Part shown: piece by piece, positions 1 through 64,000 of the stretch
Position numbering within the stretch: the first letter of the stretch is position 1
Layout of the letters: each line of letters opens with the position of its first letter
Source of the DNA: Macromonas nakdongensis
GTDB taxonomy: Bacteria; Pseudomonadota; Gammaproteobacteria; Burkholderiales; Burkholderiaceae_C
Length of the DNA stretch: 64,000 nt
Direction of reading: 5' to 3'
NCBI RefSeq assembly: GCF_002837145.1
Contig: NZ_NWMV01000003.1
Location: 1-64,000, forward strand
Notes under the pieces: model-generated
What the model was told of the DNA's origin: nothing
The model's database searches: none
The model's input: only the letters and a program-made list of their open reading frames with translations
Made by a program: the position numbers and the translations under genes

Positions 1-86
1 GTGGCCGCTATGGTGCAGGTGGGTCGGGTGGGCCGCGTGGCGGTCCGGCCGGCAGTCGCGGGCGCAAGCCCGGCCGTGGCGGCTGA
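1..86 (+). CDS. C-terminal tail of a Gly/Arg-rich protein, possibly an RluB-type pseudouridine synthase (5' end outside window)
   Basis: Reading from base 3, the frame runs open to a TGA at 84-86 and gives a tail made almost only of Gly, Arg, Ser and Pro, ending RGRKPGRGG. Such basic glycine-rich tails are typical of 23S rRNA pseudouridine synthase RluB and of some RNA helicases in Burkholderiales. A pseudouridine synthase upstream of ndk would fit my recollection of related genomes, but no catalytic domain lies inside the window, so the product is an inference. The other two frames in this stretch look like noise. Confidence 0.5.
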   Translation, partial: GRYGAGGSGGPRGGPAGSRGRKPGRGG

Positions 87-136
87 GGCGGCTGGGGTTT
101 CCTGGGCGTGTGGCCGACCGACGCTGGCGCGCAGGT

Positions 137-142
137 TAAAAT
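137..142 (+). promoter_or_regulatory. -10-like element upstream of ndk
   Basis: TAAAAT at 137-142 lies 50 bases before the ndk start, just after the end of the upstream gene. The same hexamer precedes hisZ, ppa and ilvC in this window. No clear -35 box is visible, so this is a moderate call. Confidence 0.45.
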
Positions 143-191
143 CAAAAGCTTTGCTGATCGTTCCATTTTTTCAACCATTGCAGGACATTCC

Positions 192-617
192 ATGGCCCTC
201 GAACGCACCCTCTCCATCATCAAACCCGACGCCGTTGCCAAGAACGTGATCGGCCAGATCTACAGCCGCTTTGAAGCCGCTGGCCTGAAGATCGCCGCCG
301 CCAAGCTGGTGCACCTGTCCCGCGCCGAAGCCGAGCAGTTCTACGCCGTGCACAAAGAGCGCCCCTTCTTCAAGGACCTGGTGGACTTCATGGTCTCCGG
401 CCCGGTCATGATCCAGGTGCTGGAAGGCGAAGGCGCCATCGCCAAAAACCGCGACCTGATGGGCGCCACCGACCCGAAGAAAGCCGCTCCGGGCACCATC
501 CGCGCCGACTTCGCCGACAGCATCGACGCCAACGCCGTGCACGGCTCCGACGCCGCCGAAACCGCTGCCGTGGAAGTGTCGTTCTTCTTCCCCGGCATGA
601 ACGTTTACGCACGTTGA
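192..617 (+). CDS. ndk: nucleoside-diphosphate kinase
   Basis: Transfers the gamma phosphate of ATP to nucleoside diphosphates, balancing the cytosolic NTP and dNTP pools. The 141-residue length is standard. The N-terminus [12 protein letters not shown] is the family hallmark, and the phosphorylated histidine is His117 in NAVHGSD. The ATG at 192 was chosen because the protein then begins MALERT as in homologues; the frame is open further upstream but that part has no family similarity. rlmN follows seven bases after the stop, so the two are probably co-transcribed. No oddities seen. Confidence 0.97.
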
Positions 618-624
618 TCATGCG

Positions 625-1769
<1,145 letters not shown>

Positions 1770-1773
<4 letters not shown>

Positions 1774-2561
1774 AACGAGTCGCGTGGTGGCTGGGCCTGC
1801 TGGTCCTGGTGGGTGTGTTGACCGCTTGTGCCGGGGCCGCGCTGGGGCCACGGGACCGCGACCTGGTCACCGAATCCGATGAAACCGACGCCCGCAAGCG
1901 GGCCCGGGTGCGCCTGGAGCTGGCCGCCGGCTATTTCGAACAGGGGCAGATGACGGTGGCCCTGGACGAGGCCAAGCAGGCGCTGCTGATCGACCCCAGC
2001 TTCGCCGCGGGCCACAACCTGCGCGGGCTCATCTACATGCGCTTGAACGAGCCGCGCCTGGCCGAAGACAGTTTCCAGCAGGCCCTGCGCGTGTCGCCGC
2101 GCGACGCCGACACGCTGCACAACCTGGGCTGGATGTACTGCCAGGCCGGGCGTTTTGCCGAAGCCAGCGACAGCTTCCAGCGGGCGCTGCAAATCCCGAA
2201 CTACCCCGGGTCGGCGCGCACCCTCATGGCCCAGGGGGTGTGCCAGGCCAAGGCCGGCCAGTTGCAGGACGCCGAGCGCAGCCTGATGCGTTCGTTTGAA
2301 CTGGATGCCGGCAACCCCATCACCGTGTACAACCTGGCACTGCTGATGCACCAGCGCGGCGAGTCCGAGCGGGCGCGCTTTTACCTGCGCCGCCTGAACA
2401 ATTCCGAGCTGGCCAACGCCGAATCGCTGTGGCTGGGCATCAAGGTCGAAAACCGTTTACAGAACCGTGAGGCCGCCAGCCAGCTGGGGGTCCAGTTGCG
2501 CCGCCGTTTCCCCGATTCGCGCGAGGCCGGTGCTTACGAGCGTGGAGCATTCAATGAGTGA
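1770..2561 (+). CDS. pilF: type IV pilus biogenesis/stability lipoprotein PilF/PilW (TPR)
   Basis: 263-residue lipoprotein. Residues 1-20 form a lipoprotein signal with lipobox LTAC and lipidated Cys20. The rest is a tetratricopeptide superhelix with repeats of the type A-x-F-x-x-A-L from about residue 45 to 230. In Pseudomonas and Neisseria, PilF/PilW is the pilotin that helps assemble the PilQ secretin of type IV pili in the outer membrane. The start overlaps the rlmN stop by four bases and its own stop overlaps the next start, so it sits inside a tight operon. No other pilus genes are in the window, so the pilus role rests on family and gene order. Confidence 0.88.
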
Positions 2562-3444
2562 TGAGGTCGTCGAGCAGGCCCAGTCCGATGCGGTGTCGCC
2601 CCCGGTGACGGCCTTGCGCCAGGCCCGTGAACAGGCCGGTCTGCACGTGGTGGCGCTGGCCGCCATGCTCAAGGTGCCGGTCCAGCGCCTGGAGGCCCTG
2701 GAAGCGGGGCGCTACCAGGATTTGCCCGATCTGACCTTTGCCCGGGCCCTGGCGTCGAGCGTGTGCCGTGTGCTGAAGATCGATCCGGCCCCGGTGCTGG
2801 CGTCTCTGCCGGCGTCGGCGGCGGTGCGCCTGGGCACCCCGGAAGGGGCTTTGAACGCACCCATGCCGACCCGCCATGCGCCGTTGCTGGCGGGCGCAGC
2901 GGTGCCGAATGAGCGCCGCCTGCCGTTGCCTGCGGCGGTGGCGGTGCTGGTACTGGTGGTGGCCGTGGTGCTCTGGTTCTTCCTGCCACCGCGCGCCGAG
3001 GTCCCGGCCACCGCGCCGGCCGAGACCCCTGCCGCGGCCGTTGCCCCGGCGGTGGCGGTTGAACCGGTGCCGGTGGCAGCGCCCGTGTCGGTGCCTGTGG
3101 CGCCCGCCCTCCCGGTGGTTCCCGCGCCGGTGGCGGCGCCCGTCACCCCGGTCCCGGCTGTGCCGGTGCCGGTCGAGTCCCCCGCCGCGCCCGCACCGGT
3201 GGCGGCCGACAGCGTGCTGCAGATGCAGGCCCGTGGGGCCTCCTGGGTGCAGGTGACGGGGGCCTCCGGGCGCGTGCTGCTGCAACGCGGCCTGCAGGCC
3301 GGCGAACAGGTGTCCTTCTCGGCCGACCTGCCCTTGACCGTGGTGGTGGGCCGCGCCGACGAAACCCAGGTCACCGTGCGCGGCGCCCCCTTCGATCTGG
3401 TTCCGTACACCCGCAACAACGTCGCCCGTTTCGAGGTCAAGTGA
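2554..3444 (+). CDS. rodZ: RodZ-like helix-turn-helix membrane protein
   Basis: 296 residues with the RodZ layout: an N-terminal helix-turn-helix of the RodZ class at about residues 16-80 ([22 protein letters not shown]), one membrane segment at about 124-145, a long Pro/Ala/Val linker at 146-225, and a C-terminal periplasmic DUF4115-like domain. RodZ links MreB filaments to the elongasome and helps set rod shape. The linker is low-complexity. The start ATG at 2554 overlaps the pilF stop by eight bases. The gene lies directly before ispG, as in many proteobacteria including E. coli. Confidence 0.85.
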
Positions 3445-3448
3445 TTCC

Positions 3449-4729
3449 ATGAACGCGATGCCGACCACCACCCCCGAGCCGGGCGCTCCCGTGGCCAGCC
3501 CCTTCCCCCGGCGGCGCTCCCGCCAGGGTGTGGTGTCCTGGGGCGACCACCATGTCACCGTCGGTGGCGATGCCCCGCTGCGGGTGCAGTCCATGACCAA
3601 CACCGACACCGCCGACGCCATCGGCACGGCGATCCAGGTCAAGGAACTGGCCCTGGCCGGGTCGGAACTGGTGCGCATCACCGTCAACAACGACGAGGCC
3701 GCCCGGGCCGTGCCGCACATCCGCGAGCAGCTCGACCGCATGGGCATCCACGTGCCCCTGATCGGCGACTTCCACTACAACGGCCACACCCTGCTGACGC
3801 AGCACCCCGACATGGCGCAGGCCCTGTCCAAGTACCGCATCAACCCCGGCAACGTGGGCAAGGGCGACAAGAAAGACCGCCAGTTCGGCCAGATGGTCGA
3901 GGCCGCGGTGCGCTGGAACAAACCGGTGCGCATTGGCGTGAACTGGGGCAGCCTGGACCAGGAGCTGCTGGCCCAGATGATGGACGACAACGCCCAGCGC
4001 GCCGAACCCTGGGACGGCAAGCAGGTGATGTACGAGGCCCTGATCGCCTCGGCGTTGGGATCGGCCGAGCGGGCTCAGGAGCTGGGCCTGGCGCCGGAAA
4101 ACATCGTGCTGTCGTGCAAGGTCAGCGGGGTGCAGGACCTGATCGCGGTGTACCAGCAGCTGCATGCCCGCTGCGACTACCCCCTGCACCTGGGCCTGAC
4201 CGAAGCCGGCATGGGCACCAAGGGCACGGTGGCCTCGGCCGCCGCGCTGTCGGTGCTGCTGCAGCAGGGCATCGGCGACACGATCCGGGTGTCACTCACG
4301 CCGCAGCCCGGCGAAGCTCGAACCCAGGAGGTGGTGGTGGCGATGGAGATCCTGCAGGCCCTGGGGCTGCGCAGCTTCGTGCCCAGCGTCACCGCCTGCC
4401 CGGGCTGCGGCCGCACCACCAGCACCACCTTCCAGGAGCTGGCCAAGCAGATCGACGACTACCTGCGCGCGTCCATGCCGCAGTGGCGCGAACGCTACCC
4501 CGGAGTGGAAAACCTCAAGGTGGCGGTGATGGGCTGCATCGTCAACGGCCCGGGGGAGAGCAAGCACGCCGACATCGGCATCAGTCTGCCCGGCACCGGC
4601 GAGGCCCCGGCGGCGCCGGTGTTCATCGACGGCGAGAAAGCCCTGACCTTGCGCGGCGAAGGCATCGCCACCGATTTCCAGCGCATCGTCCAAGACTACA
4701 TTGTGAAAAAATTCGGCGCCACCGCCTGA
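3449..4729 (+). CDS. ispG: 4-hydroxy-3-methylbut-2-en-1-yl diphosphate synthase (flavodoxin), IspG
   Basis: Iron-sulfur enzyme of the MEP pathway that converts MEcPP to HMBPP. The cluster cysteines are in CPGCGR (about residues 317 and 320) and GCIVNGPGE (about 362), the last also carrying the conserved glutamate. At 426 residues it is the long proteobacterial form with an N-terminal extension rich in Pro before the TIM barrel. It follows rodZ by four bases and precedes hisS, a widespread gene order. ispD and ispF for earlier steps of the same pathway lie at 59-60.2 kb. Confidence 0.96.
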
Positions 4730-4764
4730 CCGGCCCGGCGCCCACGTCCGCAGAAACCAGACAC

Positions 4765-6060
4765 ATGGCAGAGAAACTGAGTGCCGTCAAAGGCATGAAC
4801 GACATTTTTGCGCCCGAATCGGCGCATTGGGAATGGCTGGAGGCGAAGGTGCGCGGCCTGATGGCGCGCTACGCCTACCGCAACGTGCGCACGCCCATCG
4901 TCGAACCCACCGGCCTGTTCGTGCGCGGCCTGGGCGAAGTCACCGACATCGTCGAAAAGGAGATGTACTCCTTCGAAGACCGCCTGAACGGCGAGCAGCT
5001 GACCCTGCGCCCCGAGGCCACGGCCGGTGTGGTGCGCGCGGTGATCGAGCACAACCAGTTGTACGACGGCCCCAAGCGCCTGTACTACATGGGTCCGATG
5101 TTCCGCCACGAGCGGCCGCAGCGTGGTCGCTACCGCCAGTTTCACCAGATCGGTGCCGAGGCGTTGGGCTTTGCCGGCCCGGACGTGGACGCCGAGCTCA
5201 TCGTCATGGCCGCCGACCTGTGGGCCGAGCTCGGCCTGACGGACGTGACCCTGGAAATCAACAGCTTGGGCCAGCCGGCCGAGCGCCAGGCGCACCGTGC
5301 CGCCTTGATCGCCTACCTGGAGCAGCACGCCGAGCAGCTGGACGAAGACGCCAAACGCCGCCTGTACAGCAACCCGCTGCGCATCCTGGACACCAAGAAC
5401 CCGGCGATGCAGGCGCTGGTCGAAGCCGCCCCCAAGCTGATGGACCACCTGGGGGCCGAGTCGCTGGCGCATTTCAACGCACTGCGCGGCCTGCTGGACG
5501 CCCAGGGCATCGCCTACCGCATCAACCCGCGCCTGGTGCGCGGCATGGACTACTACAACCTCAGCGTGTTTGAGTTCGTGACCACCTCGCTCGGCGCGCA
5601 GGGCACGGTGTGCGCGGGCGGCCGCTACGACGGCCTGATCGCGCAGATCGGTGGCAAGCCGGCGCCGGCCGTGGGCTGGGCGCTGGGCGTGGAGCGGATT
5701 CTGGAGTTGCTCAAGGCGCAGCACCGCCTGCCCGCGCTGCCGGTGCCGGACTGCTACGCCATCGTACCGCAGGCCCAGGGTCAGGACGCGGTGATGCGCG
5801 CGCTGCGCAGCCTGCGCCAGGCCGGCGTGTCGGTGCAGATGCACGCCGGCGGGCCGGACGGGCAGGGCAGCATGAAGTCCCAGTTCAAGAAGGCCGACGC
5901 CAGTGGCGCCCGCTACGCCCTGATTTTTGGCGAGAGCGAACTGGTGGCGGGCCTGGTGTCGGTCAAACCCTTGCGAGCCGACGTCGCGGCCCAGGGCATC
6001 ACCGAACAGACCTCGCTGCCACTGGCCGAGGTGGCTGGGTGGGCCGCGCGGCTGCGCTGA
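4765..6060 (+). CDS. hisS: histidyl-tRNA synthetase
   Basis: Class II aminoacyl-tRNA synthetase charging tRNA-His, 431 residues. Seen: N-terminal [10 protein letters not shown], motif 2 in [16 protein letters not shown], the histidine-binding signatures LVRGMDYYN and GGRYDGL, and motif 3 [10 protein letters not shown]-terminal anticodon-binding domain occupies roughly the last 95 residues. The ATG at 4765 gives the usual N-terminus MAEKL; the frame stays open upstream only as a shadow of ispG. Note a second HisRS-like gene, hisZ, at 13.2 kb, which lacks these catalytic roles. Confidence 0.97.
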
Positions 6061-6071
6061 AGGCCTGCGCC

Positions 6072-6077
6072 TACAAT
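6072..6077 (+). promoter_or_regulatory. -10-like element upstream of the yfgM-like gene
   Basis: TACAAT at 6072-6077, in the 59-base gap between hisS and the next gene, 43 bases before its start. It could give the yfgM-bamB-der run its own promoter. No good -35 is evident. Confidence 0.35.
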
Positions 6078-6119
6078 CCACCGCAGCGTTGTTGCAACAT
6101 TTACCGGTACCGCCCCTGA

Positions 6120-6797
6120 ATGGCCACCCATTACGACCTCGAAGAGCAGGAACAACTCGCCCAGATGAAGCATTTCTGGGCGAAATACGGCAACCTCATC
6201 ACCTGGGCGCTGATCGCCGTGCTGGGGGCTTTTGCCGCCTGGAATGGCTGGCAGTACTGGCAGCGCAAGTCGGCGCTGGAGGCGGCCGCACTCTACGATG
6301 AACTGGACCGCGCTGCCCAGGCGCAGGACCGCGAGCGCGTCCAGCGCGTCTGGGCCGATGTGCAGGCCCAGGCCGGCCGCACCGTGCAGGCGCAGCAGGC
6401 CGGTTTGCTGGCGGCGCGCGTGTTCGAGGCCGCGGCCCAGTTGGACGCTGCCCGCCAGGCCTTGCAGTTCGTGGCCGAAGCTTCGGCCGACGCCGACCTG
6501 GCTTCGGTCGCGCGCTTGCGCCTGGCCGGCCTGGAGTTGCAGGCCAAGCAGCCCGATGCGGCCCTGAAGTGGCTGGCTTCGGGCATCTCGGCCGATTTCA
6601 AGGCCTTGGCGGCCGACCGCCAGGGCGATGCCTTGCTGGCCCAGGGCAAGGCCGATGAGGCCCGCCAAGCGTACGAACAGGCCTGGACGGCCATGGACGC
6701 AACCCAGGATTACCGCCGCCTCGTCGAAGCCAAGCTCAACACCCTGGGTGTCAACCCGGGTGCCGGTGCCGCCCCCCAATTGGAGACTTCCCGGTGA
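6120..6797 (+). CDS. YfgM-like TPR membrane protein (SecYEG-associated chaperone family)
   Basis: 225 residues. An N-terminal cytosolic stretch (DLEEQEQLAQMKHFWAKYGN) is followed by one membrane segment at about residues 24-46 and a periplasmic helical region of TPR type. This is the layout of YfgM, which binds the SecYEG translocon and PpiD and hands on secreted proteins. The position between hisS and bamB matches E. coli yfgM, which supports the assignment. Its stop overlaps the bamB start by four bases (GTGA). Confidence 0.85.
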   Translation: MATHYDLEEQEQLAQMKHFWAKYGNLITWALIAVLGAFAAWNGWQYWQRKSALEAAALYDELDRAAQAQDRERVQRVWADVQAQAGRTVQAQQAGLLAARVFEAAAQLDAARQALQFVAEASADADLASVARLRLAGLELQAKQPDAALKWLASGISADFKALAADRQGDALLAQGKADEARQAYEQAWTAMDATQDYRRLVEAKLNTLGVNPGAGAAPQLETSR

Positions 6798-7942
6798 AAG
6801 TGACCGTCTGCACCCCTTTGTCCCGTGGCCTGCGCCGGGCGTCTTGGCTGGCTTTGGCCGCGGTCCTGGCGGCCTGCTCCAGTGGCCCCAAACGGCCTGA
6901 GCCGGCCCCGCTGGCGCCGGTGTCGGCCCTGGTGCCGGCCAAACTGGCCTGGAACTTGGGCATGGGCGCGGTCGATCCGCTGATGACGCCGGTGGTCCAG
7001 GGCGACACGGTGGTCCTGGCCAATGCGGCCGGCGTGGTCCAGGCGGTCGATGCGCGTGGTGGCCAGGTCTTGTGGCGTGTGGATGCCAAGGCGCCCTTGT
7101 CCGCCGGGGTTGGCAGCGACGGCCGTCAGGCCGCGGTGGTCACCCGGGACAACGCGCTGGTGGCCGTGACCGCTGCCGGCGAGCAATGGCGCGTGCGCCT
7201 GTCGGCGCGCGTCTTCACGCCACCGCTGGTGGCCGGCGAGCGCGTGTTCGTGCTCGCGGCCGACCGCAGCGTGTCGGCCTACGACGGCAAGACCGGTGCG
7301 CGCCTCTGGTCGCAGGCGGCCCGCGGGGCCGATCCGTTGATCCTGCAGCAGCCCGGTGTGCTGCTGGCGGTGGGCAACACCCTGGTGGCCGGCATCTCGG
7401 GCCGGCTGGTGGGCCTGAACCCGGCCAATGGCTCGGTGCGCTGGGACGCGGCGATTGCCCGCCCGCGCGGCATCAACGAAATCGAACGCCTGGTCGACCT
7501 GGTCGGCCGCGTCGGCCGCACCGACGACCAGGTCTGCGCCCGTGCCTTCCAGTCCGCCGTGGGCTGTGTGGACGCGGCGCGCGGCGCCGTGCAATGGACC
7601 CAGCCCGCCGACGGTGCCTCCGGCGTCCACGCCGACGCCGACCACGTCTACGGCGTGGAAAGCAACGGCCGCGTGCAGGCCTGGAAGCGCGGCAGCGGCG
7701 AGCGCGCCTGGTCCACCGACCGCCTGCTGCACCGCGGCGTGACCGCACCGCTGGCCGCCGGCCGCTCCATCATGGTCGGTGACGCCCAGGGCCACGTGCA
7801 CCTGTTGTCGCGCGAGGACGGCACGCTCGTCAACCGCCTGTCCACCGACGGCTCGGCCATCGTCGCCGGGCCCTTCCTGGCCGGCAATACCCTCATCGCC
7901 GTCACCCGCAACGGTGGCGTGTACGGCTGGCGCCCCGAATGA
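6794..7942 (+). CDS. bamB: outer membrane protein assembly factor BamB
   Basis: 382-residue lipoprotein subunit of the BAM complex, which folds beta-barrel proteins into the outer membrane. The signal ends in lipobox LAAC with Cys28. The rest is an eight-bladed PQQ-type propeller; repeated blade motifs such as [18 protein letters not shown] and NGSVRW are visible. The start is a GTG that overlaps the preceding stop, and the stop overlaps the der start, so yfgM-bamB-der look translationally coupled. Confidence 0.94.
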
Positions 7943-9270
7943 AACCTGTGATCGCCCTGGTGGGCCGCCCCAACGTGGGCAAGTCCACCCTTTACAACCG
8001 CCTGACCAAGTCGCGTGACGCGATCGTGGCCGACTTTCCCGGCCTCACGCGCGACCGCCACTACGGCAGCGCGCGGCTGGGCAAGCGCGAGTTCATCGTC
8101 ATCGACACCGGCGGCTTCGAGCCCGACGCGGGCAGCGGCATCTACAAAGAGATGGCCAAGCAGACGCGGCAGGCCGTGGCCGAGTCCGACGTCGTCATCT
8201 TTGTCCTCGACGCCCGGGCTGGCCTGAGCGCGCAGGACCACGACATCGCCAACTACCTGCGCAAGCTGAACAAGCCCTGCCTGCTGGTGGCAAACAAGGC
8301 CGAAGGCATGAAGGCCGGCGCCCAGCTGTCGGAGTTCTACGAGCTGGGCCTGGGCGAGGTGATCCCGGTGTCGGCCGCCCACGGCCAGGGCGTTCGCTCC
8401 ATGGTCGAGGCCGCGCTCGACCAATTGCACTGGCCCGACGAGGACGACACCCCGACCGAGCCCGAAAACGCCGTCATCAAACTGGCGGTGGCGGGCCGGC
8501 CCAACGTGGGCAAGTCCACCCTGATCAACGTCTGGCTGGGCGAAGAGCGCCTGGTGGCCTTCGACATGCCGGGCACCACCCGCGATGCGATTTCGGTGCC
8601 GTTCGAGCGCAACGGCCAAAAATTTGAGCTGATCGACACCGCCGGCCTGCGCCGCAAGGGCAAGGTGTTCGAGGCGGTGGAAAAGTTCTCGGTGGTCAAG
8701 ACGCTGCAGGCCATCGAGAGCGCGCACGTGGTGCTGCTGCTGATCGACGCGACCCAGGGCGTGACCGACCAGGACGCCCACATCGCCGGCTTTGTGCTGG
8801 ACAGCGGCCGCGCGGTGGTCATCGCCATCAACAAATGGGACGCGATCGACAGCTACCAGCGCGAACAGCTGCAGCGCTCCATCGAGAGCCGGCTGGCCTT
8901 CCTCAAGTTCGCGCCCATGCACATGATCTCGGCGATCAAACGCCAGGGCATCGCGCCGCTGTGGAAGTCCATCGCCCATGCCTACGCGTCCTCCACCAAG
9001 AAAATGCCGACGCCGGTGCTGACCCGCCTGCTGCAGGAGGCGATCGCCTTCCAGGCGCCCAAACGCAGTGGCATGTACCGCCCCAAGATGCGCTACGCGC
9101 ACCAGGGCGGCATGAGCCCGCCGGTCATCGTCATCCACGGCAACTCGCTCGAGGGCGTGAGCGACGCCTACAAGCGCTTCCTGGAAGGGCGCTTTCGCAA
9201 GGCCTTCGACCTGGTGGGCACCCCCTTGCGCATCGAACTCAAGACCTCGGCCAACCCCTACGACACCTGA
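7939..9270 (+). CDS. der: ribosome biogenesis GTPase Der (EngA)
   Basis: Tandem GTPase needed for 50S subunit maturation, 443 residues. Two G domains each start with GRPNVGKST (about residues 9-17 and 184-192) and carry their own DTxG and NKxD-type motifs ([26 protein letters not shown]). A C-terminal KH-like domain occupies about the last 80 residues. It is preceded by bamB with a 4-base overlap, as in many proteobacteria. Confidence 0.97.
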
Positions 9271-9353
9271 GCCTGCTTTGCGGCGCTGCACAAACCGCGC
9301 CGCGCTGTGGTAAGGTCGCATCTTCCCAACTTTCATTGAACACGGAACATATC

Positions 9354-9599
9354 GTGAGCAACAACAAAGGCCAACTCTTGCAGGACCCGTTTCTGAACCA
9401 GCTCCGCCGCGAGCACGTGCCGGTGTCCATCTACCTCGTCAACGGGATCAAGCTGCAGGGGCAGATCGAATCGTTCGACCAGTACGTGGTGCTGCTGCGC
9501 AACACCGTGACCCAGATGGTCTACAAGCACGCCATCTCCACCATAGTGCCGGGCCGCCCGGTGCAGTTCGCCAGCGCCCAGCCGACGGACGCGGCCTGA
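9354..9599 (+). CDS. hfq: RNA-binding protein Hfq
   Basis: 81-residue Sm-like hexameric RNA chaperone that pairs small RNAs with mRNAs. The Sm1 part ([22 protein letters not shown]) and Sm2 signature YKHAIST are intact; the C-terminal tail is short, as usual in this order. The start is a GTG at 9354 ([10 protein letters not shown]). A weak promoter with TAAGGT about 45 bases upstream may serve it. hflX follows 50 bases later; hfq-hflX-hflK-hflC is a conserved set. Confidence 0.97.
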
Positions 9600-9649
9600 G
9601 TGGCGCCGGGCCTGCGCCGGCCTGACCGTGGCGGGCCCGTTCCAGCACA

Positions 9650-10819
9650 TTGAACCCCGATCCTTCTCCCAGCGGGCTTCTGCCCGGCGTCGTTCTCGTC
9701 GGCGTCGACCTGGGATTGCCCCATTTTGACGGCCAGCTCGATGAGCTGGCGCAGTTGGCCGCCACCGCCGGCTACGCCGTGGTGGACAAGGTCGTCTGCA
9801 AGCGCCGCGCGCCCGATCCGGCGCTGTTCGTCGGTTCCGGCAAGGCCGACGAGATCAAGGCCCTGGCCCTTGGCCACGGTGCCGCCGAGGTGCTGTTCGA
9901 CCAGGCGCTGAGCCCGGCGCAACAGCGCAACCTCGAACGCTACCTGGGCATGCCGGTCAACGACCGCATCCTGCTCATCCTCGAAATCTTCGCCCAGCGC
10001 GCCCGCAGCCACGAAGGCAAGCTGCAGGTTGAGCTGGCGCGCCTGCAGTACCTGTCCACGCGCCTGGTGCGGCGTTGGTCGCACCTGGAGCGCCAGACCG
10101 GCGGCATTGGCCTGCGCGGCGGTCCCGGGGAAACCCAGATCGAACTCGACCGCCGCATGATCGGCGACGCCATCAAGCGCACCCGCGAGCGCCTGGACAA
10201 GGTCAAGCGCCAGCGCAGCACCCAGCGCCGCCAGCGCGAGCGCCGCGGGGCGTTCAACATCTCGCTGGTGGGCTACACCAACGCTGGCAAGTCCTCGCTG
10301 TTCAACGCACTGGTCAAGGCCCGCACCTACGCGGCCGACCAGCTCTTCGCCACCCTGGACACCACCACCCGCCAGATGTACCTGGGCGAGGTCGGGCGCA
10401 GCGTCTCGCTGTCCGACACGGTGGGCTTCATCCGCGACCTGCCGCACACCCTGGTCGATGCCTTTGCCGCGACCTTGCAGGAGGCGCACGACGCCGACCT
10501 GCTGCTGCACGTGGTCGATGCCGCCAACCCGGCCCACCCGGAGCAGATCCAGAACGTGCTGGCCGTGCTGCGCGACATCGGCGCGGCCGACATTCCGCAA
10601 ATCCTGGTGTTCAACAAGCTCGACGCGGTGGACCCGGCGTTGCGCCCGCTGCAATCGGTGGACCTGATGGAACTGGACGGCCAGAGCGTGCCTCGTATCT
10701 TCCTGAGTGCGCACACCGGTGAAGGCTTGGACGGTTTGCGGCACCTGCTGGCCGACCGCCTGCGCTCGACGACCGGACCCATGCCCCTGGACCCGACGCC
10801 GGGTGAGGGGCAGGCCTGA
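9650..10819 (+). CDS. hflX: ribosome rescue/splitting GTPase HflX
   Basis: 389-residue GTPase that binds 50S subunits and splits stalled 70S ribosomes. Seen: the N-terminal HflX domain, a basic coiled segment (KRTRERLDKVKRQRST), the glycine-rich loop preceding it (GGIGLRGGPGETQ), the P-loop GYTNAGKSS at about residues 206-214, the G3 DTVGFIRDLP and the G4 NKLD. The start is TTG at 9650, since no ATG or GTG fits the family N-terminus better. The exact start is therefore less certain than the product. Confidence 0.94.
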   Translation: MNPDPSPSGLLPGVVLVGVDLGLPHFDGQLDELAQLAATAGYAVVDKVVCKRRAPDPALFVGSGKADEIKALALGHGAAEVLFDQALSPAQQRNLERYLGMPVNDRILLILEIFAQRARSHEGKLQVELARLQYLSTRLVRRWSHLERQTGGIGLRGGPGETQIELDRRMIGDAIKRTRERLDKVKRQRSTQRRQRERRGAFNISLVGYTNAGKSSLFNALVKARTYAADQLFATLDTTTRQMYLGEVGRSVSLSDTVGFIRDLPHTLVDAFAATLQEAHDADLLLHVVDAANPAHPEQIQNVLAVLRDIGAADIPQILVFNKLDAVDPALRPLQSVDLMELDGQSVPRIFLSAHTGEGLDGLRHLLADRLRSTTGPMPLDPTPGEGQA

Positions 10820-10863
10820 TTCGGCACAATACACCCATCGCCATCCTACGAAGAACGCCATCC

Positions 10864-12237
10864 ATGAAATTGAATCCCCTGCACCTTCATCTGCCCCTCT
10901 GGAGCCGCGTGAAGGGCATGTTCAACCTCAACGATCCGCGCTGGGGGCGAGACGACGATGCGCCGCCCCGGGAGTCCACCCCCGGCGGGCACCAGAACGA
11001 GGGCGATCGGCCGCGCGAGACGCCGCCGCGCCAGGGCCAACGTCCGCAGGGGGCCAACCAGGGGCCGCCCGATCTGGACGAGTTGTGGCGCGACTTCAAC
11101 CGCAAGCTCGGCGGCTTCTTTGGCGGCGGTCGGGGCGGGCGCGGTGAGCCGAACGGGCGCACACCGCCCGCGTTCAAGCCCGATCCCAAGAGCACCGGCA
11201 TTGGCGTCGGTCTGATCGCCGGCGTGGCCGCGCTGATCTGGCTGGGCACGGGTTTCTTCATCGTGCAGGAAGGCCAGCAGGCCGTCATCACCCAGTTCGG
11301 CAAATACCACAGCACCGTGGGCGCCGGCTTCAACTGGCGCCTGCCGTATCCGGTGCAGCGCCACGAGTCTGTGTTCGTGACGCAGATCCGCTCGGTCGAT
11401 GTGGGGCGCGACGCCATCGTGCCGGCCACCGGTCTGCGCGAGTCGGCCATGCTGACGCAGGACGAGAACATCGTCGAGATCAAGTTCGCGGTGCAGTACC
11501 GCCTGAACGACGCGCGCGCCTACCTGTTTGCCAGCCGCGACCCGGACGCCGCCGTCATCCGCGCCGCCGAGACCGCGGTGCGCGAGGTGGTGGGCAACAT
11601 GAAGATGGACGCGGCCCTGGCCGAGGAGCGCGACCAGATCGCGCCGCGCGTGCGCACCCTGATGCAAACCATTCTGGACCGCTACAGCGTGGGCATTGAG
11701 GTGGTGGGCATCAACCTGCAGCAGGGTGGGGTGCGCCCGCCCGAGCAGGTGCAGGCGTCTTTCGACGACGTGTTGAAGGCCGGCCAGGAGCGCGAGCGCG
11801 CCAAGAACGAGGCCGAGGCCTACGCCAACGACGTGGTGCCCCGGGCGCGCGGTGCGGCGTCGCGCCTGATCGAAGAGGCCGAGGGCTACAAGGCCCGCAT
11901 CGTGGCCCAGGCCCAGGGTGACGCGCAGCGTTTCCGCCTGGTCCAGACCGAGCACGCCAAGGCCCCGCAGGTGACCCGCGAGCGCCTGTACCTGGAGACG
12001 ATGCAGCAGGTGTATGGCAACGTCACCAAGGTGCTGATCGACACCCGCCAGAACTCCAACCTGCTGTACCTGCCGCTGGACAAGATCATGCAATCCGTGG
12101 CCAATGCCAGCCCGGCCGCGGCGGTCGGTGCGGCCGCCGTGTCGCCGGCCCCGAGTGCCGGGACGGCCGCGCCGCCAACTCCCAGCGACGCCCGCAACCG
12201 GGAAGACGCCCGTTCGCGCGAGCGCGAATCCCGCTGA
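10864..12237 (+). CDS. hflK: FtsH protease modulator HflK
   Basis: 457-residue membrane protein that with HflC forms a large cage around FtsH at the inner membrane. A cytosolic Gly/Arg-rich N-terminal region is followed by one transmembrane helix at about residues 115-137, an SPFH/band-7 domain (FFIVQEGQQAVITQFGKY onward) and a long charged helix. The C-terminal tail beyond about residue 415 is Ala/Ser/Pro rich and disordered. hflC begins 21 bases after the stop. Confidence 0.95.
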   Translation: MKLNPLHLHLPLWSRVKGMFNLNDPRWGRDDDAPPRESTPGGHQNEGDRPRETPPRQGQRPQGANQGPPDLDELWRDFNRKLGGFFGGGRGGRGEPNGRTPPAFKPDPKSTGIGVGLIAGVAALIWLGTGFFIVQEGQQAVITQFGKYHSTVGAGFNWRLPYPVQRHESVFVTQIRSVDVGRDAIVPATGLRESAMLTQDENIVEIKFAVQYRLNDARAYLFASRDPDAAVIRAAETAVREVVGNMKMDAALAEERDQIAPRVRTLMQTILDRYSVGIEVVGINLQQGGVRPPEQVQASFDDVLKAGQERERAKNEAEAYANDVVPRARGAASRLIEEAEGYKARIVAQAQGDAQRFRLVQTEHAKAPQVTRERLYLETMQQVYGNVTKVLIDTRQNSNLLYLPLDKIMQSVANASPAAAVGAAAVSPAPSAGTAAPPTPSDARNREDARSRERESR

Positions 12238-12258
12238 CCGCACGGAGACCTTTGCCCC

Positions 12259-13149
12259 ATGAACAGAATCGGTTTCATCCTCTCGTCCCTGCTGGTCGCC
12301 CTGGCCTTGGGCAGCTCCATGCTGTTCGTCGTGGACCAGCGCCAGTTTGGCGTGGTTTACCAGCTCGGTCAGATCCAGAGCGTCATCACCGAACCCGGCC
12401 TCAACTTCAAGATGCCGCCGCCGTTCCAGAACGTGACCTACATCGACAAGCGCCTGCTGACCCTGGAAAACAGCGACACCGAGCCGACCCTGACCGCTGA
12501 AAAACAGCGTGTCGTGATCGACTGGTACGTGCGCTGGCGCATCGCCGATCCCTCGGCCTACATCCGCAACGTCGGGGTGGACGAGCGTGCCGGCGCGGTG
12601 CAGCTCAACCGCGTGGTGCGCAACTCCTTCCAGCAGGAAGTGAACAAGCGCACGGTGCGCGAATTGCTCTCCAGCAGCCGCGAGGAGCTGATGGCCGACG
12701 TCAAGCGCGAGGTGCTGGCCGCCGTGCGCGGGGCCGAAAAGCCCTGGGGCATGGATGTGGTGGACGTGCGCATCAGCCGCATCGATTACGCCGAAACCAT
12801 CACCCGTTCGGTGTACGACCGCATGGAGGCCGAACGCAAGCGCGTGGCCAACGAGCTGCGCTCCACCGGTTTTGCAGAAGGCGAAAAAATCCGGGCCGAT
12901 GCCGACCGCCAGCGCGAAGTGATCGTGGCCGAGGCCTTCCGTTCCGCCCAAAAGATCAAGGGCGAAGGCGATGCCGAAGCCGCCCGCGCCTACAACGAGG
13001 CGTTTGGACGCGACCCGGCCTTCGCCCAGTTCTACCGCAGCCTGGAAGCCTACAAGGCCAGCTTCGCCAGCAAGAGCGACGTGCTGGTGGTGGACCCCTC
13101 GTCCGAGTTCTTCAAGGGGCTGCGCAGCAGCGCTCCGGGCGGGCGTTGA
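12259..13149 (+). CDS. hflC: FtsH protease modulator HflC
   Basis: 296-residue partner of HflK with an N-terminal membrane anchor at about residues 5-24 and a band-7 domain (VVDQRQFGVVYQLGQI). The region EAERKRVANELRSTGFAEGEKI is the conserved SPFH helix. It ends the hfq-hflX-hflK-hflC run: a strong terminator hairpin follows 18 bases after the stop. In many related genomes a small DUF2065 gene sits between hflC and hisZ; none is present here. Confidence 0.95.
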   Translation: MNRIGFILSSLLVALALGSSMLFVVDQRQFGVVYQLGQIQSVITEPGLNFKMPPPFQNVTYIDKRLLTLENSDTEPTLTAEKQRVVIDWYVRWRIADPSAYIRNVGVDERAGAVQLNRVVRNSFQQEVNKRTVRELLSSSREELMADVKREVLAAVRGAEKPWGMDVVDVRISRIDYAETITRSVYDRMEAERKRVANELRSTGFAEGEKIRADADRQREVIVAEAFRSAQKIKGEGDAEAARAYNEAFGRDPAFAQFYRSLEAYKASFASKSDVLVVDPSSEFFKGLRSSAPGGR

Positions 13150-13167
13150 CCCCTTCCCGCCGGCAGG

Positions 13168-13195
13168 GCGACCCACCCGGTGGTGGGTCGCTTTT
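13168..13195 (+). terminator. intrinsic terminator after hflC
   Basis: Ten-base perfect stem GCGACCCACC / GGTGGGTCGC (13168-13177 with 13182-13191), a four-base loop CGGT, then TTTT. A textbook Rho-independent terminator closing the hflKC transcription unit just before the hisZ promoter. Confidence 0.9.
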
Positions 13196-13205
13196 GTGCT
13201 GCCGG

Positions 13206-13211
13206 TAAAAT
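13206..13211 (+). promoter_or_regulatory. -10-like element of hisZ-purA
   Basis: TAAAAT at 13206-13211, fifteen bases beyond the hflC terminator stem and 28 bases before the hisZ ATG. Its place directly after a terminator supports a real promoter. Confidence 0.5.
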
Positions 13212-13238
13212 CTCCGTTTTAACAGCACCGTCACATCC

Positions 13239-14405
13239 ATGTCTGCCTGGGTCCTACCGGATCAAATCGCCGATGTCCTGCCCTCCGAGGCACGGCACAT
13301 CGAAGACCTGCGCCGCGCCTTGCTCGACACGGCGCGCCGTTATGGGTACGAGCTGGTCATGCCGCCTCTGCTCGAGCACCTGGACTCGCTCCTGACGGGC
13401 ACCGGCGAAGCGCTCGACCTGCAAACCTTCAAGCTGGTCGATCAGCTGTCCGGGCGCTCGCTCGGACTGCGCGCTGACACCACGCCCCAGGTGGCGCGCA
13501 TCGACGCCCACCTGCTCAACCGCCGCGGCGTGACCCGCCTGTGCTATTGCGGCCCGGTGCTGCACGCCCGGGTGGACCGGCCGCACGGCACGCGCGAGCC
13601 CCTGCAACTGGGGGCCGAACTGTACGGCCACGCCGGCCTGGAGGCCGACCTGGAGGTGCTGGAGCTGGCCCAAAGCTGCCTGCGCGCCGCCGGTTTGCAG
13701 CACCAGGTGGTGGACCTGGGCGATGTGCGCGTGGTCGATGCCGTGCTGGCCGGCCAGGCCCTGTCTGCCGACGCGGTGGCCCGCATCCACCAGGCCCTGG
13801 CCGCCAAGGACACGGCCACCCTGGCCGACGTCAGCCGCGACCTGCCGGCCGAGGCGCGTGCGGCCTTGCTGTGCTTGCCGGGTCTGTACGGCGACATGTC
13901 GGTGTTGGACGAAGCCGCCCGCTGCCTGCCGCCTAGCCCCCTGCTGGACCGTGCCCTGGCCGATCTGCGCGGCCTGGCCCAAGGCCTGAGCGGCGCCCAG
14001 GTGTCGCTGGACCTGGCCGACCTGCGCGGCTACGCCTACTACACCGGCGTGCGCTTTTCGGTTTTTGCCGCCCAGACGGCGCAGCAGACCCCGGTGGAAC
14101 TGGTGCGCGGTGGCCGCTACGACGAGGTCGGCGCCGTGTTTGGCCGCAAGCGCCCGGCCGCTGGCTTCAGCCTGGACCTCAAGGAGCTGGTGGGCGCTGT
14201 GGCGGCCCCGGTGCTGCAACCCGCCATCCGCGCACCCTGGGGCAGTGCGGTCGGCTTGCGCGAGGCCATCGCCGCCTTGCGCGCCGCGGGCGAAACCGTG
14301 GTCTGTGCCTTGCCCGGCCACGGCCACGAGGTCGATGAATTCCACTGCAACCGTGCCCTGGTGGAGCGCGGTGGCGTTTGGGTGGTGGAGCCGCTGGCGG
14401 CCTGA
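13239..14405 (+). CDS. hisZ: ATP phosphoribosyltransferase regulatory subunit HisZ
   Basis: 388-residue paralogue of the histidyl-tRNA synthetase catalytic domain. It pairs with the short form of HisG to build the first enzyme of histidine synthesis. Class II features are visible ([26 protein letters not shown]) but there is no C-terminal anticodon-binding domain, unlike hisS in this window. The neighbouring purA is a frequent partner in betaproteobacteria; both pathways draw on the purine pool. hisG is not in the window. Confidence 0.95.
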
Positions 14406-15830
<1,425 letters not shown>

Positions 15831-15864
15831 GCGCAGGCCCTCCACCAAGCTCCAAGGAAACTGC

Positions 15865-16389
15865 ATGCTGACCGAAGACGGCAAACACCTGTACGTGTCC
15901 TACGACGAGTACCACAACCTGATCGAGAAGCTGGCGATCAAGGTGCACCAGTCGGGCTGGGAATTCGACACCATCCTGTGTCTGGCCCGCGGTGGCATGC
16001 GGCCGGGGGACATCCTCAGCCGCATCTTCGACAAGCCGCTGGCCATCATGTCGACCAGTTCCTACCGCGCCGAAGCCGGCACGTTGCAGGGCCAGCTCGA
16101 CATCGCCCGCTACATCACCACGCCCAAGGGCGAGATCGCGGGCAAGGTCTTGCTGGTGGACGACCTGGCCGATTCGGGCCACACCTTGCGCGCGGTCATC
16201 GACCTGCTGAAGAACGGCTACCCGCCCATCACCGAACTGCGCAGTGCGGTGATCTGGACCAAGCAGGTGTCGGTTTTCACCCCCGACTATTCGGTGGAGT
16301 ACTTGGCCACCAACCCCTGGATCCACCAGCCCTTCGAAGGCTACGACAGCATGCGCCCGGCGCAGTTGCTGGCCAAGTGGAAGGTCTGA
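15865..16389 (+). CDS. purine-type phosphoribosyltransferase (Gpt/Hpt-like)
   Basis: 174-residue type I phosphoribosyltransferase. The PRPP-binding signature VLLVDDLADSGHT lies at residues 95-107 and an upstream LARGGMRPGDIL contacts the pyrophosphate. The size and hood region resemble xanthine/hypoxanthine phosphoribosyltransferases, and the place right after purA suggests purine salvage. The exact base used cannot be read from the sequence. Confidence 0.85.
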   Translation: MLTEDGKHLYVSYDEYHNLIEKLAIKVHQSGWEFDTILCLARGGMRPGDILSRIFDKPLAIMSTSSYRAEAGTLQGQLDIARYITTPKGEIAGKVLLVDDLADSGHTLRAVIDLLKNGYPPITELRSAVIWTKQVSVFTPDYSVEYLATNPWIHQPFEGYDSMRPAQLLAKWKV

Positions 16390-16400
16390 ACCCCAGCGAG

Positions 16401-17609
16401 GTGGCGCCGCCCGTGGCCACCTCCACGCGGCTGCTGCACCACGCCTACCGGCCACCGGCCGAATTCGAGGCACCGGCCCCGGGCGTGCACAAAGCCTCCA
16501 CGGTGTTTTTCCCGAACGTCGCCGCCATGCGCGCCCGCGACTGGAAAGACAAGTCGGCCTACACCTACGGCCTGCACGGCACGCCCACCACCTTCACGCT
16601 GGAAGCGCGCATCGCCACGCTGGAGGGCGGCACCCACTGCGTGCTGGCGCCCAGCGGTCTGTCCGCCTTGGCCTTGGTCGACATGGCCTTCCTGCGCGCC
16701 GGCGACGAGGTGCTGTTGCCGGACAACGCCTACGGCCCCGGTCTGTCCTTGGCCGAGGTGGAACTGGCCCGCTGGGGCATTGCCCACCGCCGCTACGACC
16801 CGATGCGCCCGCAGCACCTGGCCGAGCTGATCGGCCCAGCCACGCGCCTGGTCTGGCTGGAAGCGGCGGGATCGGTCACCCTCGAATTCCCCGACATCCC
16901 TGCCCTGGTCGCGGTGGTGCAGGCCGCGAACGCGGCGCGGGCCCAGTGCGACCCCGGGGCCCGCACGATCGTCAGCGCGTTGGACAACACCTGGGGGGCG
17001 GGGGTGGCGTTCGCGCCGTTCGCGCTGGGTGTGGACGTCTCCCTGCAGGCGCTCACCAAGTACCCCAGCGGCGGCGGCGACGTGCTGATGGGCTCGGTGG
17101 TGACGCGCGACGCCGGCCTGCACCGCCAGTTGCTGCTCACGCACATGCGCCTGGGCCTGGGGGTGGGCGCGAACGACGCCGAGCTGGTCTTGCGCGGCCT
17201 GTCCTCCATCGCCCTGCGTTACCACGCCCAGGACCGCGCCACCCGTGCACTGGCCGGTTGGATGCGGCAGCAGGCGGTCGTGGCCCAGGTGTTCCACCCG
17301 GCCTTGCCCGGCTCACCCGGGCACGCGCATTGGTTGCGCGATGCCAGCGCCGCGGCCTGCCTGTTCAGCGTGGTGTTCCAGCCGCACATCACCCCCGCGC
17401 AGGTGGACGCCTTTTGTGACCGGCTGCGCCTGTTCCGCCTGGGCTACAGCTGGGCCGGTCCGGTCAGCCTGTGTGTGCCTTACGACCTGTCGGCCATGCG
17501 CACCTTGCCGGGACCGCATCCAGCGGCGCTGGTGCGCTTCGCGGTGGGCCTGGAGGACGTGGCCGACCTGCAGGCCGACCTCGCTCAGGCGCTGGCCGGC
17601 TTGTCCTGA
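16401..17609 (+). CDS. metC: cystathionine beta-lyase-like PLP enzyme (MetC family)
   Basis: 402-residue Cys/Met-metabolism PLP enzyme. Seen: YGLHGTPTTFTLEARIATLEGG, the PLP-stacking region VLAPSGLSAL, and the Schiff-base lysine at about residue 220 in ALTKYPSGGGDVLMG. Family members cleave cystathionine to homocysteine, or act on related thioethers; the substrate is inferred. The start is uncertain: GTG at 16401 is the best placed, with a weak ribosome site; GTG at 16413 is possible. The 3' end overlaps the convergent mnmH gene by 25 bases. Confidence 0.85.
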   Translation: MAPPVATSTRLLHHAYRPPAEFEAPAPGVHKASTVFFPNVAAMRARDWKDKSAYTYGLHGTPTTFTLEARIATLEGGTHCVLAPSGLSALALVDMAFLRAGDEVLLPDNAYGPGLSLAEVELARWGIAHRRYDPMRPQHLAELIGPATRLVWLEAAGSVTLEFPDIPALVAVVQAANAARAQCDPGARTIVSALDNTWGAGVAFAPFALGVDVSLQALTKYPSGGGDVLMGSVVTRDAGLHRQLLLTHMRLGLGVGANDAELVLRGLSSIALRYHAQDRATRALAGWMRQQAVVAQVFHPALPGSPGHAHWLRDASAAACLFSVVFQPHITPAQVDAFCDRLRLFRLGYSWAGPVSLCVPYDLSAMRTLPGPHPAALVRFAVGLEDVADLQADLAQALAGLS

Positions 17610-18664
17610 GCCTCGTTCAAAATCTGCGCGGCCAGGGCCTCCAATGCCGCTGCCGAGCGATCGCTCAGCACGCAGACCTGGGCCTGCCCGTACTGGATGA
17701 AGTTGCGTCGGATCGACGCCGCATACACCGGGTCGTAGTGGCGGGCCAGCAGTTCGCGCACCACCGCCGGGGCCTGTCCCGCGCGCACCTGGGCCTGCCA
17801 GTCGTCGATCACGGCGCGGCCTTGCAGCTGGGTCAGGGCGTCCAGGCGCTGGCAGAAAAATTCCGGGTCCTCCAGGAAAAAGGCGTAGTCCTCCAGCAGC
17901 AGGGCCACGCGTTCGTCTTCGGCCAATTGCACATCCAGACAGGGGCTGGCGCGCATGGCGTCCATCAGGGCGTCGGGCACACGCAAGTTGCCCACTTTTT
18001 TGCTTTCGCTTTCCACGTAGACGGGGCGGCTGGGGTCGAAACGGCGCAGCGCGTCCCAGACCAGCGAGTCGAAATGCTTCTGGCTGGGCTGGGGCTGGCC
18101 CGGTACCAGGCCCAGCACAGAGCTGCGGTGGCAGGCCAGGGCTTCCAGGTCCAGCACCTGCGCGCCCTGGGCGGCCAGGGCGTGCAGCAACCGGGTTTTG
18201 CCCGTGCCGGTGGGACCGCACACCACCCGGTAATGCAAGCGCTGCGCCAAGGCCGGCAAGGTCTCGAGCAGCGCGCCGCGCCAGGCTTTGTAGCCGCCTT
18301 CGATCAGGGTGACCTGAAAACCGATGGCGCCGAGGATGGTGGCCAGCGCGCCGCTGCGGTTGCCCCCGCGCCAGCAATACACCAGGGGTTTCCAGCCCTT
18401 GGGCTTGTCCAAGGCTTCGCGCTCGATGTGGGCGGCGATGTTGCGCGCCGACAGCGCGGCCCCGCGTTTCTTGGCCTCAAAGGCGCTGACCTGCTTGTAC
18501 ATCGTGCCAATGACGATGCGCTCCTCGTTGTTCAGCGTCGGCCAGTTGATCGCGCCGGGCAGGTGGTCTTCGGCGTACTCGGCTTCGGTGCGGGCGTCGA
18601 TGACGGTGTCGAAATCGGCCAAGCGCGACGCCACGTCGCGGGCGGGCAGGGTGTGCAGGGGCAT
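17585..18664 (-). CDS. mnmH: tRNA 2-selenouridine/geranyl-2-thiouridine synthase MnmH (SelU)
   Basis: 359 residues. An N-terminal rhodanese domain carries the catalytic Cys97 in YCWRGGNRSG. It is followed by a P-loop domain with GPTGTGKT at residues 150-157. MnmH replaces sulfur by selenium in 2-thiouridine at the wobble base of Lys, Glu and Gln tRNAs, passing through a geranylated intermediate. The selenophosphate synthetase gene selD that it needs is not in the window. It lies downstream of the arylesterase on the same strand with an 11-base gap. Confidence 0.95.
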   Translation of the reverse strand: MPLHTLPARDVASRLADFDTVIDARTEAEYAEDHLPGAINWPTLNNEERIVIGTMYKQVSAFEAKKRGAALSARNIAAHIEREALDKPKGWKPLVYCWRGGNRSGALATILGAIGFQVTLIEGGYKAWRGALLETLPALAQRLHYRVVCGPTGTGKTRLLHALAAQGAQVLDLEALACHRSSVLGLVPGQPQPSQKHFDSLVWDALRRFDPSRPVYVESESKKVGNLRVPDALMDAMRASPCLDVQLAEDERVALLLEDYAFFLEDPEFFCQRLDALTQLQGRAVIDDWQAQVRAGQAPAVVRELLARHYDPVYAASIRRNFIQYGQAQVCVLSDRSAAALEALAAQILNEAQDKPASA

Positions 18665-18675
18665 GGGGGAGGTGG

Positions 18676-19317
18676 TCAGCGGCGGGGCAGGAGCTTGCGC
18701 AGCTCGGGCCAGACATTGTCCCGCATTTGCGCCTGGGCCTGTTCGTTGGGGTGGATGCGGTCGGCCTGGAACAGCGCCACCGGGTTGGGGCCGTCGGCCA
18801 CGCCGCGCAGGAAGAACGGCACCAGGCCGGTGGCTTCCTGCCGCGCCACATCGGTGAAGACGCGGCGGAAGTCGGCGGCGTAGCGGGCGCCGTAGTTGGG
18901 GGGCATCTCCATGCCCAGCAGCAGCACCCGGGCGCCGGCTTCGCGGCCGGCGCGGGCCATGGCCGCCAGGTTGGCGCGGGTCATCTCCAGGGGCAGGCCG
19001 CGCAGCGCGTCGTTGCCGCCGAGTTCGAGCACCAGCACCGCCGGCCGGTGTTGGGCCAACAGGGCCGGCAGGCGCGAGCGCCCGCCCGAAGTGGTGTCGC
19101 CGCTGACGCTGGCGTTGACCACCCGCAGCGCGCGCCGTTCCTGGGCCAGCTGTGCGCTGAGCAGGGCCACCCAGCCACTGCCGCGGCGCAGGCCGTATTC
19201 GGCGCTGAGCGAATCGCCCAGCACCAACACCACCGGTTCGGTGGCGGCCTGGGCCCCAGGCCAAAACCCCACAAGGGGGGCGAGGGTGGCGAACGCGGTA
19301 AAGTGGCGGCGATTCAA
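18676..19317 (-). CDS. arylesterase / TesA-like GDSL lipase, exported
   Basis: 213-residue SGNH hydrolase. Nucleophile Ser36 lies in LGDSLSAEYG; block III is GGNDALRG and the catalytic Asp/His pair is in DRIHPN (about 186 and 189). Homologues include E. coli thioesterase I/lysophospholipase TesA. The start is a TTG at 19317, giving an N-terminus NRRHFTAFATL followed by a hydrophobic stretch and cleavage near AQA; the twin arginine could mean Tat export. It is divergent from an ABC ATPase only 15 bases away, matching the E. coli tesA/ybbA pair. Confidence 0.88.
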   Translation of the reverse strand: MNRRHFTAFATLAPLVGFWPGAQAATEPVVLVLGDSLSAEYGLRRGSGWVALLSAQLAQERRALRVVNASVSGDTTSGGRSRLPALLAQHRPAVLVLELGGNDALRGLPLEMTRANLAAMARAGREAGARVLLLGMEMPPNYGARYAADFRRVFTDVARQEATGLVPFFLRGVADGPNPVALFQADRIHPNEQAQAQMRDNVWPELRKLLPRR

Positions 19318-19332
19318 CTCGGTGGACCTTTC

Positions 19333-20031
19333 ATGTCGGATGTGGTGATTGCGGTGCGTCAGGTGTCGAAATCGGTGCGCGATGCGACCGGTCAGCTGGA
19401 CATCCTGCGCGGGGTCGATTTCGAGTTGCGCCGGGGCGAGACCGTGGCCATCGTCGGCGCTTCGGGCTCGGGCAAAAGCACGCTGCTGTCCATCGTTGCC
19501 GGTTTGGACACGCCCACGGGCGGAACGGTTCACATCGACGGCACCGATATTTTCGCCTTGAGCGAAGACCAGCGTGCCGCCCTGCGTGCCCAGAAGGTGG
19601 GCTTCGTCTTTCAGAGTTTCCAGTTGCTGGGCAACCTGACCGCCCTGGAAAACGTCATGCTGCCGCTGGAACTGGCCGGGCGCCGCGACGCCCGCGCCCA
19701 GGCCACCCAGATGCTGCAGCGCGTCGGCCTGGGCGAGCGTTTGGGGCATTACCCCAAGGTCTTGTCGGGCGGGGAACAGCAGCGCGTGGCCCTGGCCCGT
19801 GCGTTCGTGGTGCGCCCCGCCGTGCTGCTGGCCGACGAACCCACCGGCAGCCTGGACTTTGCCACCGGCGAACGGGTCATGCAGCTGATGTTCGACCTGA
19901 ACCGCGAGCAGGGCACGACGCTGGTGCTGGTCACGCACGACCCCGCCATTGCGCAACGCTGCGAACGCCGCATCACCGTGGAAGCCGGGCGGGTGTCGGC
20001 CGAGCCGCCACGGCAGCCGGTCGGCGCCTGA
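19333..20031 (+). CDS. ABC transporter ATP-binding protein (YbbA/LolD-like)
   Basis: 232-residue ATPase of the MacB/LolD class. Walker [10 protein letters not shown] at 42-50, Q-loop near FVFQSFQLL, signature LSGGEQQR at 144-151, Walker B LLADEP at 165-170 and switch His in VTHD are all intact. Proteins of this class export lipoproteins, peptides or lipids with an FtsX-like permease. No permease gene follows: rlmB starts 28 bases later on the same strand. Its place opposite the arylesterase mirrors ybbA/tesA. Confidence 0.9.
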
Positions 20032-20041
20032 AGCGGCGCTT

Positions 20042-20059
20042 GGGGGGATAATTCCCCCC
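20042..20059 (+). promoter_or_regulatory. palindromic -10 element abutting the rlmB start
   Basis: GGGGGGATAATTCCCCCC, a perfect seven-base stem with loop TAAT, directly precedes the rlmB ATG. The centre contains GATAAT, a plausible -10. There is no purine-rich ribosome site, so either transcription starts almost at the ATG or the gene is read from the ABC ATPase transcript. Confidence 0.5.
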
Positions 20060-20806
20060 ATGTCTTCACCCAAAGTCCTGTTCGGCTTCCACGCGGTCGG
20101 CGTGCGCCTGAAAACCGCCCCCGCTTCCATCATCGAGATCTACTTCGACCCGACGCGCCGCGACGCGCGCATGAAGCAGTTCCTCGACCGCGCCAAGGAG
20201 GCCGGCGCCCGCCTGATCGAAGGCGACAGCCTGCGCATCGCCAAACTGGCCGGCAGCCACGGCCACCAGGGCGTGGCCGCGCGGGTGAACCCGGTGGAAC
20301 AGGCCCGTTCCCTGGACGACCTGCTGGACCAGCTGGAGCAGGGCGAAGGCATTGCCCCTTTGCTGTTGGTGTTGGACGGCGTGACCGATCCGCACAACCT
20401 CGGCGCCTGCCTGCGCGTGGCCGACGGGGCCGGGGCCCAGGCGGTGATCGCGCCGAAAGACCACGCCTGCGGCATCAACGCCACCGTGGCCAAGGTGGCC
20501 AGCGGTGCGGCCGAAACCACGCCGTATTTCATGGTGACCAACCTGGCGCGCACCCTCAACGAATTGAAGGAGCGCAACATCTGGATCATCGGCACCAGCG
20601 ACGACGCACCCAAGACCATCTACCAGGTGGACCTGAAAGGCCCGGTGGCGCTGGTGCTGGGGGCCGAAGGCCCGGGCATGCGCCAGCTCACCCGCAAGAC
20701 CTGCGACGAGCTGGTCAGCATCCCCATGCGCGGGGCGGTGGAAAGCCTGAACGTGTCGGTGGCCAGCGCAGTCTGCCTGTACGAGGCCCTGCGCCAGCGC
20801 AGCTGA
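20060..20806 (+). CDS. rlmB: 23S rRNA (guanosine2251-2'-O)-methyltransferase RlmB
   Basis: 248-residue SPOUT methyltransferase that modifies G2251 in the peptidyl-transferase P-loop of 23S rRNA. The N-terminal substrate-binding domain begins VLFGFHAVG. The catalytic part shows [28 protein letters not shown] and [12 protein letters not shown], which build the trefoil knot and SAM site. It is convergent with the chrA pair, six bases apart. Confidence 0.95.
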
Positions 20807-20812
20807 GTCGCC

Positions 20813-21409
20813 TCAGACCCAGCCCAGGCTGCCCAGCAGGGCGCCCGCGCCCAGCAACCAGAGCAGGTGCCAGCGGGTTTTCCACACCGCCAAGGTGGTG
20901 AAGGCGCCCAGCGCCCACAGCGGCCAGTCCTGCGCGGGCTCGTCGTGGGCGGCGATCAGCAGCCAGCCGGTGGCCACCAGCAGCGCAATCACGATCGGTG
21001 CCAGGCCCTGCTTGAACGCCTTGACGCTGCGCCAGTCCCGGCGCTGGTGGGCCCAGCGGCCGGCGACGTAGGCCAGGGTGGACGACGGAATCAGGATCGC
21101 CGTCAGGCTGACGGCCACCCCCAGCAAGCCCAGTGGCCAGCTGGCCGGCCCCAGTGCCGCACCGCCGGCGGCGTTCACGCCGACCGACCAGCCCATCAAG
21201 GCCACGAACAGCACGTTCGGGCCGGGCGCGGCCTGCGCCAGGGCGATCGCGCTGGTGAACTGCGCGTCGGTCAGCCAGGCCTGCTGCGTCACCAGGAAGC
21301 GGTGCATGTCGGGCGCGGTGGTGATGGCCCCACCCACCGCCAGCAGCGACAGCAGCAGAAAGTGCAGAAACAGTTCGATCCAGTCGGCGGCGTGCAGGGT
21401 CAGGGCCAC
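20813..21409 (-). CDS. chrA: chromate transporter, short-chain CHR protein (second of a pair)
   Basis: 198 residues, mostly membrane segments. The CHR motif is visible in LLSLLAVGGAIT near the N-terminus and AQAAPGPNVLFVALMGW at about 60-75. Short single-domain CHR proteins work in pairs that together match the two halves of full-length ChrA, an antiporter-like chromate exporter. It follows the first half with a 13-base gap. Whether it exports chromate here is an inference. Confidence 0.85.
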   Translation of the reverse strand: MALTLHAADWIELFLHFLLLSLLAVGGAITTAPDMHRFLVTQQAWLTDAQFTSAIALAQAAPGPNVLFVALMGWSVGVNAAGGAALGPASWPLGLLGVAVSLTAILIPSSTLAYVAGRWAHQRRDWRSVKAFKQGLAPIVIALLVATGWLLIAAHDEPAQDWPLWALGAFTTLAVWKTRWHLLWLLGAGALLGSLGWV

Positions 21410-21422
21410 GGTGGCGTCTCCT

Positions 21423-21995
21423 TCAGGCGTCGCGCGCGGGCAGTCGGCCCAGGCAGTGCCAGGCCCAGCCCCAGGCCAGACCGCCCAGGCCGATCAGCAC
21501 CCACACCAACGGCAGCCGCAGCCAGGCGATGGCGACAAAGGCCGCCAGGGCCAGTCCGGTGCAGGCGAGTCGGCCCATGGGGTTGTTGCCCAGCGCGCCG
21601 ATCAGTTTCAGGCCGGTGCCGGTGACCAGGCCCGCCGCCACCGCCCCCATGCCGCGCAGCGCGCCTTGTACCACCCCGGAATCGGCCACGCTGGCAAAGG
21701 CCACGGCCAGCAACAGCACCACCACCAGCGGCAGGGCCAGCATGCCGGCCAGGGCCGCCAGGGCGCCGCTCCAGCCGAAGTAGCGCCCGCCGATCATCAG
21801 CGACAGGTTGACCACGTTCGGCCCCGGCAGAATCTGCGCCACGGCCCATTCCTCGACAAACTGCTCGCGTGTCATCCAGCGCTTGCGCTCCACCAGCTCG
21901 CGTTGCACCACGGCCAGCACCCCGCCAAAGCCCTGCAGGGCCAGCCAGGTGAAGGACCAGAACAAGTCGGCGCGCGAGCGCGGTTGCCCGGTCAC
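21423..21995 (-). CDS. chrA: chromate transporter, short-chain CHR protein (first of a pair)
   Basis: 190 residues with the N-terminal CHR signature [19 protein letters not shown] and [19 protein letters not shown], then about five membrane segments. It is the partner of the CHR gene at 20813-21409. The GTG start at 21995 overlaps the stop of the upstream SDR gene by four bases (GTGA), so its translation is likely coupled to that gene. Confidence 0.87.
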
Positions 21996-22735
21996 ACCGT
22001 CATGCCGCCGGCCACTTCCAGCACGGTGCCGTTGATGTAACTGGCCTCGTCGCTGGCCAGGAAGGCGTAGGCGTTGGCAATCTCTTCGGGCCGGCCCAGG
22101 CGGCGCAGCGGCACTTTGTGTGCCATTTCAGCGATCACCTTCTCGGGGATGGTGTTCAAAATGGGCGTGCCGATGAAGCCCGGCGCCACCGCGTTCACCC
22201 GCACGCCCTTGGGGCCCAGCTCCCGGCTCCAGGTTTTGGTGAAGCCGATCACGCCGAACTTGGTGGCGGCGTAGTTGGTCTGGCCGAAGTTGCCGTAAAT
22301 GCCGACCACGCTGGAGGCGTTCAGGATCACGCCGCTGCCTTGCTCGACCATGGTGTCGGCCACCGCCTGCGCACAGTGGAAGACGCCGCGCAGGTTGACG
22401 TCGATCACGCGGTCGAACTGTTCCAGCGTCATCTTCTGCAGCCGCGCGTCCTGGGTGATGCCGGCGTTGTTCACCAGCACGTCGATGCGGCCGAAGCGCT
22501 CCTTCACCTGGGCCACCACCGCGTCCACCATGGCGCGCTGGGTCACGTCCATGACGCAGCCGATGGCGGTGGCGCCCAGGGCCTGGCAGCGGGCGACCAC
22601 GGCATCCACCGCGGCCTGGCGCACGTCGCAGACGACGACGATGGCGCCCTCCTGGGCGAATTTCAGCGCGGTGGCCTCGCCGATGCCCTGGCCTGCGCCG
22701 GTGACGATGCTGACTTTGTTCTCGAGTCTTTTCAT
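21992..22735 (-). CDS. SDR-family oxidoreductase (FabG / acetoacetyl-CoA reductase-like)
   Basis: 247-residue classical short-chain dehydrogenase. The nucleotide-binding motif TGAGQGIG is at residues 12-19, NNAG at 89-92, and the catalytic Ser142, Tyr155 and Lys159 are in place (NASSVVG, YAATK). The segment [11 protein letters not shown] resembles both FabG and PhaB. Being divergent from phaR it could be a PHB-pathway acetoacetyl-CoA reductase, but FabG-type or other substrates cannot be ruled out. The ATG at 22735 gives the family N-terminus; it is the first gene of the SDR-chrA-chrA operon. Confidence 0.88.
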
Positions 22736-22828
22736 GATGCGAATGCGATGAGGGTGGAACGTGCGTGGCATCTTAAGCCGTTGGCGTGCGTCGGTCGCGC
22801 CCCGGCGTTGCCCGGGTGACAGGGACTG

Positions 22829-22843
22829 TGCTGCTTTGCAGCA
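22829..22843. promoter_or_regulatory. putative PhaR operator, TGCTGC-TTT-GCAGCA
   Basis: Perfect inverted repeat with six-base arms and three-base spacer in the divergent gap between the SDR gene (start 22735) and phaR (start 22955). It contains CTGCTTTGCAG, which fits the CTGC-N3-GCAG element reported for PhaR in Paracoccus and Rhodobacter. It sits about 40 bases upstream of the likely phaR -10. Autoregulation or control of the SDR operon is an inference. Confidence 0.6.
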
Positions 22844-22884
22844 ACGCCAGCCGCCCCGGGGTGTCCGTGGGGTCATTTCCTTTT

Positions 22885-22890
22885 TACAAT
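22885..22890 (+). promoter_or_regulatory. -10-like element of phaR
   Basis: TACAAT at 22885-22890 following a run of five T, 64 bases before the chosen phaR GTG. If this is the -10, the ATG at 22889 lies within the promoter and cannot be the start, which supports the GTG at 22955. Confidence 0.5.
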
Positions 22891-22954
22891 GGCCACACCC
22901 ACACCACCGGTCTGCGGGCGCAAGCCCGACGGGCTTTTCACAGGAGCGAGATCA

Positions 22955-23467
22955 GTGCAAACGAAAGAGGCCGACCCCACGGCCACCGCCGGCAAGCCCC
23001 TGCGCGTCATCAAAAAGTACCCGAACCGCCGGCTCTACGACACCGACACCTCGTCCTACATCACCCTGGCCGAGGTCAAGGCCCTGGTCATGCGGGCCGA
23101 GCCCTTCGTGGTGCGCGACGCCAAGACCAACGAGGACCTGACCCGCAGCATCCTGTTGCAGATCATCCTGGAAGAGGAGACCGCGGGGGTGCCCCTGTTC
23201 TCCGAGAACATGCTGGCCAACATGATCCGCTTTTACGGCCACTCCATGCAGGACTTCATGGGCTCCTACCTGGACAAGAACCTGCAGATCTTCATGGAAA
23301 TGCAGCAGAAAATGACCGACCAGGCCAAGGGGCTGACGCCCGAACTCTGGCAGCAGTTCATGAACGCGCAGACGCCCTTGATGATGGGCAACTACTTCAG
23401 CCAGTCGCAGAATGCTTTCACCCAGATGCAGGAGCAGATGCTGAGCGCCTTTGGCGTCAAGCGCTGA
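22955..23467 (+). CDS. phaR: polyhydroxyalkanoate synthesis repressor PhaR
   Basis: 170 residues. The N-terminal PHB/PHA accumulation regulator DNA-binding domain is clear (RVIKKYPNRRLYDTDTSSYI at about residues 16-35), followed by the PHB-binding region with Met/Gln-rich amphipathic helices (FMEMQQKMTDQ, FTQMQEQML). PhaR senses PHA granules and represses phasin genes and itself. The GTG at 22955 was chosen because AGGAG lies nine bases upstream, and an upstream ATG at 22889 overlaps the likely -10. A matching operator lies at 22829-22843. Confidence 0.93.
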   Translation: MQTKEADPTATAGKPLRVIKKYPNRRLYDTDTSSYITLAEVKALVMRAEPFVVRDAKTNEDLTRSILLQIILEEETAGVPLFSENMLANMIRFYGHSMQDFMGSYLDKNLQIFMEMQQKMTDQAKGLTPELWQQFMNAQTPLMMGNYFSQSQNAFTQMQEQMLSAFGVKR

Positions 23468-23528
23468 GCGTCGGGGCCTGCTGACGGCGTCCCGTGCTCC
23501 GGCGCGCCGGACCTGAGACAATCGGGGG

Positions 23529-24950
23529 ATGAGCGACACCATCTCCCCCGCCGCCCCCGTGGCGCCCACGTCCGCCCCCAAGGTGGGCTTCGTCAGCCTC
23601 GGGTGCCCCAAGGCACTCACCGATTCCGAACTGATCCTCACCCAGCTCAGCGCCGAAGGCTACGAAACCAGCAAGACCTTCGCCGGCGCCGACCTGGTCA
23701 TCGTCAACACCTGCGGCTTCATCGACGACGCCGTGCAGGAAAGCCTGGACACCATCGGCGAGGCCCTGGCCGACAACGGCAAGGTCATCGTCACCGGCTG
23801 CCTGGGCGCCCGCGAAGGCGAGGGCGGTGGCAACCTGGTGCGCCAGATGCACCCGAGCGTGCTGGCCGTGACCGGTCCGCACGCCACCCACGAGGTGATG
23901 GAGGCGGTGCACCAGCACCTGCCCAAGCCGCACGACCCCTTCATCGACCTGGTGCCGCAGCGCCTGTCCAACGCCATCGAGGGTGTGGGCGTCAAGCTCA
24001 CCCCGCGCCACTACGCTTATTTGAAAATCAGCGAAGGCTGCAACCACCGCTGCACCTTCTGCATCATCCCGTCGATGCGCGGCGACCTGGTCAGCCGCCC
24101 GATCGGCGAGGTGCTGACCGAGGCCCGCAAGCTGTTCGAGGGCGGCGTGAAAGAGTTGCTGGTGGTGAGCCAGGACACCTCTGCTTATGGCGTGGACCTG
24201 CAGTACCGCACCGGCTTCTGGGACGGAAAACCGGTCAAGACCAAGCTGTACGACCTGGTGCGTGCCCTGGGCGAACTGGCGCGCCAGCACGGCGCCTGGG
24301 TGCGCCTGCACTACGTCTACCCCTACCCGCACGTGGACGACGTGATTCCCCTGATGGCCGAGGGCCTGTGCCTGCCCTACCTGGACGTGCCGCTGCAGCA
24401 CAGCCACCCGGACGTGCTCAAGCGCATGAAGCGCCCGGCCAGCGGCGAGCGCAACCTGGAGCGCATCCAGCGCTGGCGCGAAGTGTGCCCCGAGATCGTG
24501 GTGCGCAGCACCTTCATCGCCGGTTTCCCGGGCGAGACCGAGGCCGAGTTCCAGCACCTGCTCGACTTCGTGGCCGAGGCCCAGATCGACCGGGCCGGCT
24601 GTTTCGCCTACTCCCCGGTGACGGGGGCCGCCGCCAACGACCTGCCTGGGGCCTTGCCCGATGCGGTGCGCGAGGAGCGCCGCGCCCGCTTCATGGCCGT
24701 GGCCGAGCGCGTGTCGGCCGAGCGCCTGCAGCGCCGCGTGGGTGCCACCATGCAGGTGTTGGTGGACCAGGCGCTGAGTCTGGGCAAAAAGGGTGGGGTG
24801 GGTCGCAGTTATGCCGACGCCCCAGAAATCGACGGCCAGGTGCGCCTGCTGCCGCCGGAAAAGGCGAGCAAGACCTACAAGGTGGGCGATTTTGTCAAGG
24901 TCCGCATCGTCGGGGCCGATGGACACGACCTGATCGGGCAACCGGTGTGA
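23529..24950 (+). CDS. rimO: ribosomal protein uS12 methylthiotransferase RimO
   Basis: 473-residue radical-SAM enzyme that adds a methylthio group to the conserved Asp of ribosomal protein S12. The N-terminal UPF0004 domain with its own Fe-S cysteines begins [10 protein letters not shown] and includes NTCGF and GCLGAR. The radical-SAM cysteines are about 171, 175 and 178 in GCNHRCTFC, and a C-terminal TRAM domain ends near [16 protein letters not shown] at 23517-23522 ends only six bases before the ATG, hinting at a very short leader. Confidence 0.96.
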
Positions 24951-24952
24951 GG

Positions 24953-24990
24953 GAATGCCGGCGCAGCCCTCTGGGGCTGCGCCGGCATTC
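24953..24990 (+). terminator. 17-bp perfect hairpin after rimO
   Basis: Arms 24953-24969 and 24974-24990 pair over 17 bases with a four-base loop TCTG, starting three bases after the rimO stop. There is no T-run behind it, so it is either a Rho-type/3'-end stabilising structure or part of a double terminator with the hairpin at 25039-25070. Confidence 0.65.
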
Positions 24991-25038
24991 ATGCAGCGCG
25001 AGCGCACAGAATCTGCCGGGCTGAGCCGTTCGGGCAAG

Positions 25039-25070
25039 AAAAAAGGCTTGCATCGCTGCAAGCCTTTTTT
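25039..25070. terminator. bidirectional intrinsic terminator between rimO and tRNA-Leu
   Basis: Fourteen-base stem AAAAAAGGCTTGCA / TGCAAGCCTTTTTT with loop TCGC. The A-run and T-run make it work on both strands: forward for rimO, reverse for the tRNA-Leu gene that ends eight bases to its right. Confidence 0.9.
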
Positions 25071-25077
25071 GTATTTT

Positions 25078-25162
<85 letters not shown>

Positions 25163-25178
25163 ATCTCAGGAAGCCACT

Positions 25179-25184
25179 ATTCTA
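25179..25184 (-). promoter_or_regulatory. extended -10 of tRNA-Leu copy 1
   Basis: On the reverse strand this reads TGCTAGAAT, an extended -10, 16 bases before the mature tRNA 5' end. The equivalent position of copy 2 has TGCTATACT, so each tRNA seems to have its own promoter. Confidence 0.55.
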
Positions 25185-25270
25185 GCACGGGATTTTTGGG
25201 GTTTTGGGCGGTGCTGAAGAAATTTCGGGCGATTGCCTGCCGGGTATTGTTGGGGGGATTGGGGTCTGGA

Positions 25271-25307
25271 AAAGAAAAAAGCTTGTGGATCGGAATCCAC
25301 AAGCTTT
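25271..25307 (-). terminator. intrinsic terminator of tRNA-Leu copy 2
   Basis: Read on the reverse strand: stem AAAGCTTGTGGAT / ATCCACAAGCTTT (13 bases), loop of four, followed by a T-rich tract TTTCTTTT. It lies 12 bases after the 3' end of copy 2 and separates the two tRNA genes. Confidence 0.85.
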
Positions 25308-25319
25308 AGTCTTTATGAT

Positions 25320-25404
<85 letters not shown>

Positions 25405-25420
25405 TTTCAGATAAGCTGAA

Positions 25421-25426
25421 AGTATA
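25421..25426 (-). promoter_or_regulatory. extended -10 of tRNA-Leu copy 2
   Basis: Reverse-strand TGCTATACT, 16 bases before the mature tRNA 5' end, a strong extended -10 of the kind common for stable RNA genes. Confidence 0.6.
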
Positions 25427-25462
25427 GCACGCGAAAACACTGCAGCGAGTGCAAAGAGACGA

Positions 25463-27754
25463 GTGAAAGAAAAAAATCCCAATTTGTTGTTGTCCGAATT
25501 CGAAGGGGTGGTGGCCGGCCACCGCGATGGCCACGGTTTTGTCGTCCGCGACGACGGCCAGCCCGACCTCTACCTCCCCCCCAACGAGATGCGCGCCGTG
25601 CTCCACAAGGATCGGGTCAAGGCCCGCGTGGTGCGGCAGGACCGGCGCGGACGGCCCGAGGGCCGGGTGACCGAGATTCTGGAGCGTTCGCGCGCGCCCA
25701 TCATCGGCCGGTTGCTGCAGGAAAGCGGTGTCTGGCTGGTGGCGCCGGAAGACAAGCGTTACGGCCAGGACGTGCTGATTCCCAAGGGCGCGACCGGCTC
25801 GGCCAAACCGGGCGAGGTGGTGGTGGTGGAACTGACCGAGCCGCCGGCCCTGTATGGCCAGCCGGTGGGTCGGGTGAAAGAGGTGCTGGGCGACATCGAC
25901 GACCCGGGCATGGAGATCGAAATCGCGGTGCGCAAATACGACGTGCCGCACGAGTTCTCGGAAGCCGCCCTGGCCCAGTCGCGCGGCCTGCCGGACAAGG
26001 TCCGGGCCAGCGACAAGCGCGCTCGCATCGACCTGACCGACGTGCCGCTGGTGACCATCGACGGCGAAGACGCGCGTGATTTCGACGACGCGGTCTATTG
26101 CGAGCCGGCCAAGGTTGGGCGCGGCAAGGGCTGGCGCCTGCTGGTGGCCATCGCCGACGTGAGCCACTACGTAGAAACCGGCTCGCCCATCGACGTGGAC
26201 GCCTACGACCGCGCCACCAGCGTGTACTTCCCGCGCCGCGTCATCCCGATGCTGCCGGAAAAGCTGTCCAACGGCCTGTGTTCGCTCAACCCCGAGGTCG
26301 AGCGCCTGTGCATGGTCTGCGACATGCTGATCAACGCCAAGGGCGAGATCCATGCCTACCAGTTCTACCCGGCGGTGATGTTCAGCCACGGCCGACTGAC
26401 CTACACCGAGGTCGCGGCGGTGCTGCAGAACACCCGTGGCCCCGAGGCCCAGCAGCGGCGATCGCTGGTGCCGCACCTGCTGAACCTGCACGACGTGTAC
26501 CGGGCCCTGCTGGGCGCACGCGAGCGCCGCGGCGCCGTCGATTTCGAGACCACCGAAACCCAGATCGTCTGCGACGAGTCCGGTCGCATCGAACGCATCG
26601 TGCCGCGCACCCGCAACGACGCGCACAAGCTGATCGAGGAGGCCATGCTGGCGGCCAACGTCTGCTCGGCCGAGTTCATCGCCCAAAGCAAGCACCTGGG
26701 GCTGTACCGGGTGCACGACGGCCCGACCCCGGAAAAACTGGAAACCTTGCGCCAGTACCTGAAGGCGCTGGGGGTGCAGCAGACGGTGGGCGATCTGCCC
26801 CGGCCCATGGATTTCCAGCAGATCGCGCACGCGACCCAGGAGCGTCCGGACGCCGCCCAGATCCACCAGATGCTGTTGCGCTCGATGTCGCAGGCCATCT
26901 ACGCGCCGCAGAACCAGGGCCACTTCGGCCTGGCGTTCGAGGCCTACACCCATTTCACCAGCCCCATCCGCCGCTACCCGGACTTGCTGGTGCACCGGGT
27001 GATCAAGGCCATTCTGCTGGAACGCAAATACCACCTGCCCAATCTGCCCACCCCGGGCGAGGCCCACGCCAAACTGGCCAAGCGCCTGGCCACGCGCAAA
27101 CCGCCGGACAAGGCCAGCAAGGCCAAGCCCACCGCCGAAATGCTGGGCTGGCAGGCTGCGGGCCTGCATTGCAGTGCCAACGAGCGCCGTGCCGACGAGG
27201 CCAGCCGCGACGTGGAGGCCTGGCTCAAGTGCAAATACATGCGCGAGCGCCTGGGCGAGGAGTTCGGTGGCGTGGTCACCGCCGTCACCAGTTTCGGTTT
27301 GTTCGTCACCCTCGACAGCCTGTATGTCGAGGGGTTGGTCCACATCACCGAACTGGGCGGCGAGTACTTCCGCTTTGACGAGACCCGCCAGGAACTCCGC
27401 GGCGAACGCACCGGCATCCGCTACGCCCTGGGCTCCCGGGTGAACGTGCAGGTCAGCCGGGTCGATCTGGACGGGCGCCGCATCGACTTCCGTCTGGTGC
27501 GCGGCGAAGACGATCTGGTGATGCGTGCCCTGCGCGACAAGACCGGTGGTGAGGCCGAGCCACCGACCACCAGGCCACCGAAAACCGGTCGTGGCGCTGG
27601 CCGTTCGGGCAAGTCGGCGTCACCGTACGCGTCCGAACGCCGGGGCACTGCCGCCGGGGCGCCTGCCTGGTCCAGCACCCGCGGGACGGGCCCGTCCGCG
27701 GCCGGGCGCAAGGGCCGTGCGCCCTCGGGCAAGACGAAAAAGAGCCGACGTTGA
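25463..27754 (+). CDS. rnr: exoribonuclease R
   Basis: 763-residue 3'-5' exoribonuclease of the RNB family that degrades structured RNA and trims rRNA. Cold-shock domains lie in the first 190 residues. The RNB catalytic centre with its aspartates is in DGEDARDFDDAVY (about 196-208). A C-terminal S1 domain starts near EFGGVVTAVTSFGLFV, and the last 65 residues are a basic Gly/Arg/Ser/Lys tail. The start is a GTG at 25463 (VKEKNPNLLL). YggT follows one base after its stop. Confidence 0.95.
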   Translation: MKEKNPNLLLSEFEGVVAGHRDGHGFVVRDDGQPDLYLPPNEMRAVLHKDRVKARVVRQDRRGRPEGRVTEILERSRAPIIGRLLQESGVWLVAPEDKRYGQDVLIPKGATGSAKPGEVVVVELTEPPALYGQPVGRVKEVLGDIDDPGMEIEIAVRKYDVPHEFSEAALAQSRGLPDKVRASDKRARIDLTDVPLVTIDGEDARDFDDAVYCEPAKVGRGKGWRLLVAIADVSHYVETGSPIDVDAYDRATSVYFPRRVIPMLPEKLSNGLCSLNPEVERLCMVCDMLINAKGEIHAYQFYPAVMFSHGRLTYTEVAAVLQNTRGPEAQQRRSLVPHLLNLHDVYRALLGARERRGAVDFETTETQIVCDESGRIERIVPRTRNDAHKLIEEAMLAANVCSAEFIAQSKHLGLYRVHDGPTPEKLETLRQYLKALGVQQTVGDLPRPMDFQQIAHATQERPDAAQIHQMLLRSMSQAIYAPQNQGHFGLAFEAYTHFTSPIRRYPDLLVHRVIKAILLERKYHLPNLPTPGEAHAKLAKRLATRKPPDKASKAKPTAEMLGWQAAGLHCSANERRADEASRDVEAWLKCKYMRERLGEEFGGVVTAVTSFGLFVTLDSLYVEGLVHITELGGEYFRFDETRQELRGERTGIRYALGSRVNVQVSRVDLDGRRIDFRLVRGEDDLVMRALRDKTGGEAEPPTTRPPKTGRGAGRSGKSASPYASERRGTAAGAPAWSSTRGTGPSAAGRKGRAPSGKTKKSRR

Positions 27755-27755
27755 C

Positions 27756-28304
27756 ATGCGCATCCTGTTGTTTCTGCTGGACACCCTGTTCTTCTTCCTG
27801 GTTGGCGCCGCGCTCTTGCGTGGCTGGATGAACACCCGCCGCCTGCGCATGACGCAGCAGCCCGGGCTGTTCGTCATGGCCATCACCGACTGGATCGTGC
27901 GCCCGATGCGCAAGGTCCTGCCGCGGGGCTGGGCCCAGGCAAATGCCGACTGGGGCAGTTTCCTGGCGGGGCTGGCGCTGGCGCTGGCCTATTCCTTCTG
28001 CTTCCACGCCCTGTTCGGCGGCCAGTTGTCGGGCTTGTCCAGCCTGGGGTGGATGCTCACCCTGCCGGTGGTGGCCATCACCTTCTTGCTGCGCACCGTG
28101 CTGCAGGGGCTGATGCTGCTGACCCTGGCCTACGCCGTGTTGTCCTGGGTGCAGCCCCAGGCGCCGGTGCAGGCCACGCTGGCCCGTCTGGTCGAGCCCT
28201 TGCTGGCGCCGTTCCGGCGCTGGGTGCCGGTGGTCGGGGGCTTCGATCTGTCCACGCTGTTGCTGATTCTGCTGTTGCAGATCGGGTTGATGCTGCTGGG
28301 CTGA
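27756..28304 (+). CDS. YggT family membrane protein
   Basis: 182 residues, almost all hydrophobic, with two YGGT repeats. Each repeat has a pair of membrane helices and the motif seen as WIVRPMRKVLPR in the first and RLVEPLLAPFRRWVP in the second. The family is implicated in cell-division septum placement and osmotic tolerance, but its biochemical role is unclear. It starts one base after the rnr stop, so expression is probably linked. The next gene, moeA, is convergent. Confidence 0.85.
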   Translation: MRILLFLLDTLFFFLVGAALLRGWMNTRRLRMTQQPGLFVMAITDWIVRPMRKVLPRGWAQANADWGSFLAGLALALAYSFCFHALFGGQLSGLSSLGWMLTLPVVAITFLLRTVLQGLMLLTLAYAVLSWVQPQAPVQATLARLVEPLLAPFRRWVPVVGGFDLSTLLLILLLQIGLMLLG

Positions 28305-28365
28305 GATCCGACGCCCTGGGCGTGGGACGCTGCTGGCGCGGCCGCGCGGCGTGGGATGGCGGGGG

Positions 28366-29643
<1,278 letters not shown>

Positions 29644-29668
29644 GGTCTATGGGGTGGCGCCGAGCGCG

Positions 29669-30292
29669 TCAGCCTTCGAGGGCGCGCAGCTCGGGCAGGG
29701 TGTTGGCGTTGCAGAAGGCCTGCGGGTCGTCACCCGCTTGGTCGAAGGGGACGGTGACGGTGCGGTGCTGGCGGGTCCAGCCTTCCACCTTGCGACCGCC
29801 GGCCTGGGTGTAGGCCAGCAGGCTGTCGCGCAAGTCGGTCTTCATCAGGCAGAACACGGGCTGGGTGCGCCAGGTGTCGCTGCCCTCACGGGCGCTGGCC
29901 AGGGCGATGTCGGCCTCACTGTGTTCCAGTGCCAGTGCCAGCCGCTCCAGCAGGTCCAGCGGGTACAGGGGCACATCGCAGGGCACGGTCAGCAGGTAGG
30001 GGGTGGGGCAGTGCGCCAGCCCGGCGAGGAAGCCGGCCAGCGGGCCGGCGTAGTCCGGCAGCTCGTCCGGCCAGACCGGTGCGCCAAAGGTCGCGTAATC
30101 CGCCAGGTACCGGTTGGCATTGACCAGGGTGCCGGCCAGCCGCGTACCCTGCTGGCGCTGCAGGCGTTGCAGGGCGTTCAACGCCAGGGGCGTCCCGTGA
30201 AAGGGCTGAAGGCCCTTGTCCACGCCACCCATGCGCGAGCCCCGCCCGCCGGACAAGACGACGCCGGTGACGCTGTGCGGTCCGACCTTCAT
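29669..30292 (-). CDS. mobA: molybdenum cofactor guanylyltransferase MobA
   Basis: 207-residue nucleotidyltransferase that couples GMP to Mo-molybdopterin to form the guanine dinucleotide cofactor used by DMSO-reductase-type enzymes. The GTP-binding signature [17 protein letters not shown] is at residues 13-29, and the metal-binding region is VPCDVPLYP. The ATG overlaps the moaA stop by four bases. Its presence implies MGD-dependent molybdoenzymes elsewhere in the genome. Confidence 0.94.
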
Positions 30293-31428
30293 CCGCCGAT
30301 GTAGCTCATTTCGATGCGGCGCCCCGGGCCGATGCCCGCGTCCGCCGGCAGGGCCGCGCGCAACTCGGAGTAGCGGTCGCTGCGCTGTTGCCAGATGTTT
30401 CCGATCGCCGAGGCGATGTCGGCGTCGTGGGCGCCCTCGCGCAGCAGGCTGCGCAGGTCGTGGCCCTGGCTGGCGAACAGGCAGAGGTAGACCTTGCCTT
30501 CGGTGGACAGGCGCGCGCGGTTGCAGTCGCCGCAGAAGGCCTGGGTGACGCTGCTGATGAAGCCCACCTCGCCGAGGGACGGGTCGTGCCGCCCGTCCGG
30601 GCCGGCGTAACCCCAGCGTTCGGCGGTTTCGCCCGGGGCGCTGGCCTGCAGTGGCACCAGCGGCAATTCGGCCTGCAGCGTGCGCAGCACTTCGGCGCTG
30701 GGCACCACCTCGTCCATGCGCCAGCCATTGGTCGCACCCACGTCCATGTATTCGATGAAGCGCAGCACAATGCCGCTGCCGCGGAAGTGCCGAGCCATCG
30801 GTAGGATCTGGTGCTCGTTGGTGCCGCGCTTGACCACCATGTTCACCTTGATCGGGCCCAGTCCTGCGGCCTGGGCCGCGGCGATGCCTTCGAGCACATT
30901 GGCCACGGGGAAGTCCACGTCGTTCATGCGGCGGAACACGCAGTCGTCCAGGCCATCCAGGCTGACGGTGACGCGGTTCAGTCCGGCCGCCTTGAGGGCC
31001 CGCGCCTTGCGCGCCAGCAGGCTGCCGTTGGTGGTCAGGGTCAGGTCCAGGGGCTGGCCGTCCACCGTGCGCAGGGCGGCCAGTTGCGCGATCAGGATTT
31101 CCAGGTTTTTGCGCAGCAGCGGTTCGCCGCCGGTCAGGCGGATCTTGTGCACGCCATGGGCCAGGAACAGGCGGGTGAGCCGGGTGATTTCTTCGAAGGT
31201 CAGCAGCGCGCTGTGGGGCAGGTACTGGTAGTCCTTATCGAAAATTTCCTTGGGCATGCAGTAACTGCAACGGAAATTGCACCGGTCGGTGACGCTGATG
31301 CGCAGGTCGCGCAGGGGCCGGCCCAGACCGTCGCTGAGCAGGCCATTGGGCACGACCGGGGTGGTCGGTACCACCGCCCGCAGGGCACGGATGCGCTGGT
31401 CGACCAGGGGGATGACGCGTTCGGACAT
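30289..31428 (-). CDS. moaA: GTP 3',8-cyclase MoaA
   Basis: Radical-SAM enzyme of 379 residues making the first intermediate of molybdopterin from GTP. The N-terminal Fe-S ligands are Cys50, Cys54 and Cys57 (CNFRCSYC). The C-terminal cluster is in [10 protein letters not shown] and the later LCLF, and the protein ends in the essential GG dipeptide (SYIGG). A reverse-strand TGTAAT (31437-31442) lies eight bases before the start. hppA lies upstream on the same strand. Confidence 0.97.
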
Positions 31429-31436
31429 GGGGCAAG

Positions 31437-31442
31437 ATTACA
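31437..31442 (-). promoter_or_regulatory. -10-like element close to the moaA start
   Basis: Reverse-strand TGTAAT, with eight bases between it and the moaA ATG. If used, the transcript would start at or within a base or two of the start codon. Confidence 0.4.
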
Positions 31443-31500
31443 CCATGACCACCGCCGGCCGTGCCCGGTAAAGCCCTGCCTGCGGTGGGGTGGCCGGGAC

Positions 31501-33558
<2,058 letters not shown>

Positions 33559-33678
33559 CGTGTGTTCTCCGGTTCGTTTGGACGGGAAGGAAGCCCACGC
33601 ACGCCAAGCCGCAGGCTTTCGTTGCGTTGCTTCCTCGCGCCGAAACCTGCACTCGGTAGAGCAGGCGCCGATGGGGCG

Positions 33679-33697
33679 ATTGGCCAACGCGGCCAAT
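33679..33697. repeat. inverted repeat, possible operator upstream of hppA
   Basis: ATTGGCC / GGCCAAT arms of seven bases around a five-base spacer AACGC. It lies about 120 bases upstream of the hppA start and 80 upstream of the ppa -10. Symmetry of this size suits a dimeric regulator, but which one is unknown. Confidence 0.4.
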
Positions 33698-33794
33698 TTA
33701 GCGCAACTCCCGGGATTTGTGCACACCGGCCGCCACACTTTTGCCCAGGGCGGGGCGCTTTCGTCAGCTTGGCGTCGGTAAAATCCGGGTTAAT

Positions 33795-33836
33795 ACAGGG
33801 CGCAAGCTTGGTGCGGTGCGCGCTTGCGCGTCCTGT
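33795..33836 (+). promoter_or_regulatory. stem-loop in the ppa 5' leader
   Basis: Arms ACAGG + GCGCAAGC (33795-33807) pair with GCTTGCGC + CCTGT (33822-33829, 33832-33836), leaving a 14-base loop and a two-base bulge. Thirteen base pairs, 36 bases before the ppa ATG, with a T5 run at 33846-33850. It could protect the mRNA 5' end or act in attenuation. Confidence 0.55.
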
Positions 33837-33872
33837 GCCGTCCCGTTTTTCCCACAACCGATCCACAACCAC

Positions 33873-34412
33873 ATGTCTCTCGATCACGTCTCCCCTGGCA
33901 GCAAAGTGCCCGAATCGTTCAACGTCATCATCGAGATCTCGATGAACGGCGACCCGATCAAGTACGAAGTCGACAAGGCCTCGGGCTGCATTTTCGTGGA
34001 CCGGTTCATGAACACCGCGATGCACTACCCCACCAACTACGGCTACGTGCCCAAGACCATCGCCGGTGATGGCGACCCGGTGGACGTGCTGGTGATCACC
34101 CCCGTGCCCCTGCCGCCCGGCGTGGTCGTGCCCTGCCGTGCCCTGGGCATCCTGAAAATGGAAGACGAAGGCGGCGTGGATGGCAAGGTGCTGGCCGTGC
34201 CGACCGAGAAAATCCTGCCGCTGTACTCGCAGTGGAAGGGCCTGGAAGACCTGAACCCGGTGCGCCTCAAGGCCATTGAGCACTTCTTCGAGCACTACAA
34301 AGACCTGGACCCGGGCAAGTGGGTCAAGGTGCTGGGCTGGGACGGCAAGGACGCCGCCCACCAGGAAATCCTCGACGGCATCGCCGCCTACGAGAAAGAC
34401 GCCCAGGCCTGA
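33873..34412 (+). CDS. ppa: inorganic pyrophosphatase (family I, soluble)
   Basis: 179-residue cytosolic enzyme that hydrolyses pyrophosphate released by biosynthesis. The metal ligands are in the signature DGDPVDVLV with Asp66, Asp68 and Asp71, and NYGYVP and KYE also match. Length is typical of bacterial family I. The ATG at 33873 gives the usual start MSLDHVSPG; the frame is open upstream but unlike the family. It is followed by a branched terminator and is divergent from hppA. Confidence 0.97.
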
Positions 34413-34434
34413 TCGGTCCCCGCGCTCTTCTCCA

Positions 34435-34481
34435 GAAGCCCCTTGTGGGCCCGGCTCAGGCCGGGTGCCTCAAGGGGCTTC
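34435..34481. terminator. branched terminator after ppa, overlapping the end of a convergent gene
   Basis: Outer stem GAAGCCCCTTG / CAAGGGGCTTC (11 bases) encloses an inner stem CCCGG / CCGGG. A short T-rich stretch (CTTTCT) follows on the forward strand. The stop codon and last eight or so codons of the reverse-strand acetyltransferase lie inside it. Confidence 0.7.
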
Positions 34482-35649
34482 GGCTTTCTAGGTGGGCCAG
34501 GTAGTGGGCCATCCCTTCGCCTTCGCGTTGCAGGAACCGCTCCACCGCATCGGCGAAGGCGGGATGGGCCAGCCAGTGGGCGCTGTGGGTGCTGACCGGC
34601 AGCAGGGCGCGCGCCATTTTGTGCTCGCCCTGGGCACCGCCTTCGAAGCGCTGCACGCCGTGCGCGAGGCACCACTGCAGCGGCTGGTAATAGCAGGCCT
34701 CGAAATGCAGGCAGTCCACCCGTTCCAGCGCGCCCCAGTAGCGCCCGTAAGCGGCCTGGGGCTGTGCGCTGGTGTCGCTCAGGGCGACCAGGCTGCAGGC
34801 GATGGGGTGCCCGTCGGCACGCCGGGCCACGAACAGCAGCCAATGGTCGGCCAGTGCTCCGGTCATGGCCTCGAAAAAGCCGGGTTGCAAGTAAGGCGCG
34901 TTGCCGTGTTCCCGGTACGTGCGGGCGTAGCAGCGGTAGAAGAAGTCCCAGTCTTCGGGCGTGATGGCCTGACCCCGCCGATGTTCGAAGCGCACCCCGG
35001 CGGCCTCCACCTTGCGCCGTTCCTGGCGGATTTTCTTGCGTTTGTCCTGGGTCAGTCGGCCCAGGAAGGCGTCGAAGTCCGCGTCTGGCGGATCGGCCTG
35101 GGTCCAGTGGAATTGCACGGTCTGGCGCACCATCAACCCCGCGGCGGTGCAGGCGGCCCTGTCGGCGGGGTCGGTGAACAGCAGGTGCAGGGACGACAAG
35201 CCCGTGGAGCGGCAGTGCCCGATCAGGGCCTGCACCAGTGCCGCCCGGGTCGGGGCGTCCACCGCCAGCAGCCGCGGCCCCGGCACCGGGGTGAAAGGCA
35301 CGGCCACCACCGCCTTGGGGTAGTAGGCCAGGCCGTGTTCGGCGTAGGCCTGGGCCCAGGCCCAGTCGAACACGTATTCGCCGTAGGAGTGTGATTTGAG
35401 GTAGAGCGGCGCCGCGGCCTGGAGCGTTTCATCCCGCCACAGGGTGATCCACTGGGGCGTCCAGCCCGTGGCCGGGACGGCGCTGCCGCTGCGGTGCAGC
35501 GCGGCCAGGTAGGCGTGGCGCATGAAGGGGCCGCAGGCCAGACCGCCCGGCTGCTGCGCCAGCAAGGCGTCCCAGGCCTGGGCGGGCAGTTCGTCCGGGT
35601 CGGTGACGACCCGGGTGACATAATGCCCCGCACTGCAACCGTTATTCAT
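34456..35649 (-). CDS. FemAB/GNAT-type acyltransferase family protein (COG3146)
   Basis: 397 residues. It shows the features of the FemAB-like GNAT family of unknown substrate: LYLKSHSYGEYVFDWAWA, KAVVAVPFTPVPGPRLL, RRKKIRQER-like basic stretch (DKRKKIRQERRKV), and the late GGAQGEHKMARALLP. Homologues are often annotated as peptidoglycan-related acyl/aminoacyl transferases but experimental support is thin. The start is uncertain: ATG at 35649 or 35655, both overlapping the divergent nadE start region. Its 3' end lies in the ppa terminator. Confidence 0.82.
   Translation of the reverse strand: MNNGCSAGHYVTRVVTDPDELPAQAWDALLAQQPGGLACGPFMRHAYLAALHRSGSAVPATGWTPQWITLWRDETLQAAAPLYLKSHSYGEYVFDWAWAQAYAEHGLAYYPKAVVAVPFTPVPGPRLLAVDAPTRAALVQALIGHCRSTGLSSLHLLFTDPADRAACTAAGLMVRQTVQFHWTQADPPDADFDAFLGRLTQDKRKKIRQERRKVEAAGVRFEHRRGQAITPEDWDFFYRCYARTYREHGNAPYLQPGFFEAMTGALADHWLLFVARRADGHPIACSLVALSDTSAQPQAAYGRYWGALERVDCLHFEACYYQPLQWCLAHGVQRFEGGAQGEHKMARALLPVSTHSAHWLAHPAFADAVERFLQREGEGMAHYLAHLESRSPLRHPA
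35619..35624 (+). promoter_or_regulatory. -10-like element of nadE
   Basis: CATAAT at 35619-35624, 24-30 bases before the nadE start candidates. It lies inside the first codons of the divergent acyltransferase gene, so the two genes' control regions must overlap. Confidence 0.45.
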
Positions 35650-37351
35650 GTTCATGACGCTCAAGCTCTGCGTTGCGCAGCTCAATTTCGTGGTGGGTGA
35701 CCTGCTCGGCAACGCCCGCCAGATCGTCGACGCCGCCCACCGGGCCCATGCCGAGGGTGCCCAGGTGCTGCTCACGCCCGAGCTGGCCATCTGTGGTTAC
35801 GCCGCCGAGGACCTGTTCCTGCGGCCAGCCTTCGTTGCCGCCTGCGATGATGCCGTGAAAACGGTGGCCCGCGACACCGCGGGGTTGACCGGTCTGCACA
35901 TCGTCGTCGGCCACCCGGCCCGGGTGACCGAGGCGCCCGAGCGTTCCCGCAGCGTGGGCCGGGCCCCGTGCCACAACGCCGCCTCGGTCATTTGCGAGGG
36001 GGAGGTGCGCCACACCTACGCCAAACAGGAGCTGCCCAACTACCAGGTGTTCGACGAACGCCGTTATTTCGTGCCCGGCCAGGACAGCTGTGTGTTCGAC
36101 GTGCCGCTGCCCCAGGGAGGGCAGGTGCGCATCGGCCTGCTGATTTGCGAGGATGCCTGGCACGCGGCCCCGGCCGAGGCCGCCCGCGACGCGGGGGCCC
36201 AACTGCTGGCCGTGATCAACGCCTCGCCTTTCCATGTGGGCAAGGGTGACGAGCGCGAGCAGGCCATGCGTGCGCGTGCGCAGGCCACCGGCCTGCCCCT
36301 GGTTTACGCCCACCTGGTGGGCGGGCAGGACGAAATCGTTTTCGAAGGCCGGAGTTTCGCCCTGAACGCCGACGGCAGCCTGGCCGCCCGCGCCCCGAGT
36401 TTCAGCCCCGACCTGTTCGCCTTGACGTGTGAACTGGGCCGGGGTGCGGCCCAGGTGGCGGGTCTGCGTGGGCCGGTGGCGCCCGAGAGCAGCCTGGAGG
36501 CGGACCTGTGGCACGCCCTGGTGCTGGGCGTGCGCGACTACATCGGGAAAAACGGTTTCCCCGGCGCGCTCCTCGGGCTGTCCGGGGGCATCGATTCGGC
36601 CTTGGTGCTGGCCATCGCGGTCGACGCGCTGGGCAAGGACCGGGTGCGTGCGGTCATGATGCCGTCGCCCTACACCGCCGACATTTCCTGGATCGACGCC
36701 CGCGACATGGCCGCGCGCCTGGGCGTGCGCTACGACGAAATCTCCATCCGCCCCGAATTCGACGCCTTCCTGGGTTCGCTCAATCCCTTGTTCGAAGGCC
36801 GGCCGATCGACACCACCGAGGAGAACATCCAGGCCCGCATCCGTGGCACCTTGCTGATGGCGCTGTCCAACAAGTTTGGCAGCATCGTGCTGACCACCGG
36901 CAACAAGAGCGAGATGGCCACCGGCTACTGCACGCTCTACGGCGACATGGCCGGGGGGTTCGCGGTCATCAAGGACGTGGCCAAGACCCTGGTGTTCCGC
37001 CTGGCCTGGTGGCGCAATGCCCACGACCCCTACGGCACCGGCGCCAACCCCATCCCCGAGCGCATCATCACCCGTCCGCCGAGCGCCGAGCTGCGCCCCG
37101 ACCAGAAGGACCAAGACAGCCTGCCGCCCTACGATGTGCTGGACGCCATCGTCGAGCGCTACATGGAAAACGACCAGGACCCGGCCCAGATCGTGGCCGC
37201 GGGCTACCCCCAGGCCGCGGTGGAGCAGGTGGTGCGCTTGATCCGACTGAACGAATACAAACGCCGCCAGGCCCCGGTCGGGATTCGCGTGACCCACCGC
37301 AGTTTCGGCAAGGACTGGCGCTACCCCAACACCAACCGTTTTCGGGGTTGA
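35648..37351 (+). CDS. nadE: glutamine-dependent NAD+ synthetase
   Basis: 567 residues (565 if the ATG at 35654 is used). The N-terminal nitrilase-type glutaminase domain has its Glu-Lys-Cys triad in LTPELAICGY, the KQELPNYQVF segment and LLICEDAWH. The C-terminal ammonia-dependent synthetase has the PP-loop LSGGIDSAL at about residues 308-316 and TTGNKSEMATGYCTLYGD. It makes NAD from deamido-NAD, ATP and glutamine, the last step of NAD synthesis. glnB follows 87 bases later. Confidence 0.96.
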   Translation: MFMTLKLCVAQLNFVVGDLLGNARQIVDAAHRAHAEGAQVLLTPELAICGYAAEDLFLRPAFVAACDDAVKTVARDTAGLTGLHIVVGHPARVTEAPERSRSVGRAPCHNAASVICEGEVRHTYAKQELPNYQVFDERRYFVPGQDSCVFDVPLPQGGQVRIGLLICEDAWHAAPAEAARDAGAQLLAVINASPFHVGKGDEREQAMRARAQATGLPLVYAHLVGGQDEIVFEGRSFALNADGSLAARAPSFSPDLFALTCELGRGAAQVAGLRGPVAPESSLEADLWHALVLGVRDYIGKNGFPGALLGLSGGIDSALVLAIAVDALGKDRVRAVMMPSPYTADISWIDARDMAARLGVRYDEISIRPEFDAFLGSLNPLFEGRPIDTTEENIQARIRGTLLMALSNKFGSIVLTTGNKSEMATGYCTLYGDMAGGFAVIKDVAKTLVFRLAWWRNAHDPYGTGANPIPERIITRPPSAELRPDQKDQDSLPPYDVLDAIVERYMENDQDPAQIVAAGYPQAAVEQVVRLIRLNEYKRRQAPVGIRVTHRSFGKDWRYPNTNRFRG

Positions 37352-37777
<426 letters not shown>

Positions 37778-37830
37778 GCCGCCGCCTCTCTCTCAATGGC
37801 CTCGAAGCATCGGGGCCTCGGACCGCGCGT

Positions 37831-38424
37831 TCACACGGTCTCCAGGTGCATCGGCGGTGTGAAGCCCGCCGCCTGCACCAGTGCTGGCAGCAGAGTTTCG
37901 ACCTCCTCGCCCAGGCGCAGCAGGTCCATCTGCCAGGGGCCGACAAAGCCGGCACGCACCGTCTCCTCCATGAAACCGGCCAAGGCGTTGTAATAGCCCG
38001 CCACATTGAGCAGCCCGATCGGTTTGTCGTGGTAGCCCAACTGGCGCCAGGTCCAGACTTCGAACAGCTCCTCGAACGTGCCGATGCCACCGGGCAGGGC
38101 CAGAAAGGCGTCGGCCCGTTCGGCCATCATCTGTTTGCGCTCGTGCATGGTCTGCACCACGTGCAGTTCGGTGCAGTCGCGTTTGGCAAACTCCTTGATC
38201 ACCAGGCTTTGCGGGATCACCCCGACCACCCGGCCACCGGCCTGCAGGGTGGCGTCGGCCACCAGCCCCATCAGGCCGTTGTTGCCACCGCCGTACACCA
38301 GTTGGCCGCCGTGTGCACCGATCCAGCGGCCCACCGCCTGCGCGGCCGCGGCAAAGCGAGGGTCCTGTCCCGGCCGGGAGCCGCAGTAGACGCAGAGGGA
38401 AAAGGCGGGGGCGGGGTGGCTCAT
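37831..38424 (-). CDS. LOG family protein (cytokinin riboside 5'-monophosphate phosphoribohydrolase-like)
   Basis: 197 residues with the family motifs GGGNNGLMG at 45-53 and PGGIGTFEE at 111-119. Members remove ribose-5-phosphate from nucleotide monophosphates; in plants and some bacteria this releases cytokinins, while in most bacteria it is nucleotide cleanup. The first residues SLCVYCGSRPG match LOG closely. It is convergent with glnB and starts near the end of dgkA on the same strand. Confidence 0.9.
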   Translation of the reverse strand: MSHPAPAFSLCVYCGSRPGQDPRFAAAAQAVGRWIGAHGGQLVYGGGNNGLMGLVADATLQAGGRVVGVIPQSLVIKEFAKRDCTELHVVQTMHERKQMMAERADAFLALPGGIGTFEELFEVWTWRQLGYHDKPIGLLNVAGYYNALAGFMEETVRAGFVGPWQMDLLRLGEEVETLLPALVQAAGFTPPMHLETV

Positions 38425-38455
38425 GGCCGCATTGTGGCACGCGGCCTGCCGGGCT

Positions 38456-38848
38456 TCAGGCCAAGAAGCGGTGGTACAGCGCCGCCAGCCAGACGCCGAT
38501 GCACAGCAGCAGGCTGAGCAGCACGGCGGCGCTGCCCATGTCTTTGGCGCGCTTGGACAACTGGTGCCACTCGGGGCCGATGCGGTCGATCGCGGTTTCG
38601 ATCCCGGTGTTGAGCAGCTCCACCACCATCACCGCACACACGGTGGCGATCAGCACGGCCGACTCCAGCCAGCTTTGCCCGAGCCACAGGGCGGCGGGCA
38701 GCAGCAGCAGGGCGGCAATGGCCTCCTGGCGGAACGCCGTCTCGCCCCAGCCCGCCTGCAGGCCGGCCAGGGAATAGCGTGTGGCGTGCCACAGGCGGGC
38801 CAGGCCGTGGCGGCGCTTCTGGGCCAGGGGGTCTTCGGGTGTGGACAC
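38456..38848 (-). CDS. dgkA: diacylglycerol kinase
   Basis: 130-residue inner-membrane trimeric kinase that phosphorylates diacylglycerol to phosphatidate, recycling lipid left from osmoregulated glucan or LPS modification. The family signature ELLNTGIETAIDRIG and the early ETAFRQE are visible, with three membrane helices. The start is a GTG at 38848, three bases after the stop of the upstream RDD gene, so translation may depend on it. Confidence 0.92.
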   Translation of the reverse strand: MSTPEDPLAQKRRHGLARLWHATRYSLAGLQAGWGETAFRQEAIAALLLLPAALWLGQSWLESAVLIATVCAVMVVELLNTGIETAIDRIGPEWHQLSKRAKDMGSAAVLLSLLLCIGVWLAALYHRFLA

Positions 38849-38851
38849 GTC

Positions 38852-39373
38852 TCAGGCCTTTCGGGCAAGGGTGTGGGTCACCAGCCGGGTGCCGGCCCAA
38901 GCGTCGTGCCAGAACTGGCGCTCGGGCTGGAAGCGCGACAGGATGGCCCAGATGGCGACCCAGCCCACGGCCAGCACGCTGACCTCGACCGCGGGCAGCT
39001 GGCCCACGAAACCGGCGGCCAGGGGGGGGATAAACCAGACCCAGCTCAGCACGTAGCGCAGCAGTGCGCGGCCTTGGGTGAGGGCGCGACCGTGGCGGTC
39101 CACCACCCGGATGTGCCAGGTTTTCATGGCCAGGGTTTGGCCCTTGGCCCAGAACCAGGTGAAGTAGATGCCGAACACCAGGAACAGAAAGGCCTGGAGT
39201 TCGTGTCGGTTGTCCAGGGCGTGGCGGGTCTGGGTCAGGGTGCTGAACAGGTAGCCGGAGATGAAGACCACCCCGAACATCAGCATGCCCTCGTACAGCC
39301 AGCAGGCCATGCGCCGGCGCAGGGGTGGGGCGGTGAATTGGGTGGGAGAGGGGGCGAGGGCCGTTGCGGTCAT
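38852..39373 (-). CDS. RDD family membrane protein
   Basis: 173 residues with two to three predicted membrane segments. The RDD-type features are the basic N-terminal RRRMACWLYEGMLMFG, the central YFTWFWAKGQTLAMKTWHIRV and the ALLRYVLSWVW segment. Function of the family is mostly unknown, with roles proposed in ion transport and salt response. It heads the reverse RDD-dgkA-LOG group and is divergent from ilvB. Confidence 0.85.
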   Translation of the reverse strand: MTATALAPSPTQFTAPPLRRRMACWLYEGMLMFGVVFISGYLFSTLTQTRHALDNRHELQAFLFLVFGIYFTWFWAKGQTLAMKTWHIRVVDRHGRALTQGRALLRYVLSWVWFIPPLAAGFVGQLPAVEVSVLAVGWVAIWAILSRFQPERQFWHDAWAGTRLVTHTLARKA

Positions 39374-39635
39374 GGTGGGGGCGGTGAACAGCCTCCGATT
39401 GTCTCATTTTGCCCCCGGGCGGCCTGCGAACGCGACAAAAAGTGCCTGGTTGGGCGGTCTGCCTGGGCAGTGGTGCGATAATGCCGGGTTACAACACATC
39501 ACCGGCAAACGGGTCAAGGTTGCGCGGACGGGTTCCGCCATGGCTTTGGCCTCAAGTCCCAAGGTGGCCTCACAAGGGCTGATCGAGGGGCACCCAAGGT
39601 TTTTCGTCAGAGAAATTCTCGAAAGGTTCATCAAC
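39374..39635. promoter_or_regulatory. ilvB upstream region
   Basis: 262 bases between divergent RDD and ilvB. GATAAT at 39477-39482 is a plausible ilvB -10, implying a leader of about 150 bases. The ilvB frame is open through it with an in-frame ATG at 39540. I see no leader peptide rich in Val, Leu or Ile and no clear terminator hairpin. Confidence 0.4.
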
Positions 39636-41417
39636 ATGGAAATCAACAAGGCCGAATTGGCCTCCGCAGCGGCCGCCGCCGGCCAAACTCCCGCTACCGA
39701 AGAGCTGATGGGCGCCGAAATCATGGTGCGTGCCCTGCAGGCCGAAGGTGTCAACTACATCTGGGGCTACCCCGGCGGCGCGGTCCTCTACATCTACGAC
39801 GCCCTGTACAAGCAGGACACCATCCAGCACGTGCTGGTCCGCCACGAACAGGCCGCGGTGCATGCCGCCGACGGCTTTGCCCGTGCCACCGGCGAAGTGG
39901 GGGTGGCGCTCGTCACCTCCGGCCCCGGGGTGACCAATGCCATCACCGGCATTGCCACGGCCTACACCGACAGCATCCCGATGGTGATCATCGCCGGTCA
40001 GGTGCCCACGGCCGCCATCGGCTCCGACGCCTTCCAGGAATGCGACACCGTTGGCATCACCCGTCCCATCGTCAAGCACAACTTCCTGGTGAAGGACGTG
40101 CGCGACATGGCCGACATCATGAAGAAGGCGTTCCACATCGCCCGCACCGGCCGTCCCGGTCCGGTGGTGGTGGACATCCCGAAGGACGTGTCTTTCAACA
40201 AGACTGCCTACCACGGCTACCCCGAGTCGGTGACCATGCGCTCCTACAACCCGGTGCGCAAGGGCCACGGCGGCCAGATCCGCAAGGCCCTGCAGCTGCT
40301 GCTGGGCGCCAAGCGGCCGTACATCTACACCGGCGGTGGCGTGCTGCTGGGCAATGCGGTGCCCGAACTGCGAACCTTGGTGGACCTGCTGGGCTATCCG
40401 GTCACGAACACCCTGATGGGTTTGGGTGCCTACCCGGCCACCGACAAGAAGTTCCTGGGCATGCTGGGCATGCACGGCACGGTGGAAGCCAACCACGCCA
40501 TGCAGCACTGTGACGTGCTGTTGGCCGTGGGCGCGCGCTTCGACGACCGCGTGATTGGCAACCCCAAGCACTTCGCGCAGAACGAGCGCAAGATCATCCA
40601 CATCGACATCGACCCGTCCAGCATCGCCAAGCGGGTGAAGGTGGACGTGCCCATCGTGGGCGATGTGAAGGACGTGCTGACCGAACTGATCGCCATGATC
40701 AAGGAAAGCCAGCAGAAGCCCGACGCCCAGGCCTTGCAGGGCTGGTGGAACACGATCGAAGGCTGGCGTGCCAAAGACTGTCTGCGCTACGACCGTGGCA
40801 ACACCGAGGTGATCAAGCCGCAGGCCGTGGTGGAAGCCCTGTGGAGCATGACCCAGAACGACGATTGCTACATCACGTCCGACGTGGGTCAGCACCAGAT
40901 GTTCGCGGCCCAGTTCTACAAGTTCAACGAGCCGCGCCGCTGGATCAACTCCGGCGGTCTGGGCACCATGGGCGTGGGCCTGCCGTATGCCATGGGCATC
41001 AAGCTGGCCAAGCCGCAGGCGGATTGCTGGTGCATCACGGGCGAAGGCTCGATCCAGATGAACATCCAGGAGCTTTCCACCTGCCAGCAGTACGGCACGC
41101 ACGTGAAGGTCATTTCCCTGAACAACCGCTACCTCGGCATGGTGCGCCAGTGGCAGGAACTGATCTACCAGGGCCGCTACAGCCACAGCTACATGGACGC
41201 GCTGCCCAACTTCGTCAAGCTGGCCGAGGCCTATGGCCACGTCGGCATGCTGATCGAACGCCCCGAGGACGTGGAGCCCGCCCTGCGCGAGGCCCGTGCC
41301 ATCAAGGACCGCAGTGTGTTCCTCGACTTCCGCACCGACCCGACGGAAAACGTCTGGCCGATGGTGGAAGCCGGCAAGGGCATCACCGAAATGCTGATGG
41401 GTTCCGAGGAACTCTGA
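39636..41417 (+). CDS. ilvB: acetolactate synthase large subunit
   Basis: 593-residue thiamine-diphosphate and FAD enzyme making acetolactate and acetohydroxybutyrate, the first common step to Val, Leu and Ile. The ThDP-activating Glu71 is in RHEQAAVHAADG. The ThDP-Mg site is in CITGEGSIQMNIQELSTC followed by NNRYLGMVRQW. The ATG at 39636 has AAAGG upstream and gives normal length; an in-frame ATG at 39540 would add 32 residues with no family match. It leads the ilvB-ilvN-ilvC cluster. Confidence 0.96.
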   Translation: MEINKAELASAAAAAGQTPATEELMGAEIMVRALQAEGVNYIWGYPGGAVLYIYDALYKQDTIQHVLVRHEQAAVHAADGFARATGEVGVALVTSGPGVTNAITGIATAYTDSIPMVIIAGQVPTAAIGSDAFQECDTVGITRPIVKHNFLVKDVRDMADIMKKAFHIARTGRPGPVVVDIPKDVSFNKTAYHGYPESVTMRSYNPVRKGHGGQIRKALQLLLGAKRPYIYTGGGVLLGNAVPELRTLVDLLGYPVTNTLMGLGAYPATDKKFLGMLGMHGTVEANHAMQHCDVLLAVGARFDDRVIGNPKHFAQNERKIIHIDIDPSSIAKRVKVDVPIVGDVKDVLTELIAMIKESQQKPDAQALQGWWNTIEGWRAKDCLRYDRGNTEVIKPQAVVEALWSMTQNDDCYITSDVGQHQMFAAQFYKFNEPRRWINSGGLGTMGVGLPYAMGIKLAKPQADCWCITGEGSIQMNIQELSTCQQYGTHVKVISLNNRYLGMVRQWQELIYQGRYSHSYMDALPNFVKLAEAYGHVGMLIERPEDVEPALREARAIKDRSVFLDFRTDPTENVWPMVEAGKGITEMLMGSEEL

Positions 41418-41527
41418 CCTGTCCGGCAGGCCCGTCACCGGGTCTGCTTTCCCTCAGACGAATCTATTGCCTGCCAAGCCCGCCGCTTACCGGTGGCGGG
41501 GGAGGGCAGCAAAAAGAGGAATCGCAC

Positions 41528-42014
41528 ATGAAACACATCATCGCTGTTTTGCTGGAGAACGAGGCCGGCGCCTTGTCCCGCGTGGTGGGCCTGTTCTCGG
41601 CCCGTGGCTACAACATCGAGTCGCTGACCGTGGCGCCGACGGAAGACCCGTCGCTGTCGCGCATGACCATCCAGACCACGGGTTCGGACGACGTGATCGA
41701 GCAGATCACCAAGCACCTGAACCGCCTCATCGAGGTGGTCAAGGTGGTCGATCTGACCGAAGGCGCCTACACCGAGCGCGAGCTCATGATGGTGAAGGTG
41801 CGCGCGGTGGGCAAGGAGCGCGAGGAGATGAAGCGCATGGCCGACATCTTCCGCGGCCGCATCATCGACGTGACCGAGAAGAGCTACACCATCGAGCTCA
41901 CCGGCGACCAGGGCAAGAATGACGCTTTCCTGGAGGCCATCGACCGCACCGCCATCCTGGAAACGGTGCGCACCGGGGCCAGCGGCATCGGCCGCGGCGA
42001 GCGCATCCTGCGCG

Positions 42015-42019
<5 letters not shown>
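41528..42019 (+). CDS. ilvN: acetolactate synthase small (regulatory) subunit
   Basis: 163 residues, type III regulatory subunit with an N-terminal ACT domain (KHIIAVLLENEAGALSRVVGLF at about 2-23) and a C-terminal ALS_ss domain. It binds valine and activates and feedback-inhibits IlvB. It follows ilvB by 110 bases. Its stop TAA lies within TATAAAAT, which may be the -10 of a separate ilvC promoter. Confidence 0.96.
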
Positions 42020-43147
<1,128 letters not shown>

Positions 43148-43181
43148 TCGCTGGCGGGCCCCCGTGGCCCGCTGCCGACGC

Positions 43182-43213
43182 GACAGGCCGCCGCAAGGCG
43201 GCTTTGTCGTTTC
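43182..43213 (+). terminator. intrinsic terminator after ilvC
   Basis: Stem GCCGCC / GGCGGC with a GCAA tetraloop (43187-43202), flanked by GACA / TGTC that can extend it, then TTTGTCGTTT. It separates ilvBNC from pssA. Confidence 0.75.
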
Positions 43214-43248
43214 TGGCGCAGACGCGATGCCCAGGCCGACAGCTGGCT

Positions 43249-43254
43249 TACACT
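43249..43254 (+). promoter_or_regulatory. -10-like element next to the pssA start
   Basis: TACACT at 43249-43254 ends seven bases before the pssA ATG at 43262. It suggests a leader of only a base or two. Confidence 0.35.
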
Positions 43255-43261
43255 CCCACCC

Positions 43262-44071
43262 ATGCACGACGGTACCGATCCCTTGAGCTCCCACGACACG
43301 GCCCACAAAAACCCCCACAAGGGCATCTACATGTTGCCCAATATGATCACCCTGGCAGCGCTGTTTGGCGGCTTTTACGCGGTGGTCATGGCCATGAACG
43401 GCCGTTTCGACCTGGCCACCGTGGGCATTTTCGTGGCCATGGTGCTCGACAGCCTGGACGGCCGCGTCGCCCGCCTGACCAACACCCAGAGTGCCTTTGG
43501 CGAGCAGATGGACTCCCTGTCCGACATGGTGTCCTTCGGCGCTGCGCCGGCCCTGATCGCCTACGAATGGGCACTGCGCGACCTGGGGCGCTGGGGCTGG
43601 ATCGCGGCCTTTGTGTACTGCGCCTGTGCGGCCCTGCGGTTGGCGCGTTTCAACGTGAACACCGGTGTGGTGGACAAGCGTTACTTCCAGGGCTTGCCTT
43701 CGCCCGCGGCGGCGGCACTGGTGGCCGGTTTCATTTGGCTGGCGACCGAGGCCGGCTACGACGGCCTGAGCCTGGAATGGCCGATGTTCGCCCTCACCCT
43801 CTACGCGGGTTTGACGATGGTGACCAACGTGCCCTTCTACAGCTTCAAGGACCTGAGCCTGAAGAAGAGCGTGCCGTTCGCGGCCATCGTGCTGGTCGCG
43901 CTGGGCATCGCCATCATCAACATCCACCCGCCGACCGTGCTGTTCGGGCTGTTTGTGGGCTACGGTCTGTCGGGCTATGCCGTCTATGGCTGGCGCAAGG
44001 CCAAGGGGCGTCCGGCCAGTGTGGTCAGCACCTCGACCGACGAACCCGACGAGCGCGGCCTGCACGACTGA
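43262..44071 (+). CDS. pssA: CDP-diacylglycerol-serine O-phosphatidyltransferase
   Basis: 269-residue multi-pass enzyme making phosphatidylserine, precursor of phosphatidylethanolamine. The CDP-alcohol phosphotransferase motif is complete: Asp66, Gly67, Ala70, Arg71, Gly80, Asp84 and Asp88 in DGRVAR and GEQMDSLSDMV. About eight membrane segments. This is the Bacillus-type integral membrane PssA rather than the peripheral E. coli type. Its place between ilvC and leuA is conserved in betaproteobacteria although the pathway is unrelated. Confidence 0.95.
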   Translation: MHDGTDPLSSHDTAHKNPHKGIYMLPNMITLAALFGGFYAVVMAMNGRFDLATVGIFVAMVLDSLDGRVARLTNTQSAFGEQMDSLSDMVSFGAAPALIAYEWALRDLGRWGWIAAFVYCACAALRLARFNVNTGVVDKRYFQGLPSPAAAALVAGFIWLATEAGYDGLSLEWPMFALTLYAGLTMVTNVPFYSFKDLSLKKSVPFAAIVLVALGIAIINIHPPTVLFGLFVGYGLSGYAVYGWRKAKGRPASVVSTSTDEPDERGLHD

Positions 44072-44137
44072 GGCCGCGCCATCGCCTGTGCCCAAGCCGC
44101 TCATGGTTTTTCTCGATCGGGCGGCGCACGGCTTTGT

Positions 44138-44145
44138 GATACATT
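44138..44145 (+). promoter_or_regulatory. -10-like element of the leuA leader
   Basis: GATACATT, starting 15 bases before the leader-peptide ATG at 44153. Transcription from here would place the leader start codon within a few bases of the mRNA 5' end. Confidence 0.4.
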
Positions 44146-44152
44146 GACAGCC

Positions 44153-44212
44153 ATGAACTTCGCACGCGCTTTCCTGCTACTGGCCCTATGCCGACACGGG
44201 CAGGTGGACTAG
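44153..44212 (+). CDS. leuL: leuA leader peptide (attenuation peptide)
   Basis: A 19-codon ORF ending in TAG. Residues 8-12 are Leu-Leu-Leu-Ala-Leu, encoded CTG CTA CTG GCC CTA; CTA is rare in the window's genes. The C-terminal end is CRHGQVD. It is followed by an intrinsic terminator and lies 112 bases upstream of leuA. This is the classic layout of ribosome-mediated leucine attenuation, in which stalling at Leu codons frees an antiterminator. Confidence 0.85.
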
Positions 44213-44267
44213 CGCGCGCTTCTTCAAACCAACGGCCCGTATGCACCCGCAGCGGGCCGTTTGTTTT
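44196..44267 (+). promoter_or_regulatory. leucine attenuator: terminator and antiterminator
   Basis: Terminator stem AACGGCCCG (44231-44239) / CGGGCCGTT (44253-44261), 13-base loop, then TGTTTT. The antiterminator candidate is ACGGGC at 44196-44201, inside the end of the leader peptide, which can pair with GCCCGT at 44235-44240 and break the terminator. A ribosome at the stop codon would cover 44196-44201 and let the terminator form; one stalled at Leu codons 44174-44188 would not. Confidence 0.8.
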
Positions 44268-44324
44268 GGACACTGCGGGGGACTTGTCAGTGCCGCCCAC
44301 GAGGCGGACCACCGGAGAACTGGA

Positions 44325-45866
<1,542 letters not shown>

Positions 45867-45941
45867 CGGGGCGGTCGGCCTCGCGGAAGGCATGGGTGTT
45901 GCTGCAAAAGCTTAAAAAATGGCTGCAACCCCATGTTTTTC

Positions 45942-45969
45942 TTGTGATTCCTGGTTTTCCCTCTATACT
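45942..45969 (+). promoter_or_regulatory. sigma70-type promoter of pbpG
   Basis: TTGTGA at 45942-45947 and TATACT at 45964-45969 with a 16-base spacer, 35 bases before the pbpG ATG. An A/T-rich stretch (CTTAAAAAAT, 45911-45920) lies upstream where an UP element would be. The best-looking promoter in the window. Confidence 0.65.
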
Positions 45970-46004
45970 TTGCGCACACAGCACTGGATTCTGAGGGCCA
46001 CACC

Positions 46005-47120
46005 ATGAACCGCACCCGTTTTGCCTGTTTGAGCCGCAGTTGGTTGGTGGCCTTGCTGTTGTCCGTCGGGCTGGCTGCGCCGGTGGTCGGCAGTGCCGCC
46101 ACGGCCAAGACCAAGGTGGTCCAGCAGAAGAAAGCGGTCGCCAAGAAGGGCAAGAGCGTCAAGGTGGTCAAGCAGCGGACCGAGCGCGACGGCAAGAAGC
46201 GCCTGGCCGCGAAGAAGACCCGTTCTGCCGCCAAACTGGCCCAGGTGCGTCCGGTGGAGCGGGTGGCCAAGGCGCTGCCGACCGTGGCGGCCATGGCCCC
46301 GGCCGAATCCGTGGGGGAGCAGCTCGGCTTGCGCAAGGTCGAAGACCCGCTCAACCTGAATTCCAGCGTGGCCCTGGTGGTGGACCAGACCACCAACGAA
46401 ATCCTGCTCGGCAAGAACGACACGGCGGTGTTGCCGATCGCTTCGCTCACCAAACTCATGACCGGTCTGCTGGTGGCCGAGGCCAACCTGCCCATGGACG
46501 AGGTCATCACGATCGACAGCGACGACGTCGACCGCCTGAAGAACAGCGGTTCGCGCATGACCGTGGGCTCCCGCCTGACCCGCGCCGAAGCCCTGCACCT
46601 GGCCTTGATGTCCAGCGAAAACCGGGCCGCACACGCCCTGGCCCGCACCTACCCGGGTGGCATCCAGGCGTTTGTGCGGCGCATGAACAGTCGGGCGGCC
46701 GAATTGGGCATGAGCGACACCCGCTACGTCGATCCGACCGGGCTGTCCAGCGACAACCGTTCGAGTGCGCGCGATCTGGCCTTGCTGGTGTCGGCCGCCT
46801 ACCAGCTCCCGATGTTGCGCGACCTGTCCACTTCGCCCGCTTACGAGGTGGCGCGCGGCAGCCGCGTGCTGCAGTACCGCAACAGCAACCGCCTGATCAA
46901 CAACGCCAATTGGGACATCGGTCTGCAAAAGACGGGCTACATCCGCGAAGCCGGGCGTTGTCTGGTGATGCAGGTCAGCGTGGCCGGTCGCCAACTCATC
47001 ATGGTGCTGTTGGATGCGGCCGGTCCGGCGGCCCGCACCGGCGATGCCGAGCGCCTGCGCCGTTGGGCCGAATCGGCGCTGTTCTCGGGGCCGAGCGCGC
47101 ACGGCAGCGGACGCAGCTGA
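46005..47120 (+). CDS. pbpG: D-alanyl-D-alanine endopeptidase (penicillin-binding protein, S11)
   Basis: 371-residue periplasmic peptidase that cuts DD-crosslinks in peptidoglycan. A signal peptide covers about residues 1-30. The S11 motifs are SLTK (Ser147, Lys150), SEN (204-206) and KTG (from about 309). Between the signal and the catalytic domain lies an unusual lysine/arginine/valine-rich linker at about 35-80 that is not part of the family core. It is convergent with the IclR gene. Confidence 0.93.
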   Translation: MNRTRFACLSRSWLVALLLSVGLAAPVVGSAATAKTKVVQQKKAVAKKGKSVKVVKQRTERDGKKRLAAKKTRSAAKLAQVRPVERVAKALPTVAAMAPAESVGEQLGLRKVEDPLNLNSSVALVVDQTTNEILLGKNDTAVLPIASLTKLMTGLLVAEANLPMDEVITIDSDDVDRLKNSGSRMTVGSRLTRAEALHLALMSSENRAAHALARTYPGGIQAFVRRMNSRAAELGMSDTRYVDPTGLSSDNRSSARDLALLVSAAYQLPMLRDLSTSPAYEVARGSRVLQYRNSNRLINNANWDIGLQKTGYIREAGRCLVMQVSVAGRQLIMVLLDAAGPAARTGDAERLRRWAESALFSGPSAHGSGRS

Positions 47121-47189
47121 GTCTCTCTATCCAACGTCCGCCTGCATGTGTTCGCGTTCAGGCGAATCCGATGTGGCGGTGGTGGTGGT

Positions 47190-47978
47190 TCAGTTGCCGC
47201 TGGGTTTGCGGTGGCCCAGGGCTGCGCTGATCTGGTCGGCGGTGGCCTGCAATTTTGGGGCCCAGCTTTCGTCCAGGCGGTCGGACGGGGCCGATATGGA
47301 CAGTCCCGCCACCAGTTTGCCCTGGTCGTCGTAAATGCCGGCGGCCATGCAGCGCACGCCCAGTTCCAGTTCTTCGTTGTCGCGGGCCATGCCCAGGCGC
47401 CGGCACTGGTTGAGTTCGCGCTCCAGCGTCGGCAGCTGGGTGAGGCTGTTGCGGGTGTTGCCCATCAGCCCTGTGCGGGTGGCGTAGGCGCGGACGCGCT
47501 GAGGCTCGTCGTCGGCCAGGAACAGCTTGCCGACCGAGGTCAGGTGCAGGGGCGCGCGTCCACCGATGGCGCGCACCACCTGCATGCCCGAGCGTTCGCT
47601 GTAAGCCCGTTCGACGTAGACGATTTCATCGCCCTGGCGCACGCTGAGGTTCACCGGCTGCTGGATCTGCTTGTGCAGTTCGCGCATCGGGCCCAAGGCG
47701 GTGTCGCGCACGCTCAGGCGGGCCTTCACAAGGTTGCCCAGTTCCAGCAGGCGCATGCCCAGGCGGTAGGCCCCGGGTTCGGGGCGGTCCACGAAGCGGC
47801 CGATGGTCAGGTCGTTGAGGATGCGGTGTGCGGTGGAGGGGTGCAGCCCGGTTTTTTCGCTGATTTCCTTGAGCGACACCGGATCCTCGCGCGAAGCCAG
47901 CACCTCCAGCAGGGTGAAGGTGCGCTCCAGCACTTGGACGCTGGGGTGGCTGGGGAGGGTGTCTGGGCGTCGTGTCAT
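47190..47978 (-). CDS. IclR family transcriptional regulator
   Basis: 262 residues. An N-terminal winged helix-turn-helix (SLKEISEKTGLHPSTAHRIL at about 37-56) is followed by the IclR effector domain (DEIVYVERA, HLTSVGKLFLA, RGMARDNEELELGVRCMAA-like stretch). Such regulators often control aromatic or small-acid catabolism; the target here is unknown since neighbours are housekeeping genes. The ATG at 47978 is preferred over a TTG six bases upstream. bpt lies 64 bases upstream on the same strand. Confidence 0.9.
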   Translation of the reverse strand: MTRRPDTLPSHPSVQVLERTFTLLEVLASREDPVSLKEISEKTGLHPSTAHRILNDLTIGRFVDRPEPGAYRLGMRLLELGNLVKARLSVRDTALGPMRELHKQIQQPVNLSVRQGDEIVYVERAYSERSGMQVVRAIGGRAPLHLTSVGKLFLADDEPQRVRAYATRTGLMGNTRNSLTQLPTLERELNQCRRLGMARDNEELELGVRCMAAGIYDDQGKLVAGLSISAPSDRLDESWAPKLQATADQISAALGHRKPSGN

Positions 47979-48041
47979 GGGCAATCCGGTTGGCGCTCGA
48001 TTTTATAGGATGAAATCCAGGCCGGGCGCCTGTGGCGGGAC

Positions 48042-48785
48042 TCAATGGCCGTGCCCGGTCACCCAATGGCCGTCCAGCCACAATTCGTGGGGCTGGAAGC
48101 GGCTTTTGTAGCGCATCTTGGGGCTTTCTTCGATCCAGTAGCCGAGGTACACGTGGGGCAGGTGCAAGGCCCGTGCCTGTTCGATCTGCCACAGGACGTT
48201 GTAGGTGCCGTAGGCGGCGGCGTCGTCCGGCTCGTAGAAGGTGTAGACGGCCGAGAGCCCGTCGTTGAGCACGTCGACGATGGAGACCATCTTGAGCTGG
48301 TCGGACGGGTTTGCAACCCCGGGATCGATGAATTCGACCAGTCGCGAATTCACCCGGCTTTGCAGCAGGAACTGGCTGTATTGGTCGATGTTGTCGTGGT
48401 CCATGCCACCACCGGGATGGCGTTGCCGTTGGTAGCGCAGGTACAGCTCGTAGTGGGCGGGCGAAAAGCCCAGTGTCAGCACCCGCGCCTGCAGGTGGGC
48501 GTGGCGCTGCCAGGCGCGGCGCTGGCTGCGGTTGGGGGCAAAGCCGTCCACCTTGACCCGCAAAGGGGTGCAGGCTTGGCAGCCGTCACAGTGCGGGCGG
48601 TAGGTGAACATGCCGCTGCGGCGAAAGCCCAGGGCCACCAGCTCGGAGTAGGTGCCGTTGTGGATCAGGTGGCTGGGGGTGGCGACTTGGGAGCGCGCCT
48701 GGCGCCCTTCCAGGTAGCTGCAGGGGTAGGGGGCCGTGGCGTAGAACTGGACGGCTTCGAGCGGGAGTTCTTTGGGGTGGGTCAC
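48042..48785 (-). CDS. bpt: aspartate/glutamate leucyltransferase (Bpt)
   Basis: 247-residue N-end-rule enzyme that transfers leucine from tRNA to N-terminal Asp or Glu, marking proteins for ClpS/ClpAP. Family traits: [22 protein letters not shown], the cysteine-rich [14 protein letters not shown], and [20 protein letters not shown] near the end. The start is a GTG at 48785, overlapping the aat stop by four bases, so Aat and Bpt are translationally coupled. Confidence 0.94.
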
Positions 48786-49546
48786 GCGTGGGGCAATGGA
48801 GAACGGTCCAGGCAGCCGTTCCAGTATAGGGGGTCCCAGCGCCAATCGGGGGCGGCGTGTGCCACGGCCTGTTGCACGGTGTGCACAAAGTCGGCGCGGG
48901 CTTCCTCCCGGGCGCCCAGGGAGGCGAGGTGGCGGGTATTCTGCTGGCAGTCGATGGCGGGCACCTGCCAGGCCCGGCAGCACGCCACCAGCGCGGCCAG
49001 AGCGATTTTGGAGGCGTCGCTGCGGTGGCTGAACATGGATTCGCCGAACACCATGCGCCCCAGGTTGACGCAATACAGGCCGCCGACCAGTTCGCCGTCC
49101 CACCAGGCTTCGACGCTGTGGGCGTGGCCGGCACGGTGCAGGGCGGTGTAGGCGGCCACCATGTCGGGGACGATCCAGGTGCCGTGTTGCCCGGGGCGTG
49201 GCGTCTGGGCGCAGGCCTGGATGACGTGCTCGAAGGTGCTGTCGATGCGGATGGCCAGCCGCCCCTGGCGCAGCGCAGCGCGGACGGTTTTTCGCAAGGA
49301 CGGGTGCAGGCGGAAGTGCTCAGGCCGCAGCACCATGCGCGGGTCGGGGCTCCACCAGAGGATGGGCTGGTCGTCGCTGAACCAGGGAAAGACGCCGTGG
49401 CGGTAGGCCGCGACAAGGGTGGGCACGTCGAGGGCGCCGCCGGCCGCCAGCAGGCCAGGGACCGGGTCGCTGGGGCCCCAGGCCGACGACACCGGGGGGA
49501 AGGCTTGGCCGGGTTCCAGCCAGGGAAGGTGGCGCGTCGGTGGCAT
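48782..49546 (-). CDS. aat: leucyl/phenylalanyl-tRNA-protein transferase
   Basis: 254 residues. Transfers Leu or Phe from tRNA to N-terminal Lys or Arg, the companion N-end-rule reaction to Bpt. Seen: [23 protein letters not shown], the GTWI and [18 protein letters not shown]-like catalytic stretch (here [19 protein letters not shown]) and [13 protein letters not shown]. Note Cys in place of the usual Gly or Ala in GGLYCVN. nth lies upstream on the same strand with an 18-base gap. Confidence 0.95.
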
Positions 49547-49564
49547 GCGCTCTCGGGCCCCGGC

Positions 49565-50197
49565 TCAGGCGGTTTTGGCCTTGTAGTCGCAATACGAGGC
49601 CACGGCGCAACGCCCGCACTGGGGTTTGCGCGCCTGGCAGACGTAGCGACCGTGCAGGATCAGCCAGTGGTGGGCGTCTTCCAGGAAACGCGCGGGAATG
49701 CGCTTTAGCAGTTGGCGCTCCACCTCCAGCGGGGTTTTGCCCGGGGCCAGGCCGGTGCGGTTGCCCAGGCGGAAGATGTGGGTGTCCACCGCCATCGTGG
49801 GCTCACCAAAGGCCACGTTGAGCACCACGTTGGCGGTTTTGCGGCCCACGCCGGGCAGGGCTTCCAGCGCCTCGCGGGTGCGGGGCACCTGACCGCCGTG
49901 CTGGTCCACCAGGATGCGGCAGGTCTGCATCAGGTGCTTGGCCTTGCTGCGGTACAGGCCGATGGTCTTGATGTGGTTTTCCAGCCCTTCCAGCCCCAGG
50001 TCCAGGATCTTCTGGGGCGTGTTGGCCACCGGGAACAGGCGGCGGGTGGCCTTGTTGACCCCCACGTCGGTGGCTTGGGCGCTGAGCAGCACGGCCGTGA
50101 GCAGTTCGAACACGCTCGTATACTCCAACTCTGTGTTGGGCTGTGGGTTGGCCGCCTGCAAGGTGGCGAAGAACCGCTCAATCTGTTCCTTCTTCAT
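49565..50197 (-). CDS. nth: endonuclease III
   Basis: 210-residue base-excision DNA glycosylase/AP lyase for oxidised pyrimidines. The helix-hairpin-helix LPGVGRKTANVVL holds catalytic Lys120 and the following VDTH has Asp138, the same numbering as E. coli Nth. The 4Fe-4S ligands are Cys187, Cys194, Cys197 and Cys203. The start is 16 bases from the divergent aminotransferase start, with CACAAT eight bases upstream as a possible -10. Confidence 0.97.
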   Translation of the reverse strand: MKKEQIERFFATLQAANPQPNTELEYTSVFELLTAVLLSAQATDVGVNKATRRLFPVANTPQKILDLGLEGLENHIKTIGLYRSKAKHLMQTCRILVDQHGGQVPRTREALEALPGVGRKTANVVLNVAFGEPTMAVDTHIFRLGNRTGLAPGKTPLEVERQLLKRIPARFLEDAHHWLILHGRYVCQARKPQCGRCAVASYCDYKAKTA

Positions 50198-50213
50198 GCC
50201 CGAATTGTGACCC

Positions 50214-51422
50214 ATGAGCGACTCCACCGCCGTGCGCTTGGCCGAGCGCCTGAACAACGTTGAAACCTCCGCCATCCGCGAGCTGTTCAAGCTGCTGGGC
50301 AAGCCGGGCATCATCAGTTTCGCCGGGGGCTTTCCCGATGTGGCCCTGGTGGACGTGGACGGCATCCGCCAGGCCACCCTGGCGGCGCTGGAGCAAGAGC
50401 CGGCGGGCGCGATGCAGTACGGCGCCACCGAGGGCTACCTGCCGCTGCGCCAGCAACTGGCCACCTTCATGGCCGGCAAGGGCGTGCAGGCCTTGACGCC
50501 TGAGCAGCTGGTGGTGACCACCGGTAGCCAGCAGGCGCTGGACCTGCTGGGCAAGACCCTGGTGTCGCCGGGCGACAAGGTGATCGTGGAGGGACCGACC
50601 TTCCTGGCCACCATCCAGTGCTTCCGACTGTACGGCGCTCAGTTGGTGAGCGCACCGATCGACGGCGACGGGGTGCAGGTGGACCGGTTGGAGCAGTTGA
50701 TCGTCGAACACAAGCCCAAGTTTGTGTACCTGATCCCCACCTTTGGCAACCCCAGCGGCGCCACGCTGAGTCTGGAGCGGCGCCGGCGCGTGCTGGAGCT
50801 GGCGGTCCAGCACCAGACCCTGATCGTGGAAGACGACCCCTACGGCGACCTGTACTTTGACGCAGCGCCGCCGCCCAGCCTGCTGGCCCTGAGCGAGCAG
50901 GTGCCGGGCAGCCGCGACTGCCTGGTGTACTGCGGCTCGTTGAGCAAAACCCTGTCGGCCGGTTTGCGCCTGGGCTGGATGATCGCGCCCGATCCCTTGA
51001 TGTCCAAGGCGGTGATGTGCAAACAGTTCAGCGACGCCAATTCGAGCACCTTTGCCCAGGCCACCGCCGCGCAATACCTGAAGGCGGGCCGCATGGACGC
51101 CAACCTGGCGCGCGCCCGGGCGGTGTATGCCGAGCGCGCGCGCACTATGTGCGATGCGCTGCGCCAGGAGCTGGGCGACGCGGTGGAGTTTGTGGCCCCC
51201 CAGGGCGGACTGTTCGTGTGGGCGCGGCTGACCGGCGCGCGTGGCCAGGTCCAGGACAGCCAGCTGTTCGCGCAGCGCGCCATCGAGCAGGGTGTGGCTT
51301 TTGTTCCGGGCGCGCCGTTCTACTGCGAGCAAGCCGACCGCGCCAGCTTCCGCCTGAGCTTTGCCACTTCCGACGTGGACAAGATCCGCGAGGGGGTGCA
51401 GCGCCTGGCGCGGGCGCTGTGA
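50214..51422 (+). CDS. class I/II PLP-dependent aminotransferase (LysN/2-aminoadipate transaminase-like)
   Basis: 402 residues, fold type I. The N-terminal ETSAIRELFKLLGKPGIISFAGGFPD is typical of the MocR-like/2-aminoadipate aminotransferase branch. The PLP lysine is Lys245 in GSLSKTLSAGLRLGW, with the upstream NPSGATL and EDDPYGDLYF. No DNA-binding domain precedes it, so it is an enzyme rather than a MocR regulator. Substrate unknown; broad amino-acid transaminases share these motifs. A small membrane protein gene follows 18 bases later. Confidence 0.88.
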   Translation: MSDSTAVRLAERLNNVETSAIRELFKLLGKPGIISFAGGFPDVALVDVDGIRQATLAALEQEPAGAMQYGATEGYLPLRQQLATFMAGKGVQALTPEQLVVTTGSQQALDLLGKTLVSPGDKVIVEGPTFLATIQCFRLYGAQLVSAPIDGDGVQVDRLEQLIVEHKPKFVYLIPTFGNPSGATLSLERRRRVLELAVQHQTLIVEDDPYGDLYFDAAPPPSLLALSEQVPGSRDCLVYCGSLSKTLSAGLRLGWMIAPDPLMSKAVMCKQFSDANSSTFAQATAAQYLKAGRMDANLARARAVYAERARTMCDALRQELGDAVEFVAPQGGLFVWARLTGARGQVQDSQLFAQRAIEQGVAFVPGAPFYCEQADRASFRLSFATSDVDKIREGVQRLARAL

Positions 51423-51440
51423 ACACCGTCAGGACCTGAC

Positions 51441-51608
51441 ATGAAAAACCCCACCGTGGCGGTGCTGCTGATCCTGCTGGGGGTCTATTTCCTGCTGTCC
51501 AACCTGGGGCTGATCACGGTCAGCATTCGCCAGATCATCGGGGTCTGGTGGCCGTTGATTCCGATCGCGGTGGGGGTGAGTTGGCTGCTCTCGTCGCGCA
51601 AGCGCTGA
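51441..51608 (+). CDS. small two-helix membrane protein (DUF5668/LiaI-like)
   Basis: 55 residues with two hydrophobic segments, about 5-27 and 33-50, separated by SIRQIIG and ending in a basic SSRKR. The pattern helix, NLGLITVSIRQIIGVWWPL, helix is that of the short LiaI/LiaF-like transmembrane region, often seen in membrane-stress proteins. Function unknown here. Its ATG is preceded by AGGACCTGAC, a good ribosome site, and it lies 18 bases after the aminotransferase. Confidence 0.75.
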   Translation: MKNPTVAVLLILLGVYFLLSNLGLITVSIRQIIGVWWPLIPIAVGVSWLLSSRKR

Positions 51609-51617
51609 AGGTGCTGC

Positions 51618-52217
51618 TCAGGGCGCCAGCTTGAGCGCGTGGTAGACGCGGATGGCGCCGTAGGCGTCGTTGGCCGCGTACAGCAGCTGCGCCTCGCTCA
51701 GTTGGGGCGCGGCCCAGTTGGTGGTGGCGGTTTTCTTCGATTTGAGGAAGCGCCGCTGGAACAGCAGGGCCACCGCGGTTTTCAGGCCGACTTCGCGCCG
51801 GTGCCCACGCTGGCGGAACACGGTGTTGAGTTCCAGTACCTGATTGGGCGTGACGCCCAGCTTGCGCTCGATGCGGGCGCGGTCGTCGCGCAGGCCAAAG
51901 CCGGCTTTCACCGCGTGCGGCCAGGCCAGCAGGTCGGCCACCACGGCGCGGCAATCGGGGTCGTGCAGCTGGAACACCCAGGCGCGCTCGGGTGTGGCCA
52001 GCTGCACGGTGTGGGGGCCGTCGGACACCTGGTCTTTGTGGAAGGTGGGTTTGGATTCGGTGTCGAAGCCCCAGGCCTGGGCCTGTTGCAGGGCCTGGGC
52101 GGCGTGCCGGGCCTGCTCGGCGCTGTGCACCAGTTGCACCTGCGACAGGGGCAGGCGCTCGAACGGGTCGAGCAGGGCGATGGCTTCGGCGCTGGGGCAG
52201 TGGGGAACGGAACGCAT
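51618..52217 (-). CDS. 3'-5' exonuclease domain protein (DEDDy)
   Basis: 199 residues with a complete DEDDy set: Asp52 and Glu54 in GFDTESKP, Asp111 in GFGLRDD, and Tyr180/Asp184 in LLYAANDAYG. This is the RNase D/WRN-type exonuclease fold without an HRDC domain. It may act on DNA or RNA; the sequence does not say. The C-terminal basic loop RRFLKSKKTATTNW is shared with related stand-alone proteins. It is divergent from the DUF6172 gene and convergent with the small membrane protein. Confidence 0.9.
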   Translation of the reverse strand: MRSVPHCPSAEAIALLDPFERLPLSQVQLVHSAEQARHAAQALQQAQAWGFDTESKPTFHKDQVSDGPHTVQLATPERAWVFQLHDPDCRAVVADLLAWPHAVKAGFGLRDDRARIERKLGVTPNQVLELNTVFRQRGHRREVGLKTAVALLFQRRFLKSKKTATTNWAAPQLSEAQLLYAANDAYGAIRVYHALKLAP

Positions 52218-52257
52218 GGTGTGCAGGCAAGCATAACCCAAGGCCGGCATCTGGCCG

Positions 52258-52263
52258 CATAAT
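52258..52263 (+). promoter_or_regulatory. -10-like element of the DUF6172 gene
   Basis: CATAAT at 52258-52263, 53 bases before the DUF6172 start. The opposite strand carries TATGCT near 52230, a possible -10 for the exonuclease. Confidence 0.35.
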
Positions 52264-52316
52264 CGCGCTCCCGCCACGGCGCCATGTCGGCGCCGACCGC
52301 CGCGGGCAGGACAGAC

Positions 52317-52646
52317 ATGAAAAAAACCTTCTCCCTCCAGATCGAGGGCAAACACCCGGACCGCGTGCTGGACGCGGTCAAGCACGAACTCCACAAATAC
52401 GTGAAGCGCGAACGCCGCAAGGCCTTGCCCGCGGGCGTGGACTATTGGGACTTCGATTGCACCTTGGGCGCGGACGCCGACAGCGCCGAAGCGGTGCACG
52501 TCAAGGCCCTGAGCGCGCGCCTGGACGAACTGGCGCAGGGCGGTGCCCAGCAGGTGTATGTGGCCATTGCAGCCCGGGCCGGGGTGCGCCAGTTCCAGGC
52601 GCGGCCGGACGCGGGCGACGCCCCTGCCGACGCCGAAGACGACTGA
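52317..52646 (+). CDS. DUF6172 family protein of unknown function
   Basis: 109 residues beginning MKKTFSLQIEGKHPDRVLDAVKHELHKYVKRERRKALP, a basic N-terminal half, followed by an acidic half ending in DAGDAPADAEDD. The conserved block around KHELHKYVKRERRK and YWDFDC is what defines this small family as I recall it; no function is known to me. No signal or membrane segment. It faces away from the DEDDy exonuclease gene and is convergent with the helicase. Confidence 0.7.
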   Translation: MKKTFSLQIEGKHPDRVLDAVKHELHKYVKRERRKALPAGVDYWDFDCTLGADADSAEAVHVKALSARLDELAQGGAQQVYVAIAARAGVRQFQARPDAGDAPADAEDD

Positions 52647-52712
52647 CGCGGCCGTCCAGGGGCGGCCTGGGGCGCCTGGCTTGGGTGGGCGTGAGGCCGG
52701 CGCTGGGTCGGT

Positions 52713-53999
52713 TCAGCGCGGGCCGTTTGAGTGGGCCGCCAGCGCGGCCGCTGCGCGCAATTTGTCTTTCTTGCTGGGCCGCTTGCCTTTGACGCCACCG
52801 TTGCCGTCGCCGTCCTGGGCCGCGGGCACATCGGCCTCGGTGGGTTCAAAGCCCGGCACCACCTCCAGCGGCAGCGCCAGTTGCTGGCGCTTCTGGATCA
52901 GCTGCCAGTGCGCCAGCCTGGCCGCGGTCACCAGGCTGACGGCCAGGCCCGAGGCGCCCGCGCGCCCGGTGCGGCCGATGCGGTGCACGTAATCCACCGC
53001 CGAGCGCGGCAGGTCGAAGTTGACCACCACCGGCAACTGGGCGATGTCGATGCCGCGGGCGGCCAAGTCGGTGGTGACCAGCACGTCCGCCTCGCCGTGT
53101 TTGAAGCCGGCCAACACCTCGCGCCGGGCGCCCTGGGTCAGGCCGCCGTGGAAGGCGGTGGCGCTCAAGCCACCTCGGTTGAGTTTGAAGGCCAGGTGTT
53201 CGGCGGCGTACTGGCTGGCCACGAACACCAGGGTTTGCCTCCAGCCGCGGGCGTCGATCAGGTGGCGCAGCAGGGTGGCGCGGCGCGCGGTGTCGACCCG
53301 GTAGGCGTGCTGCTCGATGCGGCTGAGGTCGGCGGCGGTTTCGGGCACCTGGATGCGTTGGGGTGCGCGCAGCAAGGCATCGGCCAGGCCTTGCACCTCG
53401 GCCGGGAAGGTGGCCGAGAGCAGCAGGTTCTGGCGCCGCGCGGGCAGCAGGGCCAGCACGGCGCGCAGTTCGTCGGCAAAGCCCAGGTCGAGCAGGCGGT
53501 CGGCTTCGTCCAGCACCAGATGCTGGACTTTGTTCAGCCACAGGGCGCCGCTGTCCACCAGGTCCAGCAGGCGCCCGGGGGTGGCCACCACCAGGTCGGC
53601 GCCGCCGCGCAGGCCCATCATCTGGGGGTTGATGGACACGCCGCCGAACACCACCGCCACTTTCAGCGGGGGCGGGCCGTCGGTGGTGCTGCGTGGCAGG
53701 TGCCGCAGCACCTCGCGCAGCAGGTCGCCCACCTGCTGGGCCAGTTCGCGCGTGGGCACCAGCACCAGGGTGCGCACCGGGTGCGGGCCGCGGGCCATGG
53801 GGTGTTCCCACAGGCGCTGCAGCAGCGGCAGGGCGTAGGCGGCGGTTTTGCCGGAGCCGGTTTGCGCCTGGGCCAGCACGTCGGTGCCGCGCAGCACGGC
53901 GGGGATGGCCTCGGTCTGGACCGGGGTGGGCGCGGCGTAGCCGAGGGCTTGGATGGCTTCAAAGAAGGCCGGGTGCAGGCCGAGGGTGGCAAAGGGCAT
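52713..53999 (-). CDS. DEAD-box RNA helicase (RhlE-like)
   Basis: 428 residues with all motifs: Q motif TPVQTEAIP (25-33), motif I AQTGSGKT (45-52), PTRELAQQ (81-88), DEAD (163-166), SAT, and the C-terminal VTTDLAARGID and HRIGRTGRAG. The tail is short and lysine-rich (RPSKKDK). RhlE-type helicases act in ribosome assembly and RNA decay. It is the last gene of the reverse mfd - permease-like - serB - helicase run, 15 bases after serB. Confidence 0.92.
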   Translation of the reverse strand: MPFATLGLHPAFFEAIQALGYAAPTPVQTEAIPAVLRGTDVLAQAQTGSGKTAAYALPLLQRLWEHPMARGPHPVRTLVLVPTRELAQQVGDLLREVLRHLPRSTTDGPPPLKVAVVFGGVSINPQMMGLRGGADLVVATPGRLLDLVDSGALWLNKVQHLVLDEADRLLDLGFADELRAVLALLPARRQNLLLSATFPAEVQGLADALLRAPQRIQVPETAADLSRIEQHAYRVDTARRATLLRHLIDARGWRQTLVFVASQYAAEHLAFKLNRGGLSATAFHGGLTQGARREVLAGFKHGEADVLVTTDLAARGIDIAQLPVVVNFDLPRSAVDYVHRIGRTGRAGASGLAVSLVTAARLAHWQLIQKRQQLALPLEVVPGFEPTEADVPAAQDGDGNGGVKGKRPSKKDKLRAAAALAAHSNGPR

Positions 54000-54014
54000 G
54001 GCGGTCCGGGCGCT

Positions 54015-54740
54015 TCAGCGCAGCACTTCGAGCAGGCGGTCCAGGCCACCGTCGTTGATGGCGACCATGGCCTGCTCGCGCACCTTGGGCTTGGCGTGGT
54101 AGGCCACGGACAGGCCGGCCGCGGCCATCATGGGCAGGTCGTTGGCGCCGTCGCCCATGGCAATGCATTGCTGGGGCTCGATGCCCAGCAGCGAGGCCAC
54201 TTCCAGCAGCGTGCGGCGTTTTTCGGTGCCGTCGCAAATGTCGCCCCAGCACTGGTCCACCAGGCGACCGGTGAGCGCGCCGCAATGCGGGCCACTCTCG
54301 ATTTCTAAAATGTTGGAGCGGGCGAAGTCGATGCCCAGCCGCGCCTTGACCCGGTCGGCGAAGTAGGTGAAGCCGCCGGACACCAGCAGCACCTTCATGC
54401 CCGCGGCTTGGCAGGCGGCGATGAGTTCGGCGGCGCCGGGGTTGACCTTCAGGCGCTCGGTGTAGACGCGCTCCATGTCGGCCACGGTCACGCCTTTGAG
54501 CAGCGCCACGCGGCGGCGCAGGCTGTCTTTGAAATCGGTGATTTCGCCGCGCATGGCGGCTTCGGTGATGGCGGCCACCTCGGCCTTGCGGCCCACCGCG
54601 TCGGCGATCTCGTCCACGCACTCGATGCTGATGAGGGTGGAGTCCATGTCAAAGGCGATGAGCTTGAAGTTGCTCAGTTGCAGCGGGGCGGTGAAGCCTT
54701 GGACGACGAGGCCGGGGGCGAATTCGAAAGCGGAAGTCAT
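54015..54740 (-). CDS. serB: phosphoserine phosphatase
   Basis: 241-residue HAD-superfamily enzyme for the last step of serine synthesis. Nucleophile Asp31 and acid/base Asp33 are in FDMDSTLIS; motif II is LVSGGFT and motif [12 protein letters not shown]. It lacks the long regulatory N-terminal ACT region found in E. coli SerB. The ATG at 54740 fits; the large open frame upstream is an mfd shadow. It follows the ECF-type gene by eight bases. Confidence 0.95.
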
Positions 54741-54748
54741 GGTGGGGA

Positions 54749-55387
54749 TTATCGGGGGCGTTCGGGTGGGGTGCCGGGCTGCAGGTAGAGCCGGTCCGAC
54801 CAGGTGGCCAGCCACTGGGGCCGGAAGGCGACGAAGATGGCACACAACATGCCCGTGATGAAGGCGTCGCCCCAGGCCATGAGCCAGTGGGCGACGGAGG
54901 ACAGGCCGGCGGGCACGTGGGGCAGCCCGTGCCCCAGCCATTGCCCCAGCAGGCTGCCCGCGAACACGCAGACCACCGAGCCCAGAAAGCCGCGGCCCAG
55001 CACGTAGACAAAGGGGTGCTGGGGCAACCAGCGGCGCAGCGCGGCCCCCAGCAGCAGGGTGAAGGTGGCGGGGGCCAACCCTTTCCACACCACCAGGCCG
55101 AGCGCCTGGGCGAAATCGGCCGGGGACAGGCCCCAGACCACCAGCCCGACGGCCACCAGGGCGGGCACGGCCAGGGGCCAGCCCAGCATCAGGGTCAGCA
55201 ATGGGGCGCCCGACCAATGCACCTGCAAGGGCATGTGGTGCCAGAACGGCAGGCTCCACAAGACGGACAGCAGGGACAGCTGGGCCAGCAGTGGGGACAG
55301 CAGCACGCCATCGCCCAGCAGACGCCAGGGGCGCAGCCACAGCGCGACCAGCAGGCCCAGCAGGACAATGGCGGATTCGAGTGCCAT
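54749..55387 (-). CDS. energy-coupling factor ABC transporter permease-like protein (CbiM-like)
   Basis: 212 residues, about six membrane helices. The CbiM/NikM-type features are the late [28 protein letters not shown] and an early [15 protein letters not shown]. True CbiM binds Co or Ni through an N-terminal His; the N-terminus here ([10 protein letters not shown]) has no His at position 2, so metal transport is doubtful. No ECF ATPase or second permease lies near. It sits in the mfd operon, 12 bases after mfd. Confidence 0.75.
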
Positions 55388-55399
55388 GCGACGCGGTGC

Positions 55400-58300
55400 T
55401 CAGTGCACGGCCTCGGGGTTCGTCAGTGGGGTGCCCAGCGAACGCAGCACGTCGCGCACCAGTTGGGCCCGGTCTTTCGGCTCGGGCAGCGCGCGCTCGA
55501 TGCGCAGCTTGTCGTTGCCGGCCAGTTTGATCTGCTTGTTCTTCTGCACCAGTTCGATGATGCGCATCGGATCGACCGGCGGGTTGGGCCGGAAGGTGAT
55601 GAGGATGACGCCGGGCGTGGCGTCCACCTTCTGCACGCCGTAGGGGCTGGAGAGCACGCGCAGGCGGTGCACGTCGATCAGCGTCTGTGCCTGGGTGGGC
55701 AGCTTGCCGAAGCGGTCCACGATTTCTTCCAGCAGGCGGTCGATCTGGTCGCTGGTCTTGGCGGTGGCCAGCTTTTTGTAGAACGACAGGCGCAGGTGCA
55801 CGTCGCCACAGTAGTCGTCGGGCAGCAGGGCGGGCGCGTGCAGGTTGATGTCGGTGGTGACGTTGAGCGGGTTGAGCAAGTCGGGTTCCTTGCCCGCCTT
55901 GAGCGATTTGACCGCCTCGGCCAGCATCTCGTTGTAGAGCTGGAAGCCCACCTCCAGCATGTTGCCGCTCTGGTTTTCGCCCAACACCTCGCCGGCGCCA
56001 CGGATTTCCAGGTCGTGCATGGCCAGGTAGAAGCCGCTGCCCAGTTCTTCCATCTGCTGGATGGCGTCCAGGCGCTGCTGGGCCTGTTTGGTCAGGCCTT
56101 GCAGGTCGGGCACCAGCAGGTAGGCGTAGGCCTGGTGGTGGCTGCGCCCCACGCGCCCGCGCAACTGGTGCAGTTGGGCCAGGCCGAACTTGTCGGCCCG
56201 CGCCATGATGATGGTGTTGGCCGTGGGCACGTCGATGCCGGTTTCGATGATGGTGGAGCACAGCAGCAGGTTGAAGCGCTGGGCCACGAAGTCGCGCATC
56301 ACGCGCTCCAGCTCGCGCTCGGGCATTTGGCCGTGGGCGATGGCGATGCGCGCCTCGGGCAGGATCTCTTCCAGCTTCTGCTTGCGGTTTTCGATCGTCT
56401 CGACCTCGTTGTGCAGGAAATACACCTGACCGCCGCGTTTCAGCTCGCGCAGCACCGCTTCGCGGATCACGCCGTTGCCCTCGTCGCGCACGAAGGTTTT
56501 GATGGCCAGGCGGCGTTGCGGCGCGGTGGCGATCACGCTCAGGTCGCGCAGGCCTTCCAACGCCATGCCCAGGGTGCGCGGGATGGGGGTGGCGGTCAGT
56601 GTCAGCACGTCCACCTCGGCGCGCAGTTGCTTCATCGCCTCTTTGTGGCGCACACCGAAGCGGTGCTCCTCGTCGATGATGAGCAGGCCCAGGTTCTTGA
56701 ACTGGGTTTTTTCGCTCAGCAGTTTGTGGGTGCCGACCACGATGTCCACCGTGCCGTCGGCAATGCCCTTCATGGCCGCGGTGATTTCCTTGGCGGTGCG
56801 GAAGCGGCTCATCTCGGCGATTTTCACCGGCCACTTGGCGAAGCGGTCCACCAGGGTTTGGTAGTGCTGTTCGGCCAGCAGCGTGGTGGGGGCCAAAAAG
56901 GCCACCTGCTTGCCCCCGGTCACGGCCACAAAGGCGGCGCGCAGGGCGACTTCGGTTTTGCCGAAGCCCACGTCGCCGCAGACCAGCCGGTCCATGGGCT
57001 GCGGGCTGATCATGTCCTGCACCACGGCGTGGATGGCGGCTTTCTGGTCGGCGGTTTCCTCGAAACCGAAGTCGTTGGCGAATTGTTCGTAGTCGTTGGG
57101 GCTGTAACGGAAGGCGTGGCCTTCGCGCGCGGCGCGGCGGGCGTAGATGTTGAGCAGTTCGGCGGCGGCGTCGCGCACCTGTTCGGCGGCCTTGCGCTTG
57201 GCTTTTTCCCACTGGCCGCTGCCCAGGCGATGCAGCGGGGCTTCGTCGGCGCTGACGCCGGTGTAGCGGCCAATCAGTTGCAGCTGGCTCACCGGCACGT
57301 ACAGCACCGCGTCATTGGCGTATTCCAGGTGCAAAAATTCCTGCAGCGCCGGGCTGCCGTCGGGCTGTTTGTCACCCATGTCCATGTGGACCAGGCCGCG
57401 GTAGCGGCCAATGCCGTGCGCGCTGTGCACCACCGGGTCGCCCAGGTTGAGTTCGCTCAGGTCCTTGATCAGGGCATCGACGTCGCTGACCTGCTCCTGC
57501 TTTTTGCGTCGGCGCGTGGTGGGGCCGGCGGCGAAGAGTTCGGTCTCGGTGACGAAATGCAGGCCGCCTTCGACCCAGGCGAAGCCGCTGGACAAGGCCG
57601 CGGTGGCGATACCGATTTTTTCGTCGCTGGCCTGGAATTCGGCCAGGGAATCGAAGGCCGGGGGATGGACGCCGCTGGCGCGCAAAAAGTCCAGCAGGCT
57701 TTCGCGCCGGCCGTCGCTTTCGGCCAGCAGCAGCACGCGGTCGGTCGTGCGGGCCAGATGGGCGTGCAGTTGGGCCAGCGGGTCGTCGGCGCCGCGGTGG
57801 GCGGCCAGGTCGGGCAGGGGCTGGACCCAGGCGCTGTGTTCCACGTCCTGTTTTTCCGGGCGCAAGGCCAGTTGCATGTGCGGCTTGGCGGCGGCGTAGA
57901 AGGCTTCGGCTTCCAGGAACAGGGTGTCGGGCGGCAGGGCGGGGCGGTCCGGGTCGCCTTGAATCAAGCGGTAGCGCTCGCGCGTGTCTTGCCAGAAGCG
58001 CTGGAACGCGGGCTCCAGGTCGCCGTGCAGCACCAGGGTCGCGTCGTCACCCAGGTAGTCGAACACCGTGGCCGTTTGTTCGAAGAACAGCGGCAGGTAG
58101 TACTCGATGCCGGCGGTGGCCACGCCGTTGCCCATGTCTTTGTAGATGCGGCTTTTGGTCGGGTCACCGTCCAGCAGCTCGCGCCAGCGCGCGCGGAACT
58201 GGGCGCGCGCGGCCTCGTCCATGGGGAATTCGCGGCCCGGCAGCAGCCGCACCTCGGGCACGGGGTAGAGGCTGCGCTGGCTGTCAGGGTCGAAGGTGCG

Positions 58301-58885
58301 GATGCTGTCGATTTCGTCGTCGAACAGGTCCACCCGGTAGGGCATGGGCGCGCCCATGGGGAACAGGTCGATCAGGCCGCCGCGCACCGCGTACTCACCG
58401 GGGCTGACCACTTGCGTCACGTGCTGGTAGCCAGCGAGGGTGAGTTGGGCTTTGAGCCTGGCCTCGTCCAGCTTTTGCTTGACCTGGAACTCGAAGGTGT
58501 AGCCGGCGAGGAAGGACGGCGGCGCCAGCCGGTACAGCGCGGTGGTGGCCGGCACCAGCACCACGTCGGCGCCGTCGTCGGCCTTGCGCTGCTGGATGCG
58601 CCACAGCGTGGCCAGGCGTTCCGAGATCAAATCCTGGTGCGGCGAGAAGCTGTCGTAGGGCAGCGTTTCCCAGTCGGGGAACAGGGCGCAGCGCAGTTCG
58701 GGCGCGAAGAAGGGGATTTCCTCCAGCAGGCGCTGGGCGTCGTTGGCGTCGGCGGTGACGATGGCCACCGGCCGGCCCGCGGTTTTTTCGCGCTGGCCCA
58801 GTTGTGCCAGCAGCAGCGCGTCGGCGGCGCCGGTGGGGCGGGGCAACTGAAAGCGTTTGCCGGGGGTGAGTTTGGGCAGGTCCAT
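55400..58885 (-). CDS. mfd: transcription-repair coupling factor
   Basis: 1161-residue ATP-dependent translocase that removes stalled RNA polymerase and recruits UvrA. In order: UvrB-homology region ([23 protein letters not shown] near residue 90), RNA polymerase interaction domain, RecG-like helicase with Walker [22 protein letters not shown] as motif II, and the late LRGRVGRS and TRCF domain. The ATG at 58885 gives the usual N-terminus; an open extension upstream is unlike the family. Its opposite strand carries very long spurious ORFs. Confidence 0.96.
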
Positions 58886-58962
58886 GCGATCGGGGCGGGC
58901 GTGAAAGGCCAAAAGCAACACCCCGCAGCCGGTGGGCAGCGGGGTCACGTGGGTGGAGATTT

Positions 58963-58968
58963 TAGAAT
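58963..58968 (+). promoter_or_regulatory. -10-like element next to the ispD start
   Basis: TAGAAT at 58963-58968, eleven bases before the ispD ATG. A leader of only a few bases would result. Confidence 0.45.
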
Positions 58969-58979
58969 CGGGGCGCACC

Positions 58980-59741
58980 ATGCCACCGACGCCTGCCCCA
59001 TTTCCCGACGATCCGGCCGCCCCGCCGCGCTGCTACGCCCTGATTCCCGCGGCCGGCAGTGGCAGCCGGGCCGGCTCGCCCCAGCCCAAACAGTACCAGT
59101 GCGTGGCCGGCGCGCGCGTCATCGACCACACCGTGCGTGCGCTGCTGGCGGTGGACAGCTTGGTGGGCGTGGGCGTGGTGGTGGCCCCGCACGACCGCGA
59201 CTACACCGCGCCCGAGCCGCGGGTGCGCGTCTGGCACGTGGGCGGCGCGAGCCGGGCGCACAGCGTTTACGCCGGCCTGCAGGCCCTGGCCGGTGCCGGT
59301 GCCCGTCCGCAGGACTGGGTGCTGGTGCACGACGCCGCGCGCTGTCTGCTGGCCCCGGCCGATGTGCGGACCCTGATCGCCGCCTGCCGTGCCGACCCGG
59401 TGGGCGGCCTGCTGGGGGTGCCGCTGCCCGACACGCTCAAGGCCGCCGACCCGGCGCAGCGCGTCTGCGCCACCGTGGACCGTGCCGACAAATGGCTGGC
59501 GCAAACGCCGCAGATGTTCCGCTGGGGCGACCTGTGGCAGGCCATGACGCCACACGCCACCACCGATTTTGCGGGCATCACCGACGAGGCCAGTGCCATC
59601 GAGTCCGCCGGTGGCCGGCCCCTGCTGGTGCGTGGCAGTGTGCAGAACCTCAAGCTCACCTACCCCGAAGACTTCGCACTGGCCGACGCGGTGCTGAGCC
59701 ACCGCCAAGCTGCTGCTACCACACCACTTCCACCAAAATGA
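58980..59741 (+). CDS. ispD: 2-C-methyl-D-erythritol 4-phosphate cytidylyltransferase
   Basis: 253 residues. Transfers CMP to MEP in the non-mevalonate isoprenoid pathway. The CTP-binding loop is [20 protein letters not shown] (residues 20-39), and [23 protein letters not shown] and TDEASAIE follow. The ATG at 58980 follows a -10 hexamer by 11 bases. The stop overlaps the ispF start by four bases (ATGA). ispE, which lies between them in the pathway, is not in the window. Confidence 0.95.
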
Positions 59742-60247
59742 CCGCCGCTTCCTTCCTTGCCAGTGCATGCCCCTTCCGCGTGGGCGAAGGCTGGGACGTT
59801 CACGCCCTGGTGCCCGGCCGCGCGCTGGTGCTGGGGGGCGTGACCGTGCCCCACCACAGCGGCCTGCTGGGCCATTCCGATGCCGACGCGCTGCTGCACG
59901 CCATCACCGACGCGGTGCTGGGCGCGGCCGGTCTGGGCGACATCGGCACCCTGTTCCCCGACCACGACCCACAGTTCCACGGGGCCGATTCGGCGTTGTT
60001 GCTGGCCGAGGCGGTGCGCCAGGTGCGCGTCTTGGGCTGGGCCGTGGCCAATGTGGATGGCACCGTGGTGGCCCAGGCGCCGCGCCTGGGGGCGCACAAG
60101 GCCGCCATGCGCGAACGCATCGCGCAGGCGCTGGGGGTGGCGCCGGAGCAGGTCAACGTCAAGGCCAAGACGGCCGAAAAGCTGGGTCCGGTGGGCCAGG
60201 GCTTGAGCATCGAGGCCCGGGCCGTGGTGCTGCTGCAGCGGGTGTGA
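59738..60247 (+). CDS. ispF: 2-C-methyl-D-erythritol 2,4-cyclodiphosphate synthase
   Basis: 169-residue trimeric cyclase of the MEP pathway. Zinc ligands are Asp20 and His22 (GWDVHALV) and His54 in [13 protein letters not shown]; the C-terminal [12 protein letters not shown] is also standard. It overlaps ispD by four bases. The next gene is a convergent histidine kinase 24 bases beyond. Confidence 0.96.
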
Positions 60248-60271
60248 GCCCGGCGGCGGGGGCCCGAGGGC

Positions 60272-61627
60272 TCAGGCTTTGCGCAGGCGCAACTGGGCTT
60301 GCAGGCCGCCCTGGGGGTGGTTGTCCAGGCGGAGTTCGCCGCCCATGCGTTGCAGCGTCTTCTGCACGATCGCCAGCCCCAGCCCCGAGCCATTGGCCGC
60401 GGTACGGGCCGCATCGCCGCGGAAGAACGGTTCTGTCAGCCGCGGCAGCAAGGGCGCCGCTACCCCCTCGCCGTGGTCGCGCAAGGTCAGGGTCACCCAT
60501 TTGCCGCTGACACCGGCGTTCAGTTCCACGCGGACCTGGCCGTCGGGTCCGCGGCCGTAGCGCCCGGCGTTTTCGAGCAGGTTGCTCAGCACCCGGCGCA
60601 GTTCCACCGCGTCGGCCCAGACCCCGATCTTCTCGGGCACGTGGGCCTCGATCCGCCAACCGGCCTGGCCCGCCCAAGGCTGTACGCAGGTGCTTACCGC
60701 TTCGCTCAGGCTCACCGGTTCCAGCTGCTCGGGTTTGGCGCGCGCGTAATCCATGAACTTGTCGATGATGGTGTTGACCTGCTCGATGTCGGCCGCCATC
60801 AGGTCGCGCGTGGCGGGGTCGGGCACGCTCATCTCGGTTTCCAGGCGCAGGCGGGCCAGGGGCGTGCGCAGGTCGTGCGAGATGCCGGCCAGCATCAGGG
60901 TGCGGTCGGCCTCGGCCATGGCGAGCTGGTCGGCCATGCGGTTGAAGCCCACGTTCACGTCCCGGATCTCGGTGGTGGGCACGCCTTCGTCGAGGTGACT
61001 GGCCTGGAAGTCGCCCTCGCGCACCCGCGCCGCCGCCGCCGACAGGCGTTTGAGCGGGTGGTTGATCAGCCGGGCGATGGCCGCCGCTCCCAGCAGCGAC
61101 AGGCTGCCGGCGATGCCCAGCCAGACCAGCCAGGTGACGCCGCCGATGGCGTCCACCCGTTCCGGGTCGGCCAGCAGCCAGTAGGTTTCCTGGCCGATGT
61201 CGAAACCGATCCACAGCCCTTCGAAACCATTGACCTCGCGCGCCACGATGGTGTCGCTGCCCAGCCGCTCGGCCAGCACCGCGCTGATGTGCCGGCCTTG
61301 CGTGGTCTGGTCGTAGGGCCGGTGCGTGTCGGTGGGTTCGCGCACGGCGATGCGCACGTTTTCTTCGTCCACCAGGGTCTTGACCAGCGACACGCGCGCG
61401 ATCGCGTCGGCGTGCACCAGGGCGGCCCGCGTCAGGTTGACGAGCGAGGCCAGTTGCCGCGCGTTTTGCAGGGCGCGCGGCTCTTCCTCCAGCGCGCGGA
61501 AGGTCTGGTACCAGGCCACGATGGAGCCGAGCAGCAGCAGCCCCAGCAGCAGGAAGGTGCGCCAGAACAGGCTGATGCTGCGCTGCGGCGCCGGCAGTGG
61601 GGGCCTGGCCGTGTCAGGGCTTCTCAT
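60272..61627 (-). CDS. two-component sensor histidine kinase (EnvZ-like)
   Basis: 451 residues. Two membrane helices at about 20-42 and 163-185 enclose a periplasmic sensor of about 120 residues, then HAMP, a dimerisation domain with phospho-acceptor His251 in GISHDLRTPLARL, and an ATPase domain with NLLENAGRYG, GEGV and GSGLGLAIV. The HAMP-H box arrangement resembles EnvZ/RstB. The start overlaps the response regulator's stop by 14 bases, so the two are coupled. The signal sensed is unknown. Confidence 0.92.
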   Translation of the reverse strand: MRSPDTARPPLPAPQRSISLFWRTFLLLGLLLLGSIVAWYQTFRALEEEPRALQNARQLASLVNLTRAALVHADAIARVSLVKTLVDEENVRIAVREPTDTHRPYDQTTQGRHISAVLAERLGSDTIVAREVNGFEGLWIGFDIGQETYWLLADPERVDAIGGVTWLVWLGIAGSLSLLGAAAIARLINHPLKRLSAAAARVREGDFQASHLDEGVPTTEIRDVNVGFNRMADQLAMAEADRTLMLAGISHDLRTPLARLRLETEMSVPDPATRDLMAADIEQVNTIIDKFMDYARAKPEQLEPVSLSEAVSTCVQPWAGQAGWRIEAHVPEKIGVWADAVELRRVLSNLLENAGRYGRGPDGQVRVELNAGVSGKWVTLTLRDHGEGVAAPLLPRLTEPFFRGDAARTAANGSGLGLAIVQKTLQRMGGELRLDNHPQGGLQAQLRLRKA

Positions 61628-62348
61628 CGTCCGGCACGAACACGTAACCCACCCCCCACACGGTCTGCAGGTAGCGCGGTGAGGCGGGGTCGGTCTCGAT
61701 CAGCTTGCGCAGGCGGGACACCTGCACGTCCAGGCTGCGGTCGAAGGGCTCGAACTCGCGCCCGCGTGCCAGTTGGGCCAGCTTGTCGCGCGACAAGGGC
61801 TGGCGCGGGTGGCGCACCAGGGCCTTGAGCATGGCGAATTCGCCGGTGGTCAGGCCCACGTCCGTGCCCGCTTTGGTCAGGGTGCGTTTGCCCAGGTCCA
61901 GGGTGAACTCGCCGAAGCTCACCACCTCCGCCTCCTGCGACGGGGCGCCGGGCATCTCGGGCGGTGGGCGGCGGCGCAGCACCGCGTGGATGCGCGCCAG
62001 CAGTTCGCGTGGGTTGAACGGCTTGCCGAGGTAATCGTCCGCGCCCACTTCCAGACCGACGATGCGGTCCACGTCCTCCCCCTTGGCGGTGAGCATGATG
62101 ATGGGCGTGCGGTCGTTGGCCGCGCGCAGGCGGCGGCAGATGCTCAGGCCGTCCTCGCCCGGCAGCATCAGGTCCAGCACGATCAAGTCCACCGTATCGC
62201 GCGTCAGCAGGCGGGTCAGGGCGCGGCCATCTTCGGCCACCCAGACGTCGAAACCTTCCTGGGTGAGGTAGCGGTTCAGCAGGTCGCGGATGCGGGCGTC
62301 GTCGTCCACGACCAGGATGCGGTCGGGGCGGTGGCTGGGGGGTGGCAT
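61614..62348 (-). CDS. ompR: OmpR-family response regulator
   Basis: 244 residues. Receiver domain with the acidic pair in VVDDDARI, phospho-acceptor Asp59 in LDLMLPGEDG and Lys109 in GKPFN; then a winged-helix DNA-binding domain ending VWGVGYVFVPD. The high similarity pattern to OmpR (RDLLNRYLTQEGF, RTPIIMLTAKGEDVDRIVGLE) supports the gene name as a family label only. The ATG at 62348 is preceded by GGGAGC. It is the first gene of the pair with the kinase. Confidence 0.92.
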   Translation of the reverse strand: MPPPSHRPDRILVVDDDARIRDLLNRYLTQEGFDVWVAEDGRALTRLLTRDTVDLIVLDLMLPGEDGLSICRRLRAANDRTPIIMLTAKGEDVDRIVGLEVGADDYLGKPFNPRELLARIHAVLRRRPPPEMPGAPSQEAEVVSFGEFTLDLGKRTLTKAGTDVGLTTGEFAMLKALVRHPRQPLSRDKLAQLARGREFEPFDRSLDVQVSRLRKLIETDPASPRYLQTVWGVGYVFVPDDEKP

Positions 62349-62528
62349 GGGCAGCTCCCGAAAATGTAACAAAGGCCATTGTGACACCGGCGGCCCGGCC
62401 AACCACCCCTGGACGGGTCTGTGGGTCACGGGCTGTTACAGATGTTGCGCATGCGCGGGCCGGCAATGCTGGCACACTGGGCGCCACCGTGCCCGCTCAG
62501 CGGGTTGGCCGAATGCGAGGAGCTTGAT

Positions 62529-63260
62529 ATGCATGGATTCCCCACCGTGGCCCGACGGGCCGTCGCACAGACCTGGTCGGTCCTGGCGCTGCTGGCCCTG
62601 GGGTCGGTGGCCCAGGCCCAGGGGCTGCCCGAGCCGCGCAATGTGGTGCAACTCAGCGCCAGAGCCCAGCAGGAGGTGGTGCAGGACTGGCTGACCGTGG
62701 TCCTGACCACGCGCCACCAGGCGCCGGAGGCCGGTGCCGTGCAACAGCAACTCAAGCAGGTGCTGGAGCGGGCCCTGGCCCACGCCAAGCCGCGTGCCGC
62801 GGCGGCCGGACTGGAGTTGAGCACCGGTGCGTTCAGCGTGCAGCCCCGGTATGGCCGCGACAGCCAGGTCGCCGGCTGGCAGGGCAGTGCCGAACTCTTG
62901 TTGCAGGGGCGCGACGTGGCCAAAGTGGCGGCGCTGGCCGGGGACACCCCAGGCCTGGCCGTGTCCCAGATGTACTTCTCGCTCAGCCGCGAGGCCAGCC
63001 AACGGCTGGAGGCAGAGGTGCGCCAGCAGGCCATCGCCCATTTCAAGGTCAGCGCCCAGCAGGTGGCGCGGGATTTCGGCTTCAGCGGTTACGTGCTGCG
63101 TGAGGTGTCGGTCAGCGACGGCAGCACGCCACCCCCGGTGCGACCCCGCTTCCTGATGGCGGCCGAGGCCAAGGCCGACCTGGCGTCGGCCCCAGTGCCG
63201 GCCGAGCCTGGCAAGGGCACCGTGCAGGTCACGGTGTCGGGCAGCGTGCAGCTCCAGTGA
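62529..63260 (+). CDS. SIMPL domain-containing periplasmic protein
   Basis: 243 residues with a signal peptide (1-30, cleavage after AQA) and one SIMPL (DUF541) domain from about residue 38 (VVQLSARAQQEVVQDWLTVVL) to the C-terminus. Related proteins include E. coli YggE, linked to lower oxidative stress; function is not settled. The ATG at 62529 has AGGAG seven bases upstream. It is divergent from the response regulator and convergent with the dehydrogenase. Confidence 0.88.
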   Translation: MHGFPTVARRAVAQTWSVLALLALGSVAQAQGLPEPRNVVQLSARAQQEVVQDWLTVVLTTRHQAPEAGAVQQQLKQVLERALAHAKPRAAAAGLELSTGAFSVQPRYGRDSQVAGWQGSAELLLQGRDVAKVAALAGDTPGLAVSQMYFSLSREASQRLEAEVRQQAIAHFKVSAQQVARDFGFSGYVLREVSVSDGSTPPPVRPRFLMAAEAKADLASAPVPAEPGKGTVQVTVSGSVQLQ

Positions 63261-63284
63261 GGTGGCGCGGCCCGGCGTTGGCGT

Positions 63285-64000
63285 TTACTGGGCGGTCCAG
63301 CCGCCGTCCATGTTCCAGGCCACGCCGCGCACGTTGTTGGCCGCCGGCGAGCAGAAGAACACCGCCAGTTCGCCCAACTCCTCGGGGGTGGTGAACTGCA
63401 TCGAAGGTTCTTTCTCGCCCAGCAGCAGCTTGGTGGCCTCTGCGTTGCTCAAGCCCAGGGCCGCGGCCTTGGCGTCCACCTGCTTTTGCACCAGCGGCGT
63501 CAGCACCCAGCCCGGGCAGATGGCGTTGCAGGTCACGCCGGTGGTGGCGTTTTCCAGCGCGGTCACCTTGGTCAGGCCGACCACGCCGTGCTTGGCCGCC
63601 ACGTAGGCCGATTTCTGTGCCGAACCCACCAGGCCGTGCACCGACGCCACGTTGATGATGCGGCCCCAGTTGGCTGCCTGCATGGCGGGCAGCGCCAGGC
63701 GGGTGGTGTGGAAGGCGCTGCTCAGGTTGATGGCGATGATCGCGTCCCAGCGTTCCAGCGGAAAGTCCTGCACGCTGGCCACGTGCTGGATGCCGGCGTT
63801 GTTCACCAGGATATCGACCTGGCCGAATTCGGCCGCGGCGGCCTGCATCATGGCTTCGATCTCGGCGGGTTGGCTCATGTCGGCGCCGTGGTAAGCCACC
63901 TTCACGCCCAGCGCAGCCACTTCGGCCTTGGCCGCCTCCACCTCGCCAAAGCCGTTGAGCACGATGTTGGCCCCCTGTCGCGCCAGGGCTTTGGCGATGC
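63285..64000 (-). CDS. bdhA: 3-hydroxybutyrate dehydrogenase, partial (N-terminus beyond the window)
   Basis: SDR enzyme interconverting 3-hydroxybutyrate and acetoacetate, part of PHB turnover. The visible 238 residues run from IAKALARQGANIVLNGFG to the C-terminus NMDGGWTAQ. NNAGIQHVA, the catalytic Ser in NVASVHGLVGS, and Tyr/Lys in SAYVAAKHG match 3-hydroxybutyrate dehydrogenases. The first dozen or so residues, with the TGxxxGIG motif, lie past the right end. Together with phaR this points to PHB metabolism. Confidence 0.92.
   Translation of the reverse strand, partial: IAKALARQGANIVLNGFGEVEAAKAEVAALGVKVAYHGADMSQPAEIEAMMQAAAAEFGQVDILVNNAGIQHVASVQDFPLERWDAIIAINLSSAFHTTRLALPAMQAANWGRIINVASVHGLVGSAQKSAYVAAKHGVVGLTKVTALENATTGVTCNAICPGWVLTPLVQKQVDAKAAALGLSNAEATKLLLGEKEPSMQFTTPEELGELAVFFCSPAANNVRGVAWNMDGGWTAQ

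Follow-up and report, generated by a model that had tools for sequence, protein, structure and literature searches.

Does the inverted repeat between the PHA synthesis repressor gene phaR and a divergent SDR gene act as an operator for PhaR and, if so, which of its neighbors would it serve? The repeat, TGCTGCTTTGCAGCA, occupies exactly positions 22829-22843 of the window (the whole 64-kb stretch of DNA analyzed here), as a perfect 6+6 dyad with a 3-base centre (TGCTGC-TTT-GCAGCA, no strand assigned). The initial annotation took it to be a PhaR-type operator of the CTGC-N3-GCAG form, suggesting autoregulation and possibly PhaR control of the SDR and two chromate transporter genes. The dyad and its fit to the short form are borne out by exact sequence match; the best explanation of its function, held here with moderate confidence, is that it is a low-affinity PhaR operator weakly tuning phaR.

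The phaR-SDR Gap and Its Flanking Genes

The repeat lies in a 219-bp gap between the phaR GTG (22955) and the ATG of the divergent SDR (22735). The phaR gene (22955-23467, + strand; PF07879, PF05233, TIGR01848) has an AGGAG-type ribosome site upstream of its GTG start, and its TIGR01848 score of 149.6 bits (cut-off 109) indicates that a cognate PhaR is encoded. The SDR (21992-22735, - strand) is a FabG-type 3-oxoacyl reductase (TIGR01830, 299.6 bits; cut-off 297.75) and scores 235 bits for AcAcCoA_reduct, under the cut-off of 302; its candidacy as the main acetoacetyl-CoA reductase is weakened by another gene of the genome (C140), near one phaC, that exceeds the PhaB cut-off with 377.5 bits. 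Two chromate transporter family proteins (PF02417, Chromate_transp) are encoded on the same strand: chrA1 (21423-21995, - strand), with a 4-bp overlap between its start and the SDR stop, and chrA2 (20813-21409, - strand), 13 bp downstream of chrA1, so that an SDR-chrA1-chrA2 operon is likely. The gene identities given in the initial annotation thus stand.

A consensus scan found no full sigma-70 promoter, and the putative -10 boxes on both sides were placed by alignment only: TACAAT for phaR (22885-22890, + strand), 41 bp downstream of the repeat and part of a TACAATG invariant across 7 aligned phaR-SDR gaps, and TAAGAT for the SDR (22770-22775, - strand), 53 bp from the repeat. A terminator or hairpin role for the repeat was set aside, as a terminator scan of 22700-22980 was empty.

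PhaR Boxes at Phasin and Other Genes

The form of the PhaR box in this genome is TGYTGC-RNY-GCARCA. Two boxes lie upstream of each of its two phasin genes (L096 and L136), 58 and 57 bp apart, and one precedes the PHB depolymerase gene phaZ (L131; PF06850). At L096, as we read the sequence, the boxes flank a TTGCAA-17-TATACT promoter, one immediately upstream of it and the other immediately downstream of its -10. Further boxes precede genes for a ParA-like ATPase (L129) and an OsmC-like protein (L134), among other places. Scoring used a palindromic weight matrix derived from 51 phasin sites, by which neither of the main PHA synthesis genes of this genome, phaC (L200; best 2.6 bits) and phaB (L196; best -2.9 bits), has a box.

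The same box is widespread at phasin genes across genera: it is present in 30 of 31 phasin upstreams (51 sites, counted with at most one mismatch to TGYTGCNNNGCARCA), as a pair 57-60 bp apart in 21 of the 31, and the RNY centre is kept by all sites except one (50/51). These 31 upstreams comprise 29 fetched loci and the two genes of this genome, other phasin matches having been left out. The published PhaR consensus sequences TGCRNYGCASMA (PMC6201568), YTKNTGCRNYGCANMAR (PMC12849132), and TG[N]TGC[N]3GCAA (PMC3206438) agree with the box seen here, and the first two sources give TGCRNYGCA, with its central RNY triplet, as the PhaR core.

Some other boxes in the genome are of separate interest. 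The box at the ParA-like ATPase gene (L129:1518-1532, or G000:C110:4017-4031) is strong (32.5 bits) and centred 21 bp before the gene (1546-2310); among 27 orthologue upstreams, this one included, 8 score at least 10 bits and several others have TGCTGCAGTGCACAA-like variants. Through such a box, PHA state might be coupled to the partitioning of granules or DNA. Good boxes also lie ahead of two similar small membrane proteins that have no Pfam match (L088:1501-1515, 23.0 bits; L135:310-324, 24.1 bits).

Rarity and Strength of the Repeat

The short form CTGC-N3-GCAG is by itself unremarkable in the window, where it matches 6 times against 4.6 expected from shuffles. The full 15-mer has no second exact match within the 64 kb, and the repeat, at 10.3 bits, has the top matrix score of the window (runner-up 3.9), rising to 10.7 bits when the phasin sites of this genome are left out of the matrix. 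The 3.06-Mb genome has TGYTGCNNNGCARCA at 25 places, which corresponds to about 0.0018 expected per 219-bp gap; a first-order Markov model similarly gives 0.0013 scores of the 10.3-bit level in a gap of this length. A rough gene caller put 12 of the 25 places between genes; two more (L004 and L135) were judged to be upstream of genes called with too-early starts, leaving 11 inside genes. Ten of the 25 exceed 20 bits, and the 11 judged intragenic reach 12.9 bits. Chance is therefore an improbable source of the repeat in this particular gap, but its score alone cannot separate it from chance matches elsewhere.

The repeat does contain TGC-N3-GCA, the core dyad of the betaproteobacterial type of PhaR operator, and is flanked by G/C. 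Its low score is due to the centre, TTT, which departs from RNY in its first base (T, not R); all 51 phasin sites score 23.5-36.2 bits, a range in which the repeat does not fall. With neither an RNY centre nor a phasin-range score, it is classed as a weak candidate rather than a proven PhaR operator.

Relatives with the Same Gene Order, and phaR Upstreams as a Class

Across 80 phaR loci and the SDR loci of two sets, an adjacent, divergent SDR-phaR pair is present in seven distinct genomes: the window, L019 (= L210), L101, L038 (= L204), L070 (= L202), L064 (= L223), and L061, the equalities being judged from identical upstream sequence. In three of these (the window, L019 and L101) a box occupies the same alignment columns, 41, 40, and 41 bp, respectively, from TACAAT. 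The boxes of L019 (21.4 bits) and L101 (17.0 bits) share with the repeat a Y-N-T centre, with a pyrimidine where the phasin sites have a purine. The box is absent from the other four (L038, L070, L064, and L061), and even within the single genus (g147) that includes L019, L038, and L070, two of the three species lack it. Absence from relatives with the same gene order had been named in the initial annotation as evidence against an operator, and such absence is the case in four of the seven genomes, the window counted. A conserved CAAAGGGTAAWTCC element directly follows the box position in the phaR gaps of L019, L101, L038, and L070, persisting where the box has been lost.

More broadly, 11 of 112 phaR upstreams reach at least 10 bits, against 0.5 expected from shuffles, although L166, among these 11, duplicates the window and the 112 probably include some other species twice; none of 151 control gaps reaches this level. 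In seven of the 11 (L183, L177, L176, L184, L186, L170, and L171) the box is in a different place, 28-52 bp before the phaR start, and nearly all the Hydrogenophaga and Tepidimonas phaR upstreams examined have no box. By sequence comparison, PhaR-type boxes at phaR thus appear enriched as a class, labile in position, and confined to a minority of genomes. Eight of the 112 regions, mostly from Hydrogenophaga (L017, L033, L045, L046, L055, L056, L063, and L072), have TGCAGTGCA[AG] overlapping the phaR GTG start codon; this may represent either a PhaR box at the start codon or a coding constraint.

The SDR-chrA Operon in Other Genomes

The association of chrA1 with the SDR (within 1.5 kb) recurs in 17 of 24 loci of the newer SDR set and 8 of 30 of the earlier one. 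Where no phaR is adjacent, 7 of 48 SDR upstreams reach at least 10 bits, against 0 of 151 control gaps (p 3e-5). These seven came from a first sample of 28 and were diluted by a second, family-wide set (0/20); they divide into 1 of 38 upstreams inside the family of the window and 6 of 10 outside it, for which the control gaps, mostly from the window's family, are a less good match. Among 497 segments elsewhere in the loci, mostly coding, 2 reach 10 bits. In four loci (L019, L101, L100, and L108), 16-19 bp separate the end of the box from an SDR -10 candidate, which puts the box over the expected -35; in the last two, the 1.5 kb examined beside the SDR contains no phaR. The operon is often found downstream of the end of an apparent 3-hydroxyacyl-CoA dehydrogenase gene (L100, L205, L206, L208, and L212; named from sequence), which hints at a possible role in acyl-CoA metabolism.

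Possible Roles of the Repeat

If the repeat is a low-affinity operator tuning phaR, a PhaR multimer would bind both TGC/GCA halves while no polymer is being made, and would leave when PHA granules sequester it; DNA binding in the absence of polymer and sequestration by granules are both described for PhaR (PMC12849132, PMC12542648). We infer not only that PhaR binds here but that it binds weakly and that its binding affects transcription. The repeat would lie upstream of the phaR -35 region, its centre some 61 bp ahead of the start that TACAAT predicts. From there, one bound PhaR would have a weak modulating effect on phaR and would not shut it off, in contrast to the phasin promoters, which, bracketed by two boxes, would be closed. 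Published data on PhaR at its own gene are mixed: in Herbaspirillum, PhbF footprints on its own promoter (at 450 nM, vs. 150 nM for phaP1) and represses it (PMC3206438); binding at phaR is weak in S. meliloti, with slight positive autoregulation (PMC12542648), weak in P. denitrificans (as cited in PMC12542648), and "inefficient" in Bradyrhizobium (PMC6201568); and PMC12542648 argues that negative autoregulation is unlikely to be conserved. By analogy, weak self-control through one weak box would agree with the Herbaspirillum, Bradyrhizobium, and S. meliloti data. The autoregulation first proposed for the repeat is accordingly plausible, if weak at best, and the term PhaR operator can be kept in the sense of a weak one, given the boxes at the phasins and phaZ of this genome and the recurrence in two relatives with the spacing to the phaR -10 preserved.

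Other possibilities, not all mutually exclusive, differ in how well they fit the gap. The least probable supposes that PhaR activates its own gene from a position about 61 bp ahead of the phaR start, a sub-form of the low-affinity operator with opposite sign: the position relative to TACAAT would suit an activator, PhaR activates phaP3 in Ralstonia (where two sites are predicted, about 70 and 200 bp ahead of the phaP3 start; PMC12849132), and the slight effect in S. meliloti is positive, but the phaR start here is a predicted one, and PhbF acts on its own promoter as a repressor. It is also possible, though still improbable, that the repeat mainly serves SDR-chrA1-chrA2, with PhaR repressing the SDR promoter and PHA status setting the levels of the reductase and two chromate-family transporters; this is compatible with a low-affinity phaR operator if one site serves both directions. 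The tight packing of the three genes, the boxes over the expected -35 in four loci, and the high proportion of boxes among out-of-family SDR upstreams (6/10, vs. none in the control gaps) speak for it. Against it, the only plausible SDR -10 in the window is 53 bp away, the distance that is conserved is that from box to phaR -10, boxes are nearly absent at in-family SDRs that lack an adjacent phaR (1/38), and the more distant SDRs, most of them with 63-69 % identity, are possibly different paralogues. Comparison of these upstreams makes PhaR control of the SDR credible elsewhere and doubtful in the window, where the geometry does not fit, and the control of SDR and chrA suggested in the initial annotation is not established; that PhaR directly controls SDR-chrA1-chrA2 in this lineage, the box being kept or regained at the SDR promoter in several lineages regardless of an adjacent phaR, is likewise improbable. 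No report of PhaR control of chromate genes appears, to judge by title, among the matches listed for PhaR and chromate.

A somewhat more serious contender, though unlikely, is that the dyad is a product of chance or decay and is left unbound by the PhaR of this organism. In its favor are the low score and G/C flanks, a centre that departs from RNY, in-gene matches of up to 12.9 bits, and absence from four of the seven same-order genomes. What argues against it is the rarity of such a match in the gap (about 0.001-0.002 expected) and the spacing to the phaR -10 shared with two relatives.

If bound, the repeat would add one case of weak PhaR self-control, a feature of disputed generality. The comparison suggests that sites of this kind are gained, lost, and shifted among related genera, whereas the boxes at phasin genes are stable; this difference between turnover and stability makes the question of PhaR self-control testable by comparison. 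A PhaR link to the SDR and chromate-family transporters would, if true, widen the PhaR regulon; on sequence grounds that extension is possible, and less likely in the window.

Comparison with Known Systems

The repeat is ordinary in kind, a self-control switch of this type being already known. The PhaR/PhbF operator of Herbaspirillum seropedicae, TG[N]TGC[N]3GCAA, has the same half-sites and spacing, precedes the regulator's own gene and has been footprinted (PMC3206438); its position relative to the promoter differs, and the available text of that report describes no divergent SDR-chrA operon. The Rhodobacter sphaeroides site CTGC-N3-GCAG (cited in PMC3206438 and PMC12542648) is fitted exactly, but is short and, as noted above, not rare in the window. 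In S. meliloti, the phaR/phbAB intergenic region likewise contains sub-threshold PhaR-like motifs with weak binding (PMC12542648), although there the neighbor is phbAB rather than SDR-chrA and the phbA promoter is reported as unaffected by phaR. Closest to hand are the phasin promoters of this same genome (L096 and L136), which share the TGYTGC...GCARCA dyad with the repeat: there, two strong RNY-centred boxes bracket the promoter, whereas the phaR gap has one weak box upstream.

Follow-up and report, generated by a model that had tools for sequence, protein, structure and literature searches.

A conserved leader upstream of leuA in Burkholderiaceae_C, very probably a leucine-responsive transcription attenuator

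The leuA locus and its leader

The DNA analyzed, here called the window, is a stretch of 64,000 nucleotides from Macromonas nakdongensis. The leuA gene, which encodes 2-isopropylmalate synthase (NCBIfam TIGR00973 leuA_bact, above cut-off), occupies positions 44325-45866 of the plus strand and is preceded by a Shine-Dalgarno sequence (GGAG) at 44314-44317. The preceding gene, pssA, lies on the same strand and ends at 44071. Rfam places an ilvH RNA (RF02993, 92 bits) at window positions 41457-41524 (+), before an ilvH-like gene of the same ilv-leu cluster. On the minus strand of the window, two tRNA genes (25081-25162 and 25323-25404) lie ∼240 bases apart and have the same Rfam score.

The interval between pssA and leuA contains a compact set of elements, all on the plus strand. 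An extended −10 promoter element (TGTGATACATT, 44135-44145) was located with the help of aligned leaders, which show no conserved −35 element. It is followed at 44153-44212 by an ORF of 19 codons plus stop that is conserved in relatives and is predicted to be translated from a leaderless RNA. The ORF reads ATG AAC TTC GCA CGC GCT TTC CTG CTA CTG GCC CTA TGC CGA CAC GGG CAG GTG GAC TAG. The codons CTG CTA CTG (GCC) CTA at 44174-44188 are the putative leucine control codons, as judged from the enrichment of CTA in leaders (below).

Downstream of the ORF is an intrinsic terminator, whose hairpin spans 44231-44261 and which extends to 44267 with its T-rich tail. The 5′ arm, C (AACGGCCCGT, 44231-44240), is conserved and contains covarying pairs; the 3′ arm, D (GCGGGCCGTT, 44252-44261), is supported by the fold, the alignment, and the consensus fold. 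The U tract TGTTTT occupies 44262-44267, and a T-rich tail is found in all aligned relatives. The hairpin was not called by a simple terminator scan, probably because its loop exceeds the limit of that scan. Two segments within the ORF offer alternative pairings. The protector arm A (CCTGCT, 44173-44178) pairs with GGCAGG at 44199-44204 in the minimum free energy fold, and the antiterminator arm B (ACGGGC, 44196-44201) is fully complementary to GCCCGT at 44235-44240 within arm C. The fold of the leader region is better than that of shuffled sequences (z = −3.5, 0 of 200). A preliminary description of this DNA had reported the ORF with its run of leucine codons, the terminator, and the competing segment, and all three are present in the sequence. 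As that description also held, the antiterminator arm is inside the coding end of the peptide, in the His-Gly-Gln codons.

A further pair of segments links the terminator to the region before leuA. Segment x (CCCGCAG, 44246-44252), made up of the loop of the terminator and the edge of its 3′ arm, is complementary to the downstream segment y (CTGCGGG, 44273-44279), which lies 45 nt before the start of leuA. A block at and just 3′ of the leader stop codon, GCGCACGCG (GCGCGCGC in the window, 44213-44219), is also strongly conserved and could lengthen the protector stem in some relatives, for example at locus L036.

Conservation, transcription start, and codon usage

For a first comparison, 80 leuA loci were taken from named genomes. 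Approximately two-thirds of these have a short ORF, mostly of 16-19 codons, within ∼300 nt upstream of leuA. Here the ORF takes the form M(K/N)xxxLALLLSPHGRRR, ending in a stop codon, and is followed by TAGCGCACGCG and then by a terminator around GGCCCGTATGCACCCGCARCGGGCC. The blocks GGGC, GCCCG, and CGGGC are invariant in an alignment of 47 relatives. In the consensus fold of these sequences the core is invariant and the outer pairs of the terminator carry paired changes; two pairs are changed on both sides in 12-15 sequences. The covariation sought in the preliminary description is accordingly seen in the terminator; the antiterminator pairing B:C gives none, its core hardly varying.

A covariance model built from the relatives was searched against the genomes of the host family, Burkholderiaceae_C. 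At E ≤ 0.01 it matches 356 of 401 genomes and 133 of 141 genera, with some of the weaker matches covering only the terminator part or sitting at a gene start. The best 150 matches listed are all full-length, with E ≤ 1e-20. The genome of M. nakdongensis itself has one strong match (E = 3.8e-21), the next being partial (6e-4). A lack of conservation of the ORF or stems in close relatives had been named as a finding that would refute the attenuator, and the element proves to be conserved across the family. Elsewhere in the order, full-length leaders precede a synthase gene in one other family, f10 (loci L125 and L126). No plasmid copies of the element were found. One genome, G045, carries two full-length copies on separate contigs (C77:111321-111434 and C12:563-672).

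All 36 strong model matches that were examined adjoin an isopropylmalate synthase gene. Some of these genes are of the bacterial type and others of the yeast type. The two types are not orthologous, indicating that the leader tracks the pathway. The apparent lack of the leader at the remaining third or so of the first 80 loci was not accepted as a simple absence. At several of the loci without a leader, reading the sequences by eye shows that another leuA-like gene ends immediately upstream, and at four of four other loci tested (L171-L174) the leader, a yeast-type leuA, and a bacterial leuA follow one another on one strand. A leuA gene that has no leader can be the second gene of such an operon.

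At leuA loci in other families of the order, the gene lies behind a Leu-rich ORF of another kind, which is longer and has an LLLRPAR-like ending (L176, L178, L179, L183-L186, L188, L193, L194, L198, and L203). A C-rich stretch and hairpins often come after this ORF, and most of the hairpins have no U tract. The arrangement is possibly a second type of leucine leader with another mode of termination or a translational mode.

To characterize the promoter and the peptide, 108 distinct leaders were used. When these are aligned on the −10 hexamer, the sole strongly conserved upstream block is TGTGNTACATT, an extended −10 element with TG in 99% of the leaders. Because leaders entered this set only with a TAnAnT-like hexamer at roughly 4-12 nt, the conservation of the hexamer is conditioned; the TG extension was not a criterion, and its conservation is free of that condition. 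Five loci (L042, L095, L147, L154, and L168) have a plausible ORF but no such hexamer. The −10 element stands 6-9 nt ahead of the start codon of the leader ORF. A Shine-Dalgarno-like sequence was found before none of the 108 leader ORFs, as compared with 72 of 78 leuA starts, and the leader peptide thus seems to be without the usual ribosome landing site. The fixed spacing of the −10 element and the missing Shine-Dalgarno sequence suggest that the transcript is leaderless, probably starting at the ATG or 1-2 nt upstream of it.

Codon usage in the leaders was compared with that in the adjoining leuA genes. Of 485 leucine codons in the leaders, 51% are CTA; of 4002 in leuA, 0.35% are. This is an enrichment of ∼150-fold, and at least one CTA is present in 107 of the 108 leaders. 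The rarity of CTA in the window, already noted in the preliminary description, is borne out by its four neighboring genes, where none of 145 leucine codons is CTA; two of the four in the leader are. We rejected the idea that the enrichment reflects mere pairing with a UAG stop codon, the CTA fraction being nearly equal in leaders ending in TAG, TAA, or TGA. In the Salmonella leu leader, replacement of CUA by CUG lowered the sensitivity to leucine limitation (Carter et al. 1986, as cited in PMC1183508). A second bias concerns the glycine codon of arm B: 82 of 83 leaders use GGG there, a codon that makes up 10% of those for glycine in leuA; this GGG is invariant in all 47 aligned sequences. The GGG bias is a constraint on the RNA, inside the coding end of the peptide, and translation of the leader is under selection.

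These observations bear on a simpler explanation, in which the hairpin is merely the terminator of pssA and the ORF is incidental. The hairpin does lie between pssA and leuA, with pssA ending upstream on the same strand. However, a conserved extended −10 element and a Leu-rich ORF intervene between pssA and the hairpin, the ORF has a bias at the codon level, and the leader is also found upstream of leuA homologues of another type. We therefore regard a simple pssA terminator as very improbable.

Alternative pairings and the extra helix

All 108 leaders have a terminator hairpin followed by a T-rich tail. Folding of the nascent RNA was modeled with the ribosome in different positions. For a ribosome positioned at the stop codon, the predicted probability of the terminator is above 0.9 in every one of the 108 leaders, in agreement with the earlier proposal that a ribosome reaching the stop would cover arm B. 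With the ribosome stalled on a leucine codon such that B is left free, the predicted probability of B:C has a median of more than 0.99 and exceeds 0.5 in 92% of leaders; for the leader in the window it is 0.999. Three of the four leucine codons in the window leave B free when the ribosome stalls on them. The leucine codon nearest to B, usually CTA, is three codons before B, and a ribosome stalled there would cover B, so a simple stall model does not suit every leucine codon.

Permutation of pairing partners among the 108 leaders showed A:B to be stronger than expected (z = 7.8, 0 of 5000). Counts from this and the other permutation tests are not strict probabilities, as the sequences share ancestry. 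The corresponding test of B:C in the leader set gave no excess over permuted partners (z = 0.5) and is uninformative because both sides are nearly constant. The preliminary reading of the leader as a ribosome-stalling attenuator is thus in keeping with the conserved ORF, terminator, and arm B, with the CTA bias, and with the modeling of stalled and released ribosomes, which predicts a switch. That reading did not include the predicted leaderless start, the extra helix, or the operons in which a second leuA lies behind the leader.

The extra helix x:y is strongly supported. Own partners were superior to permuted ones (0 of 10,000; in a second test z = 14.7, 0 of 5000), and at least seven contiguous pairs are present in 80 of 108 leaders, which contain 51 different x sequences. 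In an alignment of 38 leaders, 94% of cells pair and 45 cells are changed on both sides; the covariation score is 0.367, compared with 0.125 for shuffled sequences and at most 0.10 when the partner is slid, which destroys the signal. Because the 38 leaders were partly picked for clear pairing and a short spacer, cleaner evidence comes from the permutation tests.

The median distance from segment y to the leuA start downstream of it is 42 nt when bacterial and yeast types are pooled. This segment is transcribed after the termination point and so cannot decide termination. A role of x:y as a second terminator was rejected, as a T-rich tail follows only 25 of the 80 strong helices and none is found in the window. 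Occlusion of the leuA Shine-Dalgarno sequence was likewise rejected, its predicted accessibility being 0.49 versus 0.43 between the states in a calculation that cannot model pseudoknots. Possible roles of the helix are a pseudoknot with the terminator hairpin or, after read-through, a refolding of the 5′ region of leuA.

The strength of x:y raises the alternative that the leader works through ribosome-controlled translation of leuA or stability of its mRNA, by way of an x:y pseudoknot and with termination secondary, as in the actinobacterial LEU element. The location of y before the leuA start and the T-rich tail behind fewer than a third of the strong helices would fit such a role. On the other hand, the terminator with its T-rich tail occurs in all leaders, and the accessibility of the Shine-Dalgarno sequence is little changed within the reach of that calculation. 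We consider this alternative unlikely.

Proposed mechanism and relation to known leucine leaders

It is highly probable, in our judgment, that the leader is a ribosome-mediated, leucine-responsive transcription attenuator of leuA. This rests on its computed parts, conservation, codon bias, A:B pairing, and folds, from which we infer the response to leucine. The extended −10 element would drive transcription from at or next to the ATG of the 19-codon peptide, and with such a start the ribosome would load on leaderless RNA. When leucine is plentiful, the ribosome would reach the stop codon and cover arm B, C would pair with D, and RNA polymerase would terminate at around 44267. When charged leucyl-tRNA is scarce, a ribosome stalled on the CTG and CTA codons would mask A and free B, which would pair with C before D is made; no terminator would form and leuA would be transcribed. 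Without translation, A:B would hide B and the terminator would form. One possible extension, which we advance only tentatively, is that the leaderless leucine attenuator of this family has a second layer, in which pairing of the terminator loop with y, as a pseudoknot or as a helix specific to read-through, also controls the escaped transcripts at translation or stability.

No family in Rfam 15, RF00512 (Leu_leader) included, matches positions 44050-44400 at E ≤ 1, which accords with the earlier claim of a form independent of that of the enterobacterial leu leader. At the gathering threshold there was no Rfam match in eight related loci. A metabolite riboswitch in place of a ribosome sensor would also present a structured, conserved leader upstream of a biosynthetic gene, but here there is no Rfam match, the conserved structure is a simple terminator, and conservation is centered on a Leu-rich ORF that is translated and uses rare codons; a riboswitch is extremely unlikely.

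In the open-access literature, leucine leaders are described in Enterobacteria, Actinobacteria, and Epsilonproteobacteria, and we found no description there of a betaproteobacterial leuA attenuator or leucine leader; the 2004 survey of proteobacterial attenuators (Vitreschak et al., FEMS Microbiol Lett) is outside that scope. A 2013 survey that drew on four Rfam leader families pointed to an origin of amino-acid attenuators in Gammaproteobacteria and to few transfers (PMC3766115). The present element would add a conserved leucine attenuator, absent from Rfam, across up to ∼130 genera. Its many natural variants could be used to probe how attenuation works on a leaderless RNA, how rare CUA codons come to be selected for control, and what the terminator-loop helix does.

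The enterobacterial leuL leader (RF00512) shares with the present one a Leu-rich peptide, rare CUA codons, the protector, antiterminator, and terminator alternatives, and the position before leuA. Here, by contrast, there is no match to that model, arm B lies in the last codons of the peptide, the ORF is mostly of 17-19 codons with no Shine-Dalgarno sequence before it, and there is the extra helix x:y. The Campylobacter jejuni LeuL leader (Epsilonproteobacteria) likewise has rare leucine codons, precedes leuABCD, and gives a short terminated RNA. It is 28 amino acids long and was found via ORFs with a ribosome binding site (PMC3847290), and it is not known to have an extra helix.

The actinobacterial LEU element also combines a Leu-rich leader ORF with a conserved pseudoknot-type pairing before leuA, but its leucine codons pair with the leuA Shine-Dalgarno sequence in a base stem, whereas here there is an intrinsic terminator (PMC1262725). 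Furthermore, the covarying helix in our leaders joins the terminator loop to y and involves neither leucine codons nor the Shine-Dalgarno sequence, the leucine-codon region pairing with the B side. In Streptomyces coelicolor, mutations in the leader peptides before ilvB and leuA behaved unlike classical attenuation, as described in the same report (PMC1262725), a precedent that weighs against the present reading. A predicted start at the leader ATG has a parallel in Sinorhizobium meliloti trpL, where the RNA begins at the ATG and attenuates a biosynthetic operon (PMC7298713). That system differs in responding to tryptophan, in belonging to the Alphaproteobacteria, and in its peptide and operon, as compared with leucine and leuA here. 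The principle of attenuation is textbook knowledge; what appears to be new here is its breadth, the predicted leaderless arrangement, and the extra helix.
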